A stretch of 64,000 nucleotides of DNA from Clavibacter michiganensis. Lineage in GTDB: Bacteria; Actinomycetota; Actinomycetes; Actinomycetales; Microbacteriaceae. Shown here one piece after another: positions 1 to 64,000 of the stretch (its first letter is position 1; each line of letters starts with the position of its first letter). Under the pieces are notes generated by a model. That model was not told where the DNA came from. It ran no database searches and saw nothing but the letters and a program-made list of their open reading frames with translations. The stretch is taken from the NCBI GenBank assembly GCA_002150995.1, contig MDHJ01000001.1, forward strand, positions 434,001 through 498,000. The letters run 5' to 3'. The position numbers were made by a program, and so were the translations under genes.

Positions 1-66
1 GCGGTGCACGGGGGACGCGACGAGGTGCGCGATCTCCACGCGGTGCTCGTGCGGGAGGGCGCTCAT
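1..66 (-). CDS. 5' end of a gene running off the window, possibly MOSC-domain protein
   Basis: Only the first 22 codons lie in the window; they read MSALPHEHRVEIAHLVASPV then HR. The start is supported by a TACGAT hexamer on the minus strand (73-78) six bases upstream, the leaderless arrangement seen in many genes here. The short motif 'ASPVHR' near the N-terminus resembles the beginning of MOSC-domain proteins, but 22 residues cannot prove a family, so the function is a guess. It is divergent from the histidine kinase gene. Confidence 0.4.
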   Translation of the reverse strand, partial: MSALPHEHRVEIAHLVASPVHR

Positions 67-179
67 CAGGGAATCGTACGCGGATGCCCCATATCACGGG
101 GTACGCCCGCCGCGGGCGGATCGTCCACGCGCGGTTAGTATCGACGAGCGGCACGGGGACGACCGCATCAGGGGGTCAC

Positions 180-1904
180 GTGGGCGAGCAGGCTCCCACC
201 GTCGTGCGGCGCGGCCCGGTGGCGCGCGCGCAGGCGGCGTTGCGCAGCATGACGTTCTCGAAGCCGCTGCACGCGCAGCTGCCCTTCATCCTCAGCCTCG
301 TCGTGGTCGGCGTCGTCGCGGGCGCGGGCGACCTCGCCGCCGTGGCGGCCCCCGGCTTCGTGGCCGGCACGATCGTCGCGGCGCTCGTGACCATCGTCGC
401 GGCCGTCCTGCCCTGGGACCGGATCGGGTCCGAGTGGGTGGCCGTCCTGCCCATGCTCGACTTCGCGGCCCTCGCGCTCTGCAACGCCGCGATCGGCGGC
501 GAGGTGCCCTCGACGGCGTTCCTCATCGTCTTCCCCGTCATCTGGCTCGCGTACGCGTTCGCGCTGCACGTGCTGTGGCTGGGCGCCTTCGGCACGGCCG
601 CGGTGCTCGCGCTGCCGATCATCCGCTCGGGCGAGCTCCCGGAGGGCACGACCGGCTGGTCGCACATCGTGGTGCTGCCCGTCGTGATGCTCCTCGTCGC
701 CGTGGCCGTGAACCTCCTCGCCCAGCAGCTGTTCCGCCAGCACGCCCGCCTGGAGGAGATGCAGGCGGCGCTCACGGGCACGCTCGTCGACCTGCGGGAG
801 CGCAACTCGGTCATCGACGGGGTGCTCGAGGCGATCGACGACACCGTGGTCGTCCTCGACGCGGAGGGCCGCATCACGCAGCGCAACCGCGCGGCCCGCG
901 AGCTCATGGCGCTGGCCGTCCCCATCGACCGGGAGGACCCGAGCCTCGGCCGGTTCGTCTACGAGGAGGACCGCACCACGGTCGTCCCGCCCGAGCGGCA
1001 GCTCGTGGCCCGGGCCCGCGCCGGCGAGGTCGTCGCCCGCGAGGTCTACTGGATCGGCGACGGCGGGGCCCAGAAGGCGGTACTCGCGTCCCTCTCCCCG
1101 CTCGTGGACCCCGACGGCCGACCCTTCGGCACCGTCATGGTCAGCACGGACGTGACGGCGCTCGCGCTCGCGGTCTCCGAGCGGGAGGACTTCGTCGCGA
1201 GCGTCTCGCACGAGCTGAAGACGCCGCTCACGTCGATCCTCGGGTACGTGGAGCTCATCGCCGACGACCTCGTCGAGGACGACGTCGACGACCGCATCAC
1301 CGCCGCCCGCCTCGCGATCGTGGAGCGGAACGCCCAGCGCCTCCTCGGCCTCATCGGCGACCTGCTCACGGCGGCGCAGCACCGCCTCGCGGTCAACCGC
1401 AACCTCGTCGACGTGGGCGAGATCGTCGAGAACGCCCTCGACGTCATCCGCCCGCACGCGCAGGCGAACGGCGTCGCGCTGGTCGAGCCGGACTACCAGG
1501 AGCTCGTCGCGGAGGTGGACGCGGTGCGGATCGGCCAGGTCCTCGACAACCTGCTCAGCAACGCCGTGAAGTACACGCCCGAGGGCGGCACCGTCAGCAC
1601 CGAGATCGAGGTGGACGGGGAGCACCTCCGGCTCTGCGTCTCCGACGACGGCGTCGGCATGTCCGCGGAGGACACGGCGCAGCTCTTCACGCGCTTCTTC
1701 CGCACCAGCTCGGCCCGCGCGAGCACCGTCGCGGGCGTCGGGCTCGGCCTCAGCATCACCCGCTCGATCGTGGACGCGCACGACGGCACCATCGAGGTGG
1801 AGAGCGCCGTCGGCGTCGGCACCACGATGCGCGTGCGGCTGCCGCTGCGCGTCGTCCCGGACGCCCCGGAGCCCCCGGACGCACCGGCTCCGCGCCTCGG
1901 CTGA
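180..1904 (+). CDS. Membrane sensor histidine kinase with PAS domain
   Basis: Two-component sensor kinase of 574 residues. Several hydrophobic segments occupy roughly residues 30-190 (putative membrane sensor), followed by a PAS-like domain (about 215-330), a HisKA dimerisation domain with the phospho-acceptor in SVSHELKTPL (His344) and a C-terminal HATPase with N, G1 and G2 boxes (NLLSNAVKYT, DDGVGMS, GVGLGLS). GTG 180 is chosen because AGGGGG lies just upstream; an in-frame ATG at 84 would put a likely -10 (TAGTAT, 136-141) inside the gene. Its partner is probably the OmpR-type regulator at 3102-3986, separated by the HPt-like gene; the pairing is inferred from position only. Confidence 0.9.
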   Translation: MGEQAPTVVRRGPVARAQAALRSMTFSKPLHAQLPFILSLVVVGVVAGAGDLAAVAAPGFVAGTIVAALVTIVAAVLPWDRIGSEWVAVLPMLDFAALALCNAAIGGEVPSTAFLIVFPVIWLAYAFALHVLWLGAFGTAAVLALPIIRSGELPEGTTGWSHIVVLPVVMLLVAVAVNLLAQQLFRQHARLEEMQAALTGTLVDLRERNSVIDGVLEAIDDTVVVLDAEGRITQRNRAARELMALAVPIDREDPSLGRFVYEEDRTTVVPPERQLVARARAGEVVAREVYWIGDGGAQKAVLASLSPLVDPDGRPFGTVMVSTDVTALALAVSEREDFVASVSHELKTPLTSILGYVELIADDLVEDDVDDRITAARLAIVERNAQRLLGLIGDLLTAAQHRLAVNRNLVDVGEIVENALDVIRPHAQANGVALVEPDYQELVAEVDAVRIGQVLDNLLSNAVKYTPEGGTVSTEIEVDGEHLRLCVSDDGVGMSAEDTAQLFTRFFRTSSARASTVAGVGLGLSITRSIVDAHDGTIEVESAVGVGTTMRVRLPLRVVPDAPEPPDAPAPRLG

Positions 1905-2263
1905 CCCCTGCCGTCCGCGCCGGCTGCGCCGTCCGGTCCGCGCCGTCCGATCCGCCCCGTCCCTGCCGTCCGGGCCGTCCCGTCCCACCGGTCCGCGCCG
2001 CCGCGCCACCATGCCGCGGAGGACTTGAGCCGATCTTGCGAACACCTTGATCGGATCCGGCATCCGGCGCTGGCAGGCTCACTCCGTGACGGGGAGATCC
2101 CCGTCCGACACGAGCGATCGAAGGACCGGATGACCCCCCACGACCACCCCGCGAGCGGCACCCGAGCCGCGCGCACCGGGTGCCGTACCGGGTCCACGGA
2201 TGCGCGGCCGGTACCCGACGGCAGCCTCCCCGGTCCTTCCGATCGTCTCGTCGGCGGCCGGGC
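1905..2263. other. Intergenic stretch with CCGTCC-rich low complexity
   Basis: The first 100 bases are an irregular microsatellite built on CCGTCC/GCCGTCC. A short hairpin (GACGGGG, 2088-2094, pairing with CCCCGTC, 2099-2105) lies upstream of the HPt-like gene. No convincing gene is seen. Confidence 0.5.
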
Positions 2264-2939
2264 ATGAACGCCCAGGCCGCGCGCGCCCCGCAGATCCCCC
2301 CGCTCCTCGACGTCCGCGTCCTGGAGCAGCTGCTGGTCGAGCTGTCGGACGAGCCCGCCCCCGTCCGCCTGTCCGTCGTCCCCGCGACGGACGCCCCCGC
2401 TCCGCCCCCGGTGTTCCCGCACCGGAGGGCGCGACCCCGCCGCGCGGCCACCCGAGCCGCGCCGCGGGACCCCGTCGTCCGGATCCCCCCGTCCGGACGA
2501 CCGCCTCGCGACCCCTGGTGCCCCCGCACCCGGTCGTGGGCAGGCGCCGGCCGGATCCCCCCGTCCGGTCGGCGCCCCACCCGCTCCCCGCGCCGAGGCC
2601 GGCCGCCCGGCGGCGCTCACCGACGGGCAGCACGCCTGCGTCGACTTCCTGCGCCTCTTCGTCGACCTCTGGCCGAGCCGGTGGGAGCGGCTCGACGGCG
2701 CGGTGCGCTCCGGCGACCGCCAGGCCGCGCTCGACGCGTGCCTGAGCGTGAAGAGCTCCGCCGCGATGGTGGGCGCCCTCCGCCTCAGCGGGCTGGCCGG
2801 GCTTCTCGAGCGCGCCATCCGCGCGGCCGACCAGGCCGGATCCCGAGCCCTCCTCCCCGAGCTCGCCGAGGTGGGCGAGCGCAGCATGGACGCGATGCGC
2901 TCCTGGCTGCGCGCGGAGGCGGGGCACCCGCCCGACTAG
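2264..2939 (+). pseudogene. HPt-like domain protein, frameshifted and lacking the phospho-accepting His
   Basis: The N-terminus (from ATG 2264: IPPLLDVRVLEQLLVELSDE) and the C-terminal helical bundle (HACVDFLRLFVDLWP through LRAEAGHPPD, about 2629-2936) look like one HPt-domain protein but lie in different frames. The Pro-rich linker between them reads sensibly if one base is missing near 2404-2409 (C run) and another in one of the C6 runs at 2483-2560. In the HPt core, the position normally holding His in H-x-L-K-G/S is Leu (CLSVKSSAAMVGA), so phosphotransfer is unlikely even if intact. Two copies of a GGATCCCCCCGTCCG motif sit in the linker. The gene lies between a sensor kinase and a convergent response regulator. 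Confidence 0.55.
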
Positions 2940-3054
2940 GCCCGTGCGCGCGACCGACCCGACGGGCGACGCGCACGCCCGCCCGGCCCCCACGACAGGC
3001 CGGACGGATCACGGGAGCGGGATCCCACCCGAGGGGACCCCGATCCACGGCGCA

Positions 3055-3086
3055 GCTGCCGCGGGACCGCCCGGCCCCGCGGCAGC
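3055..3086. terminator. Hairpin between convergent HPt-like and response regulator genes
   Basis: Perfect 11-bp stem (3055-3065 with 3076-3086) around a 10-base loop, between the stop of the HPt-like gene and the stop of the regulator, so it can serve both strands. No T run follows, as is common in very GC-rich genomes. Confidence 0.6.
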
Positions 3087-3101
3087 CCGCGCTCGGGCGC
3101 G

Positions 3102-3986
3102 CTAGTCGCGCGCCGGCGCGAGCCGGTAGCCCACGCCGCGGACCGTCTGGATCCACCGCGCCTGGCGCGGGTCGTCGTGCAGCTTCCGCCGCAGGTTGCC
3201 GAGGTGCACCTCGACGGCGCGCTCCTCGGGCTCGGTGGAGGAGGCGACGGCGTACGAGCCGCTGCGGATGTCGCGCACGAGGTCGCCCTTGGTGCGCACG
3301 CGTCCGCCGCTCGCGAGGATCGACGCCAGCAGGTCGAACTCGGTGCGCGTGAGGTCCACGGGCTCGCCGTCGACCGTGACCTGCCGGGTGCCCTCGTCGA
3401 GCTCCAGGCCGTTGTGGCGGAGGACGTCCGCGTCGTCCTCGGGCGCGGTCTCCGTGGGCAGGGCGGGCGACACCATGGTCGTCGTGGCGAAGGCGGCGGG
3501 CTGCACGGCCTCCTCCGCCTCGGGTGCGGGGGCGCTCTCGCGGGCGTCCGACGCCGGTGCCGACGCCGGCACCGCGGTGCCGCCGGCGGGAGCGGCTGCC
3601 GGGGCCTCGCCGCCGCCGCGCGGCCGCCGCATCATGGCGGAGATGCGCGCGCGGAGCTCGCGCGGGCGGAAGGGCTTCACGATGTAGTCGTCGGCGCCGG
3701 CCTCGAGGCCGAGCAGGGTGTCGACCTCATCGCCCTGCGCGGTGAGCATCACGATGTAGGCGTCGCTCACCAGCCGGATGCGGCGCGCGGCCTCGAAGCC
3801 GTCGAAGTCCGGCAGGCCCACGTCGAGCGTGATGACGTCGGGCGCGACCTCCTCCGCGAGCCGCACGCCCTCCGTCGCGGTGCCCGCGGAGTGCACGGCG
3901 AAGCCGCCCTGGCGCAGGACGACCTCGAGGAGCTGGCGGATGTCGCCGTCGTCCTCGATGACCAGAGCCACACGTCCGCTGTCCAC
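3102..3986 (-). CDS. OmpR/PhoB-family response regulator
   Basis: 294-residue DNA-binding response regulator. A receiver domain at residues 6-125 has the acidic pair E11/D12, phospho-acceptor D55 (TLDVGLP), the conserved T/A and K (VKPF). A long Ala/Pro/Glu-rich linker (about 130-195) precedes the winged-helix Trans_reg_C domain, with the typical ...TRTEFDLLASILASGGRV and final GVGYRL signature. The start is GTG 3986, preceded by GAGGGGG; an upstream in-frame ATG at 4070 would add an unlikely cysteine-rich extension. Probably the output partner of the histidine kinase at 180-1904. Confidence 0.9.
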   Translation of the reverse strand: MDSGRVALVIEDDGDIRQLLEVVLRQGGFAVHSAGTATEGVRLAEEVAPDVITLDVGLPDFDGFEAARRIRLVSDAYIVMLTAQGDEVDTLLGLEAGADDYIVKPFRPRELRARISAMMRRPRGGGEAPAAAPAGGTAVPASAPASDARESAPAPEAEEAVQPAAFATTTMVSPALPTETAPEDDADVLRHNGLELDEGTRQVTVDGEPVDLTRTEFDLLASILASGGRVRTKGDLVRDIRSGSYAVASSTEPEERAVEVHLGNLRRKLHDDPRQARWIQTVRGVGYRLAPARD

Positions 3987-4116
3987 AACCGCCCCCTCGC
4001 ATGCCGCACGCGCGGCCGTCCCCCCGGATCCGCGACAGGCGCACCGGATCTCCCACGCTAGCGGAACCACGGGGTCGTGCCGCCGCGCCGGACGGGGGCG
4101 GGGCGGACGCCCGGGT

Positions 4117-4721
4117 TCAGGTCAGGGGGGAGGAGCCGGGCACGGCGACGAGCACGAGCACGGCGCCGAGGACGTACGCCGCCAGCGACGCGCCCACGCC
4201 GATGACGAGCACCAGCCAGGGCCGGGTGCGCCCGCGCAGCAGCCCGACGAGGGCCACGATCAGGGCGATGCCCGTCAGCATCAGCGGTCCCGCGACGGAG
4301 AGCGCGTAGCCGACGGTGAAGAGCGAGTCGTCGCAGACGTAGGCGTCCACGTCGCAGGCGTCGGTGACGAAGATCAGCCCGAGGCCGAGCGCGGCGATCG
4401 ACCCGCCGACGACGGCGGCGACGAGCATCGCGACGAGCGTGGTGACGAGGACGCGGCGGTCGAGCCGTCGGACCCATCGGGGCACCCAGTCGGGCCCGGC
4501 GGGGTCCTCCGCGCGGTCGGCCCGGTCCGCGCGAAGGCCGGCGTCGTCGCGGCCGTCGACCCCGTCGCCGGATCCGTCGCGCGCGCGACGCCGGGGAGGG
4601 ACGGGAGGGCGACCCGGGGGAGCTCCGGCAGGCGCCGCGTGCGGGACGCGGGGGCGGCGGAGCGGCGTCCCCGGGCGGCACGGCGGCCGCGCTGCGGGGT
4701 CGCGTCGTCGTCGGGGGTCAC
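4117..4721 (-). pseudogene. Four-helix membrane protein, frameshifted in a G run
   Basis: The C-terminal part (from about 4560 down to 4117) encodes an acidic stretch and then about four hydrophobic helices (VLVTTLVAMLVAAVVGG ... VLVIGVGASLAAYVLGAVLV). An N-terminal basic, Ala/Arg/Pro-rich part beginning GTG 4721 (MTPDDDATPQRG) is in another frame. Adding one base to the run at 4560-4563 joins them into one 202-residue protein with high third-position GC throughout. Taken alone, the downstream frame can only start at GTG 4485. Family not recognised. Confidence 0.6.
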
Positions 4722-4771
4722 GGCTCGAGACTACGGGGCGCGTCCCGTGAGGCCGGACATCGGCCGCGCGA

Positions 4772-5608
4772 TCAGAAGATCATGGGCCGGTCGTCGTCGA
4801 GCTCGGTCTCCACGTCGAGGTCCACGGCCACGGGAACGTGGTCGCTCGGGCCGTCGCCCTTGCGCTCGTCGCGGTGGATCCGCGGCGCGCTCACGAGCTC
4901 CTGGAACCGGTCGGACCCGAGGATGAAGTCGATCCGCATGCCCTCGTCCCGCGGGAACCGCAGCTGCTGGTAGTCCCAGTAGGTGTAGCCCTCGGGGATG
5001 GAGGGACGCACGACGTCGGCGAGTCCGGCCTCGAGGAATGCGGCGAACGCGTCGCGCTCCGGCTGCGAGGTGTGCGTCTTCCCCTCGAACAGCCGCGGGT
5101 CCCAGACGTCGGTGTCGAGCGGGGCCACGTTCCAGTCGCCCATGAGCGCGAGCGGGGTGTCGGGATCCGCCGCGAGCCAGGCGCGCGTGTCGGCGGCGAG
5201 CGCGGCGAGCCACTCCAGCTTGTACGAGTAGTGCGGGTCCTCCAGGGAGCGGCCGTTGGGCACGTAGAGGCTCCAGAGCCGCACGCCCTCGACGGTCGCG
5301 CCCATGGCACGGGCCTCGAGCGGCGGGAGCCCGGACGCGTCGGGCTTGCCGAAGCGCGGCATGCCCTCGAACGTCGTGGTCACGTCCTCGAGCGGCAGGC
5401 GGCTCGCGATCGCGACGCCGTTCCACTGGCTCAGCCCGTGGACGGCGACCTCGTAGCCGGCCTCCTCGAACGCCGCCGTCGGGAACTGCTCCGGCTTGCA
5501 CTTGATCTCCTGCATGGCCAGCACGTCGACGTCCTCGCGGCCGAGCCAGTCGACGACGCGGCCCACGCGGGTGCGGATGGAGTTGACGTTCCAGGTGGCG
5601 ACGCGCAT
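4772..5608 (-). CDS. xthA: Exodeoxyribonuclease III
   Basis: 278-residue AP endonuclease/3'-5' exonuclease of the ExoIII family (base excision repair). It starts MRVATWNVNSIRTRVGRVVDWL, then metal-ligand motif AMQEIKC, the tyrosine/asparagine region (VPNGRSL), the GDWNVAP box, the DFILGS and final SDHVPVAVDLD motif with the catalytic Asp-His pair. Length and motif order are normal. A TACCGT hexamer (5615-5620, minus strand) ends six bases before the ATG, suggesting a leaderless mRNA. A C-terminal extension ELDDDRPMIF is slightly longer than usual. Confidence 0.95.
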   Translation of the reverse strand: MRVATWNVNSIRTRVGRVVDWLGREDVDVLAMQEIKCKPEQFPTAAFEEAGYEVAVHGLSQWNGVAIASRLPLEDVTTTFEGMPRFGKPDASGLPPLEARAMGATVEGVRLWSLYVPNGRSLEDPHYSYKLEWLAALAADTRAWLAADPDTPLALMGDWNVAPLDTDVWDPRLFEGKTHTSQPERDAFAAFLEAGLADVVRPSIPEGYTYWDYQQLRFPRDEGMRIDFILGSDRFQELVSAPRIHRDERKGDGPSDHVPVAVDLDVETELDDDRPMIF

Positions 5609-5682
5609 GCGTCCACGGTACCGGGAGCCGGCGGCGGGGCCGTCCGCGGGACGGTCGTGCGTCGGACGGCGGTGCGCCCTCG

Positions 5683-6168
5683 TCAGCCGATGCTGCCGAC
5701 GCGGACGGTCACGGTCGCGACCGCGGCGGCCTCGGCGCCCACGGCCTCGACGAGCCGGGCGCGGATCGCCTCCACGGCGGCGCGGGCGGTGTCGCTGGCG
5801 CGTGCGTCCGCGTCGACCGCGATGGACGCCTGCACGAGCACGGTGCCCTCGCCGGTCTCCACGGTGACGAGACGCTCGGCGACGTCGGATCCGCCGCCCA
5901 TCGCGCCCTCGACCACGTGCTGCGCCACGAGCAGCACGGGCGAGCGCGGGGCGTACACCTCGGAGACGCCCGCGACGCCGCGGAGCGCGGCCGTGAGGTC
6001 GCGCGACAGGTCGCCCGGCGCGGGGAGCGGGACCGGCACCGGCCCGGGCGACGCGGCGACGACCGGGGCGGGCACGGGAACCGGGGCGGGCACGGAACCC
6101 GGGGCGGGCACGGAACCCGGGGTGGGCACGGCGGCCGGGGTCGGGGTCGCGTCGTCGTCGAGGCTCAT
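5683..6168 (-). CDS. Asp23-cluster protein of unknown function
   Basis: 161 residues: a Pro/Val repeat-rich head of about 50 residues (P-G-S-V-P-A units, also visible as a DNA repeat near 6060-6135), then a compact alpha/beta part resembling Asp23-associated proteins (GVSEVYAPRSPVLLVAQHVV ... VTVRVGSIG). Its start overlaps the stop of the upstream Asp23 gene by four bases (ATGA), so it belongs to the sigma factor-Asp23 operon. Function is inferred only from this linkage. Confidence 0.75.
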   Translation of the reverse strand: MSLDDDATPTPAAVPTPGSVPAPGSVPAPVPVPAPVVAASPGPVPVPLPAPGDLSRDLTAALRGVAGVSEVYAPRSPVLLVAQHVVEGAMGGGSDVAERLVTVETGEGTVLVQASIAVDADARASDTARAAVEAIRARLVEAVGAEAAAVATVTVRVGSIG

Positions 6169-6836
6169 CGTCGCGCCTCCCCGCCGGGCGCCGGGCGCGG
6201 CTGGACGTCGACCACGGTCACGTCGATGCCCTCGACGCGCAGCTCGGTGTGCCGCAGCAGCGCCGCGTTCACCCGCTCGCGCACGCGCTGCGCGAGCTCG
6301 GGGAGCGGATCCCCCCAGACGACGCTCATGGTGAGCGCGACCCGGACGGGCGCCCCGGGCACGGTGACGTCGCCGTCGAGGGTGCAGCGCCCGATGAGGA
6401 CGCCGGGGACCTCGTCGCCGGCCTGGCGGACGAGGGTGCGGACGGCGCCCTCCGTGAGCGCGAGGCTCACCGACGGGTCGGGGTGGGAGAGGGGGATGTC
6501 GCGGCCGGCGCGGGACTCCCGGCTGATGTGGGAGAGCACGCCGCGGAAGAAGTCATCGCCGGGCGCGTCGGCCTCGTCGGCCTCGACCTGCACGAGCTCG
6601 CGGCCGAGGTCGCGCATGTGCTCGAGGGCGCGGAGGGCGTTGCGGGCCTCGGGGTCGTCCTCGTACGCCGCGATGCGGGGGGAGCGGCCGCTGTCGAGGT
6701 AGTCGGCGAGCGCGGCCATGTCGAGGGGCGCGCCCTCGGCGTCGTGCGCGGGATCCGCGTCGGCGGGCGGCAGCACCGGCTCGGCGGGGCCCGCGGGCAG
6801 GCGCTCCCCGGGATCGCCCGGTCCGGTGCCTGTCAT
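6165..6836 (-). CDS. Asp23/Gls24-family envelope stress protein with N-terminal extension
   Basis: 223 residues. The first 115 contain a short motif MAALADYLDSGRSPRI and an acidic helical segment; the C-terminal 110 form an Asp23/Gls24-like domain (SLALTEGAVRTLVRQAGDE, VPGVLIGRC, VTVVDVQPRP). ATG 6836 overlaps the sigma-factor stop by four bases, so the two are translationally coupled. In this position actinobacterial genomes often carry a regulator of the sigma factor, so an anti-sigma-like role for the N-terminal part is possible but not shown. Confidence 0.8.
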   Translation of the reverse strand: MTGTGPGDPGERLPAGPAEPVLPPADADPAHDAEGAPLDMAALADYLDSGRSPRIAAYEDDPEARNALRALEHMRDLGRELVQVEADEADAPGDDFFRGVLSHISRESRAGRDIPLSHPDPSVSLALTEGAVRTLVRQAGDEVPGVLIGRCTLDGDVTVPGAPVRVALTMSVVWGDPLPELAQRVRERVNAALLRHTELRVEGIDVTVVDVQPRPAPGGEARR

Positions 6837-7387
6837 CGCCACGCCTCCATGCTCGTCATCACCGTGGTGCGCGCCCGGGAGAGCCGGCCGCGCACGGTCG
6901 AGGGCGTCGTGCCCAGGCGCTCCGCGATCTCCTCGTAGGAGAAGCCTCCCACCTCGCGCAGCATCCACACCTCCCGCTGCTCGCCCGGCAGCGCATCCAG
7001 GACACCCGCCAGCGCGCGCATCTGGGACGACGTCTCCGCGTCGCGCTCGGGCGACGTGAGCCGGTCGGCGATCTCGTGGTCGTCGATGTCGTCCACGGGC
7101 CTGCGGGCGCGGATCCGGTCGATGGACTTGCGGCTCACGATCTGCAGGAGCCAGCTCTTCACCCGGTCGGGCTTCTCCAGGGTCGGCAGGCGGTCCCACG
7201 CGGTGATGAGCGCCTCCTGCACGGCGTCGTCGGCATCGGCGCGCGACCCCGTCAGGCGGATCGCGAACGCGCGCATGTAGGGGGCGTGCCGGCGCACCAG
7301 CACCTCGAAGGCCCGCGCGTCCCCGTCGGCGGCGCGCTCGGCGAGGATGCCGTCGCCCGCGTCCTGCAGCGAGGAGGAGAGGGCCAT
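6833..7387 (-). CDS. ECF-type RNA polymerase sigma factor
   Basis: 184-residue sigma-70-family factor with only regions 2 and 4: FEVLVRRHAPYMRAFAIRLTG and DADDAVQEALITAWDRL (region 2), then LDALPGEQREVWMLREVGG and SYEEIAERLGTTPSTVRGRLSRAR (region 4 HTH). ATG 7387 is preceded by GGAGG at about nine bases. It heads an operon with two Asp23-related genes and is divergent from a third, which suggests control of an envelope or alkaline stress response. Confidence 0.92.
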   Translation of the reverse strand: MALSSSLQDAGDGILAERAADGDARAFEVLVRRHAPYMRAFAIRLTGSRADADDAVQEALITAWDRLPTLEKPDRVKSWLLQIVSRKSIDRIRARRPVDDIDDHEIADRLTSPERDAETSSQMRALAGVLDALPGEQREVWMLREVGGFSYEEIAERLGTTPSTVRGRLSRARTTVMTSMEAWR

Positions 7388-7519
7388 GCCGTACCTCCGT
7401 GTGCGCTGGGAGAACCGGGGGATCCGGGACCGGTCCGTGACGAACGGCCGCGGCCCTGCGTCGCATCCATGAGTACCACAGCAGCGCCCGTCCGACGGGC
7501 ACCCACGAGGAGGAACCGC

Positions 7520-7981
7520 ATGAGCGACACGAACACCAGCACTCCCGCCGACGTCACCCGCGTCGCCCCCGCGACCACGGGGATCGCGACCGGCACCGTC
7601 CTCGCCGAGGGCGACACCACGGTCACCGACGGCGTCATCGCCAAGGTCGCCGGGCTCGCCGTCCGCGACATCCCCGGCGTGCACGCGCTCGGCGGCGGAG
7701 CGGCCCGCGTCATCGGCCAGCTCCGCGACCGCATCGGCCAGACCGACCTCACGCAGGGCATCGCCGTCGACGTGCAGGAGGCGGGCGTGGCATTCCAGGT
7801 GACCCTCGTCGCCGAGTACGGCGTGCCCCTGCAGGACGTCGCCGCCGAGGTGCGCGCGGCGATCTCCGAGGCCGTCCGCGAGCTCGTCGGGCGTCCCGTC
7901 GCGCGCGTCGACGTCACGGTCGCCGACATCGTCCTGCCGGGCGAGGACTCCGACGACGAGGCCGCGGTGCCCGCCGTCTGA
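7520..7981 (+). CDS. Asp23/Gls24-family envelope stress protein
   Basis: 153 residues, almost entirely one Asp23 domain: VTDGVIAKVAGLAVRDIPGV, the GGG loop, and VEYGVP-type strand (AEYGVPLQDVAAEVRAAI) ending VDVTVADIVLP. The start ATG 7520 has GAGGAGGA upstream. The 132-bp gap to the divergent sigma-factor gene must hold both promoters. It is followed by a perfect 18-bp terminator hairpin. Confidence 0.9.
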   Translation: MSDTNTSTPADVTRVAPATTGIATGTVLAEGDTTVTDGVIAKVAGLAVRDIPGVHALGGGAARVIGQLRDRIGQTDLTQGIAVDVQEAGVAFQVTLVAEYGVPLQDVAAEVRAAISEAVRELVGRPVARVDVTVADIVLPGEDSDDEAAVPAV

Positions 7982-7996
7982 TCCGCTCCACCCCGC

Positions 7997-8036
7997 GACG
8001 ACGGGCCGCCGGTCGCGAGACCGGCGGCCCGTCGTC
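7997..8036 (+). terminator. Strong hairpin after asp23
   Basis: Perfect 18-bp stem (7997-8014 with 8019-8036) closed by the tetraloop GCGA, 16 bases after the Asp23 stop. Confidence 0.8.
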
Positions 8037-8132
8037 GCGTCGCGTCCGTGGACCTCGCATCCCGCGGGCGTGCTGTCAGGGGCGTCGCGTCGCGTCCGTG
8101 GACCTCCCATGCGGCGGGCGTACCGTCGGGGG
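8033..8132. repeat. Imperfect 50-bp tandem duplication next to a promoter
   Basis: Copies at 8033-8082 and 8083-8132 both start CGTCGCGTCGCGTCCGTGG and continue ACCTC; they diverge in the second half. Copy 2 contains the -10 TACCGT used by the following oxidoreductase, while copy 1 has TGCTGT at the same place, so one copy of the promoter has decayed or was never active. Confidence 0.75.
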
Positions 8133-9068
8133 ATGACCGACGACACCGCTGCCGTGCCCGCATCCGCCCCCTCGACCGACGGATCGCCCCGCGTGGCGCT
8201 CCTCGGCACCGGCGTCATGGGGTCCGGCATGAGCCGCTCGATCCTCCGCGCCGGGCTGCCGCTCGCGGTGTGGAACCGCAGCGCCGAGAAGGCCGCGCCC
8301 CTCGCGGAGGACGGCGCGACCGTCGCGGACGGGGCGGCGGACGCCGTGCGCGAGGCGGACGTGGTGGTGGTGATGCTCTTCGACGCGGACGCCGTGCTCG
8401 AGGTCCTCGCCGAGATCGCGCCGGCCCTCCCCGCCGGAGCAGTCGTCCTCCAGTCCAGCACCGTCGGCGTCGAGGGCACCCGGCGGATCGCCGCGCTCGC
8501 CGCCGAGCACGGCGTCCGCCTCGTGGACGCCCCCGTCCTCGGCACGCGCGGCCCCGCCGAGCAGGGCCTGCTCGTGCACCTCGTCTCCGGATCCGAGGCC
8601 GACCTCGCCGTCGCCCGGCCCGTCCTCGAGGCGACCGGCTCGCGCACCGTGGTCGCGGGGTCGGAGCCGGGCGCCGGATCCGCGCTCAAGCTCGCCTGCA
8701 ACGCCTGGATCGCCTCCATCACCGCCGCCACCGGCCAGTCGCTGGGCCTCGCCCGGCTGCTGGGCGTCGAGCCGCGCCTCTTCCTCGACGCGATCGCGGG
8801 CGGCGCCTCCGACACCCCGTACGCGCACCTCAAGGGCGGCGCCATGCTCGCCGGCGAGCTGGCGCCCTCCTTCGCGCTCGACGGCCTCCTCAAGGACGTG
8901 ACGCTGATGCTCGCCGCGCTCGACGGCGCCGACGCGCACGACTTCGACACCGCCCTGCTCGAGGCGCTCCGCGAGACGTACGCGGAGGCGTCCGCGGCCG
9001 GGCACGGCGGCGACGACGTGGCCGCCGTGGGCACCGTCTTCGGCCTGCCGACGTCCTCCGACCGGTGA
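8133..9068 (+). CDS. NAD(P)-dependent oxidoreductase, 3-hydroxyisobutyrate dehydrogenase family
   Basis: 311 residues. Rossmann start VALLGTGVMGSGMSRSIL, family motif QSSTVGVEGTRRIAALAAEH, substrate loop DAPVLGTRGPAEQG, and the catalytic lysine in GAGSALKLACNAW. Length and motif order match beta-hydroxyacid dehydrogenases; substrate cannot be told. TACCGT (8121-8126) ends six bases before ATG 8133, so the mRNA is probably leaderless. Followed by pyrE after 66 bp. Confidence 0.9.
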   Translation: MTDDTAAVPASAPSTDGSPRVALLGTGVMGSGMSRSILRAGLPLAVWNRSAEKAAPLAEDGATVADGAADAVREADVVVVMLFDADAVLEVLAEIAPALPAGAVVLQSSTVGVEGTRRIAALAAEHGVRLVDAPVLGTRGPAEQGLLVHLVSGSEADLAVARPVLEATGSRTVVAGSEPGAGSALKLACNAWIASITAATGQSLGLARLLGVEPRLFLDAIAGGASDTPYAHLKGGAMLAGELAPSFALDGLLKDVTLMLAALDGADAHDFDTALLEALRETYAEASAAGHGGDDVAAVGTVFGLPTSSDR

Positions 9069-9121
9069 TCCGGTCGGCGCCCCGCCCGCCCGTCGCTCCG
9101 GGCCGGGCGGGCACCCGCCCG

Positions 9122-9134
9122 TAGGATCGGCTCC
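9122..9134 (+). promoter_or_regulatory. -10 element of leaderless pyrE
   Basis: TAGGAT (9122-9127) followed by seven bases and the GTG start; no ribosome-binding site is possible in that gap. Confidence 0.6.
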
Positions 9135-9689
9135 GTGACGACCACCGACGCCCGCCAGCAGCTCATCGACCACATCACGAGGGATGCCGTCTTCCACGGC
9201 GACTTCACCCTGACGAGCGGCAAGAAGGCCACCTACTACGTCGACCTCCGCCGCGTGAGCCTCGACCACCGCGTCGCGCCGCTCATCGGCCAGGTCATGC
9301 TCGACCTCATCGCCGACGTGCCCGACGTCGCGGCCGTCGGCGGTCTCACCATGGGCGCGGATCCCATCGCCGCCGCGATCCTGCACCAGGGCGCCGCGGT
9401 CGGCCGCGGATACGACGCGTTCGTCGTGCGCAAGGAGCCCAAGGACCACGGCCGCGGCCGCCAGGTCGAGGGGCCGGACCTCGCCGGGAAGCGCGTCATC
9501 GTCGTCGAGGACACCTCGACCACCGGCGGATCGCCGCTCAAGGCCATCGAGGCGCTCGAGAAGGTCGGCGCGGAGATCGCCGCGGTCGCCGTGGTCGTCG
9601 ACCGCTCCACCGACGCCCGCGAGGTGATCGAGGCCGCCGGCCACCGGTACCTGTACGCGATCGGCCTCGAGGACCTGGGGCTCGCGTAG
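9135..9689 (+). CDS. pyrE: Orotate phosphoribosyltransferase
   Basis: 184 residues; converts orotate and PRPP to OMP in pyrimidine synthesis. N-terminal FTLTSGKKATYYVDLRR, the AVGGLTMGADPIA loop, the Arg-Lys-x4-Lys type loop VRKEPKDHG, and the PRPP-binding signature VIVVEDTSTTGGS. The GTG start at 9135 fits both frame and the leaderless -10. Its stop overlaps the start of the next gene by one base. Confidence 0.95.
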   Translation: MTTTDARQQLIDHITRDAVFHGDFTLTSGKKATYYVDLRRVSLDHRVAPLIGQVMLDLIADVPDVAAVGGLTMGADPIAAAILHQGAAVGRGYDAFVVRKEPKDHGRGRQVEGPDLAGKRVIVVEDTSTTGGSPLKAIEALEKVGAEIAAVAVVVDRSTDAREVIEAAGHRYLYAIGLEDLGLA

Positions 9690-12191
9690 TGGCCGGGCAG
9701 GCGCCTCCCGGCGGCGGATCGGGGAACGGCCGCGACGACGACGAACCGTTCGCGGTCCGGCCGGCCACCGACGCCGACCGGGAGCGCCCGGTCCAGCCGC
9801 TCGCCCCGATCGGATGGGGCCGCACCGCGGACCGCGAGCCGGTGCCCGCGGGACGCGACGGAGCGGATGACGGCGCCGACGCCGGCTCTCCTGGCGACGA
9901 CGCGCACGACCCCGACCCGCAGGACGCGGGCGTGGATCCCGCGCCCGCCGACCTGCCGCCGACCGCCGACGGCGACATCCTCGCCGGCATCGTGCCGCTC
10001 GACCCGGCTGAGGACGACGGCCGCATCGCCCCCTCGACCAGGTGGATCCGTCCTCCGGCGCCTACGACGTCGACGTTCCCGTGGATGCGCCCGCGCCCGA
10101 GCCCGACATCGCGGACGCCCCGTTCGACGCGGGCGACCTCGACCTCCCCGACGAGCCCGGAGCCGACCGCGCCCCGGCCGCCGAGGATGGCGAGCCCGTC
10201 GAGGACGGCGAGCCCGTCGAGTCCGTCGAGGACGGCGAGCCGGTCGAGGTGCTGAGCGGGGAGGTCGACGCGGATGCGGAGCCGGCCGAGGAGCCCGCCG
10301 AGATCGTGCTGCGACCGCTCGACGACGAGGACCCCGACGCGGCCGAGGCCGCCGCGTCCGACGACGCGCTCGTGGTCGACGCGGAGATCGTCGAGGAGCC
10401 CGTCCCGGACGCCGTCCGCGACCATGACGCGGACGACGACGGCACGGTCGAGCTGACGCCGCTCCGTGACGCCCCCGCCGACGAGGACGCGAACGTGGTC
10501 GACGACCCCGCCGACCAGCAGGTGCCAGGCGACGACGCCGCGGTGCCGCCCAGCAGCGTCGACGCGGCCCCCGGCGCCGCAGACGCCGACGACGACACCT
10601 CCGATGCCGCCGACCGGTCCCGAGACGCGGACCAGGACGACGACGAGGTCGTGGAGGACGACGAGGAGGAGGCTCCTGCCCCTCTCGCGCCGGCCGCCGC
10701 GGCGGCGCGGGCCGCCGCCATGGCGTGGGCCTCCGGATCCGCTCCGCTGGCACCCAGCCCCGCGTCCCCCGCCGCTCCTCCCGCCGCCGCCCCTGCCGCC
10801 CCGACGGGCGCGGACCTCGGCGCCGATGCGGACGAGCCCTCCGAGCCCATGGACGAGCCGGTGGACGAGCCCGTCGGGACGATCACCGCATCCCAGCCGG
10901 AGGCGCCTGCCGCGCGTGCATCGGCCCCCGTCGACGGGGGCCGCCGAGACGAGGCCCCTGACGCCGCGGCGACGCACGGGCTCGACGCCGATGAGCAGGA
11001 GGGCCCGGTCGTCGCCGACCCCGCCGCCCTCGAGGATCCGACGCCGACGCGCGTCGACGCCGAGGACCCGACGCCCGCTCCGGACGCCGAGGACCCGACG
11101 CCCGCTCCGGACGACGCCGGGCATCGACCGCCCGACACCGACGCCGACACCGGCGCCGAAGCTGGCACCGACGAGCCGGTGGACGCGCTCGCCCTCCTCT
11201 TCGGCGACGCCGCCGGCGATCCCGCCGCCGGCCGCGACGCGGACTCCGATGCCGAGCGTCTCGACGATGCCGATGCCGATGCCGATGCCGATGCCGATGC
11301 CGACGCCGATGACGCCCGCACGCGCGTGCTGCCGGCAGCGGCGGCCACGGCAGCCACGGCCGCCGGCGCCGCCGCGGCGTCGGCAGCCGCCACCGCGGCT
11401 CCGCGCCCCGACCGCGACGCTGCCACGACCGCCGTCCCCGTCGACGCGCCCCGTCCGGACGCCGCCGCGCGCCCCGCGCCGGTCCCGCCGCCATACGCCG
11501 CATCGTCCATGCCGCGTCCGCCCGCCGGTGATCCGGTCCGCCCGGCGACCCCGGTCGCGCCCACCCGCCGCCCGCGTCCCCGCCGCCCGCCTCCCCGCCG
11601 CGCGCTCCGCGCGGCCCCCGCCGCACCGGTCTCTGGGTCGGCGGCGCGATCCTGCTCGTCCTCCTCCTCATCGGCCTGTTCTACCTGGGCCAGCGCCTCG
11701 GATCGGCCGCCGCCCCGGACGCGGAGCCCGTCGCGACCGAGACCGCCGAGGCGACGCCCACCCCCACCCCGACGCCGACGGATCCCGTGCAGGGGCCGGC
11801 GGCCGCCGGCGTCCAGGCGTGGGACGCGCTGCTCGGCGGCGAGTGCATCGAGCCGTACGCGACGCCGTGGGAGGAGGAGTTCACGGTCGTCGACTGCGGA
11901 TCCGAGCACCACGCGCAGATGGTCGCCCGCGTCGCCCTGCCTCAGACGGGCGACGAGTTCCCCGGCGAGGACGCCGTGCGCGACTCCGCCGACGAGCTGT
12001 GCATCGCCGACACGGTGATCGACTACGCCGCGGCGCGCGCCTACGACGACGTGCAGTACCAGGCCGCGTACCCGATCAGCCAGGACGAGTGGATGGCGGG
12101 CGACCGCGACGTCTACTGCTTCGTCTCGCGCGCCGGCGGTGGCACGTTCACCGGCACCATCGGCGTCCCGCAGCCGCCCGTCGTCCCCTAG
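9689..12191 (+). pseudogene. Large acidic single-pass membrane protein with septum-formation-like C-terminus, two frameshifts
   Basis: One gene read in three frames. Part 1 (GTG 9689 to about 10030) is Asp/Pro-rich. Part 2 (about 10033-11560) is an extreme acidic, Ala-rich region with repeats: EDPTPAPDA twice (about 11062-11110) and an Asp-Ala run from GATGCC units (about 11265-11308). Part 3 (about 11570-12191) has RTGLWVGGAILLVLLLIGLF then YLGQRLG (one membrane span), a Thr-Pro spacer and an extracellular domain with paired Cys (GGECIEPY, VVDCGSEHHAQM, DELCIAD, DVYCFVS) resembling septum-formation/DUF4190-associated domains. One missing C near 10028-10034 and one between about 11555 and 11575 would restore about 833 codons. 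Confidence 0.7.
11265..11310. repeat. GATGCC hexanucleotide run encoding Asp-Ala repeats
   Basis: Six or seven near-perfect GATGCC units in frame with the acidic region of the gene at 9689-12191, followed by one GACGCC variant. Such a tract can change length by slippage without changing frame. Confidence 0.8.
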
Positions 12192-12267
12192 CGGGGAGCG
12201 GGCGGCGCGGGCCGCGGGCGTCGCCCCGCCGACGCACCGCGCGCCGGCGCCGCGGCATCCGCCCCCG

Positions 12268-13065
12268 TCAGAGCTCGGACTCGACCGGCTCCGGATCCAG
12301 CAGCTCCGTGACGCCCGACAGCACCTCGTCGGGGCGGAACGGGTACCGCTCGATCTCGGCGCGGTCGCTGATGCCCGTGAGCACGAGCACGGTGTGGAGT
12401 CCCGCCTCGATGCCCGCGATGATGTCGGTGTCCATGCGGTCGCCGATCATGCCGGTGCTCTCGGAGTGCGCCCCGATCTTGTTGAGGGCGGAGCGGAACA
12501 TCATCGGGTTCGGCTTGCCGACGATGTAGGGCTCCTTGCCGGTGGCCTTGCTGATGAGAGCGAGCACCGCGCCTGTGGCCGGCAGCACCCCCTCGGCGCT
12601 CGGGCCGGTCGCGTCGGGGTTGGTGGCGATGTAGCGCGCGCCGCCGTTGATCAGGCGGATCGCCCGCGTGATCGCCTCGAACGAGTAGTTGCGCGTCTCG
12701 CCGATGACCACGAAGTCGGGCTGCGTGTCGGTCATGATGAAGCCCGCCTCGTGCAGCGCCGTCGTGAGGCCGGCCTCGCCGATGACGAAGGCGGATCCGC
12801 CGGGCATCTGCTGCTCGAGGAACGCGGCGGTCGCGAGCGCGCTCGTCCAGATCGCCGACTCGGGCACGTGCAGGCCGGATGCGCGGAGCCTCGCCGAGAG
12901 GTCCCGCGGCGTGAAGATGCTGTTGTTGGTGAGCACGAGGAAGGGCTTCCCCTGGTCCTGCCACTGCTGGATCAGCGCCGCCGCGCCCGGGAGCGCCTGG
13001 TTCTCGTGCACCAGCACGCCGTCCATGTCGGTGAGCCAGCAGTCCATCTCGTCGCGCGTCGCCAT
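12268..13065 (-). CDS. HAD-superfamily phosphatase, NagD/class IIA type
   Basis: 265 residues. Motif I CWLTDMDGVLVHENQALPGA (DxD nucleophile pair), motif II VLTNNS, the cap domain, and motifs III/IV GKPNPMMFRSAL and MIGDRMDTDIIAG. Order and length match NagD-like class IIA phosphatases (phosphoglycolate/nucleotide phosphatases); the substrate is unknown. ATG 13065 has GAGAGGGAA upstream. Convergent with the large acidic gene. Confidence 0.9.
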   Translation of the reverse strand: MATRDEMDCWLTDMDGVLVHENQALPGAAALIQQWQDQGKPFLVLTNNSIFTPRDLSARLRASGLHVPESAIWTSALATAAFLEQQMPGGSAFVIGEAGLTTALHEAGFIMTDTQPDFVVIGETRNYSFEAITRAIRLINGGARYIATNPDATGPSAEGVLPATGAVLALISKATGKEPYIVGKPNPMMFRSALNKIGAHSESTGMIGDRMDTDIIAGIEAGLHTVLVLTGISDRAEIERYPFRPDEVLSGVTELLDPEPVESEL

Positions 13066-13195
13066 GGGGTTCCCTCTCGTCGTGGTGACGAGGCTACTGC
13101 CGCCGGGTGGACGGACGCCGGGCCGCGGTGGCCCGCGGCCGGCACCGGATCGCCCGGCGCTTCCCGGTGTCGGCGCGCCGCCGTAGGGTCGGCGC

Positions 13196-14101
13196 ATGCA
13201 CGCACTGCCGACCGGATCCCTGCGCCTCGTCCACCTCAGCGACACCCATCTGCTCCGCGCCGGCGGCCTGCACCAGGGCCTCGTCGACACGGTCGCGGCC
13301 CTCGACCGCGTGCTCGTCGAGGCCGACCGCATCCCGCACGTGCGGCTCCTGGTCGGCTCCGGGGACCTCTCCGAGGACGGCACGCCCGAGTCCTACGCGC
13401 TGCTGCGCGAGCGGCTGGACCCGTGGGCCGCGCGCCGCGGCGCCGCCCTGGTGCTCGCCCCCGGCAACCACGACGTGCGGTCCGGGTTCCGCCTGGTGCT
13501 CGGCGACGGGCACGGCGGCCCCGGCACGGACGACGGCCGCGACCCGGCCGCGATCCCGCCCGTCGACGGCGTCACCGTCGTGGACGGCTGGCGCGTCGCC
13601 ACCCTCGACACCTCGGTCCCCGGCAAGGGCTACGGCGCCCTCCGCGCGCAGCAGCTCGACGCGCTGCGGGAGCTGCTCGCGACCCCGGCGGAGCACGGCA
13701 CCGTCCTCGTGCTGCACCACCCGCCGCTGCCGGCGCCGACCACGCTGCACGAGTCCCTCGCGCTGCAGCGGCCGGACGTCCTCGCGGACATCGTGCGGGG
13801 GAGCGACGTGCGGGTGATCCTCTCGGGCCACTACCACCACCACGTCGTCGGCGCGCTGGCGGGCGTGCCCGTCCTGGTGGCGCCGGGCGTCGCGAACGAG
13901 ACCGACGTGGCGGCGGAACCGGGCACCGAGCGCATCGTGCGCGGATCCGGCTTCCTCGTCGTCGACGTGCATCCGGAGGGCGGGGTCACCTCGGTCGTCG
14001 TCCGGGCGCACGCGGAGGGCGACGGGGACGAGGTGGCGCTGCTCGACGCGCAGCTCGTGCAGCGGATCATCGCGTCGTCGGGAGCGCCCGAGATCGTGTG
14101 A
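13196..14101 (+). CDS. Metallophosphoesterase, cyclic-nucleotide phosphodiesterase-like
   Basis: 301 residues with the calcineurin-like set: LVHLSDTHLL, VGSGDLSEDGTPE, APGNHDVR, LVLHHPPLP and SGHYHHHVVG. This is the CpdA/Icc-like arrangement that hydrolyses cAMP or other phosphodiesters; the substrate is not established. TAGGGT (13184-13189) ends six bases before ATG 13196 (leaderless). Confidence 0.88.
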   Translation: MHALPTGSLRLVHLSDTHLLRAGGLHQGLVDTVAALDRVLVEADRIPHVRLLVGSGDLSEDGTPESYALLRERLDPWAARRGAALVLAPGNHDVRSGFRLVLGDGHGGPGTDDGRDPAAIPPVDGVTVVDGWRVATLDTSVPGKGYGALRAQQLDALRELLATPAEHGTVLVLHHPPLPAPTTLHESLALQRPDVLADIVRGSDVRVILSGHYHHHVVGALAGVPVLVAPGVANETDVAAEPGTERIVRGSGFLVVDVHPEGGVTSVVVRAHAEGDGDEVALLDAQLVQRIIASSGAPEIV

Positions 14102-14131
14102 CGCCGGCTCCGCGGGGAGCGGCCGGACATG

Positions 14132-14168
14132 AGGAGAGGCGGCGACCCGTGGGGTCGCCGCCTCTCCT
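14132..14168. terminator. Bidirectional terminator hairpin
   Basis: Perfect 17-bp stem (14132-14148 with 14152-14168) with a 3-base loop, between convergent metallophosphoesterase and csbD-like genes. Confidence 0.85.
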
Positions 14169-14180
14169 GGTGCTGCTGGT

Positions 14181-14351
14181 CTACTTGAAGACGTCCTTGA
14201 CGTCCTCGCCGGCCTTCTTGGCGGACGCGGCGGCCTGGTCCTTCTGGCCCTCGGCCTTGAGGTTCTCGTCGCCCTTGTGGTCGCCGAGCGCCTCCTTGGC
14301 CTTGCCCGCGATGTCCTGAGCAGCGTTCTTGATCTTGTCGTCGAGACCCAT
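14181..14351 (-). CDS. CsbD-family stress protein
   Basis: 56-residue hydrophilic, Lys/Ala/Asp-rich protein starting MGLDDKIKNAAQDIAGKAKE and ending AGEDVKDVFK, the typical CsbD-like composition and length. ATG 14351 is preceded by GAGGAGGAG. CsbD proteins are general-stress induced; their molecular role is unknown. No promoter motif could be assigned. Confidence 0.9.
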   Translation of the reverse strand: MGLDDKIKNAAQDIAGKAKEALGDHKGDENLKAEGQKDQAAASAKKAGEDVKDVFK

Positions 14352-14536
14352 GATCTCCTCCTCACTGAGGCCACCGGGTGCGGCCTTCGAGTGGACTGTA
14401 GGACCGGCGGCTCCTGGATGCCTGACAGATGCGGGGTGCGTGTCCGCTGAGCGAATGGCGCCTCCCGCCGGTGTCCCGCGGGGGTTCGTTCCGGGGCCTT
14501 CCGCCGGGACCCGCGTCGCCCCTAGGCTCCGGGACC

Positions 14537-14956
14537 GTGATCCTCTTCGGTCTCCTCCCCCTCCTCGTGGCGGCGTGCGCGCTCGTCGACCTCATCACGC
14601 GGCCGGACGACGGGGTGAAGCACCTGCCCAAGCTCGTCTGGATCCTGCTGATCGTCTTCCTGCCGCTCGTCGGGAGCATCGTGTGGTTCTGCGTCGGCCA
14701 CGACTGGGACGCCCGCCGCGAGCCCGTCGGCCCGCCGGACCGGAGCGCCGCCTACGAGCGCGCGGCGGTGGCGGTCGACCGGCGCGTGCGGAGCACGGAG
14801 CAGCAGCTCGCCGACCTCGAGGAGGAGGAGCGCCACTACGCCGAGCTGGCGCGCATGCGGCAGCTGCGGGCGGAGCAGGCGGTGCAGGCAGCACGCGCGG
14901 CGGGTCCCGCGCGGGAGCGGCGCGCCCTGGGGCCCGGCGGGACGCCCGAGGCCTAG
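14537..14956 (+). CDS. PLDc_N-domain membrane protein
   Basis: 139 residues. Two hydrophobic segments (LFGLLPLLVAACALVDLI and KLVWILLIVFLPLVGSIVWF) with the intervening basic HLPKLVW form the PLDc_N domain; the charged C-terminus is predicted to be coiled coil (STEQQLADLEEEERHYAELA). The start is GTG 14537, eight bases after TAGGCT (14523-14528), consistent with a leaderless mRNA; longer in-frame starts would run through this -10. Confidence 0.8.
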   Translation: MILFGLLPLLVAACALVDLITRPDDGVKHLPKLVWILLIVFLPLVGSIVWFCVGHDWDARREPVGPPDRSAAYERAAVAVDRRVRSTEQQLADLEEEERHYAELARMRQLRAEQAVQAARAAGPARERRALGPGGTPEA

Positions 14957-15066
14957 GCGCACCGGCCGGAGGGGCTCGCGTCCCTCCCCATGTCCCGCGC
15001 CGCGCGACCGCCCCGTGGAGCCCGCCGTCGGACGGCGCGGTCGGAGGCGGATGGGAGCATGGCCCC

Positions 15067-17241
15067 ATGCCCGACACCGTCTCCCCGCCGTCCGCCGCCG
15101 CGACCTCCGACCTCCGGTCCGCCGCCCGCGAGCACCTGTCCCGGCTGGTCGGCGTCGCGGGCGCCGACTTCCACGACGGGCAGTTCGAGGCCATCGAGGC
15201 TCTCGTCCAGGACAGGTCCCGGGCCCTCGTCGTGCAGCGCACCGGGTGGGGGAAGTCCGCCGTCTACTTCGTCGCGACCCTCCTCCTCCGGCAGCAGGGC
15301 CTCGGGCCCACGCTGCTGGTCTCCCCGCTCCTCGCGCTCATGCGCGACCAGGTCGCCGCCGCCCGACGCGCCGGGGTCCGCGCCGTCGCCATGAACTCCA
15401 GCAACGCGCACGAGTGGGACGACCTGCTCCGGGCCCTCGACGCCGACGAGGTCGACCTCCTCCTCGTCTCGCCGGAGCGCCTCAACAACCCGCGCTTCCG
15501 CGACGAGCAGCTGCCCGCGCTGCGGGCCCGCCTCGGCCTCCTCGTGGTCGACGAGGCGCACTGCATCTCCGACTGGGGGCACGACTTCCGGCCCGACTAC
15601 CGCCGCCTCCGCGACCTCATCTCCTCGGTCGACGAGCGCGTGCCCGTGCTCGCCACCACGGCCACCGCCAACTCGCGCGTCGTCGCCGACGTCGAGGAGC
15701 AGCTGAGCGTCGGATCCACGGGAGGCGGCGCCGTGGAGACCGAGCGCGTGCCCGTGGTCACCATCCGCGGTCCGCTGGCCCGCCGGTCGCTGCGGCTCGG
15801 CGTGCTCCGGCTCGAGAGCAGCAGGGACCGCCTCGGGTGGCTCCTCAGCCACCTCGACGAGCTGCCCGGCAGCGGCATCATCTACGCGCTCACGGTCTCC
15901 GCCGCCCAGGACACCGCGCGGCTCCTGCGCGACGCCGGCCACGCGGTCAAGGCCTACACGGGCCGCGACGACCCGGCGGACCGCGAGCAGGCGGAGGGGG
16001 AGCTGCAGCGCAACGAGGTGAAGGCGCTGGTCGCCACGAGTGCGCTCGGCATGGGCTTCGACAAGCCCGACCTGGGCTTCGTCGTGCACCTCGGCGCGCC
16101 GTCGTCGCCCGTCTCCTACTACCAGCAGGTCGGCCGCGCGGGGCGCGGGTCGGCCGACGCCGACGTGCTGCTCCTGCCGGGCCGCGAGGATCCGGACATC
16201 TGGCAGTACTTCGCCACCGCCTCCATGCCGGACGAGCAGCAGGCCGCCGCCGTCATCCAGGCCCTCGGCGAGAGCGACCGGCCGCTGTCGGTGCCCGCGC
16301 TCGAGTCGCGGGTCAGCCTCTCCCGCAGCCGGCTCGACCTGCTGCTGAAGGTGCTCGACGTCGACGGGGCCGTGCGCCGCGACACCTCGGGGTGGTCGGC
16401 CACGGGCGTCCCGTGGGTCTACGACCGGGCCCGGTACGAGCAGGTCGCCGCGGCGCGCGTCCGCGAGCAGCAGGCGATGCTCGACTACGAGACCACGCTC
16501 GGCTGCCGCATGGAGTTCCTGCAGCGCCAGCTCGACGACGACACCGCCGCGCCCTGCGGGCGCTGCGACCGGTGCGCCGGGGCGTGGTACCCGTCATCGC
16601 TCGACCAGCAGGCGTCGGCCACCGCGTCGCAGGCTCTCGACAGGGTGGGCCTGCCGATCGAGCCGCGGCTGCGCTGGCCCGCGGGCGCGTCGAGCGTGGG
16701 GGTGCCCCTCAGCGGAGCCATCGCGGCCGGCGAGCAGGTGGACGAGGGCCGCGCCCTCGCCCGCCTCACCGACCTCGGCTGGGGCGGGCGCCTCCGCACG
16801 GTGTTCGCCTCCGGCGCGGAGGACGCTCCCGTCGACGACGCGCTCGTCGCCGCCTGCGTGCGCGTGCTCGCGGAGTGGGGCTGGGCGGAGCGCCCCCGGG
16901 CCGTCGTCCACGTGCCCTCCGCCGCCCGGCCGCAGCTCGTCGGGAGCCTCGCCCAGCGCATCGCCGAGGTCGGGCGGCTGCCGTTCCTCGGCTCGCTCGA
17001 CCTCGTCGATCCCGGGGCCCCCGGCGCGGCCCGCGGCAACAGCGTCTACCGGCTGGGGCGCGTGCACCCGCGGTTCCAGGTGCCCGCGCACCTGGCCGAC
17101 GACCTCACGGCGGATCCCCGGCCCGTGCTCCTCGTCGACGACCTGGTCGACACGCGGTGGACGCTCACGGTCGCGGGGCGCCTGCTCCGGAAGGCGGGCG
17201 CCACGCGCGTGCTGCCGTTCGCGCTCGCGCAGCAGGGGTAG
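15067..17241 (+). CDS. recQ: RecQ-family DNA helicase with C-terminal phosphoribosyltransferase domain
   Basis: 724 residues. Walker A QRTGWGKSAVYF (near residue 58), DEAH box LLVVDEAHCISDWGHDFRPDY (near 160), motif III LATTATAN, and motifs V/VI (ALGMGFDKPDLGFVVH, YYQQVGRAGRG). A four-Cys zinc motif (CRMEF ... CGRCDRC, near 478-500) is present. The last 150 residues are not RecQ-C/HRDC but a type I phosphoribosyltransferase fold ending with PVLLVDDLVDTRWTLTVAGR, a PRPP-binding motif. ATG 15067 is preferred; ATG 15058 is out of frame. Such fusions are known among actinobacterial RecQ-like proteins; what the PRTase does is unclear. Confidence 0.9.
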   Translation: MPDTVSPPSAAATSDLRSAAREHLSRLVGVAGADFHDGQFEAIEALVQDRSRALVVQRTGWGKSAVYFVATLLLRQQGLGPTLLVSPLLALMRDQVAAARRAGVRAVAMNSSNAHEWDDLLRALDADEVDLLLVSPERLNNPRFRDEQLPALRARLGLLVVDEAHCISDWGHDFRPDYRRLRDLISSVDERVPVLATTATANSRVVADVEEQLSVGSTGGGAVETERVPVVTIRGPLARRSLRLGVLRLESSRDRLGWLLSHLDELPGSGIIYALTVSAAQDTARLLRDAGHAVKAYTGRDDPADREQAEGELQRNEVKALVATSALGMGFDKPDLGFVVHLGAPSSPVSYYQQVGRAGRGSADADVLLLPGREDPDIWQYFATASMPDEQQAAAVIQALGESDRPLSVPALESRVSLSRSRLDLLLKVLDVDGAVRRDTSGWSATGVPWVYDRARYEQVAAARVREQQAMLDYETTLGCRMEFLQRQLDDDTAAPCGRCDRCAGAWYPSSLDQQASATASQALDRVGLPIEPRLRWPAGASSVGVPLSGAIAAGEQVDEGRALARLTDLGWGGRLRTVFASGAEDAPVDDALVAACVRVLAEWGWAERPRAVVHVPSAARPQLVGSLAQRIAEVGRLPFLGSLDLVDPGAPGAARGNSVYRLGRVHPRFQVPAHLADDLTADPRPVLLVDDLVDTRWTLTVAGRLLRKAGATRVLPFALAQQG

Positions 17242-17274
17242 CCGGCAGCACGGGCGGCCCTGCCGCGGCGCGCG

Positions 17275-18312
17275 TCAGGAGCGGTCGGCGATGCCACCGG
17301 GCGTCACGAAGACCGTGCCGCCGCCGTGCAGCCGGGCGCGCATCACCTCGAGGGCCTGCGGGTTCTCGTCCACCAGCACGAATCGCCGGCCGAGCTCGCG
17401 GGCGGCGGCCCCCGTCGTGCCGGACCCGGCGAAGAAGTCGAGCACCCAGTCGCCCGGGCGGCTCGAGGCCTGCACGATGCGGCGCAGGACGCCGAGCGGC
17501 TTCTGGGTCGCGTACCCGGTCTTCTCGCGGCCGGTCGGCGACACGATCGTGTGCCACCAGACGTCCGTGGGCAGCTTGCCGCGCTCGCGCTTCTCCGGGG
17601 TCACGAGGCCGGGCGCCATGTAGGGCTCGCGGTCCACCTCCGCGGAGTCGAAGCGGTAGCGGAGCGGGTCCTTCACGTAGACGAGGATCGTGTCGTGCTT
17701 CGCGGGCCAGCGGCGCCGCGACTTAGCGCCGTAGTCGTAGGCCCAGACGATCTCGTTGAGGAACGAGCGGCGGCCGAAGAGCGCGTCGAGCACCACCTTC
17801 GCGTAGTGCACCTCGCGGTAGTCGAGGTGCAGGTACAGCGTGCCGGTGGGATCCAGCAGCCGCCACGCCTCGATGAGGCGCGGCTCGAGGAACTCCCAGT
17901 AGTCGGCGAACGAGTCGTCGAAGCCGTAGAGGAGCCCCTTCACGGAGTCGTAGCTGCGGCCCTGGAAGCCGACGCGCGCACCGGGCGGTCGGGCGGGCTC
18001 GGGCGTCGCGGTGCTCGCGGGCGCCAGGGCGGGCGCGGTCTCCTCCGCGCCGGTGCTGGCGGCCGCGTCGGCGCCGCTCGCGGGGTCGGTGCCGCTCGCC
18101 GGGTCGGCGGACTCGGCGGTGGCCGCGTCGACAGCCGGATCCAGGGTGCGCGTGACGGTGAGGTTCTGGCGCTCCTGGGTGCGGCCCGTGTTGAAGGGCG
18201 GGTCCAGGTAGATGAGCTGGAAGGCGCCGTCGGGGAGCGCGCGGACGGCCTCGAGGTTCTCGCCGTGGATCACGAGGTCGGGGCCGTCGGGGGTCCACGC
18301 GGGCTGGGGCAC
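17275..18312 (-). CDS. DNA methyltransferase (N6-adenine or N4-cytosine), beta class, orphan
   Basis: 345 residues. Catalytic motif IV DPPFNTG lies near residue 40 and the SAM-binding motif I DFFAGSGTTGAA near residue 315, the order of beta-class amino-methyltransferases such as CcrM and many Type II/III Mod enzymes. Between them is an Ala/Thr/Pro low-complexity insert (about 60-105) not expected in the fold, then LHLDYREVHYAKVVLDALFG and WAYDYGAKSRRRWPAKHDTI. GTG 18312 follows a G-rich stretch. No restriction enzyme or specificity gene is nearby, so it is probably a solitary methylase; the recognition site cannot be read from sequence. Confidence 0.88.
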   Translation of the reverse strand: MPQPAWTPDGPDLVIHGENLEAVRALPDGAFQLIYLDPPFNTGRTQERQNLTVTRTLDPAVDAATAESADPASGTDPASGADAAASTGAEETAPALAPASTATPEPARPPGARVGFQGRSYDSVKGLLYGFDDSFADYWEFLEPRLIEAWRLLDPTGTLYLHLDYREVHYAKVVLDALFGRRSFLNEIVWAYDYGAKSRRRWPAKHDTILVYVKDPLRYRFDSAEVDREPYMAPGLVTPEKRERGKLPTDVWWHTIVSPTGREKTGYATQKPLGVLRRIVQASSRPGDWVLDFFAGSGTTGAAARELGRRFVLVDENPQALEVMRARLHGGGTVFVTPGGIADRS

Positions 18313-18449
18313 GCCCCCGAGGTTAACGGAACGTCCGGCGGGTGCCGCGCGCGCCGGGAACGGCCCCGCCGCGCGGGTCCGGCCCCCATTTCGGGGCGCT
18401 TCGCCCCCATCCGCGCCCGAGCGGCATCCCCCTCCACTAGGAACGACAC

Positions 18450-19786
18450 ATGAGCGATGAGCGCGACCCCGAGCAGGACGCCGGACCCCGCCCCCACGAG
18501 CCGCAGGCCGACGGCACCGACCCGGACGGGGCGGGCACCGCGGGAGCGCCGGCGGGCGACGCGGGGCCTGCGCCGGCGGAGTCGGAGTCGGATTCGGATT
18601 CGGCCAAGGGGACGACGAGCCCCTACGGCCCGGCTGGCGGAGACGGCGTCGCGGACGTGACGCCGTCGGCACCTGCCGCGGTGCCCGCCGCGGGAGCCCC
18701 GGGCACTGCGGCCCCGGGCACCGCGGCCCCGGGCACCGCGGCGGGGGATCCCCGCCGCCGCATCCGCCCGCCGGGTACAGCGCGACCGGCCCCTCCGGCG
18801 AGGACGCCACCGGTGCCGCCGGCTACGCCCCGCCAGCCGGCGCCGCGTCGCAGGCCGGCGACCCGTCCTACGCCGGCGCCCCGCCGTACGCCGGCCCGCC
18901 CGCCGGCGACCCGTCCTACGCCGCCGCCCCGCCCTCCGCCGCTGCCCCTCCTTATGTCACGGGAGCGCCGCCGCGCCCCCGCGGCGGGAAGGGCCTCGCC
19001 ATCGCGGCGCTCGTCGTCGGCATCGCGGCCTTCCTCGGCGCCTTCATCCCGGTCCTCAACTACGCCGTGTTCGTGCCGGCCGTCGTCGCGGTCGTGCTGG
19101 GCATCGTGTCGCTCGTCCGCCGGATGGACGGCAAGCCCCTCGCGGTGAGCGGGATCGTCCTCGGCGGCGTGGGCTTCGTCCTCAGCATCGTCCTGGCGAT
19201 CGTCTACACGTTCGCGTTCGTGTCCTCGGTGACGGAGGCGGTGGAGTCCGCGGGCGCCGACAGCGGCTTCGCGAGCCCCGAGCCGATCCCCGGCGAGGAC
19301 GAGGACGCCGGCACCGGCGAGGACGCCGCGCTGCCGGGCACCAGCCCCGACGACCCGCTGCCGATCGGCACCCCCGTCACGGGGGAGGGCATCGACGGAC
19401 CGGAGTGGCAGGTCGTGCTGGGGACCCCGGTCCTCGACGCGACGGCGGAGGTGCTCGCGGCGGATCCGACCAACGAGGCCCCCGCGGAGGGCATGCAGTA
19501 CGCGGTCGTCCCGGTCACGGCCACCTACCTCGGTGCGACCTCGGGCGACCCGCTGTCGGAGCTGGCGGTGGGCTTCCTCGCCGCCGACGGATCGCAGTAC
19601 TCGGCCGCGGACAGCTTCGTGCTCGCCCCGGCGCCGGCGTTCACCGACAACGGGGAGCTCCTGGATCCGCTGGGCACGGCGACCGGCAACGTGGTCATCG
19701 AGATCCCGATCGACGGCGCCGCGGACGGCCTGTGGGCGACGGCGCCGGGCACGCTGTCCGACGCCTACTACTTCCGGGTCGGCTAG
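18450..19786 (+). pseudogene. Membrane protein with Pro/Gly/Tyr-rich head and DUF4352-like tail, one frameshift
   Basis: ATG 18450 begins an acidic, Gly/Ala/Pro-rich head (MSDERDPEQDAGPRP). Near 18748-18752 the reading jumps frame; adding one C to the CCCC run after GGGGAT gives a continuous Pro/Gly/Tyr-rich region (YSATGPSGEDATG ... SYAGAPPYAGPPAGD), two membrane spans (AIAALVVGIAAFLGAFIPVL and VSGIVLGGVGFVLSIVLAIVY, DUF4190-like) and an extracellular domain (GPEWQVVLGTPVLDATAEVL ... YFRVG) resembling DUF4352. TAGGAA (18438-18443) ends six bases before the ATG. Restored length is about 446 codons. Confidence 0.7.
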
Positions 19787-19799
19787 GGGAGGCGGGCGC

Positions 19800-20213
19800 G
19801 TGGCGGGGATGGACCCGGAGGCGTCGCGCCGGGACGTGGAGGACCGGCTGGCCGCGCGTGCCCATCCGCTCGCGGAGGTGATCGCCGAGCTCCGGGCGGC
19901 GGTGTCCGCGGCGCGCCCCGACGCCGTGGAGTCGTGGAAGTGGAACGCGCCCAGCTGGGCGCTCGACGACCACTTCGCCACGCTCGCGCTCCGCGATCCC
20001 GACGAGGCGCTCCTGATCCTGCACGCGGGCGCCCGGCCGAGACCGGACCTGGGCGCCGTCCGGGTCGCGGATCCCGCGGGCCTCCTCCGCGCCGCGGCAC
20101 CCGACCGGTCGATCGCGGCCTTCCGCAGCGTCGACCAGGTGCGCGACGCCCGCCCGGCGATCGAGGCCGTCGTGCGGGAGTGGGCGGCGCGGGTCGCGTC
20201 ACCGGCGGGCTGA
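19800..20213 (+). CDS. DUF1801-family protein
   Basis: 137 residues. Contains the DUF1801/YdhG-like core: AVESWKWNAPSWALDDHFATLAL, an active-site-like Trp-rich strand, and VRVADPAGLLRAAAPDRSIA. GTG 19800 has GGGGAGG about eight bases upstream, better than the internal ATG 19809. Located 13 bases after the preceding gene, so likely cotranscribed. Role unknown. Confidence 0.8.
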   Translation: MAGMDPEASRRDVEDRLAARAHPLAEVIAELRAAVSAARPDAVESWKWNAPSWALDDHFATLALRDPDEALLILHAGARPRPDLGAVRVADPAGLLRAAAPDRSIAAFRSVDQVRDARPAIEAVVREWAARVASPAG

Positions 20214-20353
20214 CCGAGGTCCGCGCCGTCAGTTCGATCGCGCGTCGGCCGCCGCCGGCTAGTTGGCGCCACCGCCGCCGGCCCGTCGCGCGGGCCCACC
20301 CCGCGTCCGCCGCCGCCCGGCCGGGCCGCCGCGCCGGACCGTAGGCTGCGAGC

Positions 20354-21619
20354 GTGACACCCGACGCGCACGACGCACCCGCACCCGCACCCGCACCCGT
20401 CCCCGCCCTCCCGGCGATCCCCGCCGCCGCCGACCTCGACGCCCGCGACCCGCTCGCGCGCTTCCGCGACCTCTTCGTGGCGTCGGACGACGTGGTCGCC
20501 TACCTCGACGGCAACTCGCTCGGCCGCCCGACCCGCGCGTCCGTCGACCGGGTGGCCGGCTTCGTGCGCGACCAGTGGGGCGGCCGTCTCATCCGCGGCT
20601 GGGACGAGGACTGGCTGGCGATGCCCACGCGCATCGGGGACGACCTCGGCCGGGTGGCGCTCGGCGCGGCAGCGGGCCAGACGTTCATCGGCGACTCCAC
20701 CACGGTGATCCTCTACAAGCTCGTGCGCGCGGCCGTCCGCGCCCGCCCGGGTCGCGACGAGCTCGTCATCGACACCGACAACTTCCCCACCGACCGCTTC
20801 GTGCTCGAGGGCGTGGCGGAGGAGTGCGGCATGACGATCCGCTGGATCGACGTGGCGCCCGACTCCGGGGTCACGCCGGCGCTCGTGGCCGACGCGGTGG
20901 GCGAGCGGACCGCGCTCGTGGTGCTCAGCCAGGTCGCCTACCGCTCCGGGTTCCTCGCCGACGTGCCGGGGATCACCCGCATCGTGCACGACGCGGGCGC
21001 CCTCGTGCTCTGGGACACGTGCCACTCGGTCGGCGTCATCCCGACGGAGCTCGACGCGTGGGGCGTCGACCTCGCCGTGGGCTGCAGCTACAAGTACCTC
21101 GACGGCGGCCCCGGCGCCCCGGCCCACGGCTACGTGCGGCGCGAGCTGCAGGCGGAGCTGCGCCAGCCGATCCAGGGCTGGATGGGCGCGCAGGACGTCT
21201 TCGCGATGGGGCCGGAGTACGTGCCCGCGGACGGGATCCGCCGCTTCCTCAGCGGCACCCCGCCCATCGTCGGCATGCTCGCGATGCAGGACATGATCGC
21301 CCTCATCGAGGAGGCGGGCATCGACGCGATCCGCGCGAAGTCGCTCGCGCTCACCCGGTTCGCCCTCGACCTCGTCGACCGCGACCTGGTGCCGCTCGGC
21401 GTCCGCGTCGCGAGCCCGCGGGAGGACGACCGCCGCGGCAGCCACGTGAGCGTCGACCACGAGCGCTTCCGCGACATCCTGGGCGCGCTCTGGGAGGAGG
21501 GCGTGATCCCCGACTTCCGCGCCCCGTCGGGCCTCCGCCTCGGCCTCAGCCCCCTGACGACCTCGTTCCGCGAGGTCGAGGCGGGCGTCGAGGCGATCCG
21601 GCGGCACCTCGCGGGCTGA
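20354..21619 (+). CDS. kynU: Kynureninase (PLP-dependent, aminotransferase class V)
   Basis: 421 residues. Features of kynureninase: YLDGNSLGRPT at the N-terminus, phosphate loop GDSTTVILYKL, NFPTDRF, HDAGALVLWDTCHSVGVIP, and the PLP lysine in GCSYKYLDGGPGA, followed by GWMGAQDVFAMG. It cleaves kynurenine to anthranilate and alanine. No other tryptophan-catabolism gene is beside it. TAGGCT (20342-20347) ends six bases before GTG 20354 (leaderless). The first 25 residues are an Ala/Pro repeat. Confidence 0.85.
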   Translation: MTPDAHDAPAPAPAPVPALPAIPAAADLDARDPLARFRDLFVASDDVVAYLDGNSLGRPTRASVDRVAGFVRDQWGGRLIRGWDEDWLAMPTRIGDDLGRVALGAAAGQTFIGDSTTVILYKLVRAAVRARPGRDELVIDTDNFPTDRFVLEGVAEECGMTIRWIDVAPDSGVTPALVADAVGERTALVVLSQVAYRSGFLADVPGITRIVHDAGALVLWDTCHSVGVIPTELDAWGVDLAVGCSYKYLDGGPGAPAHGYVRRELQAELRQPIQGWMGAQDVFAMGPEYVPADGIRRFLSGTPPIVGMLAMQDMIALIEEAGIDAIRAKSLALTRFALDLVDRDLVPLGVRVASPREDDRRGSHVSVDHERFRDILGALWEEGVIPDFRAPSGLRLGLSPLTTSFREVEAGVEAIRRHLAG

Positions 21620-21643
21620 CCCGCCGGCCGCCCGCCGGAGCCC

Positions 21644-22438
21644 CTACGGCAGGATCGCGTCCACGTACCCGCCGTCGACCCGGAGCGCGCCGCCGGTCGT
21701 CGCCGACGCCTGCCGCGACGCGAGGTAGACGCACATGTGGGCGATCTCCTCGGGCTCGATGAGCCGCTGGATGAGCGACTGCGGCCGGTGCCGCCGCATG
21801 AACTCGCGCTCGGCCTCCGCCCAGGGGAGGTCGTCGCCCACGAGCTCGCGCGCGAACTCCTCGACGCCGCCGGTGTGCGTGGGCCCGGCCATGACGCAGT
21901 TGACCGTGACGCCGGATCCGGCCGCCGCCTTCGCGAAGCCGCGCGAGACGCCGAGGAGCGCGGTCTTGGAGACGCCGTAGTGGATCATCTCCGACGGCGT
22001 CACGACGGCCGAGTCGCTCGCGATGTACTGCACGCGCCCCCAGCCGCGAGCCATCATGCCCGGCAGGTAGGCGCGCGTGAGGCGCACGGCCGCGAGCACG
22101 TTGACCTCGAGGTAGCGCCGCCACTCGTCGTCGGTGATGGAGAGCGGGTCCGCGGCGCCGAAGATCCCGAGGTTGTTGACGAGCACGTCGACGTCGGGGA
22201 ACAGCTCGACGGCGCGGGCGGCGCCGTCCTCGGTCGCGACGTCGGCGGCGAGCGACTCCACGTGCGCGTCGGGGTGCGCGGCGCGCAGGCGGTCGCCGGC
22301 CGCGTCGGTGCGCTGCGCGTCGCGGCCGTTGACGACCACGCGGGCGCCCGCGTCGGCCAGGCCCTCGGCGATGGCGTAGCCGATGCCCTGCGTCGAGCCC
22401 GTGACGAGGGCGGTGGATCCGGTGAGGTCGATGCGCAT
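21644..22438 (-). CDS. SDR-family oxidoreductase
   Basis: 264 residues. Cofactor motif TGSTQGIGYAIAEGL (TGxxxGxG), NNLG, catalytic Ser in YIASDSAVV and the Y-x3-K pair in YGVSKTALLG; ends with the usual GGALRVDGGYVDAIL. Substrate unknown. ATG 22438 has GGAAGG upstream. Together with the next gene it forms a two-gene oxidoreductase pair on the minus strand. Confidence 0.9.
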   Translation of the reverse strand: MRIDLTGSTALVTGSTQGIGYAIAEGLADAGARVVVNGRDAQRTDAAGDRLRAAHPDAHVESLAADVATEDGAARAVELFPDVDVLVNNLGIFGAADPLSITDDEWRRYLEVNVLAAVRLTRAYLPGMMARGWGRVQYIASDSAVVTPSEMIHYGVSKTALLGVSRGFAKAAAGSGVTVNCVMAGPTHTGGVEEFARELVGDDLPWAEAEREFMRRHRPQSLIQRLIEPEEIAHMCVYLASRQASATTGGALRVDGGYVDAILP

Positions 22439-22457
22439 GACGTGCCTTCCTGATCGA

Positions 22458-22491
22458 GCGGGGAGCGGGGAGCGGGGAGCGGGGAGCGGGC
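22458..22491. repeat. AGCGGGG tandem repeat
   Basis: Four full AGCGGGG heptamers and a partial fifth in the gap between the Gfo/Idh-type gene and the SDR gene. Confidence 0.85.
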
Positions 22492-22507
22492 GCCGGGCGC
22501 TCGCGCG

Positions 22508-23602
22508 TCAGTCCGCCCAGGCCCGCCGCGTGCTGCGGACGGGCTTCCCCGTGGTCGCGGCCTCGTGCATGAGGAGCGCGAGGTGGTGGTCCTGCGACGC
22601 CTCCGCGAGCGAGTTCGTGGACGGTCCGCCGGCGGCGTGCGCGTGCATGTCGACGAGGCACTGCGCGATCGCGAGCTCGTCGTCCGCGAGCCGTCCGGGC
22701 GCGAAGGGGTTCTGATGGACCCACTCGCTGCCGAGCAGCAGGCCGCGGAGGTGGAGCCCCTCGAGGTTCCCGCCCTGGCCCGTCTCGACGCGCGTGATGT
22801 CGGCCCAGGTCGGCGTGGTGGCGTCGAGCAGCCAGCTCACGTGCTCGTCGACGATCTCGCCGCGCTCGCCGCGCACGAGGAGCCGGTTGCGGCGGATCCA
22901 GGAGAAGTACTGCCGGTCGCCGAAGTCGTAGACGCCGAGACGGTCGCCGAAGTCGAACCGCGCCGTGGTCTGCACGGCCGTGACGATCTCCTCGCGCACG
23001 GGGTCGCCGTCGCGGTCGGGCCCGGCGACGATCGGGGACGAGAACCGCGAGGCCGTGATGGTCGCGTCCTCGAAGCCGATGCCGAGCGCGCGCCGCATCA
23101 CGCGGACGCCGTGGTAGTCGTGGCACTGCGCGACCGTGGCCTGGCTGATGCGTCCGAGGCGACCCGATGCGGCGATGGCGAGCTGCGCGGCGAGGAGCGG
23201 GGAGAGCGGGTACTGCTCGGCCACCTCGATCCGGGCGCCCTGCCGAACGAGCGCGTCGAGCCGCTCGAGGTCCTCCACCGTCTCGCCGGGCGGGGTCTCC
23301 GTGAGCACGGCGACGCCCCGGTCGACGAGGTCCGCGATCGCGTCCGGCGCGGCCGAGCGCGGGACCGACACGACGACGAACGACGGCGCCTCGGCCGCGA
23401 GCATCTCCGCGACCGTCCGGAAGGTGCGGATGCCCCACTCCGCCTCCAGCGCGCGACCGGTGTCGGCGCTCCGCGTCACGAGCCCCGTGACGGCGAAGCG
23501 CGCGGGGAGGGCGCGGGCGATGCGGAGGAAGAAGGCGCTGCGCCAGCCGCTCCCCACGATTCCGAAGCGGATCTGCGGGACGGGCGGCGCGGGACGGGGC
23601 AT
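22508..23602 (-). CDS. Gfo/Idh/MocA-family oxidoreductase
   Basis: 364 residues. N-terminal Rossmann fold IRFGIVGSGWRSAFFLRIA, then FVVVSVPRSAAPDAI and TETPPGETVEDLERL (the EKP-like position is ETP), and a C-terminal alpha/beta domain. Probably acts on a sugar or sugar-derived alcohol. ATG 23602 is seven bases after a TACGCT hexamer (23610-23615, minus strand), suggesting leaderless expression. Lies upstream of an SDR gene on the same strand; divergent from the glycosyltransferase gene. Confidence 0.88.
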   Translation of the reverse strand: MPRPAPPVPQIRFGIVGSGWRSAFFLRIARALPARFAVTGLVTRSADTGRALEAEWGIRTFRTVAEMLAAEAPSFVVVSVPRSAAPDAIADLVDRGVAVLTETPPGETVEDLERLDALVRQGARIEVAEQYPLSPLLAAQLAIAASGRLGRISQATVAQCHDYHGVRVMRRALGIGFEDATITASRFSSPIVAGPDRDGDPVREEIVTAVQTTARFDFGDRLGVYDFGDRQYFSWIRRNRLLVRGERGEIVDEHVSWLLDATTPTWADITRVETGQGGNLEGLHLRGLLLGSEWVHQNPFAPGRLADDELAIAQCLVDMHAHAAGGPSTNSLAEASQDHHLALLMHEAATTGKPVRSTRRAWAD

Positions 23603-23782
23603 GGCCGCCAGCGTACGCGCGGCCCCCGCCGTGTCCGCGGGCGACGTCGCGCTGGAGTTCTCGCAGACGACTGGGGAATACTCGCGAGGGCCGGGAGGCT
23701 GTCCCGGATGCGAACGCTCCCGCGTGAGGCGCCTCACGGCTCCGTCGCCGGAGTAGTGCGGGCCCGGAGAGGGGACACGAGC

Positions 23783-26046
23783 ATGGGGATCCAGACGAGC
23801 CTCGACCAGGTCGCGCACGCCGCGCGCATCCTCGACGTGATGCAGGAGGCCGACGAGCTCACGGTCGCCGCCAGCCGCGACGGCGGCGGACGCGCGGTGC
23901 GCCTCCTCGCCCGCGCCGCCGAGGACCCCGCCGACCAGCTCACCGCGGTCGCCGCCATCCACGCGCTCGCGCAGGTCTTCGACGAGACCGCCGACCTCGC
24001 GCTGGTGGCGCTCCTCGACCACGACACCCGGTGGATCCGCGAGCACGCGGCCTGGGCGTTCGGCACCCGCCTGCCGCGCTTCGACGCGGTCGCGGGCCTC
24101 GTCGCCATGGTCGTCGAGGGCGGCTTCCCGGGCATGCTCGCGCAGCGCACGCTGCAGCAGTGGGCGGGCTCCAGCCCCGAGCACGTGTCCCTGGCGCTCG
24201 AGAGCGCGCTGCTCGGGATCCGCGGCGACGGCGCGCGGTCGCGCCTCGTGGAGACGGTCGGCCTCGTGGCGGGCCGGATCGCCCAGCGCGTGCTGCTCCG
24301 CGTCGTGCAGGACGGCGGGGAGGGCACGCTCACCCGGTGCGCCGCCGTGGCCGCGCTCGGCGACCGGCCGGCGAGCGTCACCGTGCTCGCCATCGTCTCC
24401 GACCTCGCCCGCGGCGACGACGAGGTGGCCGCGGTCGCCCGCCTCGCGGTGCTCGACATCGCGCGCCAGCACGACGACCCGGTCGAGGCGCCCGCCCGCG
24501 CCGGCCTCACGGTCCTCCAGCTCTTCCTGCACGCCGACATCGACGCGGGCCTCACCCACGTCGGCGCGGGCGACAACGGCGGCATCGCGACGCTGCTGGT
24601 GCGCCTCGGCGACGCGCTGGTGGATCGCGCCGGAGCGTCCGTCGACGCCGCGGCGTCGGCCGGCGCGCTCGACCCCCTGGCCGCGGACCGCGCGGTCGAC
24701 CGCGTCATCACGCTGTCCCGCGGCACCCCCGACCAGACCCTCGCCTCCCTCGCCCGCGTCACCGCCGGCGAGGACGGGCACGTCTTCGCGCACGTCCCGA
24801 TGCTCGGCGGCCCGCGCTCGCTCCCGGAGGCCTGGCCGCACCGCGTGGAGGCCGAGCGGGGGATCCGCCGGGTGCTGCGCGCCGCCGGCCGCGTCGACGC
24901 CGTGCACCTCCGCATGGCCGACGTCGGCACGCTCGCGGCGTCGACCGTCGCGCGCGAGCTCGGCATCCCCGTCGTCTTCACGGTCGCACCGGATCCGCAC
25001 GGCGTGGTCGACGCGCTCGACCGCTCGGGCGCCCTCACCCGCGACGGCTTCGGCGCCGTCGACGAGCGCGAGCACTACTGGTTCCGCGTGCGGCTCGTGC
25101 AGCGGCTGGCCGCCGACGCCGCGCACACCGTCCTCTTCCCGCGTCCGGAGCTGAGGCGCGACATGCGACGTCTCGTCGGCATCGACGTGGACGCCCACCC
25201 GAGCGCCACAGCGTCGTCGCCGAGGGCATCGACGTGTCCGCCATCGAGCGCTCGCGCGACGACGCGATGCTCGGGGCCGACGCGGACGGCGCCCCGGCGC
25301 GTGCCTTCGTCGAGCTCGACGAGCTGCTCGCGGCGCTGCCCGCCGAGCGGCGCGGCCTGCCGCTCGTCATCTCGGTCGGCCGCCTGGCCCGGGTCAAGGG
25401 CATGGCGTCGCTCGCGCACGTGTGGGCGGCGGATCCCGCGCTCCGCCGGCGGGCGAACCTGCTCGTCGTCGGCGGGGACCTCGACGCGCCGAGCCCGGAG
25501 GAGCGCGACCAGCTGGCGCGCATCGCCGAGGCCGTCCCCGGCGCGGACCCGGTTGCCGAGGGCGCCGACCCGCGCGGGATCGCCGCCGCGCTCGCGCCGC
25601 ACGGCCTCCTGCTCGCCGGGCACCGCGGCAACGACACCGTCACGCGCTGGCTCGCGGCCGTCCGCTACGGGCGCCCCGGCCTCGCGGCCGTCGGCGGGGC
25701 GTACGCGTGCGCGAGCATCAAGGAGGAGTTCGGCGTGGCGCTCCTCGAGGCGATGTCGATGGGCCTGCCCGTCGTGGCGCCCGCGTCCGGGGGACCGGCG
25801 ACGTACGTGGAGGACGGCGTGACCGGCCTCCTCGTCGACACCGCGGATCCCGCGGCCCTCGCCCGCGGCGTCGCCCGCGCGCTCGACATCGCGGCCGGCC
25901 CGGGCGCCGAGGCGGCCGCCGACCGCGCCCGCGACATGGTCGCCCGCACCTTCACCATCCAGGCCATGGCGGGCACCCTGTCCCGCGTCTACCGCGACGT
26001 CGCCGCAGCCGACGACCGAACCCTCTGGGAGCTCAGCGCCTCATGA
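23783..26046 (+). pseudogene. HEAT-repeat plus GT-B glycosyltransferase fusion, one frameshift
   Basis: From ATG 23783 the first 300 residues are HEAT-like helical repeats (IREHAAWAFGTRLP, VAAIHALAQVF, LGDRPASVTVLAIVSDLA). A glycosyltransferase of the GT-B/GT4 type follows (ITLSRGTPDQTLASLARVT, EHYWFRVRLVQRLA, ISVGRLARVKGMASLAHVW, IKEEFGVALLEAMSMGLPVV). The frame changes near 25198-25202: one extra G after CACCC gives DAHPERHSVVAEGID and a continuous protein of about 754 residues. Its stop overlaps the next glycosyltransferase start (ATGA). The two probably act in the same glycan or glycolipid pathway. Confidence 0.8.
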
Positions 26047-27368
26047 CCCTGCTCGTCATCAGCCCGGACTACGCGTCCCACCTCTTCCCGCTCCTCACGC
26101 TCGCGTCGGCCTGGCAGCGGGCGGGCGAGCGCGTGGTGGTGGCGACCGGATCCGCCACCGCCGGCATCGTCGAGGCCTCCGGCTTCGAGCGCATCGACCT
26201 GCGCCTCGGCCGCGGGTCGAACCCCGGCACCATCAAGGCGGAGGACCAGCCGACGGGCGAGGACGACGCCCTCCGCGGCTTCTTCGCCGCCACGCGCCGC
26301 GGCATGGTCGAGACGCTGCGCTTCCAGGCCGAGGCGCGCAGCGACGACCTGCTCTGGGAGCCTGTGCAGACCGCCCGCGCCGTGCAGCGGATCCTCGACG
26401 AGGTGCGCCCCGACCAGGTCATCGTCGACCACCTCGCGTTCAGCGCCCGCCTCGCGCTCCTCGCCTCGGGCACCCGGCACGCGGACGTCGTGCTCGGCCA
26501 CCCGAGCGCGCTGCCCGTGGGCGACGAGGTGTACGGCTTCCCGCCCGCCTGGCCCGCCGCGTTCGAGCCGGAGGAGGAGGACCTCGACGAGCTGCACGCC
26601 CTGTGCGTGCGCGTGCGCGACCGCTTCACCGCGCAGTGGAACGACGCCCTGGCGGTCCTCGCGCCCGCCATGCGCCCGAGCCGCGACGCGTTCGCGGAGG
26701 CCGGCGACGTGCTGCTGCTCAACTACCCGGAGGAGCTGCACGACCCCGACCGCTCCGAGCTGCTGCCCCCGCACGCGTTCATCGGCTCGGCGGTCCGCCG
26801 CGAGGCCCCCGAGGCGGAGGTGCAGGACTGGATCGACGCCGGCGGCGACCCCATCGTCTACGTGTCGCTCGGCAGCTTCCTCTCGGTGCGCGGCGACGTC
26901 CTGGCGCGCATCGCCCAGGCGCTGCGCGACCTCGACGTGCGCGTGGCACTCGCGACCGGATCCACCGACCCGGCCGAGCTCGGCGACCTCCCGTCCGACT
27001 GGCTCGTGCGCCCGTTCCTCCCGCAGGTGACGCTCCTCGGCCATGCGGACCTCGCGGTCACGCACGGCGGCAACAACTCCGTCACCGAGGCGGCGACCGC
27101 GGGCGTCCCGATGCTCGTGCTGCCGCTGTCGACCGACCAGTTCGCGGGCGCCGCCGCCCTCGAGGACGCGGGGCTCGGCCTCGCGCTCGCCCCGAACGTC
27201 GCCACCGTCACCGAGCTGCGGCAGGCGGCCAAGCGGCTGCTGGCCCCGTCCGGGATGCAGCGCGCCGCGCTCGACGCCGTCGCCTCGTCGCTCACGCGCT
27301 CGCCCGGCCCGCAGCGCGCGTTCCAGGCGCTCGCCGGGGGGATCCGCCCGGAGCAGGCCGCGCGCTGA
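26043..27368 (+). CDS. UDP-glycosyltransferase-like protein (MGT/GT1 type)
   Basis: 441 residues. Starts MTLLVISPDYASHLFPLLTL, the GT1 N-terminal fold with substrate loop; central YVSLGSFLSVRGDVL; C-terminal donor motif AVTHGGNNSVTEAATAGVP and MLVLPLSTDQFAGAAALED. Resembles macrolide/sterol glycosyltransferases. ATG 26043 overlaps the stop of the HEAT-glycosyltransferase gene by four bases, indicating translational coupling. Acceptor unknown. Confidence 0.88.
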   Translation: MTLLVISPDYASHLFPLLTLASAWQRAGERVVVATGSATAGIVEASGFERIDLRLGRGSNPGTIKAEDQPTGEDDALRGFFAATRRGMVETLRFQAEARSDDLLWEPVQTARAVQRILDEVRPDQVIVDHLAFSARLALLASGTRHADVVLGHPSALPVGDEVYGFPPAWPAAFEPEEEDLDELHALCVRVRDRFTAQWNDALAVLAPAMRPSRDAFAEAGDVLLLNYPEELHDPDRSELLPPHAFIGSAVRREAPEAEVQDWIDAGGDPIVYVSLGSFLSVRGDVLARIAQALRDLDVRVALATGSTDPAELGDLPSDWLVRPFLPQVTLLGHADLAVTHGGNNSVTEAATAGVPMLVLPLSTDQFAGAAALEDAGLGLALAPNVATVTELRQAAKRLLAPSGMQRAALDAVASSLTRSPGPQRAFQALAGGIRPEQAAR

Positions 27369-27463
27369 CGCCCGGCCCGGGATCTCGTAGACTCGGGAGG
27401 GATCGCGTCGGCCCCCGAGGCCCGCGGTCGCCCCAGTCTCGACCAACGGATCCAGGTGCCCTC

Positions 27464-27637
27464 GTGAACATCGTCGCTTTCATCATCGCGTTCGCCCTCT
27501 TCCTGGGCGGCATGGCGCTGTTCGCGTTCGCGTTCTACATCGAGGGCTTCGAGCTGCTGAGCTTCTTCGCCGGCATCCTGCTCGTGTCGGCGTCCATCGC
27601 CATCCCGGCGCACATCCTCAAGCGCACCGACGCCTGA
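27464..27637 (+). CDS. Small two-helix membrane protein
   Basis: 57 residues: VAFIIAFALFLGGMALFAFA, a short EGFEL turn, and LLSFFAGILLVSASIAIPAHI, then HILKRTDA. Start GTG 27464 is preceded by GGTGCCCTC only, so the signal is weak; third-position GC is high. Family not recognised. Confidence 0.75.
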   Translation: MNIVAFIIAFALFLGGMALFAFAFYIEGFELLSFFAGILLVSASIAIPAHILKRTDA

Positions 27638-27638
27638 T

Positions 27639-27658
27639 CCGGCGGGCCCGTCCGCCGG
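27639..27658 (+). terminator. Short hairpin after the small membrane protein
   Basis: 7-bp stem CCGGCGG (27639-27645) with CCGCCGG (27652-27658), immediately after the stop and before the leaderless ATP-grasp gene. Confidence 0.45.
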
Positions 27659-27693
27659 CCGCACCCCGAAACACCCGCGACACACGCCCCGGT

Positions 27694-27705
27694 TAGGCTC
27701 CGGCC
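27694..27705 (+). promoter_or_regulatory. -10 element of the leaderless ATP-grasp operon
   Basis: TAGGCT (27694-27699), six bases, then ATG 27706. It is the head of the ATP-grasp/alpha-E/transglutaminase transcript. Confidence 0.55.
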
Positions 27706-29439
27706 ATGGGTGATCTGTTCGAGGGATACGGCACGCTCGCCGCCGCACGACGCGCGTCGGGCGGTGCGATGCCGTTCGACGAGATGTTCCGGGATCCGCC
27801 GGTGCAGGGGGAGCCGGCCGTCGCGCGGGCCGCGTACCGCGAGATCCACGCCGCGCTCTCCCGCATGACCAAGGAGGAGCTGAAGGACCGCACCGACGCG
27901 CTCGCCACCAGCTACCTCGCGCAGGGCGTGACCTTCGACTTCGCGGGCGAGGAGCGGCCCTTCCCGCTCGACGCCGTGCCCCGCGTCATCGAGCAGGCCG
28001 AGTGGAGCCGGCTCGAGAGGGGCGTCGCGCAGCGCGTCCGGGCGCTCGAGGCGTTCCTCGCCGACGTGTACGGGCCGCAGCGCGCGATCCGCGACGGCGT
28101 CATCCCGGCGCGCCTCATCAGCTCGTCGAGCCACTTCCACCGCCAGGCCGCCGGCATCGATCCCGCGAACGGCGTCCGCATCCAGGTCTCCGGCATCGAC
28201 CTGGTGCGCGACGAGGCCGGCGAGATGCGCGTCCTCGAGGACAACGTGCGCGTCCCCTCGGGCGTCAGCTACGTCATCTCCAACCGCCGCGTCATGGCGC
28301 AGACCCTCCCGGAGCTCTTCGTCTCCATGCGGGTCCGGCCGGTCGGCGACTACCCGAACAAGCTCCTGCAGGCCCTCCGCGCGAGCGCGCCCGACGGCGT
28401 CGAGGACCCGAACGTGGTCGTCCTCACGCCCGGCGTCTACAACAGCGCGTACTTCGAGCACACGCTGCTCGCGCGCCTCATGGGCGTCGAGCTCGTCGAG
28501 GGCCGCGACCTGTTCTGCTCCGGCGGCCGCGTCTGGATGCGCACCACCGGCGGCCCCATGCGCGTCGACGTCATCTACCGCCGCGTCGACGACGAGTTCC
28601 TCGATCCGCTGCAGTTCCGCGCCGACTCCATGCTCGGCTCGCCCGGCCTCATGCTCGCCGCGCGCCTCGGCAACGTCACCATCGCGAACGCGGTCGGCAA
28701 CGGCGTCGCCGACGACAAGCTCGTCTACACGTACCTGCCGGACCTCATCCGCTACTACCTGTCCGAGGACGCGATCATCCCGAACGTCGACACCTGGCGC
28801 CTCGAGGAGCCCGACTCGCTCGAGGAGGTGCTCGACCGGCTGCCCGAGCTCGTGGTGAAGCCCGTCGACGGATCCGGCGGCAAGGGCCTCGTCGTCGGTC
28901 CGGCCGCCTCCGCGGGCGAGCTCGCGGAGCTCCGCGCGCGGCTGCTGAAGGACCCGCGCGGTTGGATCGCGCAGCCCGTGGTGCAGCTGAGCACCATCCC
29001 CACCCTCGTGGAGGACGGCATGCGCCCCCGCCACGCCGACCTCCGCCCCTTCGCGGTCAACGACGGGCGCGACATCTGGGTGCTTCCCGGCGGGCTCACG
29101 CGCGTCGCGCTCCCGGAGGGCCAGCTCGTGGTCAACAGCAGCCAGGGCGGCGGGTCCAAGGACACCTGGGTCGTGGGCGACGGCGGCTTCCCCGCGGCAA
29201 CGCGCGAGCGCAGCGTGCAGACCCTCGTGGCCGACCAGGCCGCCGTCACCACGTCCATCCCGATCATCGTGGCCGGGGAGAAGGCGCCCGACCAGTCGCC
29301 GCACGACCGGCCGCGGAACCGCGACCAGCACGAGCAGCAGCAGCAGGCCGCGAGCACGCCCGCCGCCGAGCCCGCTCCGACCCGACCGGCCGCCGCCCGT
29401 GCCGCCGTGCCCGCCACCACCGCCGAGGGGGACCGCTGA
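27706..29439 (+). CDS. Circularly permuted ATP-grasp type 2 family protein
   Basis: 577 residues. Family markers include RVQVSGIDLV-like IQVSGIDLVRDEAGEMRVLEDN, RVPSGVSYVISNR, NVVVLTPGVYNSAYFEH, LLARLMGVELVEGRDL, and VVKPVDGSGGKGLVVGP (ATP-binding). The Pro/Ala/Gln tail after about 530 is a low-complexity extension. In other bacteria this protein, an alpha-E protein and a transglutaminase-like protein occur together and are proposed to make or process peptide-like ligations; the reaction here is unknown. Stop overlaps the next start (TGATG). Confidence 0.92.
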   Translation: MGDLFEGYGTLAAARRASGGAMPFDEMFRDPPVQGEPAVARAAYREIHAALSRMTKEELKDRTDALATSYLAQGVTFDFAGEERPFPLDAVPRVIEQAEWSRLERGVAQRVRALEAFLADVYGPQRAIRDGVIPARLISSSSHFHRQAAGIDPANGVRIQVSGIDLVRDEAGEMRVLEDNVRVPSGVSYVISNRRVMAQTLPELFVSMRVRPVGDYPNKLLQALRASAPDGVEDPNVVVLTPGVYNSAYFEHTLLARLMGVELVEGRDLFCSGGRVWMRTTGGPMRVDVIYRRVDDEFLDPLQFRADSMLGSPGLMLAARLGNVTIANAVGNGVADDKLVYTYLPDLIRYYLSEDAIIPNVDTWRLEEPDSLEEVLDRLPELVVKPVDGSGGKGLVVGPAASAGELAELRARLLKDPRGWIAQPVVQLSTIPTLVEDGMRPRHADLRPFAVNDGRDIWVLPGGLTRVALPEGQLVVNSSQGGGSKDTWVVGDGGFPAATRERSVQTLVADQAAVTTSIPIIVAGEKAPDQSPHDRPRNRDQHEQQQQAASTPAAEPAPTRPAAARAAVPATTAEGDR

Positions 29440-30374
29440 TGCCCATGCTGTCGCGCATCGCCGAGTCGCTGTTCTGGATCGGCCGCTACATCGAGCGGTC
29501 GGACGGCACGGCCCGCATCCTCGACGTCCACCTGCAGCTCCTGCTCGAGGACCCGTGGATCGACGAGGACACCGCCTGCCGCTCCCTGCTCAGCGTCATG
29601 GGCAGCGACGTCCCCTCCGACGACGTGCTCGGGCGGGACGACGTGCTCGCGCTCCTCGCGGTCGACCGCACCCAGCCGGCGTCCATCGCGTACTCGCTCG
29701 GCGCCGCCCGGGAGAACGCCCGCCGCGCCCGCGAGATCGTGTCGAGCGAGCTGTGGGAGTGCCTCAACACCACGCGCGCCCGGATGCCGCGGAAGATCGC
29801 GAACGACCGCGTGCACGAGTTCTTCGGCTGGGTCCGGGAGCGCTCGGCCCTCGCGGTCGGGCTCGTCGAGTCCGGCACGAGCCGCGACGAGGCCTGGCAG
29901 TTCTTCACGCTCGGGCGCTCCATCGAGCGCGCCGACATGACCGCGCGCCTGCTCGCCACGCGCGCCCTCACCGAGGCGAGCGGCCCGTCGTGGACCACGA
30001 TCCTCCGCTCCTGCGGCGCGTACGAGGCGTACCTCCGCACGTACCGCGGCGTGCCGAGCGCCCGCAACGCCGCCGAGTTCCTGCTGCTCGACCGGCTCTT
30101 CCCCCGGTCCATCACGCACTCGATCCGCCGGGCCGAGCAGTGCCTCCACGACATCGAGCCGCGCACGGACCGGCTCGGGGTGTCGGACCAGGCGCAGCGG
30201 CTGCTCGGTCAGATCCGCAGCGACCTGGAGTACCGGCCGATCGGCGAGATCCTCGACGACCTCCCGCGCTTCATGGACGCCGTGCAGGAGGCCACGAGCG
30301 CCACCTCCGAGGCCGTCCGCCAGCGCTACTTCCCCACCAACGCGGCACCCAGCTGGGTCGGAGAGAACTCGTGA
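29439..30374 (+). CDS. Alpha-E domain-containing protein
   Basis: 311 residues, all-helical. Starts MPMLSRIAESLFWIGRYIERSDGTARIL, typical of the alpha-E family, with WECLNTTRARMPRKI, FFTLGRSIERADMTARLL and FLLLDRLFPRSITHSI. It is the second gene of the ATP-grasp operon and its stop overlaps the transglutaminase start by four bases (GTGA). Confidence 0.92.
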   Translation: MPMLSRIAESLFWIGRYIERSDGTARILDVHLQLLLEDPWIDEDTACRSLLSVMGSDVPSDDVLGRDDVLALLAVDRTQPASIAYSLGAARENARRAREIVSSELWECLNTTRARMPRKIANDRVHEFFGWVRERSALAVGLVESGTSRDEAWQFFTLGRSIERADMTARLLATRALTEASGPSWTTILRSCGAYEAYLRTYRGVPSARNAAEFLLLDRLFPRSITHSIRRAEQCLHDIEPRTDRLGVSDQAQRLLGQIRSDLEYRPIGEILDDLPRFMDAVQEATSATSEAVRQRYFPTNAAPSWVGENS

Positions 30375-31216
30375 ACCGCCTGCGCATCACCCACCGGACC
30401 GGCTTCCACTACGAGGGCGAGGTCACCGCGTCGTACAACGAGGCGCGGATGCTGCCCGTGTCGAGCGAGAACCAGTTCGTCCTCTTCTCGAACCTCGACA
30501 TCCAGCCGAAGCCCGGGCACCACACGTACGTCGACTACTTCGGCACCCGCGTCTCCTCGTTCGAGATCCTGAGCCCCCACCGGTCGCTCGAGCTCACGGC
30601 CACGAGCCTCGTCGAGGTCCGCCCGCGGACGCACGAGCCGCACCAGCTCGGCTGGGACGACCTCGCGGTGGAGGTGGAGCGCGCCACCGAGCACGTGGAG
30701 CAGGTCGCGCAGACCCTCCGCACGGAGCCGCACGAGGAGGTCCGGGCGCTCGCCGAGGAGATCGCCGGCGGGGCGGGCACTCCCTGCGAGGCGGCCGCCG
30801 CGATCGCGCGCGCGATCGGGGAGCGGGTGGAGTACATGGCGGGCGTCACGAGCGTCCAGTCGACCGCCCGCGAGGCGTGGGAGCAGGGCCGCGGCGTCTG
30901 CCAGGACATCACCCACATCGTCATCGGCGCGCTGCGGCACGTCGGCATCCCGGCGCGCTACGTCAGCGGCTACCTGCACCCGAGGCCGAACGCCGCCGTC
31001 GGCGAGACCGTCACGGGCGAGTCGCACGCGTGGGTCGAGTGGTACTGCGGCGAGTGGCGCGGCTGGGATCCCACGAACCTCATCGACATCGGCGACCGGC
31101 ACGTGCTCGTCGGCCGGGGCCGGGACTACCGCGACGTGGCGCCGCTGCGCGGCATCTACGCGGGGCCGTTCCGGTCGAAGCTGTTCGTGCGGGTGGAGAT
31201 CACGCGCGAGTCCTGA
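30371..31216 (+). CDS. Transglutaminase-like cysteine peptidase family protein
   Basis: 281 residues. N-terminal beta domain (RITHRTGFHYEGEVTASYNEARM) followed by a transglutaminase core with the catalytic triad in QGRGVCQDITHIVIGALR (Cys), TGESHAWVEWY (His) and GWDPTN (Asp). Third gene of the ATP-grasp/alpha-E operon. No signal peptide is seen, so it acts in the cytoplasm. Substrate unknown; proteolysis or amide transfer on the ATP-grasp product is a reasonable inference. Confidence 0.92.
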   Translation: MNRLRITHRTGFHYEGEVTASYNEARMLPVSSENQFVLFSNLDIQPKPGHHTYVDYFGTRVSSFEILSPHRSLELTATSLVEVRPRTHEPHQLGWDDLAVEVERATEHVEQVAQTLRTEPHEEVRALAEEIAGGAGTPCEAAAAIARAIGERVEYMAGVTSVQSTAREAWEQGRGVCQDITHIVIGALRHVGIPARYVSGYLHPRPNAAVGETVTGESHAWVEWYCGEWRGWDPTNLIDIGDRHVLVGRGRDYRDVAPLRGIYAGPFRSKLFVRVEITRES

Positions 31217-31254
31217 TCCCCGGCGGGGCGGCCCGGCGCACCTAGTCTGGATCC

Positions 31255-32184
31255 ATGCCCGACGAGGAGCGCTCCACCGGAGGAGCCGACCACCGCACCA
31301 TCGTGGACGCCGAGGGCGTGACCCTCCACTACTACGTGTGGGAGGCGGAGCGCCCGCAGGCCGTGGTGCACATCGCGCACGGCGTCGGCGAGCACGCGCT
31401 CCGCTACGCCCGCCTCGCGCAGGACCTGAACGCGATGGGGTACACGGTCGCCGCGGACGACCACCGCGGGCACGGCGCCACCGGCCTCGGGCACCTCGGC
31501 ATCGGCGTGCTGGGGCCCCGGCGGCACCTGGCGGCGCTCGACGGGATCCAGCTGGTGAGCGAGCGGCTCCGCCGGGACCTGCCCGACCTGCCGCTCGTGC
31601 TCCTCGGCCACAGCTGGGGTGCCCTCCTCGCGCAGCGCATCGTGGCGCGGGCGTCGCACCTCTACGCGGGGCTCGTGCTGAGCGGCGCGTCGCTCGCGAT
31701 GCCGGGCGTCATCAACACGGGCGACCTGAACAAGCGGTGGCGGCACCCGGCGGCCACGGGCTTCGAGTGGCTCTCGCGGGATCCGGAGGCGCAGCGCGCG
31801 TTCGGCGCCGACGACAGGAACTTCGACGTCAACGCGCTGAAGCCGTACCGCATGCGCGACTCGGTGCAGATCATGGGCCGCCCGCCCCGGAGGCTGGCGA
31901 CCGACCTGCCCGTGCTCATCCAGGGCGGCGAGGAGGACTCGCTCGGCGGCCGCCGCGGCATGCAGCTGCTCGCGCGCGACTACAGCCGGCGCTCGGGCCT
32001 CAGCGACGTGCTGCTCATCGTCTACCCGGGCGCGCGGCACGAGATCTACAACGAGACGAACCGCGACGAGGTGGTCGCCGACCTCCGCAGCTGGCTGGAC
32101 TCGCGCGTGGCGGCGGGCAGCGACGCGGCGGCGGGCGGCGACGCGGCCGAGCGCCGCGACGGGGACGGCAGGACGCCGGCGTGA
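31255..32184 (+). CDS. Alpha/beta hydrolase, monoacylglycerol lipase-like
   Basis: 309 residues. HIAHGVGEHALRY oxyanion motif, nucleophile elbow LGHSWGALLAQR (Ser), VLIQGGEEDSLGG (Asp region) and PGARHEIYNE (His). Matches serine aminopeptidase S33/monoacylglycerol lipase-like hydrolases. TAGTCT (31243-31248) ends six bases before ATG 31255 (leaderless). A Ala/Asp-rich tail of about 25 residues follows the fold. Coupled to the GNAT gene (GTGA overlap). Confidence 0.88.
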   Translation: MPDEERSTGGADHRTIVDAEGVTLHYYVWEAERPQAVVHIAHGVGEHALRYARLAQDLNAMGYTVAADDHRGHGATGLGHLGIGVLGPRRHLAALDGIQLVSERLRRDLPDLPLVLLGHSWGALLAQRIVARASHLYAGLVLSGASLAMPGVINTGDLNKRWRHPAATGFEWLSRDPEAQRAFGADDRNFDVNALKPYRMRDSVQIMGRPPRRLATDLPVLIQGGEEDSLGGRRGMQLLARDYSRRSGLSDVLLIVYPGARHEIYNETNRDEVVADLRSWLDSRVAAGSDAAAGGDAAERRDGDGRTPA

Positions 32185-32708
32185 CCCCCGACGATCGGAC
32201 CGTCCCGCCTGCCGCACCGCCCGAGGGGATCGTGCTCCGCCCGGCGCGCGGCGACGACCTCCCGTTCCTCGAGGAGATGCTCCTGGCGTCGATGGGCTGG
32301 CGCGACGACGGCGCCATGACCCGCGGGCGGATGCTGCGGACGCCGGAGCTCGCGCACTACGTCTCCGGCTGGCCGCGCCCCGGCGACGTCGGCGTGATCG
32401 CGGTGTCCGCCGGGGATCCCGTCGGCGCCGCCTGGGCGCGGCTCTTCGGGGACGACGACCGCGGCTACGGCTTCGTGGCCCCCGACATCCCCGAGCTCGG
32501 CATGGCACTCGTCCGGTCGGCGCGGGGCCGGGGAGCGGGTCGCGCCCTGCTCGTGGCCCTCGTCGCGGCGGTCCGCGCGTCCGGGGCGCCGGGGGTGAGC
32601 CTCAGCGTGGAGGACGGCAACGACCGGGCGCGCGCCCTCTACGCGTCGCTCGGCTTCCTGCACGTCGGACGCGAGGGCGGATCGGACGTGCTGCTGCTCC
32701 GCTGGTGA
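32181..32708 (+). CDS. GNAT-family N-acetyltransferase
   Basis: 175 residues. GNAT fold with IVLRPARGDDLPFLEEML at the start, acetyl-CoA loop RSARGRGAGRALLVALV (R-x2-G-x-G/A), and the terminal VEDGNDRARALYASLGFLHVGR. GTG 32181 overlaps the hydrolase stop by four bases. Substrate unknown. Confidence 0.85.
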   Translation: MTPDDRTVPPAAPPEGIVLRPARGDDLPFLEEMLLASMGWRDDGAMTRGRMLRTPELAHYVSGWPRPGDVGVIAVSAGDPVGAAWARLFGDDDRGYGFVAPDIPELGMALVRSARGRGAGRALLVALVAAVRASGAPGVSLSVEDGNDRARALYASLGFLHVGREGGSDVLLLRW

Positions 32709-32825
32709 CACCCCGAGCACCTGCCTCGTCGCGGCACCCGCCGTTCACCTGATGGACGACTCCCCGTCGATCCGCGCTGCTACAGTCCGGGACGCTCCGG
32801 TGCCCGGAGCGGACGGGAGCGCGAC

Positions 32826-33518
32826 ATGGACCGGCGTCAGGCGGCCGTGGCGCGTGCCCGCCGGGAGATCGTGGAGGCGGCCGGCGCCCAGTTCGCCGCG
32901 TACGGCTACGAGGCGACGTCCTTCTCGCGGGTGGCCGAGGCCATGGGCCGGCCCAAGTCCGCCATCGGGTACCACCTGTTCGCCTCCAAGGAGGCCCTCG
33001 CGAACGCGGTGGTCGACGAGCAGGAGCGCCGGTGGCTCCGGATCGCGGCCGCGCTCGACGGGCCGGGCGCCCTCCCGGAGCTCGTCGTGTTCCTGCTGAC
33101 CGCGGCACGCGAGGTGGAGGTCCGTCCCGTCGCCGCGGGCGCCGTGCGGCTCCGGCAGGAGATGCCGCGACTCGGCCTCGCCATCGCGCCCCGCTTCGAC
33201 GTCGAGGACTTCGTGCACCGGCGCCTGCGCACCGAGCTCGTGATGCAGGGCGTCCCCGAGCCCGAGCCGGACCTCGACGCCGCCGTCGACGTGCTGCTGG
33301 GCGCCACCCTCGGCGTCCTCTCCATCGGCTCGACGCGCGCGCCCCGGGATGACGCCGCCGACCGCCTGCGCCGCCTCTGGGTCCCGCTCCTCGCGCACCT
33401 CGGGCTCGAGGGCGTCGAGGCGGTCGTGCGGGACGCGCGCCCCCTCGGACTCGACCTCGAGGTCGTCGACCCCGCCCCTGCCGCGTCCCGGACCGGGTGG
33501 GGTCCCGTCCTCGCCTGA
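32826..33518 (+). CDS. TetR-family transcriptional regulator
   Basis: 230 residues. N-terminal HTH: EIVEAAGAQFAAYGYEATSFSRVAEAMGRPKSAIGYHLFASKEAL, resembling gamma-butyrolactone-receptor-type TetR proteins; divergent C-terminal ligand domain. ATG 32826 follows GGGAGCG, and TACAGT near 32780 could be the -10. A second regulator at 37179 has nearly the same recognition helix. It is convergent with alkB. Confidence 0.88.
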   Translation: MDRRQAAVARARREIVEAAGAQFAAYGYEATSFSRVAEAMGRPKSAIGYHLFASKEALANAVVDEQERRWLRIAAALDGPGALPELVVFLLTAAREVEVRPVAAGAVRLRQEMPRLGLAIAPRFDVEDFVHRRLRTELVMQGVPEPEPDLDAAVDVLLGATLGVLSIGSTRAPRDDAADRLRRLWVPLLAHLGLEGVEAVVRDARPLGLDLEVVDPAPAASRTGWGPVLA

Positions 33519-33545
33519 TCTCCGCGGCCCGGGGGCCGACCCGGC

Positions 33546-34178
33546 TCAGCTCGGCCAGACCGGCCGGAACTGGATGCTGATGCGCGGCCCGACGGCCTTC
33601 GTGGTCTTCAGGATGGCGTGCTCGTGCGTGCGCTGGGCGCTGCCGCCCATGACGACGAGGTCGCCGTGCCCGAGCGGGAACCGCCGCACCTCGCCGCCGC
33701 CCTTCGGCCGCAGGGACAGCGTGCGCGCCGCCCCGACCGACACGATCGCCACCATGGTGTCGCGATCGATGGCGCGCCCCACGCGGTCGCCGTGCCACGC
33801 GACGCTGTCGTCGCCCGTGCGGTAGAAGCACAGCCCGGCCGTCTCGAGCACCTGGCCGGGCGGGCGGCCGTAGTGCTCGTTGAGCGCGTCGCGGGCCTGG
33901 TCGAGGACGGGCGCCGGCAGCGCGGCACGGGGGCCGAACCACGACAGCAGGCGCGGCACCTCCACCGTGCGGCCGTGCATGAGCCGCGTGTCGGCCGTCC
34001 ACTCGACGTCCTCCACGAGCCGCTCGAACAGCGCGTCGGAGTCGCTGACCCAGCCGGGCCGGATGTCGAGCCAGGCCCCGTGCCCGAGGTCGAGCCGCTC
34101 GACCTCCCCGCCGAGCGCGCCGAGGCCGGGTGCCGCCTCGAGGTCGTCGAAGAGGGAGGCCTGGAACGCGATGCTCAT
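33546..34178 (-). CDS. alkB: AlkB-like Fe(II)/2-oxoglutarate DNA dioxygenase
   Basis: 210 residues. Double-stranded beta-helix with iron ligands in VAWHGDRVG (H-x-D) and QRTHEHAI (His), and the 2-oxoglutarate arginine pair in RISIQFRPVW. Also the ALKBH-type PRLLSWFG and GLCFYRTGDDSVAWHGD. Directly reverses alkylation damage in nucleic acids. ATG 34178 follows TATGCT (34185-34190, minus strand) by six bases; a perfect LexA-type SOS box lies just upstream, so DNA-damage control is expected. Confidence 0.92.
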   Translation of the reverse strand: MSIAFQASLFDDLEAAPGLGALGGEVERLDLGHGAWLDIRPGWVSDSDALFERLVEDVEWTADTRLMHGRTVEVPRLLSWFGPRAALPAPVLDQARDALNEHYGRPPGQVLETAGLCFYRTGDDSVAWHGDRVGRAIDRDTMVAIVSVGAARTLSLRPKGGGEVRRFPLGHGDLVVMGGSAQRTHEHAILKTTKAVGPRISIQFRPVWPS

Positions 34179-34200
34179 GGCGCGAGCATAGCCCGGATCT

Positions 34201-34216
34201 TCGAACACGTGTTCGA
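34201..34216 (-). promoter_or_regulatory. LexA (SOS) box of alkB
   Basis: TCGAACACGTGTTCGA, a perfect palindrome (extended to 18 bp at 34200-34217) matching the actinobacterial LexA consensus TCGAAC-N4-GTTCGA. It sits ten bases upstream of the alkB -10 (34185-34190), where bound LexA would cover the -35 region. Confidence 0.85.
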
Positions 34217-34240
34217 ACGATGTCCCCGGAGCCGCCCGCC

Positions 34241-35452
34241 TCAGCCGACCTCGAGCACCGTCTTCAGCCAGCCCTCCTCGCGCACGTCGAAGTGCTCGTA
34301 CGCGTCGATCGCGGTCGTCATGCCCTCGTCCTGGGTGATGAACGTCGTGAGGTCGAGCACGCCCGACGCCACCAGGTCGATGAGCGGGGGCGTGACCCGG
34401 CGGTGGTCGCAGTTCCCCATGCGGATCGTGAGGTTCCTGTTCATCGCGGCGCCGATCGGGTACGACGTGAGCTGGGGCGGGTAGACGCCGATGATGCCGA
34501 TGCGCCCCGACTTCCGCACCATCCGCACGGCCCACTGCGCGGCCTGGCTCGGGGCGTCGCCGGGGACCCAGAGCCCGTCGTGCGGGGATGCCCCGGGCGC
34601 GACCTGCGCGACCTCCTCGGCGAACGAGCCGGCCTGGTCCTCGGCCTCCGCGGCGGCGGGTCCCGCATGCGGGCGCTGCGCGTCGACGCCGACCGCGTCG
34701 ATCACCGCGTCCACGCCGATACCGAGCGTCGCCTCCATCACCGCGGCCACCGGGTCCTCGCGCTCGAAGTGGACCACCTCGGCGTTCTGCGCGAGCGCCA
34801 TGGCGAGCCGCGTCTCCACGCGTTCGATCGCGAAGACGCGTCCGGCGCCCATGCGGAACGCGCTGGCGACGGCGAGCTGCCCGACGACGCCCGCCCCGAG
34901 CACGGCCACGGCGTCGCCCGGGCGGATTCCCGCGAGCTCCGCGCCGAACCACGCGGTGGGGAGGATGTCGCTGAGCAGGATCGCCTGGTCGTCGCCGACG
35001 GTCCCCGGCAGCGGGATGAGCGTGTGCGCGGCCCAGGGGATCCGCGCGTACTCGGCCTGGAGCCCGTCCACGGGTCCCGTGGTCTCGGGACCGCCGAAGA
35101 ACGACGTGCCGGCCTGGGGCCCGTTCGGGTTGGCGACGTCGCACTGCGCCGTGCTGCCCGCGCGGCACTGCGGGCAGACCCCGCAGGACATGGTCGAGCA
35201 CACCAGGACCCGGTCGCCCGGGGAGAATCCGCGCACCTGGGCGCCGACCTCGGTGACGATGCCGACCGCCTCGTGGCCGAGGATGGTGCCCTCCCGCATC
35301 CCCGACATGGTCCCGCGCACGAAGTGCAGGTCGGTGCCGCAGATGGCGCTGCGGGTGATGCGGATGACCGCGTCCGTGGGCTCCTGGATCCTCGGGTCCG
35401 GCACCTCGTCCAGGCGGATGTCGCCCTCGCCGTGCCACACGACTGCCTTCAT
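34241..35452 (-). CDS. Zinc-dependent alcohol dehydrogenase, formaldehyde dehydrogenase-like
   Basis: 403 residues. MDR family: catalytic zinc site RSAICGTDLHFVRG and GHEAVGIV, structural zinc cluster CSTMSCGVCPQCRAGS, cofactor motif VLGAGVVGQLAVASA. The extended insert (AQRPHAGPAAAEAEDQAGSF) is typical of glutathione-independent formaldehyde-dehydrogenase-like members. The start is followed by GAGAGGCGAGGC upstream on the minus strand (GAGGC), a usable ribosome-binding site. Adjacent to the SOS-controlled alkB, which releases formaldehyde; a functional link is possible but unproven. Confidence 0.88.
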   Translation of the reverse strand: MKAVVWHGEGDIRLDEVPDPRIQEPTDAVIRITRSAICGTDLHFVRGTMSGMREGTILGHEAVGIVTEVGAQVRGFSPGDRVLVCSTMSCGVCPQCRAGSTAQCDVANPNGPQAGTSFFGGPETTGPVDGLQAEYARIPWAAHTLIPLPGTVGDDQAILLSDILPTAWFGAELAGIRPGDAVAVLGAGVVGQLAVASAFRMGAGRVFAIERVETRLAMALAQNAEVVHFEREDPVAAVMEATLGIGVDAVIDAVGVDAQRPHAGPAAAEAEDQAGSFAEEVAQVAPGASPHDGLWVPGDAPSQAAQWAVRMVRKSGRIGIIGVYPPQLTSYPIGAAMNRNLTIRMGNCDHRRVTPPLIDLVASGVLDLTTFITQDEGMTTAIDAYEHFDVREEGWLKTVLEVG

Positions 35453-35593
35453 GGTGCCTCGCCTCTCCTCGTCCGATGCGGGACGGGCGGGCCGGGGGCG
35501 CCGCCGTCCGTGCGTCCGACGCTAGGCCGAGGAGGTCGAGGCGTCCGGGTCCGGGGGCCCCCTTGACGCGCGGCGGGAGGGGCCGCTACCGGC

Positions 35594-36283
35594 TCAGGCC
35601 GTCGCGTGCGCGATCGCGCGGGAGGCCCGCCGCCCGACGGCGATGAGCGCCAGCGCCATGCCGCAGATGAACGCCGCGATGACGACGACCCAGACCGCGA
35701 CGGTCGCGTATCCGCCCGCGTCGGTGGCGGGATCCAGGAACGGGTAGGGGTAGTACGTGGCCGCTCCCGTGACCTCGTTGCCCGTGACGGGACCGCGGGC
35801 CAGCGTGACCGCGACCCACGCCAGCGGGAAGACGACGACCCGGCCGACCGCGCCGTACCCGAGCGCCCGCCGGTCGGGCGCCAGGAGCCAGTCGAGCAGC
35901 ACGAGGGCGGGCACGACCACGTGCAGCACCTCGTTCGACCAGGGCAGGTTCCCGCCGGGGATCGTCGGGAGGCCCCGCAGGAGGAGGTTGTAGACCACGC
36001 CCGTGGTCACCATGTACGTGGTCGCCGCGAGCCGGAGCGTCGTCCAGCCGCGTCCCGGGAGCGGGCCGCGGCGGAGGAGCCGCACGGCGCCGATGCCCAT
36101 GACGACCGCGGCCAGCAGGTTGGACTCGATCGTGAAGTACATGAGGAAGTCGACCGTCTTCCCCCAGATGCCCACCACCCCGATGCTCCGCCAGTACGAG
36201 GAGCTGACGGCGTACTGGCTGATGACGGCGACGAGCACGGCCGCGGTCGTGAGGAGGCGGACGACCGCCCAGCTGATGCGCAT
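35594..36283 (-). CDS. Pr6Pr-family integral membrane protein
   Basis: 229 residues, about six membrane helices, with family-like motifs YFTIESNLLAAVVMGI, LRLAATTYMVTTGVVYNLLL, VLHVVVPALVLLDWLL and FPLAWVAVTL, and ATYYPYPFLDP. An in-frame GTG at 36298 exists but lies inside the terminator stem of the upstream gene, so ATG 36283 is preferred. Function unknown. Confidence 0.85.
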   Translation of the reverse strand: MRISWAVVRLLTTAAVLVAVISQYAVSSSYWRSIGVVGIWGKTVDFLMYFTIESNLLAAVVMGIGAVRLLRRGPLPGRGWTTLRLAATTYMVTTGVVYNLLLRGLPTIPGGNLPWSNEVLHVVVPALVLLDWLLAPDRRALGYGAVGRVVVFPLAWVAVTLARGPVTGNEVTGAATYYPYPFLDPATDAGGYATVAVWVVVIAAFICGMALALIAVGRRASRAIAHATA

Positions 36284-36297
36284 GCCCCAGGATTCCA

Positions 36298-36325
36298 CGA
36301 GGGGCCGCGTCGGCGCGGCCCCTCG
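36298..36325 (-). terminator. Terminator hairpin after the secreted Gly/Cys-rich gene
   Basis: Perfect 12-bp stem (36298-36309 with 36314-36325) and TCGG loop, directly after the stop of the gene at 36333-36949. Confidence 0.75.
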
Positions 36326-36332
36326 CGGCGAG

Positions 36333-36949
36333 TCAGGCGCAGTGGCTGTTCTTGAAGTCCGGCACCGAGAGGTAGTAGCCCCGCTGGATGCAGCCGGGCG
36401 CTCCGTTGGTCACCCCGACCAGGAACGTCACGATCGCTCCGGCGATGCCGCAGAGGCCGGCACCCACGCCGGGGGTCGCGCAGATGAAGCCCACGGCGAC
36501 GGCGCCCCCGACCGAGAAGAAGGTCCTGAGCTCCCAGGCGGCGAGATGGATCGTCGTCCAGTGCGTGAACGCGCGCTTCACGCGATTCCAGAGGTGGCCC
36601 AGCCCGTCGGACTGCGCGATCGGGTCCGCCGACGCGACGCGCGGTGCATCGGGGCCATGCAGCCCGGCGGGGTCGACCGACGGCTGCCGGAGGTGCCCTG
36701 CGGCGGCGTCGACCGCGGAGGTGCCGCGGGTGCGGGAAGCCGCGACGGCGGCCGAGGCGGCGGGGGATGGCCGTCGGCGGCCCGTGCGGGCACGGCGGCG
36801 GCCATCCCGCCGAGCAGCGCGAGGGTCACGCCGATGCCGGCGAGGGCCGTCCCCCGGCTGCGACGGCGGCGGGGCGGGGCGAGGGGGGCGGCAGCCCTGC
36901 GGCGGTTCGAGGGCGTCGGTGCGTGCGGTGCGTGCGGTGCGTCGTGCAT
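36333..36949 (-). pseudogene. Secreted Gly/Cys-rich protein, one frameshift
   Basis: ATG 36949 starts a His/Pro and Arg-rich head, then a signal-peptide-like segment (GTALAGIGVTLALLGGMAAAVPARAAD). At the G5 run 36762-36766 (C5 in the gene) the frame changes; adding one base gives ASAAVAASRTRGTSAVDAAAGHL and DPIAQSDGLGHLWNRVKRAF, then a hydrophobic Gly-rich region with cysteines (VGGAVAVGFICATPGVG and LCGIAGAIVTFLVGVTN) and the end GYYLSVPDFKNSHCA. The C-terminal half recalls small hydrophobic secreted peptides or class II bacteriocin precursors, but no family was recognised. Restored length about 205 residues. Confidence 0.6.
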
Positions 36950-37178
36950 GGTCGTTCTCCGATCCACGGTGCGGATGTGCTTCCTGTCTGGGATCCGGCC
37001 GCCGGACACCGCGAGGGGGCCGGGCCGTGCGTGAGGCGTGGCAGGAACCTATGCCCCGTCAGACGATCGTCTGGGACTTGTCCACAGGGGTGGACGCCCG
37101 TCCGCCGACGACCGCGGGATCCGGCAGGCCGGGCTGGTACCGTCCGGCGACCCGACCGGTACGGAACAGGGGATGCGC

Positions 37179-37937
37179 ATGGACAACAGGAGAGCCGAGA
37201 TGCTGCGCGTGCGGCAGGAGATCATCGACGCCGCGGGTGCGCTCTTCGCGCGCCTCGGCTACGAGGGCACCACGTTCTCGCGGGTGGCCCGGGAGATGGG
37301 GCGGCCGAAGTCCGTCATCGGCTACCACCTGTTCCCGTCGAAGGCGTCGCTGGCGGAGGCGGTGGTGTCCATCGAGTCCGCGCGGTGGCGGCTGACGGTG
37401 GAGGCGCTGGAGCGGGCGCAGGTCCCCCGTGGCGTCGAGCGGCTGCTCTCCCTCGTGCTGACGTGCGCGCGCGACGTGAGCCGCCGGCCCGAGAGGGCGG
37501 GCGCGGTCCGACTGCGTCTCGACCTGCCCGTCCTCGGGATCGAGCCGCGCGACGCGTTCGACTGGGCCGGCTTCACGCGCACCTGCCTGCAGCAGGAGCC
37601 GGGTCTCGACGGGGCGCCCCCGGCCGAGGTGGAGGCGACGACGGAGCTCCCGCTGGACGCGACCTTCGGCATCGTCCTCTGCCACGCGACCCGACAGGGG
37701 CGCTGCACGCTGGACGCGCGTCTGGCGACGCTCTGGACGTCGCTGCTGCAGGAGGCGGGAGTCCCGGGGGCGGCGGCCCTGGTGGCGCGCGTGACCGCGT
37801 CGCCCCTCCTCCTCGACATCGCGGCGGAGGTCGAGGAGCTCCTCCGCGACACGGAGCCCCTCCCCGCCCGTCGGCCGGGCGGAGCGCCACTGTCCTCCGG
37901 GGGTGCGCGCCCGTCCGGGCGCGGGACCCGGGCCTAG
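37179..37937 (+). CDS. TetR-family transcriptional regulator (paralogue of 32826)
   Basis: 252 residues. HTH EIIDAAGALFARLGYEGTTFSRVAREMGRPKSVIGYHLFPSK almost repeats the recognition region of the regulator at 32826. ATG 37179 is chosen because CAGGGG ends seven bases upstream; ATG 37173 would be too close. A Gly/Pro/Ser-rich tail follows. The stop lies nine bases before the lipoate ligase start, whose leaderless -10 is inside the 3' end of this gene. Confidence 0.85.
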   Translation: MDNRRAEMLRVRQEIIDAAGALFARLGYEGTTFSRVAREMGRPKSVIGYHLFPSKASLAEAVVSIESARWRLTVEALERAQVPRGVERLLSLVLTCARDVSRRPERAGAVRLRLDLPVLGIEPRDAFDWAGFTRTCLQQEPGLDGAPPAEVEATTELPLDATFGIVLCHATRQGRCTLDARLATLWTSLLQEAGVPGAAALVARVTASPLLLDIAAEVEELLRDTEPLPARRPGGAPLSSGGARPSGRGTRA

Positions 37938-37946
37938 GCTGGCCGG

Positions 37947-38996
37947 ATGCATGGTGAGTACAAGGTCCCCGGCGGCAAGCTCGTCGTGGTCGACCTGGAC
38001 GTGACCGACGGCCGCATCTCGGGGTTCCGCCTCGCGGGCGACTTCTTCCTCGAGCCGGACGACGCGCTGGAGGCGATCGACCGGGCGGTGAACGGCCTCC
38101 CCGAGGACAGCGACGCGAACGCCATCGCCGCCGCCATCCGCCGTGCGCTCCCGCCGCAGGCCGTGCTCCTCGGCTTCTCGCCCGAGGCCGTCGCCGTCGC
38201 CATCCGCCGCTCCCTCGCCCGCGCCACGAACTGGGGCGACTACGAGTGGGAGGTCATCCACGACCGCGCCTACCGTCCCGTCGAGCAGATGGCCCTCGAC
38301 CAGGTGCTCGCCGAGGAGGTCGGCGCGGGACGCCGGAACCCCACGCTGCGCATCTGGGAGTGGGACCAGCCGGCCGTCGTCATCGGCAGCTTCCAGTCGC
38401 TCCGCAACGAGGTCGACGCGGAGCAGGCCGCCGCCCACGGCTTCGACGTCGTCCGCCGGGTCTCCGGCGGCGGCGCCATGTACATGGAGGCGGGCGCCGT
38501 CATCACGTACTCGATCTACGCGCCCGTCGACCTCGTGCAGGGCATGACGTTCGCCGACTCGTACGCCTACCTCGACGAGTGGGTCATCACCGCGCTGCGC
38601 TCGCTCGGCATCGACGCCTCCTACCAGCCGCTCAACGACATCACGAGCCCCACCGGCAAGATCGGCGGCGCCGCCCAGAAGCGCCTGGGCGCCGGCGCCG
38701 TGCTGCACCACGTCACCATGAGCTACGACATGGACGGCGAGAAGATGGTGCAGGTGCTCCGCATCGGCCGCGAGAAGATCAGTGACAAGGGCATCACGAG
38801 CGCCGCCAAGCGCGTGGACCCGCTGCGCAGCCAGACCGGCATGAGCCGCGCCGAGATCATCGACCGGATGAAGGCCACCTTCACGGGCCTCTACGGCGGG
38901 AAGCCCGGCGAGGTCACGCCCGAGGAGTGGGCGAAGACGCGCCAGCTGGTGGCCGACAAGTTCTCCACGTCGGAGTGGCTCACGCGCGTCCCCTGA
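37947..38996 (+). CDS. lplA: Lipoate-protein ligase A family
   Basis: 349 residues. An N-terminal 90-residue accessory domain (KLVVVDLDVTDGRISGFRLAGDFFLEPDDALE) of the LplA C-terminal type is placed before the catalytic BPL/LplA core: EQMALDQVLAEEVGAGRRNPTLRIW, FDVVRRVSGGGAMYMEAGAVITYSI, GKIGGAAQKRLGAGAVLHH. Attaches lipoate (or octanoate) to 2-oxoacid dehydrogenase E2 proteins. TAGGCT (37935-37940) ends six bases before ATG 37947. Confidence 0.9.
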   Translation: MHGEYKVPGGKLVVVDLDVTDGRISGFRLAGDFFLEPDDALEAIDRAVNGLPEDSDANAIAAAIRRALPPQAVLLGFSPEAVAVAIRRSLARATNWGDYEWEVIHDRAYRPVEQMALDQVLAEEVGAGRRNPTLRIWEWDQPAVVIGSFQSLRNEVDAEQAAAHGFDVVRRVSGGGAMYMEAGAVITYSIYAPVDLVQGMTFADSYAYLDEWVITALRSLGIDASYQPLNDITSPTGKIGGAAQKRLGAGAVLHHVTMSYDMDGEKMVQVLRIGREKISDKGITSAAKRVDPLRSQTGMSRAEIIDRMKATFTGLYGGKPGEVTPEEWAKTRQLVADKFSTSEWLTRVP

Positions 38997-38998
38997 GC

Positions 38999-39233
38999 CC
39001 TCGCGTCGTGCGATGGAGGGGCGCCGCGGCCACCCTGTCCGGCTGACGAAGGCGGCCTGTCCGATCGGCGTCGGACGCGGGCGGCCTCCCGCGCGCGGCG
39101 GCTAGGGTCCTGTCCGTCGTCGTTCCCGACCCCGCGGGGCCGAGCGGCGACGAGCGGGGCGACCGAACCTCCTCCGGGTGGCTGCGATCGCGACCGCGGG
39201 CGGCTCCGTGACGGCCATCGATCGCGGAGCGGT
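38999..39233. other. Intergenic region between lplA and GNAT gene
   Basis: About 300 bases from the lplA stop to the GNAT stop. The region ends with a 12-bp terminator hairpin for the GNAT gene; a TAGGGT near 39103 looks like a -10 but no plausible gene follows it. Confidence 0.4.
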
Positions 39234-39261
39234 CTCGCGGGGCGCGCATGCGCCCCGCGAG
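39234..39261 (-). terminator. Terminator hairpin of the GNAT gene
   Basis: Perfect 12-bp stem (39234-39245 with 39250-39261), GCAT loop, 40 bases beyond the stop on the minus strand. Confidence 0.7.
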
Positions 39262-39300
39262 CGACCCGCCGAAGGGACCGCGCGACGCATGGCCCGCGGA

Positions 39301-39584
39301 TCAGCCGCGCTCCAGCAGCTCCCGGTAGTCCGGGTGCTCGTCGATCCACTCGGCCACGAACGGGCAGGCGGCCACGACCGTGCGCGATCCCTCCCGCACG
39401 TCGTCGAGGGCGGCCCGCACGAGCTCGCCGCCGAGCCCGCCGCGCCGCTTCGCGGGTCGACCTCGGTGTGGGTGAAGACGATGCGGTCGCCCTGGATCAG
39501 GTAGTCCGCGAAGCCCGCGCGCTCGCCGTCGAGCCACAGCGTGTAGCGCGAGCCGTCGGGGTCGTGGGTCACGTCGACGCTCAT
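39301..39584 (-). pseudogene. Small GNAT-type (GCN5-related, YidJ-like) acetyltransferase, one frameshift
   Basis: ATG 39584 reads MSVDVTHDPDGSRYTLWLDG and ERAGFADYLIQGDRIVFTHTEVD; the frame then changes at the GGG at 39454-39456. Adding one base gives PAKRRGGLGGELVRAALDDV, the acetyl-CoA loop, and CPFVAEWIDEHPDYRELL, i.e. a complete 94-residue small GNAT (N-acetyltransferase of the YjdJ/GtnA type). TAGTGT (39591-39596, minus strand) ends six bases before the ATG. Confidence 0.75.
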
Positions 39585-39688
39585 CCCGCCACACTAGGCG
39601 CGCTCCCGCGCGGAGTCGATCCGCCGGGACGCCGGGTTACCCTGGACGAGCCCGCTACCCGGGCGCACCCCTACCCCCGGAGCATCAC

Positions 39689-40584
39689 GTGACCGCCGAC
39701 ATCCGCCGCCGCAGCATCCTCGCCGCCGCGCTCGCGGTCCCCGTGACCGCCGTCCTCGCCGCCTGCACGCGACAGGACCCCGCCCCCGCGCGACCCGCGA
39801 CGCGGGCGACGGCGGCCAGGCCTCCGCGTCCGACGCCGCGCCCGCCGTCACCTCCGTCGAGCCCGCGGAGCTGTCCGTCTCGGGCGGGCAGACGGTGACC
39901 ATCGCCGGTGCCGGCCTCTCCGCGGCCACGGCCGTCATGTTCTCGGGCACCCCGGGGACCGACCTGCAGGTGGCCGGCGACGGGTCCGTCACGGTCGTCG
40001 CGCCCCGCTCCGCCGACTACGAGGACGGGACCGCCGACATCCAGGTCATGGCGGGCGATGCCGCGCTCACCGCCTCGACGGCCGCCTACACGGCCCAGAC
40101 GCCGGTCGACGCGCAGCTGCAGTACGCGTTGGCGCACTGGGACTCGTACAACCTCGAGGAGTACGGCGACTTCAACCCGTCCGGCGGCGACTGCGTCAAC
40201 TTCGTCAGCCAGACGCTCATCCAGCGCGGCTGGGAGATGACGTCGGAGTGGCACAACCGCGGCGGGGGATCCGACTGGACCTACGCGTGGATCCACGTGC
40301 CCTCCTTCGACCGCTGGCTCGCGGCCAACGCCTCCGCGCTCGGCGTGACGCGCCTCGAGCTCGCCGACCGCGACCGGCTGAAGGTCGGCGACATCGTCAT
40401 CTTCGACTGGAACCGCAACGACTCCGGCGACCACACGCAGATCGTCTCGGCCATCGAGCCGGGCGACGGCGGCACCGTCGTGAAGATGGTCGGCCACAAC
40501 CTCGACAACGACTACCGCGACCTCGACGAGACCATCACGGTCGAGCACCCCGGCGCCGAGGTGCACTTCTGGAGCGTCTCCTAG
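39689..40584 (+). pseudogene. Tat-type lipoprotein with TIG-like and amidase_6 domains, one frameshift
   Basis: GTG 39689 (GGAG six bases upstream) gives a signal peptide with twin Arg and lipobox (RRRSILAAALAVPVTAVLAAC). The frame changes in the C5 run at 39783-39787; one extra C gives RATRDAGDGGQASASDAAPA, a TIG/IPT-like domain (VEPAELSVSGGQTVTIAGAG) and a C-terminal amidase_6/CHAP-like domain with YNLEEYGDFNPSGGDCVNFVSQ (catalytic Cys), and DHTQIV (His). Likely a cell-wall-associated hydrolase. Restored length about 298 codons. Confidence 0.75.
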
Positions 40585-41078
40585 CGCGCGTCGCCGATCC
40601 CGCGTCCGAACCGCAGCAGGCGGTCGACGAGGAGCACGCCCAGCACGCCGAGCGCGTACGCCGCGAGGTCCAGCGGGTCGAAGCCCGTGCCGAGGAGCAG
40701 GCGCGACAGGGGCACGTGCGTCGCCCAGGTCTCGGGCCACCCGGTGATCTGCAGGAGCTCGATCCCCGTGCACCACACGAGCACGACGGCCCCGTGGGCG
40801 AGCGTGTCGACGCGCGGCATCACGGCGATGAGCGCCAGGTGCAGGGCGGCCGCGTAGTGCACGTCGGGCCAGAGCCCCCGCCCGTCGGAGCGGGTGACGA
40901 CCATGCCCGCGATCACGACCGCGAGGAGGGCTGCCAGCGCGAGGACGCGGCGCCGTGCGTGCCCGTCGGGCAGCCGGACGCCGCGGTCGACCGCCGGGGC
41001 GGCGTCGGCCGGGCGGTCGGCGGTCGGGACCGGCGGCTCGTCCCAGACGAACGCGTCCACATCCCCGGAATGGCGCAT
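40581..41078 (-). CDS. DUF2809-family membrane protein
   Basis: 165 residues with about four membrane helices; VHYAAALHLALIAVMPRVDT, VVLVWCTGIELLQITG and LGTGFDPLDLAAYALGVLGV are typical of DUF2809. TACGGT (41085-41090, minus strand) lies six bases before ATG 41078 (leaderless). Convergent with the lipoprotein gene, overlapping its stop by four bases. Confidence 0.85.
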   Translation of the reverse strand: MRHSGDVDAFVWDEPPVPTADRPADAAPAVDRGVRLPDGHARRRVLALAALLAVVIAGMVVTRSDGRGLWPDVHYAAALHLALIAVMPRVDTLAHGAVVLVWCTGIELLQITGWPETWATHVPLSRLLLGTGFDPLDLAAYALGVLGVLLVDRLLRFGRGIGDAR

Positions 41079-41166
41079 GCGCCCACCGTAGGGACCGCGG
41101 GTGGGAGAGCGCTCAGCCGGGGCCGGAGCCGGGGCGCTCCGGAGCCCCGGCGCCCCGGGTCCGGTG

Positions 41167-42807
41167 TCAGGCTCCGAGCGCGGCGTCCACGATGCGCTTG
41201 GCCTCTGCCTGAACCTCGTGCAGGTGGTCGAGCCCCACGAACGACTCGGCGTAGATCTTGTACACGTCCTCGGTGCCGCTCGGGCGGGCCGCGAACCACG
41301 CGTTGGCGGTCACGACCTTCACGCCGCCGACGGCGGCCCCGTTGCCGGGCGCGCTGCTGAGCTTGGCCGTGATGGGGTCGCCCGCGAGCTCGGTGGCCGT
41401 GATGGCGTCCCCGTCGAGCTTGCCGAGCGTCGCCTTCTGCGCCTTGGTCGCGGCGGCGTCCACGCGCTCGTACACCGGGTCGCCGAAGCGCTCCGTGAGC
41501 TCGCGGTAGAGGACGCTCGGGGTCTTGCCGGTGACCGCGAGGATCTCGGAGGCCAGGAGCGCCAGCAGGATGCCGTCCTTGTCCGTGGTCCAGACCGTGC
41601 CGTCCTTCCGCAGGAAGCTCGCGCCGGCCGACTCCTCGCCGCCGAAGCCCACGGATCCGTCGATGAGCCCGGGCACGAACCACTTGAAGCCGACCGGCAC
41701 CTCCCAGAGGCGGCGGCCGAGCGACTCGGCGACGCGGTCGATGACGCTGGAGGAGACGAGCGTCTTGCCGACGCCCGCGTCCTGCCGCCATTCCGGACGG
41801 TGCGCGTAGAGGTAGTCGATCGCGACGGCGAGGTAGTGGTTGGGGTTCATGAGCCCCGCGTCGGGCGTGACGATGCCGTGGCGGTCCGCGTCCGCGTCGT
41901 TGCCGGTGAGGATGTCGAAGTCGTCCTTGCGCGCGAGCACGCTCGCCATGGCGGACGCGGACGACGGGTCCATGCGGATCCTCCCGTCCCAGTCGAGGGT
42001 CATGAACGCCCACGCCGGGTCGACCTCCGGGTTCACGACCTCCAGGTCGAGGCCGTAGCGCTCGCCGATGGCCGCCCAGTACTCGACGGACGCGCCGCCC
42101 AGCGGGTCGGCCCCGATGCGCACGCCCGCCGACCTGATGGCGTCCATGTCGATGATCGTGCCGAGGTCGTCGACGTAGTGGCCGAGGAAGTCGTAGCCCT
42201 CGACCGCCGCCCGCGCCTCCTCGAGGGGCACGCGGCGCACGTCCGCGAGGCCGCCCGCGATGATCTCGTTCGCGCGCGCCGCGATCCAGCCGGTCGCGTC
42301 GGAGTCGGCCGGTCCGCCGTGCGGCGGGTTGTACTTGAAGCCGCCGTCGGCCGGCGGGTTGTGGCTGGGCGTCACGACGATGCCGTCGGCCACGTCGTCG
42401 TCGCCGTGCTGGTCGTCGCGGTTCCAGCGGAGGATCGCGTGGGAGAGGGCGGGGGTGGGGCACCAGGAGTCGCGGGAGTCGGCGAGCACGCGCACGCCGT
42501 TCGCGACGAGGACCTCGAGGGCGGTGTCCTCAGCGGGCTTCGAGAGCCCGTGCGTGTCGCGGCCGATGAACAGCGGCCCGGTGATGCCCTGCTCGGCCCG
42601 GTACTCGGCGATGGCCTGCGTGATCGCGAGGATGTGGTCCTCGTTGAACGCGGTCTTCAGCGAGCTGCCGCGGTGGCCGCTCGTGCCGAACGCCACCTTC
42701 TGCTCGGGGTCCTCCACATCCGGGTGGAGGTCGTGGTACGCCCGGATCAGCTCGTCGATGTCGATGAGGTCGGACGGGAGGGCGGCGGTGCCTGCGCGGT
42801 CATGCAT
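41167..42807 (-). CDS. pgm: Phosphoglucomutase (alpha-D-glucose phosphate-specific)
   Basis: 546 residues. Substrate loops [20 protein letters not shown], active-site serine loop [19 protein letters not shown] (phosphoserine), metal loop [13 protein letters not shown], sugar loop [12 protein letters not shown] and phosphate loop [13 protein letters not shown]. Interconverts glucose-1-phosphate and glucose-6-phosphate. ATG 42807 rather than 42843 because a CAGGAT -10 (minus strand) sits six bases before it. Divergent from pheA by 49 bp. Confidence 0.95.
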
Positions 42808-42856
42808 GCCCCCATCCTGGCACCGGGGCCCGCCGAATCCCATCTAGGGTGCAGGC

Positions 42857-43813
42857 ATGCCCGCGACCTCCCGCCCCGACGAGACGTACAGCTACCTCGG
42901 CCCGTCCGGCACCTTCACGGAGGCCGCGCTCAAGCAGGTGGAGGCGGCCCGCGGCCGCACCTGGCGGGCGGTCAACAACGCGTCCGAGGCGCTCGCCGAC
43001 GTGGTGGCCGGCACCTCGGTCGCCGCGATGATCGCCATCGAGAACTCGGTCGAGGGCGGGGTCACCGCCACGCAGGACGCGCTCGCGAACATCCCGGGCC
43101 TCCGCATCCTCAGCGAGCACCTGGTGCCCGTCTCCTTCGACCTCGTGGTGCGCCCGGGCACGGCGCTCGCCGACGTGCGGACGATCGCCGCGCATCCGGT
43201 CGCCTACGGCCAGTGCCGCCGCTTCCTCGAGCGCGAGCTGCCCACGCACGGCCACCTGCCCGCGTCGTCGAACGTGCAGGCCGCCATGTCGCTCCTGGAG
43301 GACGGCACCGCCGACGCCGCCATCGCGCCGCCCCAGATCGTCGAGAGCCAGCCGCTCGAGGCCCTGGCCCGTGCCATCGGCGACAACCCGAACGCCGTGA
43401 CGCGGTTCGTGCTGGTCGGCCGGGCCACGTCGCTGCCCACGCGCACGGGCGCCGACAAGACGAGCCTCATCGTCGAGCTGCCCGACGACCGCGCCGGATC
43501 CCTGCTCGACCTCCTGGAGCAGTTCGCCACCCGCGGCGTGAACCTCGCGCTCATCCAGTCGCGGCCCATCGGCGACGAGCTCGGCCGCTACCGGTTCGTC
43601 ATCGACGCCGAGGGCCACGTGCACGACGAGCGGGTCGCCGACGCCCTCCTCGGGATCCGCCGGTTCAGCCCCCGGGTCACGTTCCTCGGCTCCTACCCCC
43701 GGGCCGACGGCGCGCCGAGCACCTACCGCGCCGAGTACGAGGACGGCGTCTTCCTCGAGGCGCGCGACTGGCTGCGGGCCATCCTCGCGGCGGAGCCCGG
43801 CGCCGGCGCCTGA
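42857..43813 (+). CDS. pheA: Prephenate dehydratase
   Basis: 318 residues. Catalytic domain begins YSYLGPSGTFTEAALKQVEA, with AAHPVAYGQCRRFL, the Thr-Arg-Phe motif NAVTRFVLVGR and the ACT regulatory domain carrying GSLLDLLEQFATRGVNLALIQSRP (phenylalanine-binding GALA/ESRP type). Makes phenylpyruvate for phenylalanine. TAGGGT (42845-42850) ends six bases before ATG 42857. Confidence 0.95.
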   Translation: MPATSRPDETYSYLGPSGTFTEAALKQVEAARGRTWRAVNNASEALADVVAGTSVAAMIAIENSVEGGVTATQDALANIPGLRILSEHLVPVSFDLVVRPGTALADVRTIAAHPVAYGQCRRFLERELPTHGHLPASSNVQAAMSLLEDGTADAAIAPPQIVESQPLEALARAIGDNPNAVTRFVLVGRATSLPTRTGADKTSLIVELPDDRAGSLLDLLEQFATRGVNLALIQSRPIGDELGRYRFVIDAEGHVHDERVADALLGIRRFSPRVTFLGSYPRADGAPSTYRAEYEDGVFLEARDWLRAILAAEPGAGA

Positions 43814-43840
43814 CGCGGCGCCTGACCGGCCGCGGCCGCC

Positions 43841-45208
43841 TCAGGCCCGGTCGCGGTCCAGGTCCTTCGAGCGCGCGCCCGTCGCGCGGCTGATCAGGTA
43901 CAGCACGACGCCGACTGCCAGCAGGATCGCGCCGAACAGCCACACCTGCCCGCTCTGCTGCGTGAGCAGCAGGACGCACGACAGCGTGCCGAGCACGGGG
44001 ACGACCGTCCACACGCGGAAGTGCTCGTGCTCGACCCGGTCGCGCCGGAGCACCAGCACGGCCACGTTGGTGCTGATGAAGACGAACAGCAGCAGGAGCA
44101 CGACGGTCTCGGCGAGGGTCCCGACGTCGCCCACCGAGGTCAGCGCGATGGCGACGACGGTGGTCGCCGCGATGGCGACCCACGGGGTGCGCCTCTTCGG
44201 CAGCACCTTCCCGAGGACGCCGGGCAGGAGGCCCTGCTCGGCCATTCCGTAGGTCACGCGGCTCGCCATGATCATGGTCAGGAGCGCGCCGTTCGCCACC
44301 GCGACGAGGGCGATCAGGCTGAAGACCCACGACGGGATCCCGGCGCCGGTCGCCTCGACCACCGCGAGCAGCGGCCCGGTGGACTCCTGCAGCTCCTCGG
44401 GCGGGAGGGCGGCCGAGCTCGCGAGCGCCACGAGCACGTAGACGACGCCGGCGGTCGCGAGCGACCCGAAGAGCGCCTTCGGGTACACGCGGCTGGGGTC
44501 GCGCACCTCCTCGGCGACGTTGGCGCTCGTCTCGAACCCGACGAACGAGTAGTACGCGACGATGGCGGCCGAGAGCGTCGCGAGCGCCGCGTTCGAGCCC
44601 TCCGGGAACTCGGCCACGCGCGACACGTCGCCGCGCCCGCCGCCGAGCATCACCGCGACGACGACGATCACGATCACGAAGCCGCTCAGCTCGACCACCG
44701 TCATGATGACGTTGCCCCGCATGCTCTCGGTGATCCCGCGGGCGTTCAGCGCCGCCACGAGCAGCAGGAAGACGATCGCCGCGGGGATCTGCGGCACGTC
44801 CATGACGGGGGCCAGCAGGCTCGACAGGTACTCGCCGGCGAACGCCAGTGACAGGCCGGCGGCGCTCACGACGCCCGCCGCGAGCATCGAGAAGCCCACG
44901 AGGAACGACACGATCGGCGTCCGGTACGCGCGCTCCGCGAAGATCGCGGCGCCGCCCGCCCTCGGGTACTTCGTGACCAGCTCGGCGTAGGAGCCCGCGG
45001 TGAGCAGCGCCAGCAGGAGCGCGACGACGAGCGGCACCCACAGGGCGCCGCCCACGTCCTCCGCGAGCGTGCCCATGAGCGCGTAGATCCCGGCGCCCAG
45101 GACGTCGCCCAGGATGAAGAGGAACAGCAGCGGTCCGGTGATCGCCTTCTTGAGCTTCGAGCCGTCGGCGGATCCGCCGTCCCCGTCCGTGTCCGTCGTC
45201 GTCGCCAT
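43841..45208 (-). CDS. APC-family amino-acid permease
   Basis: 455 residues with about twelve membrane helices. Begins KKAITGPLLFLFILGDVLGAGIYALMG, the conserved first APC helix, then YAELVTKYPRAGGAAIFAERA, YYSFVGFETSANVAEEVRDPSRVYPKAL (helix 6), and the ends VLRRDRVEHEHFRVWTVVP. Transports amino acids across the cytoplasmic membrane. Convergent with pheA (27 bp) and divergent from serS. Confidence 0.9.
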   Translation of the reverse strand: MATTTDTDGDGGSADGSKLKKAITGPLLFLFILGDVLGAGIYALMGTLAEDVGGALWVPLVVALLLALLTAGSYAELVTKYPRAGGAAIFAERAYRTPIVSFLVGFSMLAAGVVSAAGLSLAFAGEYLSSLLAPVMDVPQIPAAIVFLLLVAALNARGITESMRGNVIMTVVELSGFVIVIVVVAVMLGGGRGDVSRVAEFPEGSNAALATLSAAIVAYYSFVGFETSANVAEEVRDPSRVYPKALFGSLATAGVVYVLVALASSAALPPEELQESTGPLLAVVEATGAGIPSWVFSLIALVAVANGALLTMIMASRVTYGMAEQGLLPGVLGKVLPKRRTPWVAIAATTVVAIALTSVGDVGTLAETVVLLLLFVFISTNVAVLVLRRDRVEHEHFRVWTVVPVLGTLSCVLLLTQQSGQVWLFGAILLAVGVVLYLISRATGARSKDLDRDRA

Positions 45209-45353
45209 GCCGGTCCTCCCTGCGCCGCGCCGGGCGTGCGCCAGGCGGTCGCGCGCTCGCGCGACCCATCGAGCCTGGCCCGATCCGCCGTCCGCGTCCC
45301 GGTGCGGCGGCCGCCGCCCGGACGCGCCGGGGCCGCTTCGTTAGAGTGACGGG

Positions 45354-46634
45354 GTGATCGATCCGCAGATTCTCCGCGACCAGCCCGACCTCGTCATCGC
45401 CTCGCAGGAGCTCCGCGGCTCCTCCGTGGAGGTGGTCGACCAGGCGGTCGCCGCCGACTCCGAGCGCCGCCTCGCCATCACGGAGTTCGAGGGCCTCCGG
45501 GCCGAGCAGAACGCGCACGGGAAGCTCGTCGCGAAGGCGGACAAGGCCGACAAGCCGCGCCTCATCGCCGAGGTGCAGGAGCTGAAGGCGCGCGTCACGA
45601 CCGCGCAGGAGCGCGCCCAGCGGGCCGAGCAGGCGTTCGACGAGGCGATGCGGCGCATCCCGAACATCGTCATCGAGGGCGTGCCCGCGGGCGGCGAGGA
45701 CGACTGGGCGCTCGTCCGCGAGGTCGGCGAGAAGCCGTCGTTCGACTTCGAGGTCCGCGACCACCTGGAGATCGGGGAGATCCTCGACGCCATCGACATG
45801 GGCCGCGGCGCCAAGGTCTCCGGCGCGCGCTTCCACTACCTCAAGGGCATCGGCGCGCGGCTCGAGATCGCCCTGATGAACTTCGGGCTGGCGCGCGCGC
45901 TCGAGGCGGGCCTCGTGCCGCTCATCACGCCCACGCTCGTCAAGCCCGAGATCATGGCCGGCACCGGATTCCTCGGCGCGCACGCCGACGAGGTCTACCA
46001 CCTCGACGACGACGACCTCTACCTCACGGGCACCAGCGAGGTGGCGCTCGCCGGCTACCACGCCGACGAGATCCTCGACCTCGCCGCGGGGCCCGTCCGC
46101 TACGCCGGCTGGTCGACCTGCTACCGCAAGGAGGCGGGCTCCTACGGCAAGGACACCCGCGGCATCATCCGCGTCCACCAGTTCCAGAAGCTCGAGATGT
46201 TCAGCTACGTCGACCCGGCCGACGCGGAGGCGGAGCACGACCGGCTGCTCGCCATGCAGGAGCGCATGATGCAGGACCTCGGCCTCTCCTACCGGGTCAT
46301 CGACACGGCGGCGGGCGACCTGGGCTCGAGCGCCGCCCGCAAGTACGACGTCGAGGCGTGGATCCCCACCCAGGGCGCCTACCGCGAGCTCACCTCCACC
46401 TCGAACTGCACCACGTTCCAGGCCCGCCGGCTCGGCACCCGCTCCCGCGGCGAGGACGGCCGCACGAGCCCCGTCGCCACGCTCAACGGCACGCTCGCCA
46501 CCACGCGCTGGATCGTCGCGATCCTCGAGACCCACCAGCGGGCCGACGGGTCGGTCCGGGTGCCCGAGGCGCTGCGCCCCTACCTCGGCGGCCTCGAGAC
46601 CCTGGAGCCCGCCACGGCGGAGGCCGCTCGATGA
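45354..46634 (+). CDS. serS: Seryl-tRNA synthetase
   Basis: 426 residues. N-terminal coiled-coil arm ([27 protein letters not shown]) and class II catalytic core: motif 2 [22 protein letters not shown] and motif 3 [18 protein letters not shown]. Both tRNA-Ser genes lie 1-3 kb downstream. TAGAGT (45342-45347) ends six bases before GTG 45354. Stop overlaps the next start (ATGA). Confidence 0.95.
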
Positions 46635-47451
46635 CCCCGCGCGTGTCGGACGCCGACCGCCTGCTCATCGCCCTCGACATCGACGGCACGCTGCTCGGGA
46701 GGACGGCTCGCTCGACGAGTCGGTCGTCCGCGAGGTGCGTCGCGTGGAGGAGGCCGGGCACCTCGTCATGCCCTCCACCGGCCGCTCCGTCGCCGACACC
46801 CTGCCGATCGTGGAGCGCCTCGGGATCCACCCGCGCTACATGGTCTGCTCGAACGGCGCCATCGTGCTGGAGCGGGACGCGGACGCACCCACCGGGTACT
46901 CCCGCCGCATCGTCGAGACGTTCGACCCGTCCGACGTGCTCCAGCGGATCCGCCCGCACCTCGCGAGCGGCCGCTACGCCGTCGAGGACGAGGAGGGCGT
47001 GTACCTCTACTCGGGCGGCGACTTCCCGGACGGCGCGCTGGAGGCCAACGGCCGCCACGTCGAGTTCGAGGAGCTGCTGCACGTCGCCGCGACGCGGGTC
47101 GTCGTCATCTCGCCCGGCCACGACATGGAGGACTTCCAGGTCGTCGTGGAGCGCATGGGCCTCCACCGCGTGAGCTACTCCATCGGCTGGACGGCGTGGC
47201 TCGACATCGCCCCCGACGGCGTCAACAAGGCCACCGCCATGGAGCGCGTCCGCGAGCTGCACGGCATCGCCCGCTCGCACGTCGTCGCCATGGGCGACGG
47301 GCGCAACGACATCGAGATGCTCGAGTGGGCGGGGGAGCACGGGCGCGGCATCGCGATGGGCCAGGCGCCCGCCGAGGTCATCGCCGCCTCCTCCGAGGTC
47401 ACGGGTCCCATCACCGAGAACGGGGCGGCCGCGGTCCTCGCCCGGCTCTAG
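46631..47451 (+). pseudogene. HAD-family (Cof-type) phosphatase, one frameshift
   Basis: ATG 46631 overlaps serS and reads RLLIALDIDGTLLG (motif I, DxD). At the GGG at 46697-46699 the frame changes; one extra G gives EDGSLDESVVREVRRVEEAGHL, then STGRSVADTLPIVERLG (motif II), NGAIVL, the C2 cap and GVNKATAMERVRELHG and AMGDGRNDIEMLEWAG (motifs III/IV). Restored length about 274 residues, typical of Cof/YbiV sugar-phosphate or flavin phosphatases. Confidence 0.85.
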
Positions 47452-47689
47452 GCCGGGTCGAGCCGACCGGCCGGCCGCGCCGAGGCATCCGGCCCCGCTG
47501 CGGCGGAGGCCGCGCGTGCCCTGGCGCTCCCAGCTCCTCCCTGGGGACGGCCCAGCCGCCTCGGATGGCGCCCGTGCGAGAGTGGCACGTCCCGCGCGGT
47601 CACCCGGCCGCACCACCGCGGGCCGAGCCGGCCACCGGTAGGCTCCTCATCGATCGCACGTCGTCCGCCACGCGGGTGCGCGCGCATCG

Positions 47690-47774
47690 GGAGGGCTGTC
47701 CGAGCGGCCGATGGAGCCAGTCTTGAAAACTGGTGGGCAGAGATGTCTCGTGGGTTCGAATCCCACGCCCTCCG
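47690..47774 (+). tRNA. tRNA-Ser (anticodon UGA)
   Basis: Class II cloverleaf of 85 nt: acceptor GGAGGGC with GCCCTCC, anticodon stem CCAGT/ACTGG with loop CTTGAAA (TGA), long variable arm and GTGGGTTCGAATCCCAC T-arm. CCA is not encoded. TAGGCT near 47639 may be its -10. Confidence 0.95.
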
Positions 47775-47790
47775 CCCGGAGAGGACCCGC

Positions 47791-49053
47791 ATGAGCGACG
47801 GCCCCCTGCGCCCCCGTCGGAGGGCGACGCCCCCGGTCATCGCCCGGCACGGCCGCCTCCGCAGGCCGAGCGCGGCGCGCGCTCTCCTCCGCGGCGTCGC
47901 CATGGGTGTCGCGGTACTCCTCGTCAGCGGGGCGTCGGTGGCGGCCGTCGCGCTGTGGGACCTCGATCGGGCGGCGCAGGTCGGCACCGTCGACATCAGC
48001 GACGGCACCGCGCAGACCACGGTCGGCATCGGCGCCCTCGACGGCGGCTTCAACGTGCTGCTCGCCGGGTCCGACACGCGCCAGGGCCAGGGCGACGGGT
48101 ACGGGAGGACGGACGGCGCGCTCAACGACGTGAACATGGTGCTGCACGTCTCGGCCGACCACTCGCAGGCCACGGTCGTCAGCCTGCCCCGCGACATGGT
48201 CGTCCCCATCCCGTCGTGCGTCCGCGCCGACGGGTCCGGCATGGCGCCCGCGATGTCCGCCCAGCCGCTCAACACCGCCCTCTCCGACGGCGGCCTGCCG
48301 TGCGTCGCCAAGACCGTGGCGCAGTTCACCGGCCTCGACATCCCGTACGCCGCGCTCATCGAGTTCGACGGGGTCATCGAGATGTCGAACGCGGTCGGCG
48401 GCGTGCCCGTCTGCCTCGCGAGCCCCCTGAAGGACAAGCGCACCGACCTCGACCTGCCGGCGGGCGAGAGCACGCTGCAGGGCAAGGAGGCGCTGCAGTT
48501 CCTCCGCACGCGCCACGCGGTCGGCGACGGCAGCGACCTGGCGCGCATCAGCAACCAGCAGGTGTTCCTGTCGTCGCTCGTGCGCACCATGAAGCAGTCG
48601 AGCACGCTGTCAGATCCCACGCGCGTCTACGGCCTCGCGAAGGCGGCGGTCGACAACATGCAGCGCTCGACCTCGCTCGACTACCAGACCATGGCGTCGA
48701 TGGCGCTGGCGCTCAAGGACATCCCGCTCGACCAGGTCCGCTTCCTGCAGTACCCGGGGTCCACGGCGGGCACCGGCGTCTACGCCGGCAAGGTGCAGCC
48801 GCTGACGGCGGACGGGGACCAGCTGATGCGGCTCCTCGCGACGGATGCGCCCTTCGAGGTCCAGGCCGGCAACACGGGCCTCGGCGCGGTCGAGGAGCAG
48901 CCCGCGGCGTCCACCCCGACCCCGGCGCCGTCTCCCACCTCGCCCGCGGCAGGCGGTGCGTCCGATCCGGCGGCCTCGGCGCCGACGGTGCTGCCGGAGG
49001 CCATCACGGGCACCGACGCCGGCACGGTCACGTGCTCCAAGGCGTTCGGCTGA
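47791..49053 (+). CDS. LytR-CpsA-Psr (LCP) family protein
   Basis: 420 residues. A short cytoplasmic head, one membrane helix (ALLRGVAMGVAVLLVSGASVAAV), then the LCP domain: LLAGSDTRQ, GALNDVNMVLHVSADHS, VVSLPRDMVVPIP, LIEFDGVIEMSNAVGGV, and LQFLRTRHAVGDGSDLARISNQQVFL. LCP proteins link teichoic acids or other glycopolymers to peptidoglycan. Begins 16 bases after tRNA-Ser, with GGAGAGGA as ribosome-binding site. A Thr/Pro/Ala tail follows. Confidence 0.92.
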   Translation: MSDGPLRPRRRATPPVIARHGRLRRPSAARALLRGVAMGVAVLLVSGASVAAVALWDLDRAAQVGTVDISDGTAQTTVGIGALDGGFNVLLAGSDTRQGQGDGYGRTDGALNDVNMVLHVSADHSQATVVSLPRDMVVPIPSCVRADGSGMAPAMSAQPLNTALSDGGLPCVAKTVAQFTGLDIPYAALIEFDGVIEMSNAVGGVPVCLASPLKDKRTDLDLPAGESTLQGKEALQFLRTRHAVGDGSDLARISNQQVFLSSLVRTMKQSSTLSDPTRVYGLAKAAVDNMQRSTSLDYQTMASMALALKDIPLDQVRFLQYPGSTAGTGVYAGKVQPLTADGDQLMRLLATDAPFEVQAGNTGLGAVEEQPAASTPTPAPSPTSPAAGGASDPAASAPTVLPEAITGTDAGTVTCSKAFG

Positions 49054-49104
49054 TCCTCCGCATCGGGGCGCGGAGCTGGGGGCGAGGAGAGGGCGACGGG
49101 ACCC

Positions 49105-49125
49105 CGCTGCACACCCTATGCAGCG
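49105..49125 (+). terminator. Hairpin downstream of the LCP gene
   Basis: 7-bp stem CGCTGCA (49105-49111) with TGCAGCG (49119-49125), 52 bases after the stop. The remaining 49126-49420 bases show no gene. Confidence 0.45.
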
Positions 49126-49420
49126 AGGGCCCGTCTATCTCGTTCAGCTTTCGACCCGAATCCTCCGCCGGACGAGAATCTCGTTCTCGCCCACGGTGGG
49201 CTCGCGACGTCGTCGCGTGCGTGGGGTGAGCGGCGCCGGTTCGGGGGTTCCGGGCCGCGGCCACGTGGGCGAGCGGGACATCTCTGGGCTGACACAGCGA
49301 CACGCGCGAGGTAAGCCGGTCGGGTCCGGCACACGCGTCGAGACAGACACTACGTGTCCGTCGAATGGGGGACAACCGCGCCGCACCCCCCGTTCGGGCT
49401 CCGCGGTCCGCGGTCGGGGA

Positions 49421-49450
49421 TGACGAGGAGGCCGTCGCGTCCGGTACAGT
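49421..49450 (+). promoter_or_regulatory. Probable promoter of tRNA-Ser(GCU)
   Basis: TGACGA (49421-49426), 18-base spacer and TACAGT (49445-49450), with the tRNA starting 15 bases later. Spacing and -10 fit a housekeeping promoter. Confidence 0.5.
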
Positions 49451-49464
49451 GGACGGGTACGTCT

Positions 49465-49556
49465 GGAGACGTCGCATAGTTCGGCCTAGTGCACCACCCT
49501 GCTAAGGTGGAGTACCCGTATGGGTACCGTGGGTTCAAATCCCACCGTCTCCGCCA
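49465..49556 (+). tRNA. tRNA-Ser (anticodon GCU)
   Basis: Class II cloverleaf: acceptor GGAGACG with CGTCTCC, anticodon stem CCACC/GGTGG with loop CTGCTAA (GCT), a long variable arm (TACCCG...) and GTGGGTTCAAATCCCAC. Encoded CCA at 49554-49556. Confidence 0.95.
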
Positions 49557-49767
49557 CATCCACCGGGTCTTCCACCCGGGACCGCGTCGAGACCCTGTAT
49601 CGAGCGGGTACAGCGCCGAGTCGTCGCCTGACTGCCCGTGTGCTGCTCGCCGTCACACCTCCGAGGATCCCGCCACGGGTCGGACCGCCGCATGGTCCCT
49701 TGACGCCCACGCTCATGAGCACGCCGCCGGCGTCCCCCTGCGCCCGCGGCGGCCTAGCATCGCCATC

Positions 49768-50832
49768 ATGAGCGACACGTTTCCCGTTGCGCCGCGTCCC
49801 GCGGATCCCGAGCACGGCGCCGGCACCACCCTCGGCCTCATCGCCCGCGAGGCCAACGTCTCGATCGGCACCGTGAGCAAGGTGCTGAACGGGCGCAAGG
49901 GCATCTCGCCCGCCACCCGCGCGCGCGTCGAGGAGCTCATGGAGCGGCACGGCTACAGCCGGCGCGGCGCCGAGCGTCCCCACGGCGCGCTGATCGAGAT
50001 CGTGCTCGAGGTCGTCGACACGGGCTTCTCGGTCGATCTCCTGCGCGGGGTCTCGGCGGTGGCGCGCGAGCACCGGCTCAGCGTCATCGTGACCGAGCAG
50101 GGGCGCGACACCGCGCTCGACAGCGACTGGATGGCGGGCGTCATGCAGCGCCGGCCCATGGGCCTCGTCCTCGTGTTCTCCGACCTCGCGCCCGCGCAGA
50201 AGCGGCAGCTGCGCAGCCGCGGCATCCCGTTCGTGGTGGTGGACCCCGCCGGGTCGCCCGCGGCGGACGTGCCGGCGGTCGGGTCCACGAACTGGGAGGG
50301 CGGCCACGCGGCGGGGGAGCACCTCCTCGGCCTCGGGCACACGCGCATCGGCGCGATCAGCGGCCCCCCGCACCGCCTCTACTCCCGCGCGCGGATGTCG
50401 GGCTTCCGCTCCGCGCTGGAGGCCGCCGGGCCCCACGTGACGCTCGACGAGCGCGAGGGCGACTTCGGCCGCTCGGCCGGCTACCGCGCCGGCGGCGAGC
50501 TGCTGGACGCGCCGGAGCGGCCCACCGCGATCTTCGCCGGCAACGACGAGCAGGCCCTCGGGCTCTACGAGGCGGCGCGCGAGCGGGGGATCCGCATCCC
50601 GGCCGACCTCTCGGTGCTCGGCTACGACGACCTCCCGTTCGCGCGCATCGTCTCGCCCGCGCTGAGCACCGTGCGCCAGCCGGTGCGCGAGATGGCGGAG
50701 GCCGCCGCGCGCATGGTGCTGCGGATCCGCGAGGGCCGGAGCGACGAGCCGACGCGCCTCGACCTCGCGACGGCGCTCGTGGAGCGCGGCAGCACCGCGG
50801 TCCCGGCGGCCGGGGTGTCGGCGCGCGAGTGA
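49768..50832 (+). CDS. LacI-family transcriptional repressor
   Basis: 354 residues. N-terminal HTH TLGLIAREANVSIGTVSKVLNGRKGISPATRARVEEL (hinge YSRRG), then periplasmic-binding-protein fold (RGIPFVVVDPAGSPAADVPAVG, HLLGLGHTRIGAISGPP, GNDEQALGLYEAARERGIRIP, LSVLGYDDLPFARIVSPALSTV). ATG 49768 is seven bases after TAGCAT (49755-49760); the longer open frame upstream runs back through the tRNA. Probably controls the ThuA/Gfo-Idh operon downstream, where a LacI-type palindrome is found. Confidence 0.92.
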   Translation: MSDTFPVAPRPADPEHGAGTTLGLIAREANVSIGTVSKVLNGRKGISPATRARVEELMERHGYSRRGAERPHGALIEIVLEVVDTGFSVDLLRGVSAVAREHRLSVIVTEQGRDTALDSDWMAGVMQRRPMGLVLVFSDLAPAQKRQLRSRGIPFVVVDPAGSPAADVPAVGSTNWEGGHAAGEHLLGLGHTRIGAISGPPHRLYSRARMSGFRSALEAAGPHVTLDEREGDFGRSAGYRAGGELLDAPERPTAIFAGNDEQALGLYEAARERGIRIPADLSVLGYDDLPFARIVSPALSTVRQPVREMAEAAARMVLRIREGRSDEPTRLDLATALVERGSTAVPAAGVSARE

Positions 50833-50888
50833 AAGGTTTCGGATCGTCCGCGCCCTGCTTGCCCCGGCCGTCCGCCGGTGCGTAGCGT
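50830..50888 (+). promoter_or_regulatory. LacI-type operator and promoter of the ThuA operon
   Basis: TGAAAGGTTTCG (50830-50841) is a near-palindrome of the kind bound by LacI/CcpA proteins; its first base overlaps the lacI stop. A candidate promoter follows: TTGCCC (50859-50864), 18-base spacer, TAGCGT (50883-50888). Confidence 0.5.
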
Positions 50889-50937
50889 TCGAGGGGCGCA
50901 CGGCAGCCGACCGGTGGCGCTCGACGAAGGAGTCGCA

Positions 50938-51006
50938 GTGATGCAGATGCCCCGCACGTCCGTCAGTCCGCCCAGCGGCCAGCCCGAGCGGACGGTCCTC
51001 GCGTGA
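50938..51006 (+). CDS. Short leader ORF coupled to the ThuA gene
   Basis: GTG 50938 / ATG 50941 follows AAGGAG (50927-50932) and encodes MQMPRTSVSPPSGQPERTVL then Ala and stop, 21 codons. Its TGA overlaps the ThuA GTG start by GTGA. This is the best ribosome-binding site in the operon, and ThuA itself has none. It may be a leader peptide for translational coupling, or the scar of a deleted gene. Confidence 0.4.
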   Translation: MMQMPRTSVSPPSGQPERTVLA

Positions 51007-51701
51007 CCGCGGCGCGGAAGGCGCTCATCGTCCGCGGCGGCTGGGACGGCCACATGCCCGTGGAGACGACCGGGCTGTTCATCCCGTTCCTCGAGGAGAA
51101 CGGCTTCGACGTGCGCGTCGAGGAGGGATCGGCCGTCTACGCCGACGCCGACGCGATGGCCGAGACCGACCTCATCGTGCAGGCCAACACCATGACCACC
51201 ATCGAGCCGGAGGAGATGGCGGGCCTCCGCGCCGCCGTCATCGCGGGCACCGGCATGGCCGGCTGGCACGGCGGCATCGCCGACTCCTACCGGAACACCG
51301 CCGACTACCTGCACATGATCGGCGGCCAGTTCGCCCACCACGCGGGCAAGGACCCGGCGGAGCGCACCGGCGAGCAGTCCGACAACTACATCCCGTACAC
51401 GGTCGAGATGACGGAGCTCGGGCGCACGCACGAGATCACGCAGGGCATCGCCGACTTCGACCTCGTCACCGAGCAGTACTGGGTGCTGAGCGACGAGTAC
51501 AACGACGTGCTGGCCACCACCACGCAGACGGTCCGCCCCTGGGATCCGTGGCACCGGCCCGTGACGGCACCCGCCATCTGGACCCGCCAGTGGGGCGAGG
51601 GCCGCATCTTCGTCTCCGCCCCCGGCCACCGCATCGAGGTCGTCGAGGACCCGAACGTCCGCACCATCATCGAGAGGGGCCTCCTGTGGGCAGCACGCTG
51701 A
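51003..51701 (+). CDS. ThuA-domain protein (trehalose-utilisation family)
   Basis: 232 residues. ThuA fold with RKALIVRGGWDGHMPVETTGLF, ADADAMAETDLIVQANTMTTI, GTGMAGWHGGIADSYR (glutamine-amidotransferase-like nucleophile region), IGGQFAHHAGK, and WTRQWGEGRIFVSAPGHR. Members are found in sugar-catabolism operons; the biochemical role is not settled. GTG 51003 is coupled to the 21-codon leader ORF. Confidence 0.88.
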   Translation: MTAARKALIVRGGWDGHMPVETTGLFIPFLEENGFDVRVEEGSAVYADADAMAETDLIVQANTMTTIEPEEMAGLRAAVIAGTGMAGWHGGIADSYRNTADYLHMIGGQFAHHAGKDPAERTGEQSDNYIPYTVEMTELGRTHEITQGIADFDLVTEQYWVLSDEYNDVLATTTQTVRPWDPWHRPVTAPAIWTRQWGEGRIFVSAPGHRIEVVEDPNVRTIIERGLLWAAR

Positions 51702-52794
51702 AGCACGACGACGACGCCATGACCCTCGGGATCGTCGGCGTCGGGAAGATCAGCGAGCAGTACTTCGCCGCGTTCGAGTCCCTGCCGGGCGTCCGGCTCG
51801 TCGCGGTCGCCGACCTCGACCTCGACCGCGCCCGCGCGGTCGCCGAGGCGCAGGGCGTGGACGCGCTGAGCGTCGACGACCTCATCGCCGACCCGCGCAT
51901 CGACACGGTGCTGAACCTCACCATCCCCGCCGCGCACGCCGAGGTCGACCTGCGCGTGCTCGAGGCCGGCAAGCACGTGTACGGCGAGAAGCCGCTCGCG
52001 CTCAGCCCCGCCGAGGCCGAGCCGATCCTGCGCCTCGCGGAGGAGCGGGGCCTCCGGGTCGGATCCGCTCCCGACACCGTGCTGGGCACCGGGATCCAGA
52101 CGGCGCGCGCCGTGCTCGACGCGGGCACGATCGGGCGGCCCGTCGCGGCGAACGCCTTCTGGGGCGCGCCCGGCCACGAGCTCTGGCACCCCGCGCCGGC
52201 GTTCTACTACCAGCCGGGTGCCGGGCCGCTGTTCGACATGGGCCCGTACTACCTGACCGCGCTCGTGACGCTGCTCGGACCCGTCACGCGGGTGCAGGGC
52301 GCGTCGCTCCGGTCCGACCGCGTCCGGTCCGCCGCCTCCGATCCGGACTCCGCGAGATCCCCGTGACGGTCGACACGCACGTGAGCGCCGTGCTCACCCA
52401 CGCCTCGGGCGCGGTTTCCACCGTGACGATGAGCTTCGACGTCTGGGCGACGCGCATCCCGAACATCGAGGTGTACGGCACCGCGGGCACCCTCTCGGTG
52501 CCCGATCCCAACCACTTCTCGGGGACCGTGCAGGTCGCGACGTCCGCGGATCGCGAGTGGACCGACGTCGAGCCGAGCGCCGGCTTCGTCGACGCCGGCC
52601 GCGGATGCGGTCTGGCGGAGATGGCCGACGCCATCCGCCGCGGGGCACCGCACCGGGCGTCCGGCGAGCTCGCGTTCCACGTGCTGGAGGTGATGGACGC
52701 GATCCTCGACCCGTCGTCGACGGGGGAGATCCGGAGCACCGTGGAGCGCCCCGAGGCCGTGCCGCTGGGCCAGCCGGGCCGCTCCGGCGACTGA
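51686..52794 (+). pseudogene. Gfo/Idh/MocA-family oxidoreductase, one frameshift
   Basis: GTG 51686 (GAGAGGGG seven bases upstream) overlaps the ThuA gene. N-terminal LGIVGVGKISEQYFAAFESLP, TIPAAHAEVDLRVLEAGKHVYGEKPLALS (EKP motif), and DMGPYYLTALVTLLGP. At 52350-52351 the frame shifts; one extra C gives SREIPVTVDTHVSAVLTHASG and the substrate domain (PNIEVYGTAGTLSVPDPNHF) ending GQPGRSGD. Restored length about 370 residues. Probably a sugar dehydrogenase in the LacI-controlled operon. Confidence 0.8.
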
Positions 52795-52884
52795 TCCGGC
52801 CGGCGTGCGGGCGGATGGTGGGCAGCCTTCCACAATCCCGTCCGCCCGCCGTTCCCGGCACCCGCCGCGCACTACCCTGACGCC

Positions 52885-53247
52885 GTGACCCGCCACTTCT
52901 CGCAGTTCCTCTTCGTGCCGTACGGCGACGGGGAGGGGCTGCGCGCCGTGGACGCGCGTCCGGCCGACGAGCAGCTGCTCGCCTCCGCGCGCCGCGACGA
53001 GGAAGGGCCGGGCGGTGCTGTCGACGCCGCGGACGCCACCGACGCGGCCGTGTGGCCGACGCTCACGGCGGTCGAGTGGCCGCTCACGCACCGCCCCTTC
53101 GACGACGACGGGCCGGAGGTCGCGGACGGGCGCTTCGCCCCCGCCGACGAGGACCCGGACGCGGAGGCCGAGGAGGAGGCCGCGGCGCACGCGGCCCGGG
53201 CCGCGCTCCTCGCCGAGGTCTACGGCTGGCCCCACCGCGCGGTCTGA
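52885..53247 (+). CDS. Conserved hypothetical protein, acidic
   Basis: 120 residues: FSQFLFVPYGDGEGLRAVDARP at the start, an acidic Ala/Asp region, TAVEWPLTHRPFDDDGPEVA, and an Ala-rich helical end (AAHAARAALLAEVYGWPHRAV). TACCCT (52873-52878) ends six bases before GTG 52885. No family recognised; coding use is strong. Confidence 0.75.
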   Translation: MTRHFSQFLFVPYGDGEGLRAVDARPADEQLLASARRDEEGPGGAVDAADATDAAVWPTLTAVEWPLTHRPFDDDGPEVADGRFAPADEDPDAEAEEEAAAHAARAALLAEVYGWPHRAV

Positions 53248-53338
53248 GCGCTGCGGGGGCACGGCACGGGCGCGACGCCCGGGGAGGGCGCGCCGCGGGC
53301 CCGGCGGCGGGCGCTGCCCTCGGAGCGGTGGCGGGTTC

Positions 53339-54694
53339 CTACGCGCCCGCCAGCACCGCCCACGAGTGCGCCGGCAGGCGTCCCGCGCCGTCGAGGCCGC
53401 CCGCCTCGACGCGATCGGTGGATCCGGTGACCTCGACGGTCTCGTCGCCGAGGTTCAGCACGAGGCGGAGCGCGTCCGGCGAGCCGGGTGCGACGCCGCC
53501 CGCTGCGCCGGAGCCCGAGGACCGCAGCGTGACCGTGAGGGCGGTGTTGGTGAGCCCGGAGGTCGCGATCCCGGCGTCGACCAGCCAGGGGTGCCGGCGG
53601 CGGAGGCCGACGAGCTCCTGGTGCAGGCTCCGGATCCGCGCGGCGTCCGGGTCGTCGGGCAGCTCCTCCGGGGTGGCGGGGTAGGCGGGGCGCACGGCGT
53701 CGTCGCCGCCCGCGCGGTCCTCCTTCACGCCCGTGAGGCCGCGCTCGTCGCCCGCGTAGATCGACGGGATGCCGGGCAGCAGGAGCAGCAGGGCCACGGC
53801 GTGGCCGAGGTGCCGCGGATCCACGGCGGAGGCGATGCGGGTCACGTCGTGGTTGCCGACGAAGGTCTGCGGCGTGAACGACGGCAGCAGCTCGGCGTGC
53901 CGCGTGAGCGTCCAGTCGAGCTCGAAGAGGTTCCGCTCGGCGATCGAGTTCCGGATCGACTTCCACAGCTCGTAGGCGGTGATGGAGTCGACGGTCGACT
54001 CGGCGCGGTAGCCGGCGTAGTCGCCGTGGATCATCTCGCCGACGAACCACGCGTCGGGGTGCCGCTCGCGGACGCGCGGGAGGACGGCGGCCCAGAACGC
54101 GGCGGGCACGGCGTACGCCGCGTCGAGCCGCCAGCCGGAGATCCCGCGGTCGAGCCAGTGCACCATCACGTCGGCGACGTGCGCGCGCACGGCCTCGAAG
54201 TCGTGGTCGAGCGTGACGAGCGCCCTGTGGCCCTCGAAGCCGACGGGCTCCCCGGCCTCGTCCCACCGGAACCAGGACGCCGCCTCGGAGCCGGGACCGT
54301 CGGCGAGCGCCTGGACGAACCTGGGGTGGCTGCGGCCCACGTGGTTGAAGACCCCGTCGAGGAGGACGCGCACGCCGCGCGCGGACGCGTCGGCGAGGAG
54401 GGCGTCGAGGTCGGCGTCGTCGCCGAGCCGCGGGTCGAGCGCGAGGTGGTCGCGGGTGTCGTAGCCGTGCGTCTCCGAGTCGAAGACCGGGCCGAGCAGC
54501 AGGCCGTTGGCGCCGAGGTCGACGAGGTACGGGAGCCACGCGCGGATCCGGTCGAGGCGGTGCGCAGGCTCGGCCGCGGGGCCCGCAGGGGAGCCGCCGT
54601 CGGGGCCGGCGAGGTCGTCGCGGGTCTGCGGGGCGCCCGTGAAGCCGAGCGGGTAGACGTGCCACCAGACGACGTGATCGGTCCAGGATGCCAA
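53339..54694 (-). CDS. GH13 alpha-amylase family glycosidase
   Basis: 451 residues. Barrel motifs VYPLGF, VLLDGVFNHVG, GWRLDAAYAVPAAFW (nucleophile Asp), WFVGEMIHGDYA (acid/base Glu), TFVGNHDVTRIAS (transition-state Asp) and the C-terminal beta domain. No signal peptide, so it acts on intracellular alpha-glucans or maltodextrin/trehalose-like sugars. The start is TTG 54694 with GAGGAG about ten bases upstream. Confidence 0.9.
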   Translation of the reverse strand: MASWTDHVVWWHVYPLGFTGAPQTRDDLAGPDGGSPAGPAAEPAHRLDRIRAWLPYLVDLGANGLLLGPVFDSETHGYDTRDHLALDPRLGDDADLDALLADASARGVRVLLDGVFNHVGRSHPRFVQALADGPGSEAASWFRWDEAGEPVGFEGHRALVTLDHDFEAVRAHVADVMVHWLDRGISGWRLDAAYAVPAAFWAAVLPRVRERHPDAWFVGEMIHGDYAGYRAESTVDSITAYELWKSIRNSIAERNLFELDWTLTRHAELLPSFTPQTFVGNHDVTRIASAVDPRHLGHAVALLLLLPGIPSIYAGDERGLTGVKEDRAGGDDAVRPAYPATPEELPDDPDAARIRSLHQELVGLRRRHPWLVDAGIATSGLTNTALTVTLRSSGSGAAGGVAPGSPDALRLVLNLGDETVEVTGSTDRVEAGGLDGAGRLPAHSWAVLAGA

Positions 54695-54884
54695 GGCTCG
54701 CTCCTCGCGGTTCGGGTCGATCCAGCCTAATCAGCGGGTCGCGGGCCGGCCGCCGGTCGGGCTCCGCGGGACATCGGGCGGCCGTTGGCGGGCCCTGCGC
54801 CGCTCGGATTCGCGAGGCGGCCCGCGAGCATGTAGTCTGTCTCCCGGCCTGATCGTCGCTCGCGGTGATCATCGCCGCATGACT

Positions 54885-54957
54885 GCGCCCGTAGCTCAAC
54901 GGATAGAGCATCTGACTACGGATCAGAAGGTTGGGGGTTCGAATCCCTCCGGGCGCA
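54885..54957 (+). tRNA. tRNA-Arg (anticodon ACG)
   Basis: 73-nt cloverleaf: acceptor GCGCCCG with CGGGCGC, anticodon arm TCTGA-CTACGGA-TCAGA (ACG), T-arm GGGGGTTCGAATCCCTCC, discriminator A, no encoded CCA. A TAGTCT near 54834 may be its -10. The 3' half is the attachment site of the island that follows and is duplicated at 59473-59520. Confidence 0.95.
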
Positions 54958-54958
54958 C
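54911..54958. repeat. attL: 48-bp direct repeat, left copy
   Basis: Identical to 59473-59520. A second shared block of 18 bases (TCTGGTTGAGACAGAATG, 54959-54976) follows directly here but is 20 bases further away on the right side (59541-59558). Confidence 0.9.
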
Positions 54959-54975
54959 TCTGGTTGAGACAGAAT

Positions 54976-55009
54976 GAAACGGTCCGCGAAAGCGGGCCGT
55001 TTTCGTTTT
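54976..55009 (+). terminator. Terminator after tRNA-Arg, island side
   Basis: 11-bp stem with one G-T pair (about 54977-54987 with 54992-55002), GAAA loop, followed by TCGTTTTT. Similar but not identical to the terminator beyond attR. Confidence 0.8.
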
Positions 55010-55079
55010 TCTGGCGCTTCATCTGGGGTGGTCCTCTCTTGTTGGGTGGATCTGGTAGTGAAGACCCGATGGTGTCGGC

Positions 55080-55497
55080 TTGCCGATCGCGGTCGCGGCG
55101 AGGGCGCTGACAGCAACCGCGACAGCAACGCCCCGGTTCTCGTTTCACGGCGGCGCGAGCCGGAAGATCGGACTGCATCCGGTGGCCCGTGATGCGCTGC
55201 GGACGCTCGGGCAGGAGCTGCGTATCGCCCGCATCGCGAAGTGCTGGACGGCAGCCAGGCTGGCGGAAGCGGCGGGTGTCTCCGCGGCGACCGTGAGCAA
55301 GATCGAGAACGGGGAACCCGCAGTTGCGATCGGCAACGTCCTCAACGTTGCGGCCATCACCGGAGTACGGCTCTTCTCGCACGACGATCCCAGCGATATC
55401 GCCCTCCGTCGTCGCCGGGGGCGAGGACCTTATCGCGCTACTCCCGAAGCGCGTTCGCCCTGGGCTGCAAGAGGTCGAGGATGACCTTGACTTCTAG
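55080..55497 (+). pseudogene. XRE-family HTH regulator, frameshifted near its C-terminus
   Basis: Open from TTG 55080 (GTG 55182 is the alternative). Contains LRTLGQELRIARIAKCWTAARLAEAAGVSAATVSKIENGEPAVA, a standard XRE HTH of the HipB-antitoxin size. After RRRRG near 55418 the original frame ends at 55484, but the next frame gives the expected tail EDLIALLPKRVRPGLQEVED then DLDF, stop 55495-55497. This shift is +1 relative to the expected gene, unlike the -1 shifts elsewhere. No toxin gene is next to it. Confidence 0.65.
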
Positions 55498-55668
55498 CTG
55501 CGCCTCAAGGCAGAGGCCCACGCTCTCTGAGCGGTCGACTCTCGCCTAGAAGAAGTTGTAATCGATAGCGCCGGAGCCGATCAAGTCACGCCAAGTGGTC
55601 GAATAGCCTGTTTCTGAGGCCGCCGAAACCCCCTTAATGGGGTGAGCCACAAGCGAGCCCGGCACCAT
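55498..55668. other. Island intergenic region
   Basis: No gene seen. It ends with the promoter of the kinase gene. Confidence 0.5.
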
Positions 55669-55679
55669 ATGCTCGGCAA
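55669..55679 (+). promoter_or_regulatory. -10 element of the leaderless island kinase operon
   Basis: TATGCT (55669-55674) ends five bases before ATG 55680; no ribosome-binding site is present. The -35 is not clear. Confidence 0.55.
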
Positions 55680-56513
55680 ATGACTACGCTGAATGAACTA
55701 AGAGATGCGGCGTTGGCGGCCTTTGGGGCCGTGTCAATCCGCGAACTTGCCGTGGGCGGACAAAAAGTGGTCAGCCTGGTCTCTGTAGGCGGTGAGAACC
55801 GTGTTCTCAAGCTTATGCTCACGGGCGGATCGGATCCGACAACTCTTGAACGTGCTCAGCGAGAGTTCGACTTGCTGTCTTCCGCGCCCCACCCCAATCT
55901 GGTGAAAGTGGAATCCGAACTACTAGCGCTCGGTAATCCTGTTGGCGGTGTCGCTTGGCTTGAAGAATATCTCGAAGGCGAGGACGTTGCTGGACTCCTG
56001 GATATCCCGTGGGAGGAAAGCGAGGTGCTCAGGCTCGGCGTAGATGTCTCTGGGGCGCTTGGTGCCTTGCATCGGTTAGATGTAACCCATCGCGACCTCA
56101 GTGCAGGGAATGTGCGCCGTCTCACCAGTGGGGAATTTAAGTTGATGGACCCGGGGTTCGCGAAATACTCGTTCAGGACAGGCATAACGGTAGGTGGCCA
56201 GCCGGGAACTCGCGGTTTCATGACGCCGGAACATGTCCAATCGTACACAACGCCAATACCGCCATCAGATGTCTTCGCCTTGGCCAACCTTATGTACGCC
56301 GCTGCTGTAGGTGCACTGCCGTTCCCGTACTTGGGGGACGACGCGGAGTATGTGATGAGGTTAACGCGAGGTCAGCATACGGCCCTACTGGAGGCCCGCC
56401 CCTCTTTCTCGCCTGCATTGGCGGACGTTATAGAGCAGGGGTTGAACACGCATCCGGCGCGCAGGTTCCGCAATGGAGGCGCGCTCAATGTTAAACTCTT
56501 GGAGATGTCATGA
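55680..56513 (+). CDS. Serine/threonine protein kinase-like protein of the island
   Basis: 277 residues, a bare kinase domain without a membrane anchor. Key residues are present: Lys44 (RVLKLM), Glu62, catalytic loop HRDLSAGN (137-144), metal-binding D157 in the unusual MDPGF (DFG is DPG), TPE in place of APE, then SDVFALANLMYAAAVGALPF (subdomain IX). The Gly loop is weak (VGGQKVV). The TGA overlaps the ATG of the next gene (ATGA), so both are made together. Low-GC codon use marks it as acquired. Possible role: sensor or activator of the neighbouring effectors; inferred. Confidence 0.88.
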   Translation: MTTLNELRDAALAAFGAVSIRELAVGGQKVVSLVSVGGENRVLKLMLTGGSDPTTLERAQREFDLLSSAPHPNLVKVESELLALGNPVGGVAWLEEYLEGEDVAGLLDIPWEESEVLRLGVDVSGALGALHRLDVTHRDLSAGNVRRLTSGEFKLMDPGFAKYSFRTGITVGGQPGTRGFMTPEHVQSYTTPIPPSDVFALANLMYAAAVGALPFPYLGDDAEYVMRLTRGQHTALLEARPSFSPALADVIEQGLNTHPARRFRNGGALNVKLLEMS

Positions 56514-57676
56514 CTGTTTTGATTCAAGATTCGGCTCGAAATAACCTCGCGAGCTGGACTGCGCGGGCAGTCGAGGGTGGGGACGCTATCGGCGCTATTA
56601 TGTCTCCCTTTTGTTCGCCCCGCCTTGGCAATGGCTATCATAAGTCGGCAGATGCGGTAAGGCAAGATATTGAGGATCAGGGTGGCGAGTTCTGGTTTGA
56701 CGCCAGTACACACGCACTGCAAATGCCAAGTGTCGGTGACTTTCGATTCTATGACGACTGGCAGCTCTGGCCGGGTGCGAGAGGGGACCTGTCGTCGGCT
56801 TCGCTTCGCGTGGGGCATGTGCGGAAGGTCTTCGCGGTCCAAGAACAACTAGGTGCTCGGCTCCTCGGGCCCACCATCCTCCTGCACAGCGCTCAAAGCG
56901 CTACCAGCCTTCAGGCGATCGAGCTCGCTAGAGCCGCACAAGAGGTCGCTAATGGGCGTGAATTCTGGCTTTCTATTGTCGGGGATTCGCATTTCTGGGC
57001 GTCCGAGGCTGACCTTGACGGCTTCATAGGTGTCATGGATCAGATCGAGCCGACGGGTTGGATTCTTTCCGTTGCGCGACCGCTGTCGGGGGTTCCGGTC
57101 GGAGCCGAAGCTAAAGAAGTTGCCGGCCTGATGCGTACGTCAGCGGCCTTGGGGACTTCCTGCCCGGTGATCATAGGACACGGGGATCTTGCGGCACTCC
57201 CCGCTGCAGCTGCTGGGGCATCGGTCGTCGGTAGTGGCTGGGATGTGCGCCAGCGTGTCCTCGCGTACCCCGATTTTGCTGAGCGTCCGCCTGCTGACCC
57301 CGACGCAATTGCGTCCTGGTACGCCCGACCAACGCTGGAGGGGCTCTTGGGAAATATGGTTCCAAATGAATTCGCTGTCTTGCAGAGCCAGCGGCCGAAC
57401 TTGGCTACGCGCCTTTACGCAGGTGCGCATACTGCCGGTGCCCAGCAGACGTTCCGTCATCACGTCCAGGTGATTAACAACGTCATGACCGCGGTTGAGG
57501 GGCAGGGACAGGGGCTTCGGGCTAGGGTTGAGGCCCTTGAAGAGATTTACAAAGAGTGCTTGGTTGAATGGCCCGCGGTGCAGGCCATAACTCGCTCTGC
57601 GGCTGGAGGTGACCAGTGGGTGTCCCCATTACTGGCCGGAGTCCAGCAGTTTAAATCTGATGAGGGTTGGGCTTAG
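56510..57676 (+). CDS. Unknown 388-residue island protein, probable TIM barrel
   Basis: No family recognised. Regular strand-helix alternation: AIGAIMSPFCSPRLG, GGEFWFDASTHALQMP, LGPTILLHSAQS, GREFWLSIVGDSHFW, GWILSVARPLSG, PVIIGHGDLAALPAAAAGASVVGSGW, ending with helices, including RVEALEEIYKECLVEW. The GHGDL ... GASVVGSGWD end resembles the phosphate- or substrate-binding end of TIM barrels. Conserved-looking polar residues (D, H, C in the strand ends) suggest an enzyme. Translationally coupled to the kinase; its 3' end overlaps the convergent nuclease gene by four bases. Confidence 0.8.
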   Translation: MTVLIQDSARNNLASWTARAVEGGDAIGAIMSPFCSPRLGNGYHKSADAVRQDIEDQGGEFWFDASTHALQMPSVGDFRFYDDWQLWPGARGDLSSASLRVGHVRKVFAVQEQLGARLLGPTILLHSAQSATSLQAIELARAAQEVANGREFWLSIVGDSHFWASEADLDGFIGVMDQIEPTGWILSVARPLSGVPVGAEAKEVAGLMRTSAALGTSCPVIIGHGDLAALPAAAAGASVVGSGWDVRQRVLAYPDFAERPPADPDAIASWYARPTLEGLLGNMVPNEFAVLQSQRPNLATRLYAGAHTAGAQQTFRHHVQVINNVMTAVEGQGQGLRARVEALEEIYKECLVEWPAVQAITRSAAGGDQWVSPLLAGVQQFKSDEGWA

Positions 57677-58563
57677 ATTAACGAATGAGCGATGTGCTCA
57701 AAGGCTAACATCTTGTGCTGTGTGCTAACTGGCCGAGGCTTCGGCTTACGGACCCACACGCCGTCCACGATAAGCCCTGCGCAGTCGCTGGCAACTTCTT
57801 CGCTGGCGGATGTGCGGGCGCCGTCGCTCAATGCGCCTAGCGCCACTACGTAGTTATTCGACCATACGCGGTATCGTCGCGATTGCTGAACGGCCTTTCG
57901 CCAATCTTTAACCTTGGCTTCAATGGCATACACAGAACCAGCTGGTGATAGTGCGGGATGGCGGGTATACTTGCGCGGAGTCGTCTCAATTACCGCACCA
58001 GCATTCTTCAGGTTTCGCAGCCTGAGGGCCGTAGTCTCGTCCGAGATGAGCAGTTGTTCGCTTAGCTGCGCCACGGTCCGTGTTCTCTTAATGTACAGAC
58101 TGGCTAAAAGGGATGCATCGGAAGGGCTCAGTATGGGGGCAATGCGAGAAGATAATCGGGCCGCTATTGCCTTTTGACCGCCAACGATTGCCGTGAAATC
58201 GGGTATACCGATAGGCCCACGCATTTCTGCAATGAGAAGCACTCCGGCCGAAGCTCCGGGTAATGTTGCGGCGGCAGCGATGGCGCCGGCGTGGATTTCT
58301 AACTCCTGAACGGGCTCGAATCGCTTGCCGCTGCGACCATCTGTGGCTTCGACAACCTTCACAAATGCCATAGAAAGGAAATCGCCTCCGAGCATATTAG
58401 CCGCATTTAGTTTGTGCCTAATGGCGCCGTTACCCGCGCTTTGGGCGGTGTCCAGATGTCGGTCATGCGATTGGGCGACAGAACCTAATCTTACACTTGC
58501 GACGGGAGCAGTGAGAACTTTCTCCACTCGTTCAAGCGCCGCGCTTAGCCCGGCGTGCCCCAC
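57673..58563 (-). CDS. PD-(D/E)xK nuclease-like protein with embedded winged helix
   Basis: 296 residues from GTG 58563 (GTG 58527 is possible; an ATG at 58743 would read through a GC-rich hairpin region). A split nuclease motif is visible: Pro121-Asp122 in GPIGIPDFTAIVGG and Glu215-x-Lys217 in VYAIEAKVKDWRKAVQQSRR, as in PD-(D/E)xK enzymes. Between them (about 146-200) is a winged-helix segment (SPSDASLLASLYIKR, VAQLSEQLLISDETTALRLRNLKNAGAV). The N-terminal part has no recognised domain. It is convergent with the kinase operon. Could act as a regulated DNA nuclease or as a DNA-binding regulator. Confidence 0.75.
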   Translation of the reverse strand: MGHAGLSAALERVEKVLTAPVASVRLGSVAQSHDRHLDTAQSAGNGAIRHKLNAANMLGGDFLSMAFVKVVEATDGRSGKRFEPVQELEIHAGAIAAAATLPGASAGVLLIAEMRGPIGIPDFTAIVGGQKAIAARLSSRIAPILSPSDASLLASLYIKRTRTVAQLSEQLLISDETTALRLRNLKNAGAVIETTPRKYTRHPALSPAGSVYAIEAKVKDWRKAVQQSRRYRVWSNNYVVALGALSDGARTSASEEVASDCAGLIVDGVWVRKPKPRPVSTQHKMLAFEHIAHSLI

Positions 58564-58729
58564 CTGCGGTGCGTCCGGTCCTCGCTCCGCTGAGGTCCGG
58601 GCGCTCCTCGGTGGGGCGCCACGATGACGTCGGCCCTCGTTAAGCAGCAAGACCCGCCTCTCCAAGTGTGAGGGGCGGGTCCGCGTGCCGACGCCATCGC
58701 GAGACACGTTGCTGGTCCGGGAAACAGTG
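58564..58729. other. GC-rich stretch with hairpin upstream of the nuclease gene
   Basis: GACCCGCCTCTC pairs with GAGGGGCGGGTC (about 58650-58680) with one mismatch, a terminator-like structure. Host-like GC content here contrasts with the island genes on its left. Confidence 0.4.
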
Positions 58730-59343
58730 CTAGGTCGAGGCATACCTTCTGGTCGCAGGGCCCGAAGGTTTCCAAGAGGGGCTTAGGGCTTCACGGTCCG
58801 CTGCGCTGAAGAGCAAGTCAGGCGGGCTCGGCACGACGATCTGCCGGACGAGGAGGGACAGGTCTAGGTGGGTCTCGACGTCGTCGAGGAGCTCGACTTG
58901 CGCGGACGCGCGTTGCAGATCGTCCTGGACTTCCTTCCTCGTTCAACCGTTGATGCCCATCAAGACCTCCACCACCTGGTCGTGGTCGGGGGCTCTACCC
59001 TCGCGCTGGGTGTTGGGCACGCCTTGCCCAGGGCGATGAGGCCGGCGAGGGCTTGGGTCAGCCTGTTGTCGCGCTCCTCGAAGCCCCAGATCTCATAACA
59101 GTCGGGGCGCTGAAGCTTCCCGGAGGGGCCGTGCGATTCGCCATCGCAGATCTGGCATAGGTTCCCGGCGCGAGCCGTGACGCCGAGCCGTATGCGTTCC
59201 CACTCCGACCATCGGGCGATGCTGCGCACGTTCGCGCCGTAGACCTTCGAGGGGAGCACATCGGCACGCATGCGCACGTGGCCGGCGGGCGCATCGGGCA
59301 TGAGCGTCGGAACTAACAGGTCGTGCCAGTGGGCGGTCGTCAT
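58730..59343 (-). pseudogene. HNH-like / zinc-binding protein remnant
   Basis: ATG 59343 reads MTTAHWHDLLVPTLMPDAPA and later WERIRLGVTARAGNLCQICDG, KLQRPDCYEIWGF, ALAGLIALGKAC, as in a family of phage/plasmid proteins with HNH-like Cys motifs. One base is missing after GKAC (near 59015); the next frame continues HNTQREGRAPDHDQVVEVLM and GING, then a TGA in place of the expected Trp codon, then TRKEVQDDLQRASAQVELLD. With a frameshift and a stop it is a pseudogene. Confidence 0.65.
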
Positions 59344-59472
59344 CGCGTTACCACCTCATCACGGACAGCAACGCCGACACCAACGTCTCCACATGCGTGA
59401 CTGTCTTCGCGGCCTCGGGGACGAAAGCCGCGGGCTCCAACGGACTCGACGGACGTCCGTGGACGCCCTGGC
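59344..59472. other. Island right end without a gene
   Basis: No supportable gene. The open frame on the minus strand here is the antisense of the tRNA fragment and is not real. Confidence 0.5.
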
Positions 59473-59520
59473 TCTGACTACGGATCAGAAGGTTGGGGGT
59501 TCGAATCCCTCCGGGCGCAC
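59473..59520. repeat. attR: 48-bp direct repeat, right copy
   Basis: Exact copy of the 3' part of tRNA-Arg. It lacks the D-arm half and is not a functional tRNA. Followed by 20 bases (AGCACCTCCGGGTGCGCATC) and then the 18-base block also found after attL. Confidence 0.9.
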
Positions 59521-59558
59521 AGCACCTCCGGGTGCGCATCTCTGGTTGAGACAGAATG

Positions 59559-59585
59559 GAACGGCCCGCCTCGTGCGGGCCGTTC
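59559..59585 (+). terminator. Original terminator of tRNA-Arg, beyond attR
   Basis: Perfect 11-bp stem (59559-59569 with 59575-59585), CTCGT loop, followed by TCGTC. Confidence 0.75.
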
Positions 59586-59621
59586 TCGTCTCCCGGGCCG
59601 TCCTCTCCGCTGTGGCCGGAC

Positions 59622-59894
59622 TCAGCGGGCCGCCGTGAGTGGTGCCACCACCCCGTGCTCGTACGCCCAGATCGTCGCGTGCAGGCGGTCGCGCACCCCG
59701 AGCTTGTCGAGCGTCCGGCTCACGTGCGTCTTCACCGTGGTCGGCGCGAGGAACAGTCGCCCGGCGATCTCCGCGTTCGAGAGCCCGCGGGCCACCAGCA
59801 CGAGGATCTCGCGCTCGCGTGCCGTCAGCCGTGCCAGGTCCGTGCCGGCGCCGATCCTGCCGCCGCCGCGCCCGTGGTCGACGAGCGCGCTCAC
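59622..59894 (-). CDS. Stand-alone LuxR-type HTH protein
   Basis: 90 residues: [20 protein letters not shown] then [20 protein letters not shown] and [20 protein letters not shown], a complete LuxR/NarL DNA-binding domain with no receiver domain. GTG 59894 overlaps the stop of the upstream membrane gene (GTGA), so it is the last gene of the PadR operon. It may be a real small regulator or the remnant of a response regulator. Confidence 0.8.
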
Positions 59895-60985
59895 GGGGTC
59901 GGCTCCGGGGTGGGCGTGGGCTCGGGTGCGGGCTCCCCGCCCGGCGCGTCCTCCGGCGCCGTCGTCGCGTCGTCGCTCGGCGACGGGCTCGGCGTCGCGG
60001 TGCCGACGGACCCCAGGGGCAGCGCCTTGGCGAACGGCGGACGCACGACCCCCGAGCCGACGGGCACGCTCCCGTCGGCGACGGCGATCATGTCCCGGTC
60101 GAGGGGGAACACGTTCCAGGCGCCGTCGGCGGGCGTCACGTACTCGCCCGTGGTCGGGTCCACGACCCGGCCGTCCTCCTCGATGCCGCTGACCGTCGTC
60201 ACGGGCTCCCCGTCCTGGTCGAACAGCTGCACGCGGTCGAGGAGGTCCCCCTCGGCGTCGTACGCGAACAGGTTCGCGATCGCCTTGCCGTCCAGGGAGA
60301 GCCCCGGCTCCTGGTACGGCGGCGAGTAGGTGCTCTCGTCGACGTATCCGTCGCTTGCCGAGTCGGTGAGGGCGACGGGGACGAGGACCACGAGCGAGAG
60401 GGCGGTGGCCACGCTGACGACCGTCCGCGAGGTCCGCAGGAACCGGCTCCCCGCCCAGCGGCCCCGGCCCCACTGCACGCTGACCAGCGTGAGGGCGGCG
60501 AGCAGCAGCCAGCCCAGCGGACCGCCGGGGAGCAGCGTGAAGGGGTGGGAGGAGCCGAAGACGACGGCGAGCACGATGAGGGCGCACTGATAGCCGGCCC
60601 AGGCCCGCAGCAGCCACCACACCGGGCGGAAGACGATCAGGAGGTCGAGGATCGCGGAGAGCTCGCGGTTCCCACGCACGGTGCGCAGCGTCTCGCGCCC
60701 GGTCTCGTCGATCCGCTGCCGGAGCAGCGACAGGGGCGAGGCGGGGGCCGGCGTCGCCGACGTGCGCTCGGGCAGCCCCGCGGAGGAGCGCAGCTCGTCG
60801 GCGTAGCGCACCGGGTCGCCGAGCTCGAGGGCGCCGTCGTGATCCGCGGCCTCCTCCTGCAGGTCGGCCTCGAGGCCGCCCGTGAGGTCGTCGACGTCCT
60901 CCGGGTCGAGGTCGGCCAGCCGGGCGCGCACGGCGGCGGCGAAGGCCCGGATGCGGGTGTCGAGGGCGGGATCTGCGGTGTTCAC
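59891..60985 (-). CDS. HAAS-domain membrane protein linked to PadR
   Basis: 364 residues. N-terminal HAAS-like helical domain ([50 protein letters not shown]), about four membrane helices ([53 protein letters not shown]) and a soluble C-terminus with Pro/Glu/Thr repeats. HAAS proteins are usually encoded next to PadR regulators and may work with them. The start overlaps the PadR stop (60982-60985). Confidence 0.85.
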
Positions 60986-61398
60986 GGCTTCTCTCCGATC
61001 GTGCGGACGTGGACGGATGCGGGAGCGGATCCGACGCCGGCGCCGCCGGCCCGTCCCGCGGATCGGGTCGGCGGCGAGGCCGGGTCGCCGAGGAGCCCGC
61101 TCATCGCCGTGGCGAAGGCGGCCCAGGTGGCGCGCTGCCCGGCGAGGAGCTCGCGGCCCTCGGGGTTGATCGCGTAGTACTTCCGGTGCGGGCCGCCCTC
61201 CGACGGCACCACGTAGCTCGACAGGGCGCCGGCCGCGTAGAGGCGGCGGAGCGTGCCGTACACCGAGGCGTCGCCCACGTCGCCGAGGCCGGCGTCGCGG
61301 AGGCGCCGGACGATGTCGTAGCCGTACCCGTCGTCGTGCTGCACGACGGCGAGCACCGCCGTGTCGAGCGCTCCCTTGAGGAGCTGCGTGGTGTCCAT
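60982..61398 (-). CDS. PadR-family transcriptional regulator
   Basis: 138 residues. Winged helix [59 protein letters not shown], followed by [20 protein letters not shown]. First gene of the minus-strand operon PadR-HAAS-LuxR; such regulators usually repress their own operon. Confidence 0.92.
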
Positions 61399-61564
61399 CA
61401 GCCGGTCTCTCTCATGCGTCGCACAGTATCACGCACTGCGCGGTACCTCGGACTGCCGTGCATGCGGCGTGTCCGAGCAGGCGGGGCCGCTGGGTACCGC
61501 TCCCGGGTCGTCGTCGGGCTCCTGGACCCTCGTGCTGCCACGGTCGCCGGTGCTACCGTCGAGC

Positions 61565-61894
61565 ATGCCCCTCGTGCTGGAGGCCCTCGGCCGCGTCCTC
61601 GCCCTCCTGGGCGACGTCGTGCTGGGCGGTGCGGGCGTGGCGCCGGCGGTGCTGCTCGCGGCCCTCGTGGGCGCGGCCTCCGCCGCCTCCGTGGCCGCCG
61701 CGGTCGCGCTCGTGCGCGTCGCCGCCGCCCGCGGGCTCCTCGGGCGCGGTGCGCCGCCGCGGCGACCCGACGAGGACGTCGACCTCCCGGTCCTCGTCTC
61801 CTCCAGCGACCCGGACGCCGACGGCCACGAGCGCTCCCGGGCCCCGGGCCGCGCGATGCGGGTCGTCGTGCCCGCGCCGCTCCCGGCCGCCTGA
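61565..61894 (+). CDS. DUF6412-like small membrane protein
   Basis: 109 residues with two hydrophobic segments (LGRVLALLGDVVLGGAGVAPAVLLAALVG and AASAASVAAAVALVRVAAARG) and a polar C-terminus. TACCGT (61554-61559) ends five bases before ATG 61565. It lies directly upstream of a YidC gene, the usual place of DUF6412 proteins in actinobacteria; assignment is mainly by this context. Confidence 0.7.
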   Translation: MPLVLEALGRVLALLGDVVLGGAGVAPAVLLAALVGAASAASVAAAVALVRVAAARGLLGRGAPPRRPDEDVDLPVLVSSSDPDADGHERSRAPGRAMRVVVPAPLPAA

Positions 61895-61996
61895 CCGCGG
61901 CCTGCACGGGTCCCCCGCCGTCACGGCACGGGACCGGGCGCGCGCCGGCATGCGACGACCAGACGGACCCCCTCCGCTCTCGTCGCAAGGAATCCC

Positions 61997-62752
61997 GTGG
62001 ACCCCACATCGATCGCCCCCGTCCGAGCCGTCCTCGACGGCCTGTCCCAGCTCGTCGTCGGCCTCGCCGACCTGATCCACCCGCTCGCCGGCGCCTCGGC
62101 GACCGGCGTCGCCGTCGTCCTGCTGACCCTCGGCGTGCGGGCCCTGCTCGTGCCCGTGGGCGTCGCGCAGGTGCGCGCCGAGATCCAGCGCCGCCGCCTG
62201 GCGCCCGCGCTCGCCGACCTCCGCCGCCGGCACGCCGGGAAGCCCGAGCGGCTGTCGCGCGCGACGCAGGAGCTCTACGCCCGCGAGGGCGCGTCGCCGC
62301 TCGCCGGATGCCTGCCGACGCTCGCGCAGGCGCCCGTGCTCGCGGCCGTCTACGCCCTGTTCGCGCACGGCCGGATCGGCGGCGAGGCCAACGTCCTGCT
62401 CGCGGCCCCGTTCGGCGGCGTGCCCCTCGGGACGAGCGCCCTGGCGTCCGCGGGGCTGGGGCTGGCGCCGGTGCTGGTCTGCGCCGCCGTGCTCGCCGTG
62501 CTGGCGGTGGTCGTGGAGCTGCGTCGGCGCGCCGACCTCCGCTTCCAGGGCCTGCCCGCGCCCGTCGATCCGGCGGTGCCCGGCATGGCGGGGATGCTCC
62601 GCGTGCTGCCGTTCGTCACGGTGGCGTTCGCCGCCATCGCCCCGCTCGCGGCCGCCCTGTACCTCCTGGCGAGCGCCGCGTGGGCGCTGGGGGAGCGCGC
62701 CGTGCTCCGCCGCGTCCTCGGCCGGGCGCCCGCACGGGGTGCGGGTGCCTGA
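61997..62752 (+). CDS. YidC/Oxa1-family membrane protein insertase
   Basis: 251 residues. Hydrophobic core with ASATGVAVVLLTLGVRALLVPVGVAQVRAE, a basic cytoplasmic loop (RRRLAPALADLRRRHAGKPE) and the YidC motif EGASPLAGCLPTLAQAPVLAAVYALF, then three more helices. A second, specialised YidC paralogue rather than the rpmH-linked copy, judging by its location next to a DUF6412-like gene. GTG 61997 has AAGGAA upstream. Confidence 0.88.
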   Translation: MDPTSIAPVRAVLDGLSQLVVGLADLIHPLAGASATGVAVVLLTLGVRALLVPVGVAQVRAEIQRRRLAPALADLRRRHAGKPERLSRATQELYAREGASPLAGCLPTLAQAPVLAAVYALFAHGRIGGEANVLLAAPFGGVPLGTSALASAGLGLAPVLVCAAVLAVLAVVVELRRRADLRFQGLPAPVDPAVPGMAGMLRVLPFVTVAFAAIAPLAAALYLLASAAWALGERAVLRRVLGRAPARGAGA

Positions 62753-62846
62753 CCCGCGGGTGCCCGATCCGCCGGTGCCCGGTCCGCGGGGCCGGACCGC
62801 CGCGCCCGTTCTGCGAGGATCGGGGCACACCGAACCGGGAGCCGCC

Positions 62847-63758
62847 ATGACCTCCACCCCCGCGGGCGCCGTCGCCCTGCCGCCCACGCGCGTCACCTAC
62901 CCGGCGGGAGCCGTCGCCTCCGAGGGCACGGTCCTCCGCGTCGACGCCCGCGACGACGGGACCCTCGCGGTCGTCCTCGACGCGACCGCGTGCCATCCGG
63001 TCGACGCCGCCTGGCCCGACCAGCCCGCGGACCGCGCCGTGCTCCGGGTGCGCGGCGCCGGCATCGAGGTGCTCGACTGCCTCGTGGGGGCGGCCGAGGC
63101 GGATCCCGCGGGGGGCGAGGCCGCGCTGCACGTGGGCGCGGACGTCCCCGTCAAGAAGGGCGCTGACGGCTGGTCGTTCGTCGCCGTCCATGTCGTCGCG
63201 GGAGACGCCGACGTGCGCGCGGGCGACGCGGCCGAGGTCGCCGTGGATCCCGAGCACCGCCGGGCGCTCAGCGCCGGCCACACGGGCTGCCACCTCGCCT
63301 CCCTCGCCCTCGACCGCGCGCTGGCCACCGCGTGGACCAAGGAGGTCCCGCGGGACGCCCTCGGCGCCCCGGGCTTCGACGCCCTCGCCATCGGGACCTC
63401 GCGCATCGGCCCGTGGTCGTCGGTCGACGTCTACCGGCTCGGCAAGTCGCTCCGGAAGAAGGGCTTCGTGCCCGCCGCGCTCCTCGAGCGCCTCGACGAG
63501 GTGCGCGCCGAGGTCGACGCCACGCTCGCCGGGTGGGTGGCCTCGGGGGCGGCCGCGCGGATCGAGCGCGAGGGCGACCTGCTCACCTCGCGCCGCTCCT
63601 GGGTGTGCGAGCTGCCCGACGGCACGGCCCGGATCCCGTGCGGCGGGACCCACCTCGCCGGCCTCCACGAGCTCGCGTCCGTGACGGTCGGGCTGGAGGT
63701 CGAGGAGGCGGACGGCGCCGTGGTGGTGCGGATGCGCACCACCTGCGTCCCCGCCTGA
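62847..63758 (+). CDS. Alanyl-tRNA editing-domain protein (AlaX-like)
   Basis: 303 residues. Zinc-ligand motifs of the AlaRS editing domain: SAGHTGCHLASLALDRAL (HxxxH) and RIPCGGTHLAGLHEL (CxxxH), with VDVYRLGKSLRKKGF between. Such free-standing proteins hydrolyse mischarged Ser- or Gly-tRNA(Ala). ATG 62847 has only a weak ribosome-binding site (CCGGGAGCC). Confidence 0.75.
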   Translation: MTSTPAGAVALPPTRVTYPAGAVASEGTVLRVDARDDGTLAVVLDATACHPVDAAWPDQPADRAVLRVRGAGIEVLDCLVGAAEADPAGGEAALHVGADVPVKKGADGWSFVAVHVVAGDADVRAGDAAEVAVDPEHRRALSAGHTGCHLASLALDRALATAWTKEVPRDALGAPGFDALAIGTSRIGPWSSVDVYRLGKSLRKKGFVPAALLERLDEVRAEVDATLAGWVASGAAARIEREGDLLTSRRSWVCELPDGTARIPCGGTHLAGLHELASVTVGLEVEEADGAVVVRMRTTCVPA

Positions 63759-63883
63759 CGCGCCCGGGTCGGGGGAGCCCGGTATCCCCGCACCTCGTGC
63801 GTCGGGTACCGTGGACAGGCGCCGTCCGGCCGACCGGCATCCTCGGTCCGGCGACGGCGCGGCGATGGAAAGTGGTATCGAAC

Positions 63884-64000
63884 GTGGCAGCAACCCCCGC
63901 GACGAAGTGCTCGGTCTGCGGCAAGGCGAACCCCGTCGGCATGGCCACGGGCAACATCCTCGACCACGGTCGCAACCACGAGCGTTGCCCGGGTTCCGGG
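63884..64000 (+). CDS. Small zinc-ribbon protein, 3' end outside the window
   Basis: From GTG 63884: AATPATKCSVCGKANPVGMA then TGNILDHGRNHERCPGSG up to the window end. Cys-x2-Cys near the start and a His-rich C-x-(G) end suggest a zinc ribbon of unknown function. The alternative ATG at 63866 is out of frame. Confidence 0.6.
   Translation, partial: MAATPATKCSVCGKANPVGMATGNILDHGRNHERCPGSG

What the first reader, a model, noticed from the sequence alone, without database searches (positions are those of the whole stretch)
15067..17241. RecQ helicase fused to a phosphoribosyltransferase-like domain
The helicase core and zinc motif are followed not by HRDC but by a type I PRTase ending in VLLVDDLVDTRWT. 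A nucleotide-salvage or ligand-binding domain on a DNA helicase is functionally puzzling; it may sense PRPP or a nucleotide.
Basis: partly seen in the sequence, partly recalled or inferred. Interest (0 to 1): 0.5.

Follow-up and report, generated by a model that had tools for sequence, protein, structure and literature searches.

The report
RqlH: DNA helicase with nucleotide-binding tail
This gene makes a known type of DNA-unwinding enzyme (RqlH, also called PsyrT) that carries a nucleotide-handling domain at its end; in E. coli that domain can damage DNA unless a partner protein restrains it, and here the partner is missing but the domain is still strongly conserved.

Summary
The ORF at 15067-17241 (+), 724 aa, is a RecQ-type helicase with a four-cysteine zinc motif, no HRDC match, and a C-terminal type I PRTase fold. 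It is not new: it is RqlH (first described in Mycobacterium smegmatis), the toxin-like half of the E. coli RqlH-RqlI system, listed in PADLOC as PsyrT (full length, 703 bits). The PRTase domain is closest in fold to ComFC and the defence toxin ShosT. The DprA-like partner (RqlI/PsyrA) was not found in the window's genome; only an ordinary DprA was.
What I add: (1) within the genus the PRTase domain is under purifying selection as strong as the helicase core (dN/dS 0.029 each). (2) In 146 homologues the 5'-phosphate part of the PRPP loop is nearly invariant, but the flexible loop keeps its ComFC-type Gln and Asn in 13 of 13 DprA-coupled proteins and 21 of 126 partnerless ones; the window's lacks both. 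(3) DprA-coupled RqlH occurs in Actinomycetota (7 of 57 genomes with RqlH). My reading: a domesticated RqlH that still binds PRPP or a nucleotide but needs no antidote. Identity is near certain; that mechanism is inference.

The parts
15067..17241 (+). rqlH (psyrT-type) gene, 724 aa plus stop
   Evidence: PADLOC PsyrT 18-723, 703.1 bits
15154..16221 (+). RecQ-type SF2 helicase core, about aa 30-385: Walker A TGWGKS (aa 59-64), DEAH (aa 162-165)
   Evidence: Pfam; NCBIfam TIGR01389 aa 33-395; PDB RecQ E 1.2e-50; motif counts
16222..16596 (+). winged-helix-like and zinc region, about aa 386-510; cysteines 480, 497, 500, 503
   Evidence: RecQ_Zn_bind aa 460-503 below cut-off; each cysteine present in 143 of 146 homologues
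16744..17232 (+). PRTase-like domain, about aa 560-722
   Evidence: dN/dS 0.029 within the genus
16894..16953 (+). PPi-loop region aa 610-629 (P610, S618, R621-P622)
   Evidence: alignment and counts; placed by comparison with ComFC
17023..17064 (+). flexible-loop region aa 653-666: G653 and R665 where DprA-coupled relatives have Q and N; N658 kept
17125..17169 (+). PRPP loop aa 687-701, VLLVDDLVDTRWTLT
17278..18222 (-). convergent neighbour: N6/N4 DNA methylase; genus-conserved neighbour, not shown to belong to the system
   Evidence: Pfam PF01555; next to rqlH in 6 of 6 congeners read, not found in the other 162 loci, most with 1.5-4 kb of flank

Best explanation
The gene encodes a partnerless RqlH/PsyrT protein: a RecQ-like helicase, by homology an ATP-driven 3'-5' translocase, joined to a ComFC/ShosT-like PRTase domain. 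In E. coli, a DprA-coupled relative, the PRTase is the harmful part and the DprA-like partner restrains it. In the crown Actinomycetes clade that includes this protein, the partner is gone and the flexible loop that closes over PRPP is rebuilt, while the 5'-phosphate pocket is kept under strong selection. The most likely working mode is that the domain binds PRPP, a nucleotide monophosphate or a 5'-phosphorylated DNA end and so couples nucleotide supply or DNA-end state to helicase action in DNA repair, with no or weak PRTase turnover and hence no need of an antidote. Shown: domain make-up, family identity, missing partner, selection, loop difference. Published for relatives: helicase activity, toxicity, restraint by RqlI. 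Inferred: direction of the loop change, ligand, coupling and loss of turnover.
For: Family: PsyrT full length, E 8.6e-212; helicase core matches RecQ, BLM, WRN and RECQL5 structures. PRTase fold; best VIA rows are ComFC 7p0h (Z 12.4, rmsd 6.2, 172 aligned) and ShosT with PRPP-Mg 8zvc (Z 11.3, rmsd 3.6, 170 aligned), with APRTs next at about Z 10. Function kept: dN/dS PRTase 0.029, helicase 0.029, zinc/WH 0.077, linker 0.097 over 78 pairs of 13 congeneric genes; 18 of 18 genomes of the genus carry it whole. Partner absent: the only DprA match in the genome is about 980 kb away; its matched stretch scores PsyrA 83 bits against ShosA 164, whereas eight actinobacterial partners beside rqlH score PsyrA 172-297. 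Loop: Q653 with N665 in 13 of 13 DprA-coupled and 21 of 126 partnerless proteins; phosphate-loop S/T696 and W698 in all 146. Relatives, from PMC4670107 (abstract, passages, section 15 and the first of two parts of section 16 read): M. smegmatis RqlH unwinds 3'-5' and its PRTase is dispensable for that; E. coli RqlH is genotoxic through its PRTase (D663A or truncation abolishes growth inhibition and SOS) and RqlI likely binds that domain.
Against: No ligand binding or activity was measured here, and I met none for any RqlH PRTase in what I read. The loop change sits on one clade of the tree, so its link with partner loss rests on few events: one independent pair on starred branches, five on all. 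21 partnerless proteins still have the Gln and Asn, so partner loss came before loop change or is separate from it. Russell and Mulvey write that they saw no major differences between RqlH with and without RqlI. PRTase-less rqlH frames exist on two Rhodococcus plasmids, and the acidic pair is changed in 18 of 146, so the domain is not always needed in this form. In E. coli, helicase-dead RqlH was also harmful, so toxicity is not a matter of the PRTase loop alone (PMC4670107).
Confidence: 0.45

Rival explanations
1. Active enzyme, ShosT-like: the PRTase turns over PRPP or purine nucleotides and disturbs the nucleotide pool when triggered (for example by phage), and another host factor replaces the DprA antidote. 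The gene is then a solitary defence or abortive-infection effector.
For: Second-best structural match is ShosT; PsyrT profile match; relatives lie inside a type I restriction operon and a BREX locus; the acidic pair and phosphate-loop Thr/Trp/Thr are intact in the window protein. A review states that ShosT is a phosphoribosyl transferase and pyrophosphatase that disturbs purine metabolism (PMC12593503, passage read).
Against: Present in 18 of 18 genomes of the genus, with conserved neighbours in 6 of 6 read: steady, core-like inheritance rather than patchy. No partner; among the six neighbours scanned the only DNA-modifying one is a solitary methylase. Flexible loop changed. PsyrTA gave no detectable protection in one native-host study with overexpression (PMC12409345, passages read).
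Confidence: 0.25
2. Structural remnant: the PRTase fold only stabilises the helicase or contacts DNA or protein partners and binds no small ligand.
For: PRTase dispensable for M. smegmatis helicase activity (reported in PMC4670107); ComFC with its nucleotide site mutated still binds ssDNA (PMC9005727, passages read); PRTase-less forms exist; acidic pair changed in 18 of 146.
Against: S/T696 and W698 in 146 of 146, T/S699 in 144 of 146, in the loop that holds the 5'-phosphate; the D-D pair is kept in 128 of 146.
Confidence: 0.2
3. DNA uptake or ssDNA handling in the manner of ComFA-ComFC, as one fused polypeptide.
For: ComFC is the top VIA match and ComFC-type proteins match profile-to-profile; DprA partners in relatives; the parallel is made in print (PMC4670107, PMC5512222, passages read).
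Against: The genome has a separate ComFC-type gene at 1066214-1066879 (39.6 bits to TIGR00201, below its cut-off); none of the six neighbours scanned is a competence gene; the authors could not detect transformation in their E. coli isolates (PMC4670107).
Confidence: 0.1

Closest known systems
RqlH of Mycobacterium smegmatis (MSMEG_5935; Ordonez, Unciuleac and Shuman 2012, not held, known through PMC4670107 and PMC5512222)
   Same: RecQ-like core, C-terminal PRTase, no RqlI in the genome (as stated in PMC4670107).
   Different: Its sequence was not fetched here, so no residue comparison was made. Some actinobacterial rows (L029, L030 and L213 of family code f6; Antrihabitans L120; Rhodococcus L127) have lost the second Asp of the PRPP loop (T, A or L); the window keeps DD.
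E. coli RqlH-RqlI
   Same: Same whole-length domain order; PRPP-loop DDxxD(S/T)xWT; 39.3% identity for the plasmid copy.
   Different: The E. coli loci read have a DprA-type gene beside it and the QK...N...Q..N flexible loop; the window has neither.
PsyrTA (PADLOC PDLC03928 / PDLC03927)
   Same: Toxin-half profile matched over its full length.
   Different: No PsyrA partner found in the genome, so not a PsyrTA system.
ComFC (competence PRT protein)
   Same: Type I PRT fold, DD loop, top VIA match.
   Different: ComFC is a separate protein with TTG in the PRPP loop and Gln/Asn in the flexible loop; the window has TRW and Gly/Arg.
ShosT of the ShosTA defence pair
   Same: PRTase fold; DprA-type partner in this family's coupled members.
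   Different: ShosT is, as recalled, not fused to a helicase; the window has no antitoxin gene beside it.

Membership tests
RqlH | RecQ-like SF2 helicase core | tested here: met
   K63 in 145 of 146, D162-E163 in 146 of 146
RqlH | four-cysteine zinc motif after the core | tested here: met
   C480, C497, C500, C503 present; each in 143 of 146 homologues
RqlH | no HRDC domain | tested here: met
   no HRDC match at E up to 1 in the Pfam scan; HRDC found only at two other places of the genome
RqlH | C-terminal PRTase-like domain | tested here: met
RqlH | ATP-dependent 3'-5' translocation and unwinding | not testable with these tools
   published for M. smegmatis RqlH
PsyrTA / RqlHI two-gene system | adjacent DprA-type partner (PsyrA/RqlI) | tested here: not met
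   no DprA-type gene beside it; only one DprA match in the genome, 980 kb away and ordinary by score
PsyrTA / RqlHI two-gene system | toxicity of the helicase-PRTase protein alone | not testable with these tools
   published for E. coli RqlH (PMC4670107); PsyrTA is called a validated TA family in PMC8790059 (passage)
Type I PRTase (enzyme) | PRPP loop with acidic pair and Thr/Ser-Gly...Thr | tested here: inconclusive
   D691-D692, T696 and T699 present; Gly is Arg697, as in 68 of 146 homologues
Type I PRTase (enzyme) | phosphoribosyl transfer | not testable with these tools
   no assay
ComFC | ComFC-type flexible loop (Gln ... Asn-Leu-x-Gly-Ala) | tested here: not met
   G653 and R665 in the window; Q and N present in the 13 DprA-coupled RqlH

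The most novel reading that the evidence does not exclude
A toxin domain turned sensor: in the common ancestor of the crown Actinomycetes RqlH clade the genotoxic PRTase lost its catalytic flexible loop but kept its 5'-phosphate pocket, became a PRPP or nucleotide sensor that gates a DNA-repair helicase, and thereby made the DprA-like antidote dispensable for good. This would answer why most Gram-positive RqlH needs no RqlI.
Probability: 0.25. Interest if true: 0.65.

Novelty: new member of a known kind. Interest (0 to 1): 0.35.

Why it matters
RqlH is a case of a nucleotide-metabolism fold wired to a DNA helicase, and why many bacteria carry it without the antidote was left open by the 2015 study. 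The comparison here names concrete residues (W612, Q653, N665 and the acidic pair) that separate antidote-coupled from most partnerless forms, shows that the partnerless domain is under strong selection in this genus, and finds antidote-coupled forms inside Actinomycetota as natural controls. That makes the question testable by loop swaps in laboratory E. coli. For the window itself the gene is an ordinary, genus-wide member of a known family.

Tried and rejected
Novel architecture: rejected, because RqlH/PsyrT is described.

Arg for Gly in the PRPP loop as a mark of partnerless forms: rejected, since 7 of 13 DprA-coupled proteins also have Arg.

A DNA-methylase and helicase module: the methylase is next to rqlH in 6 of 6 congeners read but was not found in the other 162 loci (most of those have only 1.5-4 kb of flank), so there is no support beyond the genus.

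Phage cargo: no phage record covers 80% of the protein (0 of 22 matching records; 0 of 21 with the E. coli query); 2 of 44 IMG/VR loci are full length.

A PRTase hidden in another frame of the two Rhodococcus plasmid stretches: five PRTase queries gave nothing better than E 0.027.

Statistical link of partner loss and loop change: independent-pair test too small, so I claim only a clade-level difference. Rows: 163 loci had a hit; 5 fragments (L111, L130, L131, L200, L201) and 12 duplicates were dropped to 146; 7 rows with under 900 bases of downstream flank were set aside as unknown. L200 and L201 have a PsyrA-like neighbour but are not in the 13. The 13 include two near-identical E. coli alleles and two close relatives (L043, L128). 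The actinobacterial rows are enriched for close relatives: 80 came as the best of 587 confirmed stretches, themselves from a capped list. 68 of the 146 went into the tree. One search scored three candidates a genome, so 57 genomes with RqlH is a lower bound.

The ComFC-type proteins used as yardstick (20 of 30 fetched) all lie below the curated cut-off of TIGR00201 (0 of 60 genomes over it), so they are ComFC-type by profile, not proven ComFC.

The whole-protein fold search was filled by helicases and said nothing about the tail, so the tail was folded alone. The founding paper (10.1093/nar/gks046) is not held. The original paper on ShosTA was not found; its content is known only from one review passage. 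Papers opened by passages that added little: PMC13316683, PMC9122126, PMC12278908, PMC8790059, PMC10732053.

Full report
WHAT IS THERE. The frame 15067-17241 (+) encodes 724 aa. Residues 39-208 and 265-360 are the two helicase domains; the nearest NCBIfam model is RecQ, matched over 33-395 but far below its equivalog cut-off (268 against 640 bits; the RecQ-family model 214 against 220), so it is RecQ-like and not RecQ itself. A four-cysteine zinc motif follows (C480, C497, C500, C503). No HRDC is found; the genome's HRDC matches lie at 772679 and 1794403. The whole-protein model (mean pLDDT 87.0, pTM 0.84) matches RecQ, BLM, WRN and RECQL5 cores over residues 8-516.

THE TAIL. Pfam alone sees 29 residues of Pribosyltran below its cut-off. 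Family-level evidence is stronger: 36 of 43 relatives hit Pribosyltran singly at E <= 0.1, the profile finds PRPP synthetases (E 7e-6) and PurF (E 0.004) in the PDB, and it matches 20 actinobacterial ComFC-type proteins profile-to-profile with probability 97.9, E 5.3e-13 in a single comparison; those 20 lie below the curated ComF cut-off. Folded alone (aa 508-724, pLDDT 93.2), its best VIA matches are H. pylori ComFC (Z 12.4, rmsd 6.2, 172 aligned) and ShosT with PRPP-Mg (Z 11.3, rmsd 3.6, 170 aligned), then adenine PRTases near Z 10. Foldseek scores are modest (best E 8.5e-5; ComFC third, E 1.3e-4).

WHAT IT IS. PADLOC's PsyrT profile is matched from 18 to 723, 703 bits. The same architecture was named RqlH in M. 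smegmatis and studied in E. coli by Russell and Mulvey (PMC4670107; abstract, passages, section 15 and part 1 of 2 of section 16 read): the PRTase is dispensable for the M. smegmatis helicase; E. coli RqlH is genotoxic through its PRTase, though helicase-dead forms were harmful too; RqlI, a DprA-like protein encoded downstream, needs that domain for binding and restrains it; among Gram-positive bacteria with these genes 99.6% had RqlH only; and the authors saw no major sequence differences between the two kinds. The link to ComFC and DprA is made there and in PMC5512222 (passages).

DISTRIBUTION. RqlH is present in at least 57 of 296 actinobacterial genomes (54 full length by my count; G097 seen whole, G183 and G236 as fragments). 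Of these 57, seven have a PsyrA-like gene beside it (G016, G045 twice, G084, G124, G183, G236, G263; PsyrA 172-297 bits), and three could not be judged for lack of flank (G028, G091, G103). In the window's genus 18 of 18 genomes carry it over the whole model. In its family 79 of 150 genomes pass the threshold, but some of these are ordinary RecQ matched only over the helicase part; 63 rows span the whole model by my count, and two that did not (G374, G437) proved full length when read. Among plasmid records 11 of 190 with a match cover 80% or more. On an E. coli plasmid the rqlH-dprA pair lies inside a type I restriction operon; on an Acinetobacter plasmid it lies inside a BREX locus; a Nostoc plasmid has the pair too. 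In 1651 of 5426 E. coli genomes some part of a query of rqlH's 3' end plus dprA is found at DNA level, in some only the dprA part; 53 hold 80% or more of it.

NO PARTNER HERE. One DprA match exists in the genome, at 1429250. Its matched stretch scores 83 bits to PsyrA and 164 to ShosA. In 18 of 18 genomes of the genus the best PsyrA match is 53-88 bits, and one genome (G306) has a second, weaker one: ordinary DprA by score. Neighbours of rqlH (HAD hydrolase, phosphoesterase, PLDc_N protein, N6/N4 DNA methylase, kynureninase) are shared by 6 of 6 congeners read and were not found in the other 162 loci apart from five unspecific SDR hits.

SELECTION. Over 13 congeneric genes (78 pairs, Nei-Gojobori by own script), dN/dS is 0.029 for the helicase (aa 30-385), 0.077 for the WH/zinc part, 0.097 for the linker, 0.029 for the PRTase (aa 560-722) and 0.49 for the N-terminal 20 residues. 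The PRTase is therefore as constrained as the helicase.

ACTIVE-SITE TEST. In 146 unique full-length proteins: S/T696 146, W698 146, T/S699 144, D691-D692 128, N658 143. Position 697, Gly in ComFC, is G in 69 and R in 68. Split by neighbour (13 DprA-coupled, 126 partnerless, 7 unknown): acidic pair 13/13 against 109/126; D695 13/13 against 84/126; Q653 with N665 13/13 against 21/126; W612 13/13 against 14/126. The window has DD, D695, T696, R697, W698, T699, but A612, G653 and R665. In H. pylori ComFC the PRPP loop reads DDIITTGTTL, and the threonine that aligns with T699 matters for nucleotide binding (PMC9005727, passages). Gln and Asn of the flexible loop recur in ComFC-type proteins.

TREE. 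On a tree of 68 helicase parts (PRTase columns left out, quick method) the DprA-coupled proteins lie outside one starred clade of 31 rows (SH-aLRT 97) that holds the window. In these 31 the Q653+N665 pair is in 0, W612 in 0, the acidic pair in 30. W612 is also absent from the nine-row sister group, in which five keep the loop pair and only one keeps the acidic pair. Other partnerless lineages outside keep the old loop, so partner loss does not by itself bring the loop change. The tree is not rooted; that the loop was lost rather than gained is inferred from its presence in ComFC-type proteins. The independent-pair test has too few pairs to decide (one on starred branches).

READING. Identity as RqlH/PsyrT is close to certain. 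That the domain still binds a 5'-phosphorylated ligand is likely from the invariant loop and the selection. That turnover is lost or weak, and that this explains the missing antidote, is inference at about one in four. The rival of a live ShosT-like effector stays open: ShosT is described in a review as a PRTase and pyrophosphatase that disturbs purine pools and leads to filamentation and death (PMC12593503, passage), and E. coli RqlH phenotypes (SOS, filamentation) are similar in kind.

LIMITS. My literature searches cover only the held open-access library; the founding RqlH paper was not readable. No biochemical claim about this protein is tested.

Noticed in passing
own genome, G000:C1:34762-36143 (outside the window): A further RecQ-like gene is matched in two different frames here, whereas 16 congeners show it as one match at a full stretch: a frameshift or an assembly error; this genome is scored 92.3% complete against 99-100% in the genus.
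   Followed up: no
window 56001-60000: G+C drops to 0.62 against 0.72-0.77 in the other 4-kb blocks, as in an acquired stretch.
   Followed up: no
window 17278-18222 (-): Solitary N6/N4 DNA methylase, convergent with rqlH, same place in 6 of 6 congeners read.
   Followed up: partly
L040 5995-9512; L044 6004-9533: rqlH-dprA pairs sit inside a type I restriction operon (E. coli plasmid) and inside a BREX locus (Acinetobacter plasmid).
   Followed up: partly
L043 7971-9361 (Sinorhizobium meliloti pSymB): A PsyrA-like sequence beside rqlH has no annotated gene in the record's table and runs over two open frames.
   Followed up: partly
L194, L195 (genome G045): Two rqlH-psyrA pairs about 21 kb apart on one contig.
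   Followed up: no
L242 3983-5482; L243 3965-5515 (Rhodococcus linear plasmids): rqlH-like frames, not in the record's gene table, that end after the zinc motif; no PRTase sequence found in the 9.5 kb read around each.
   Followed up: yes
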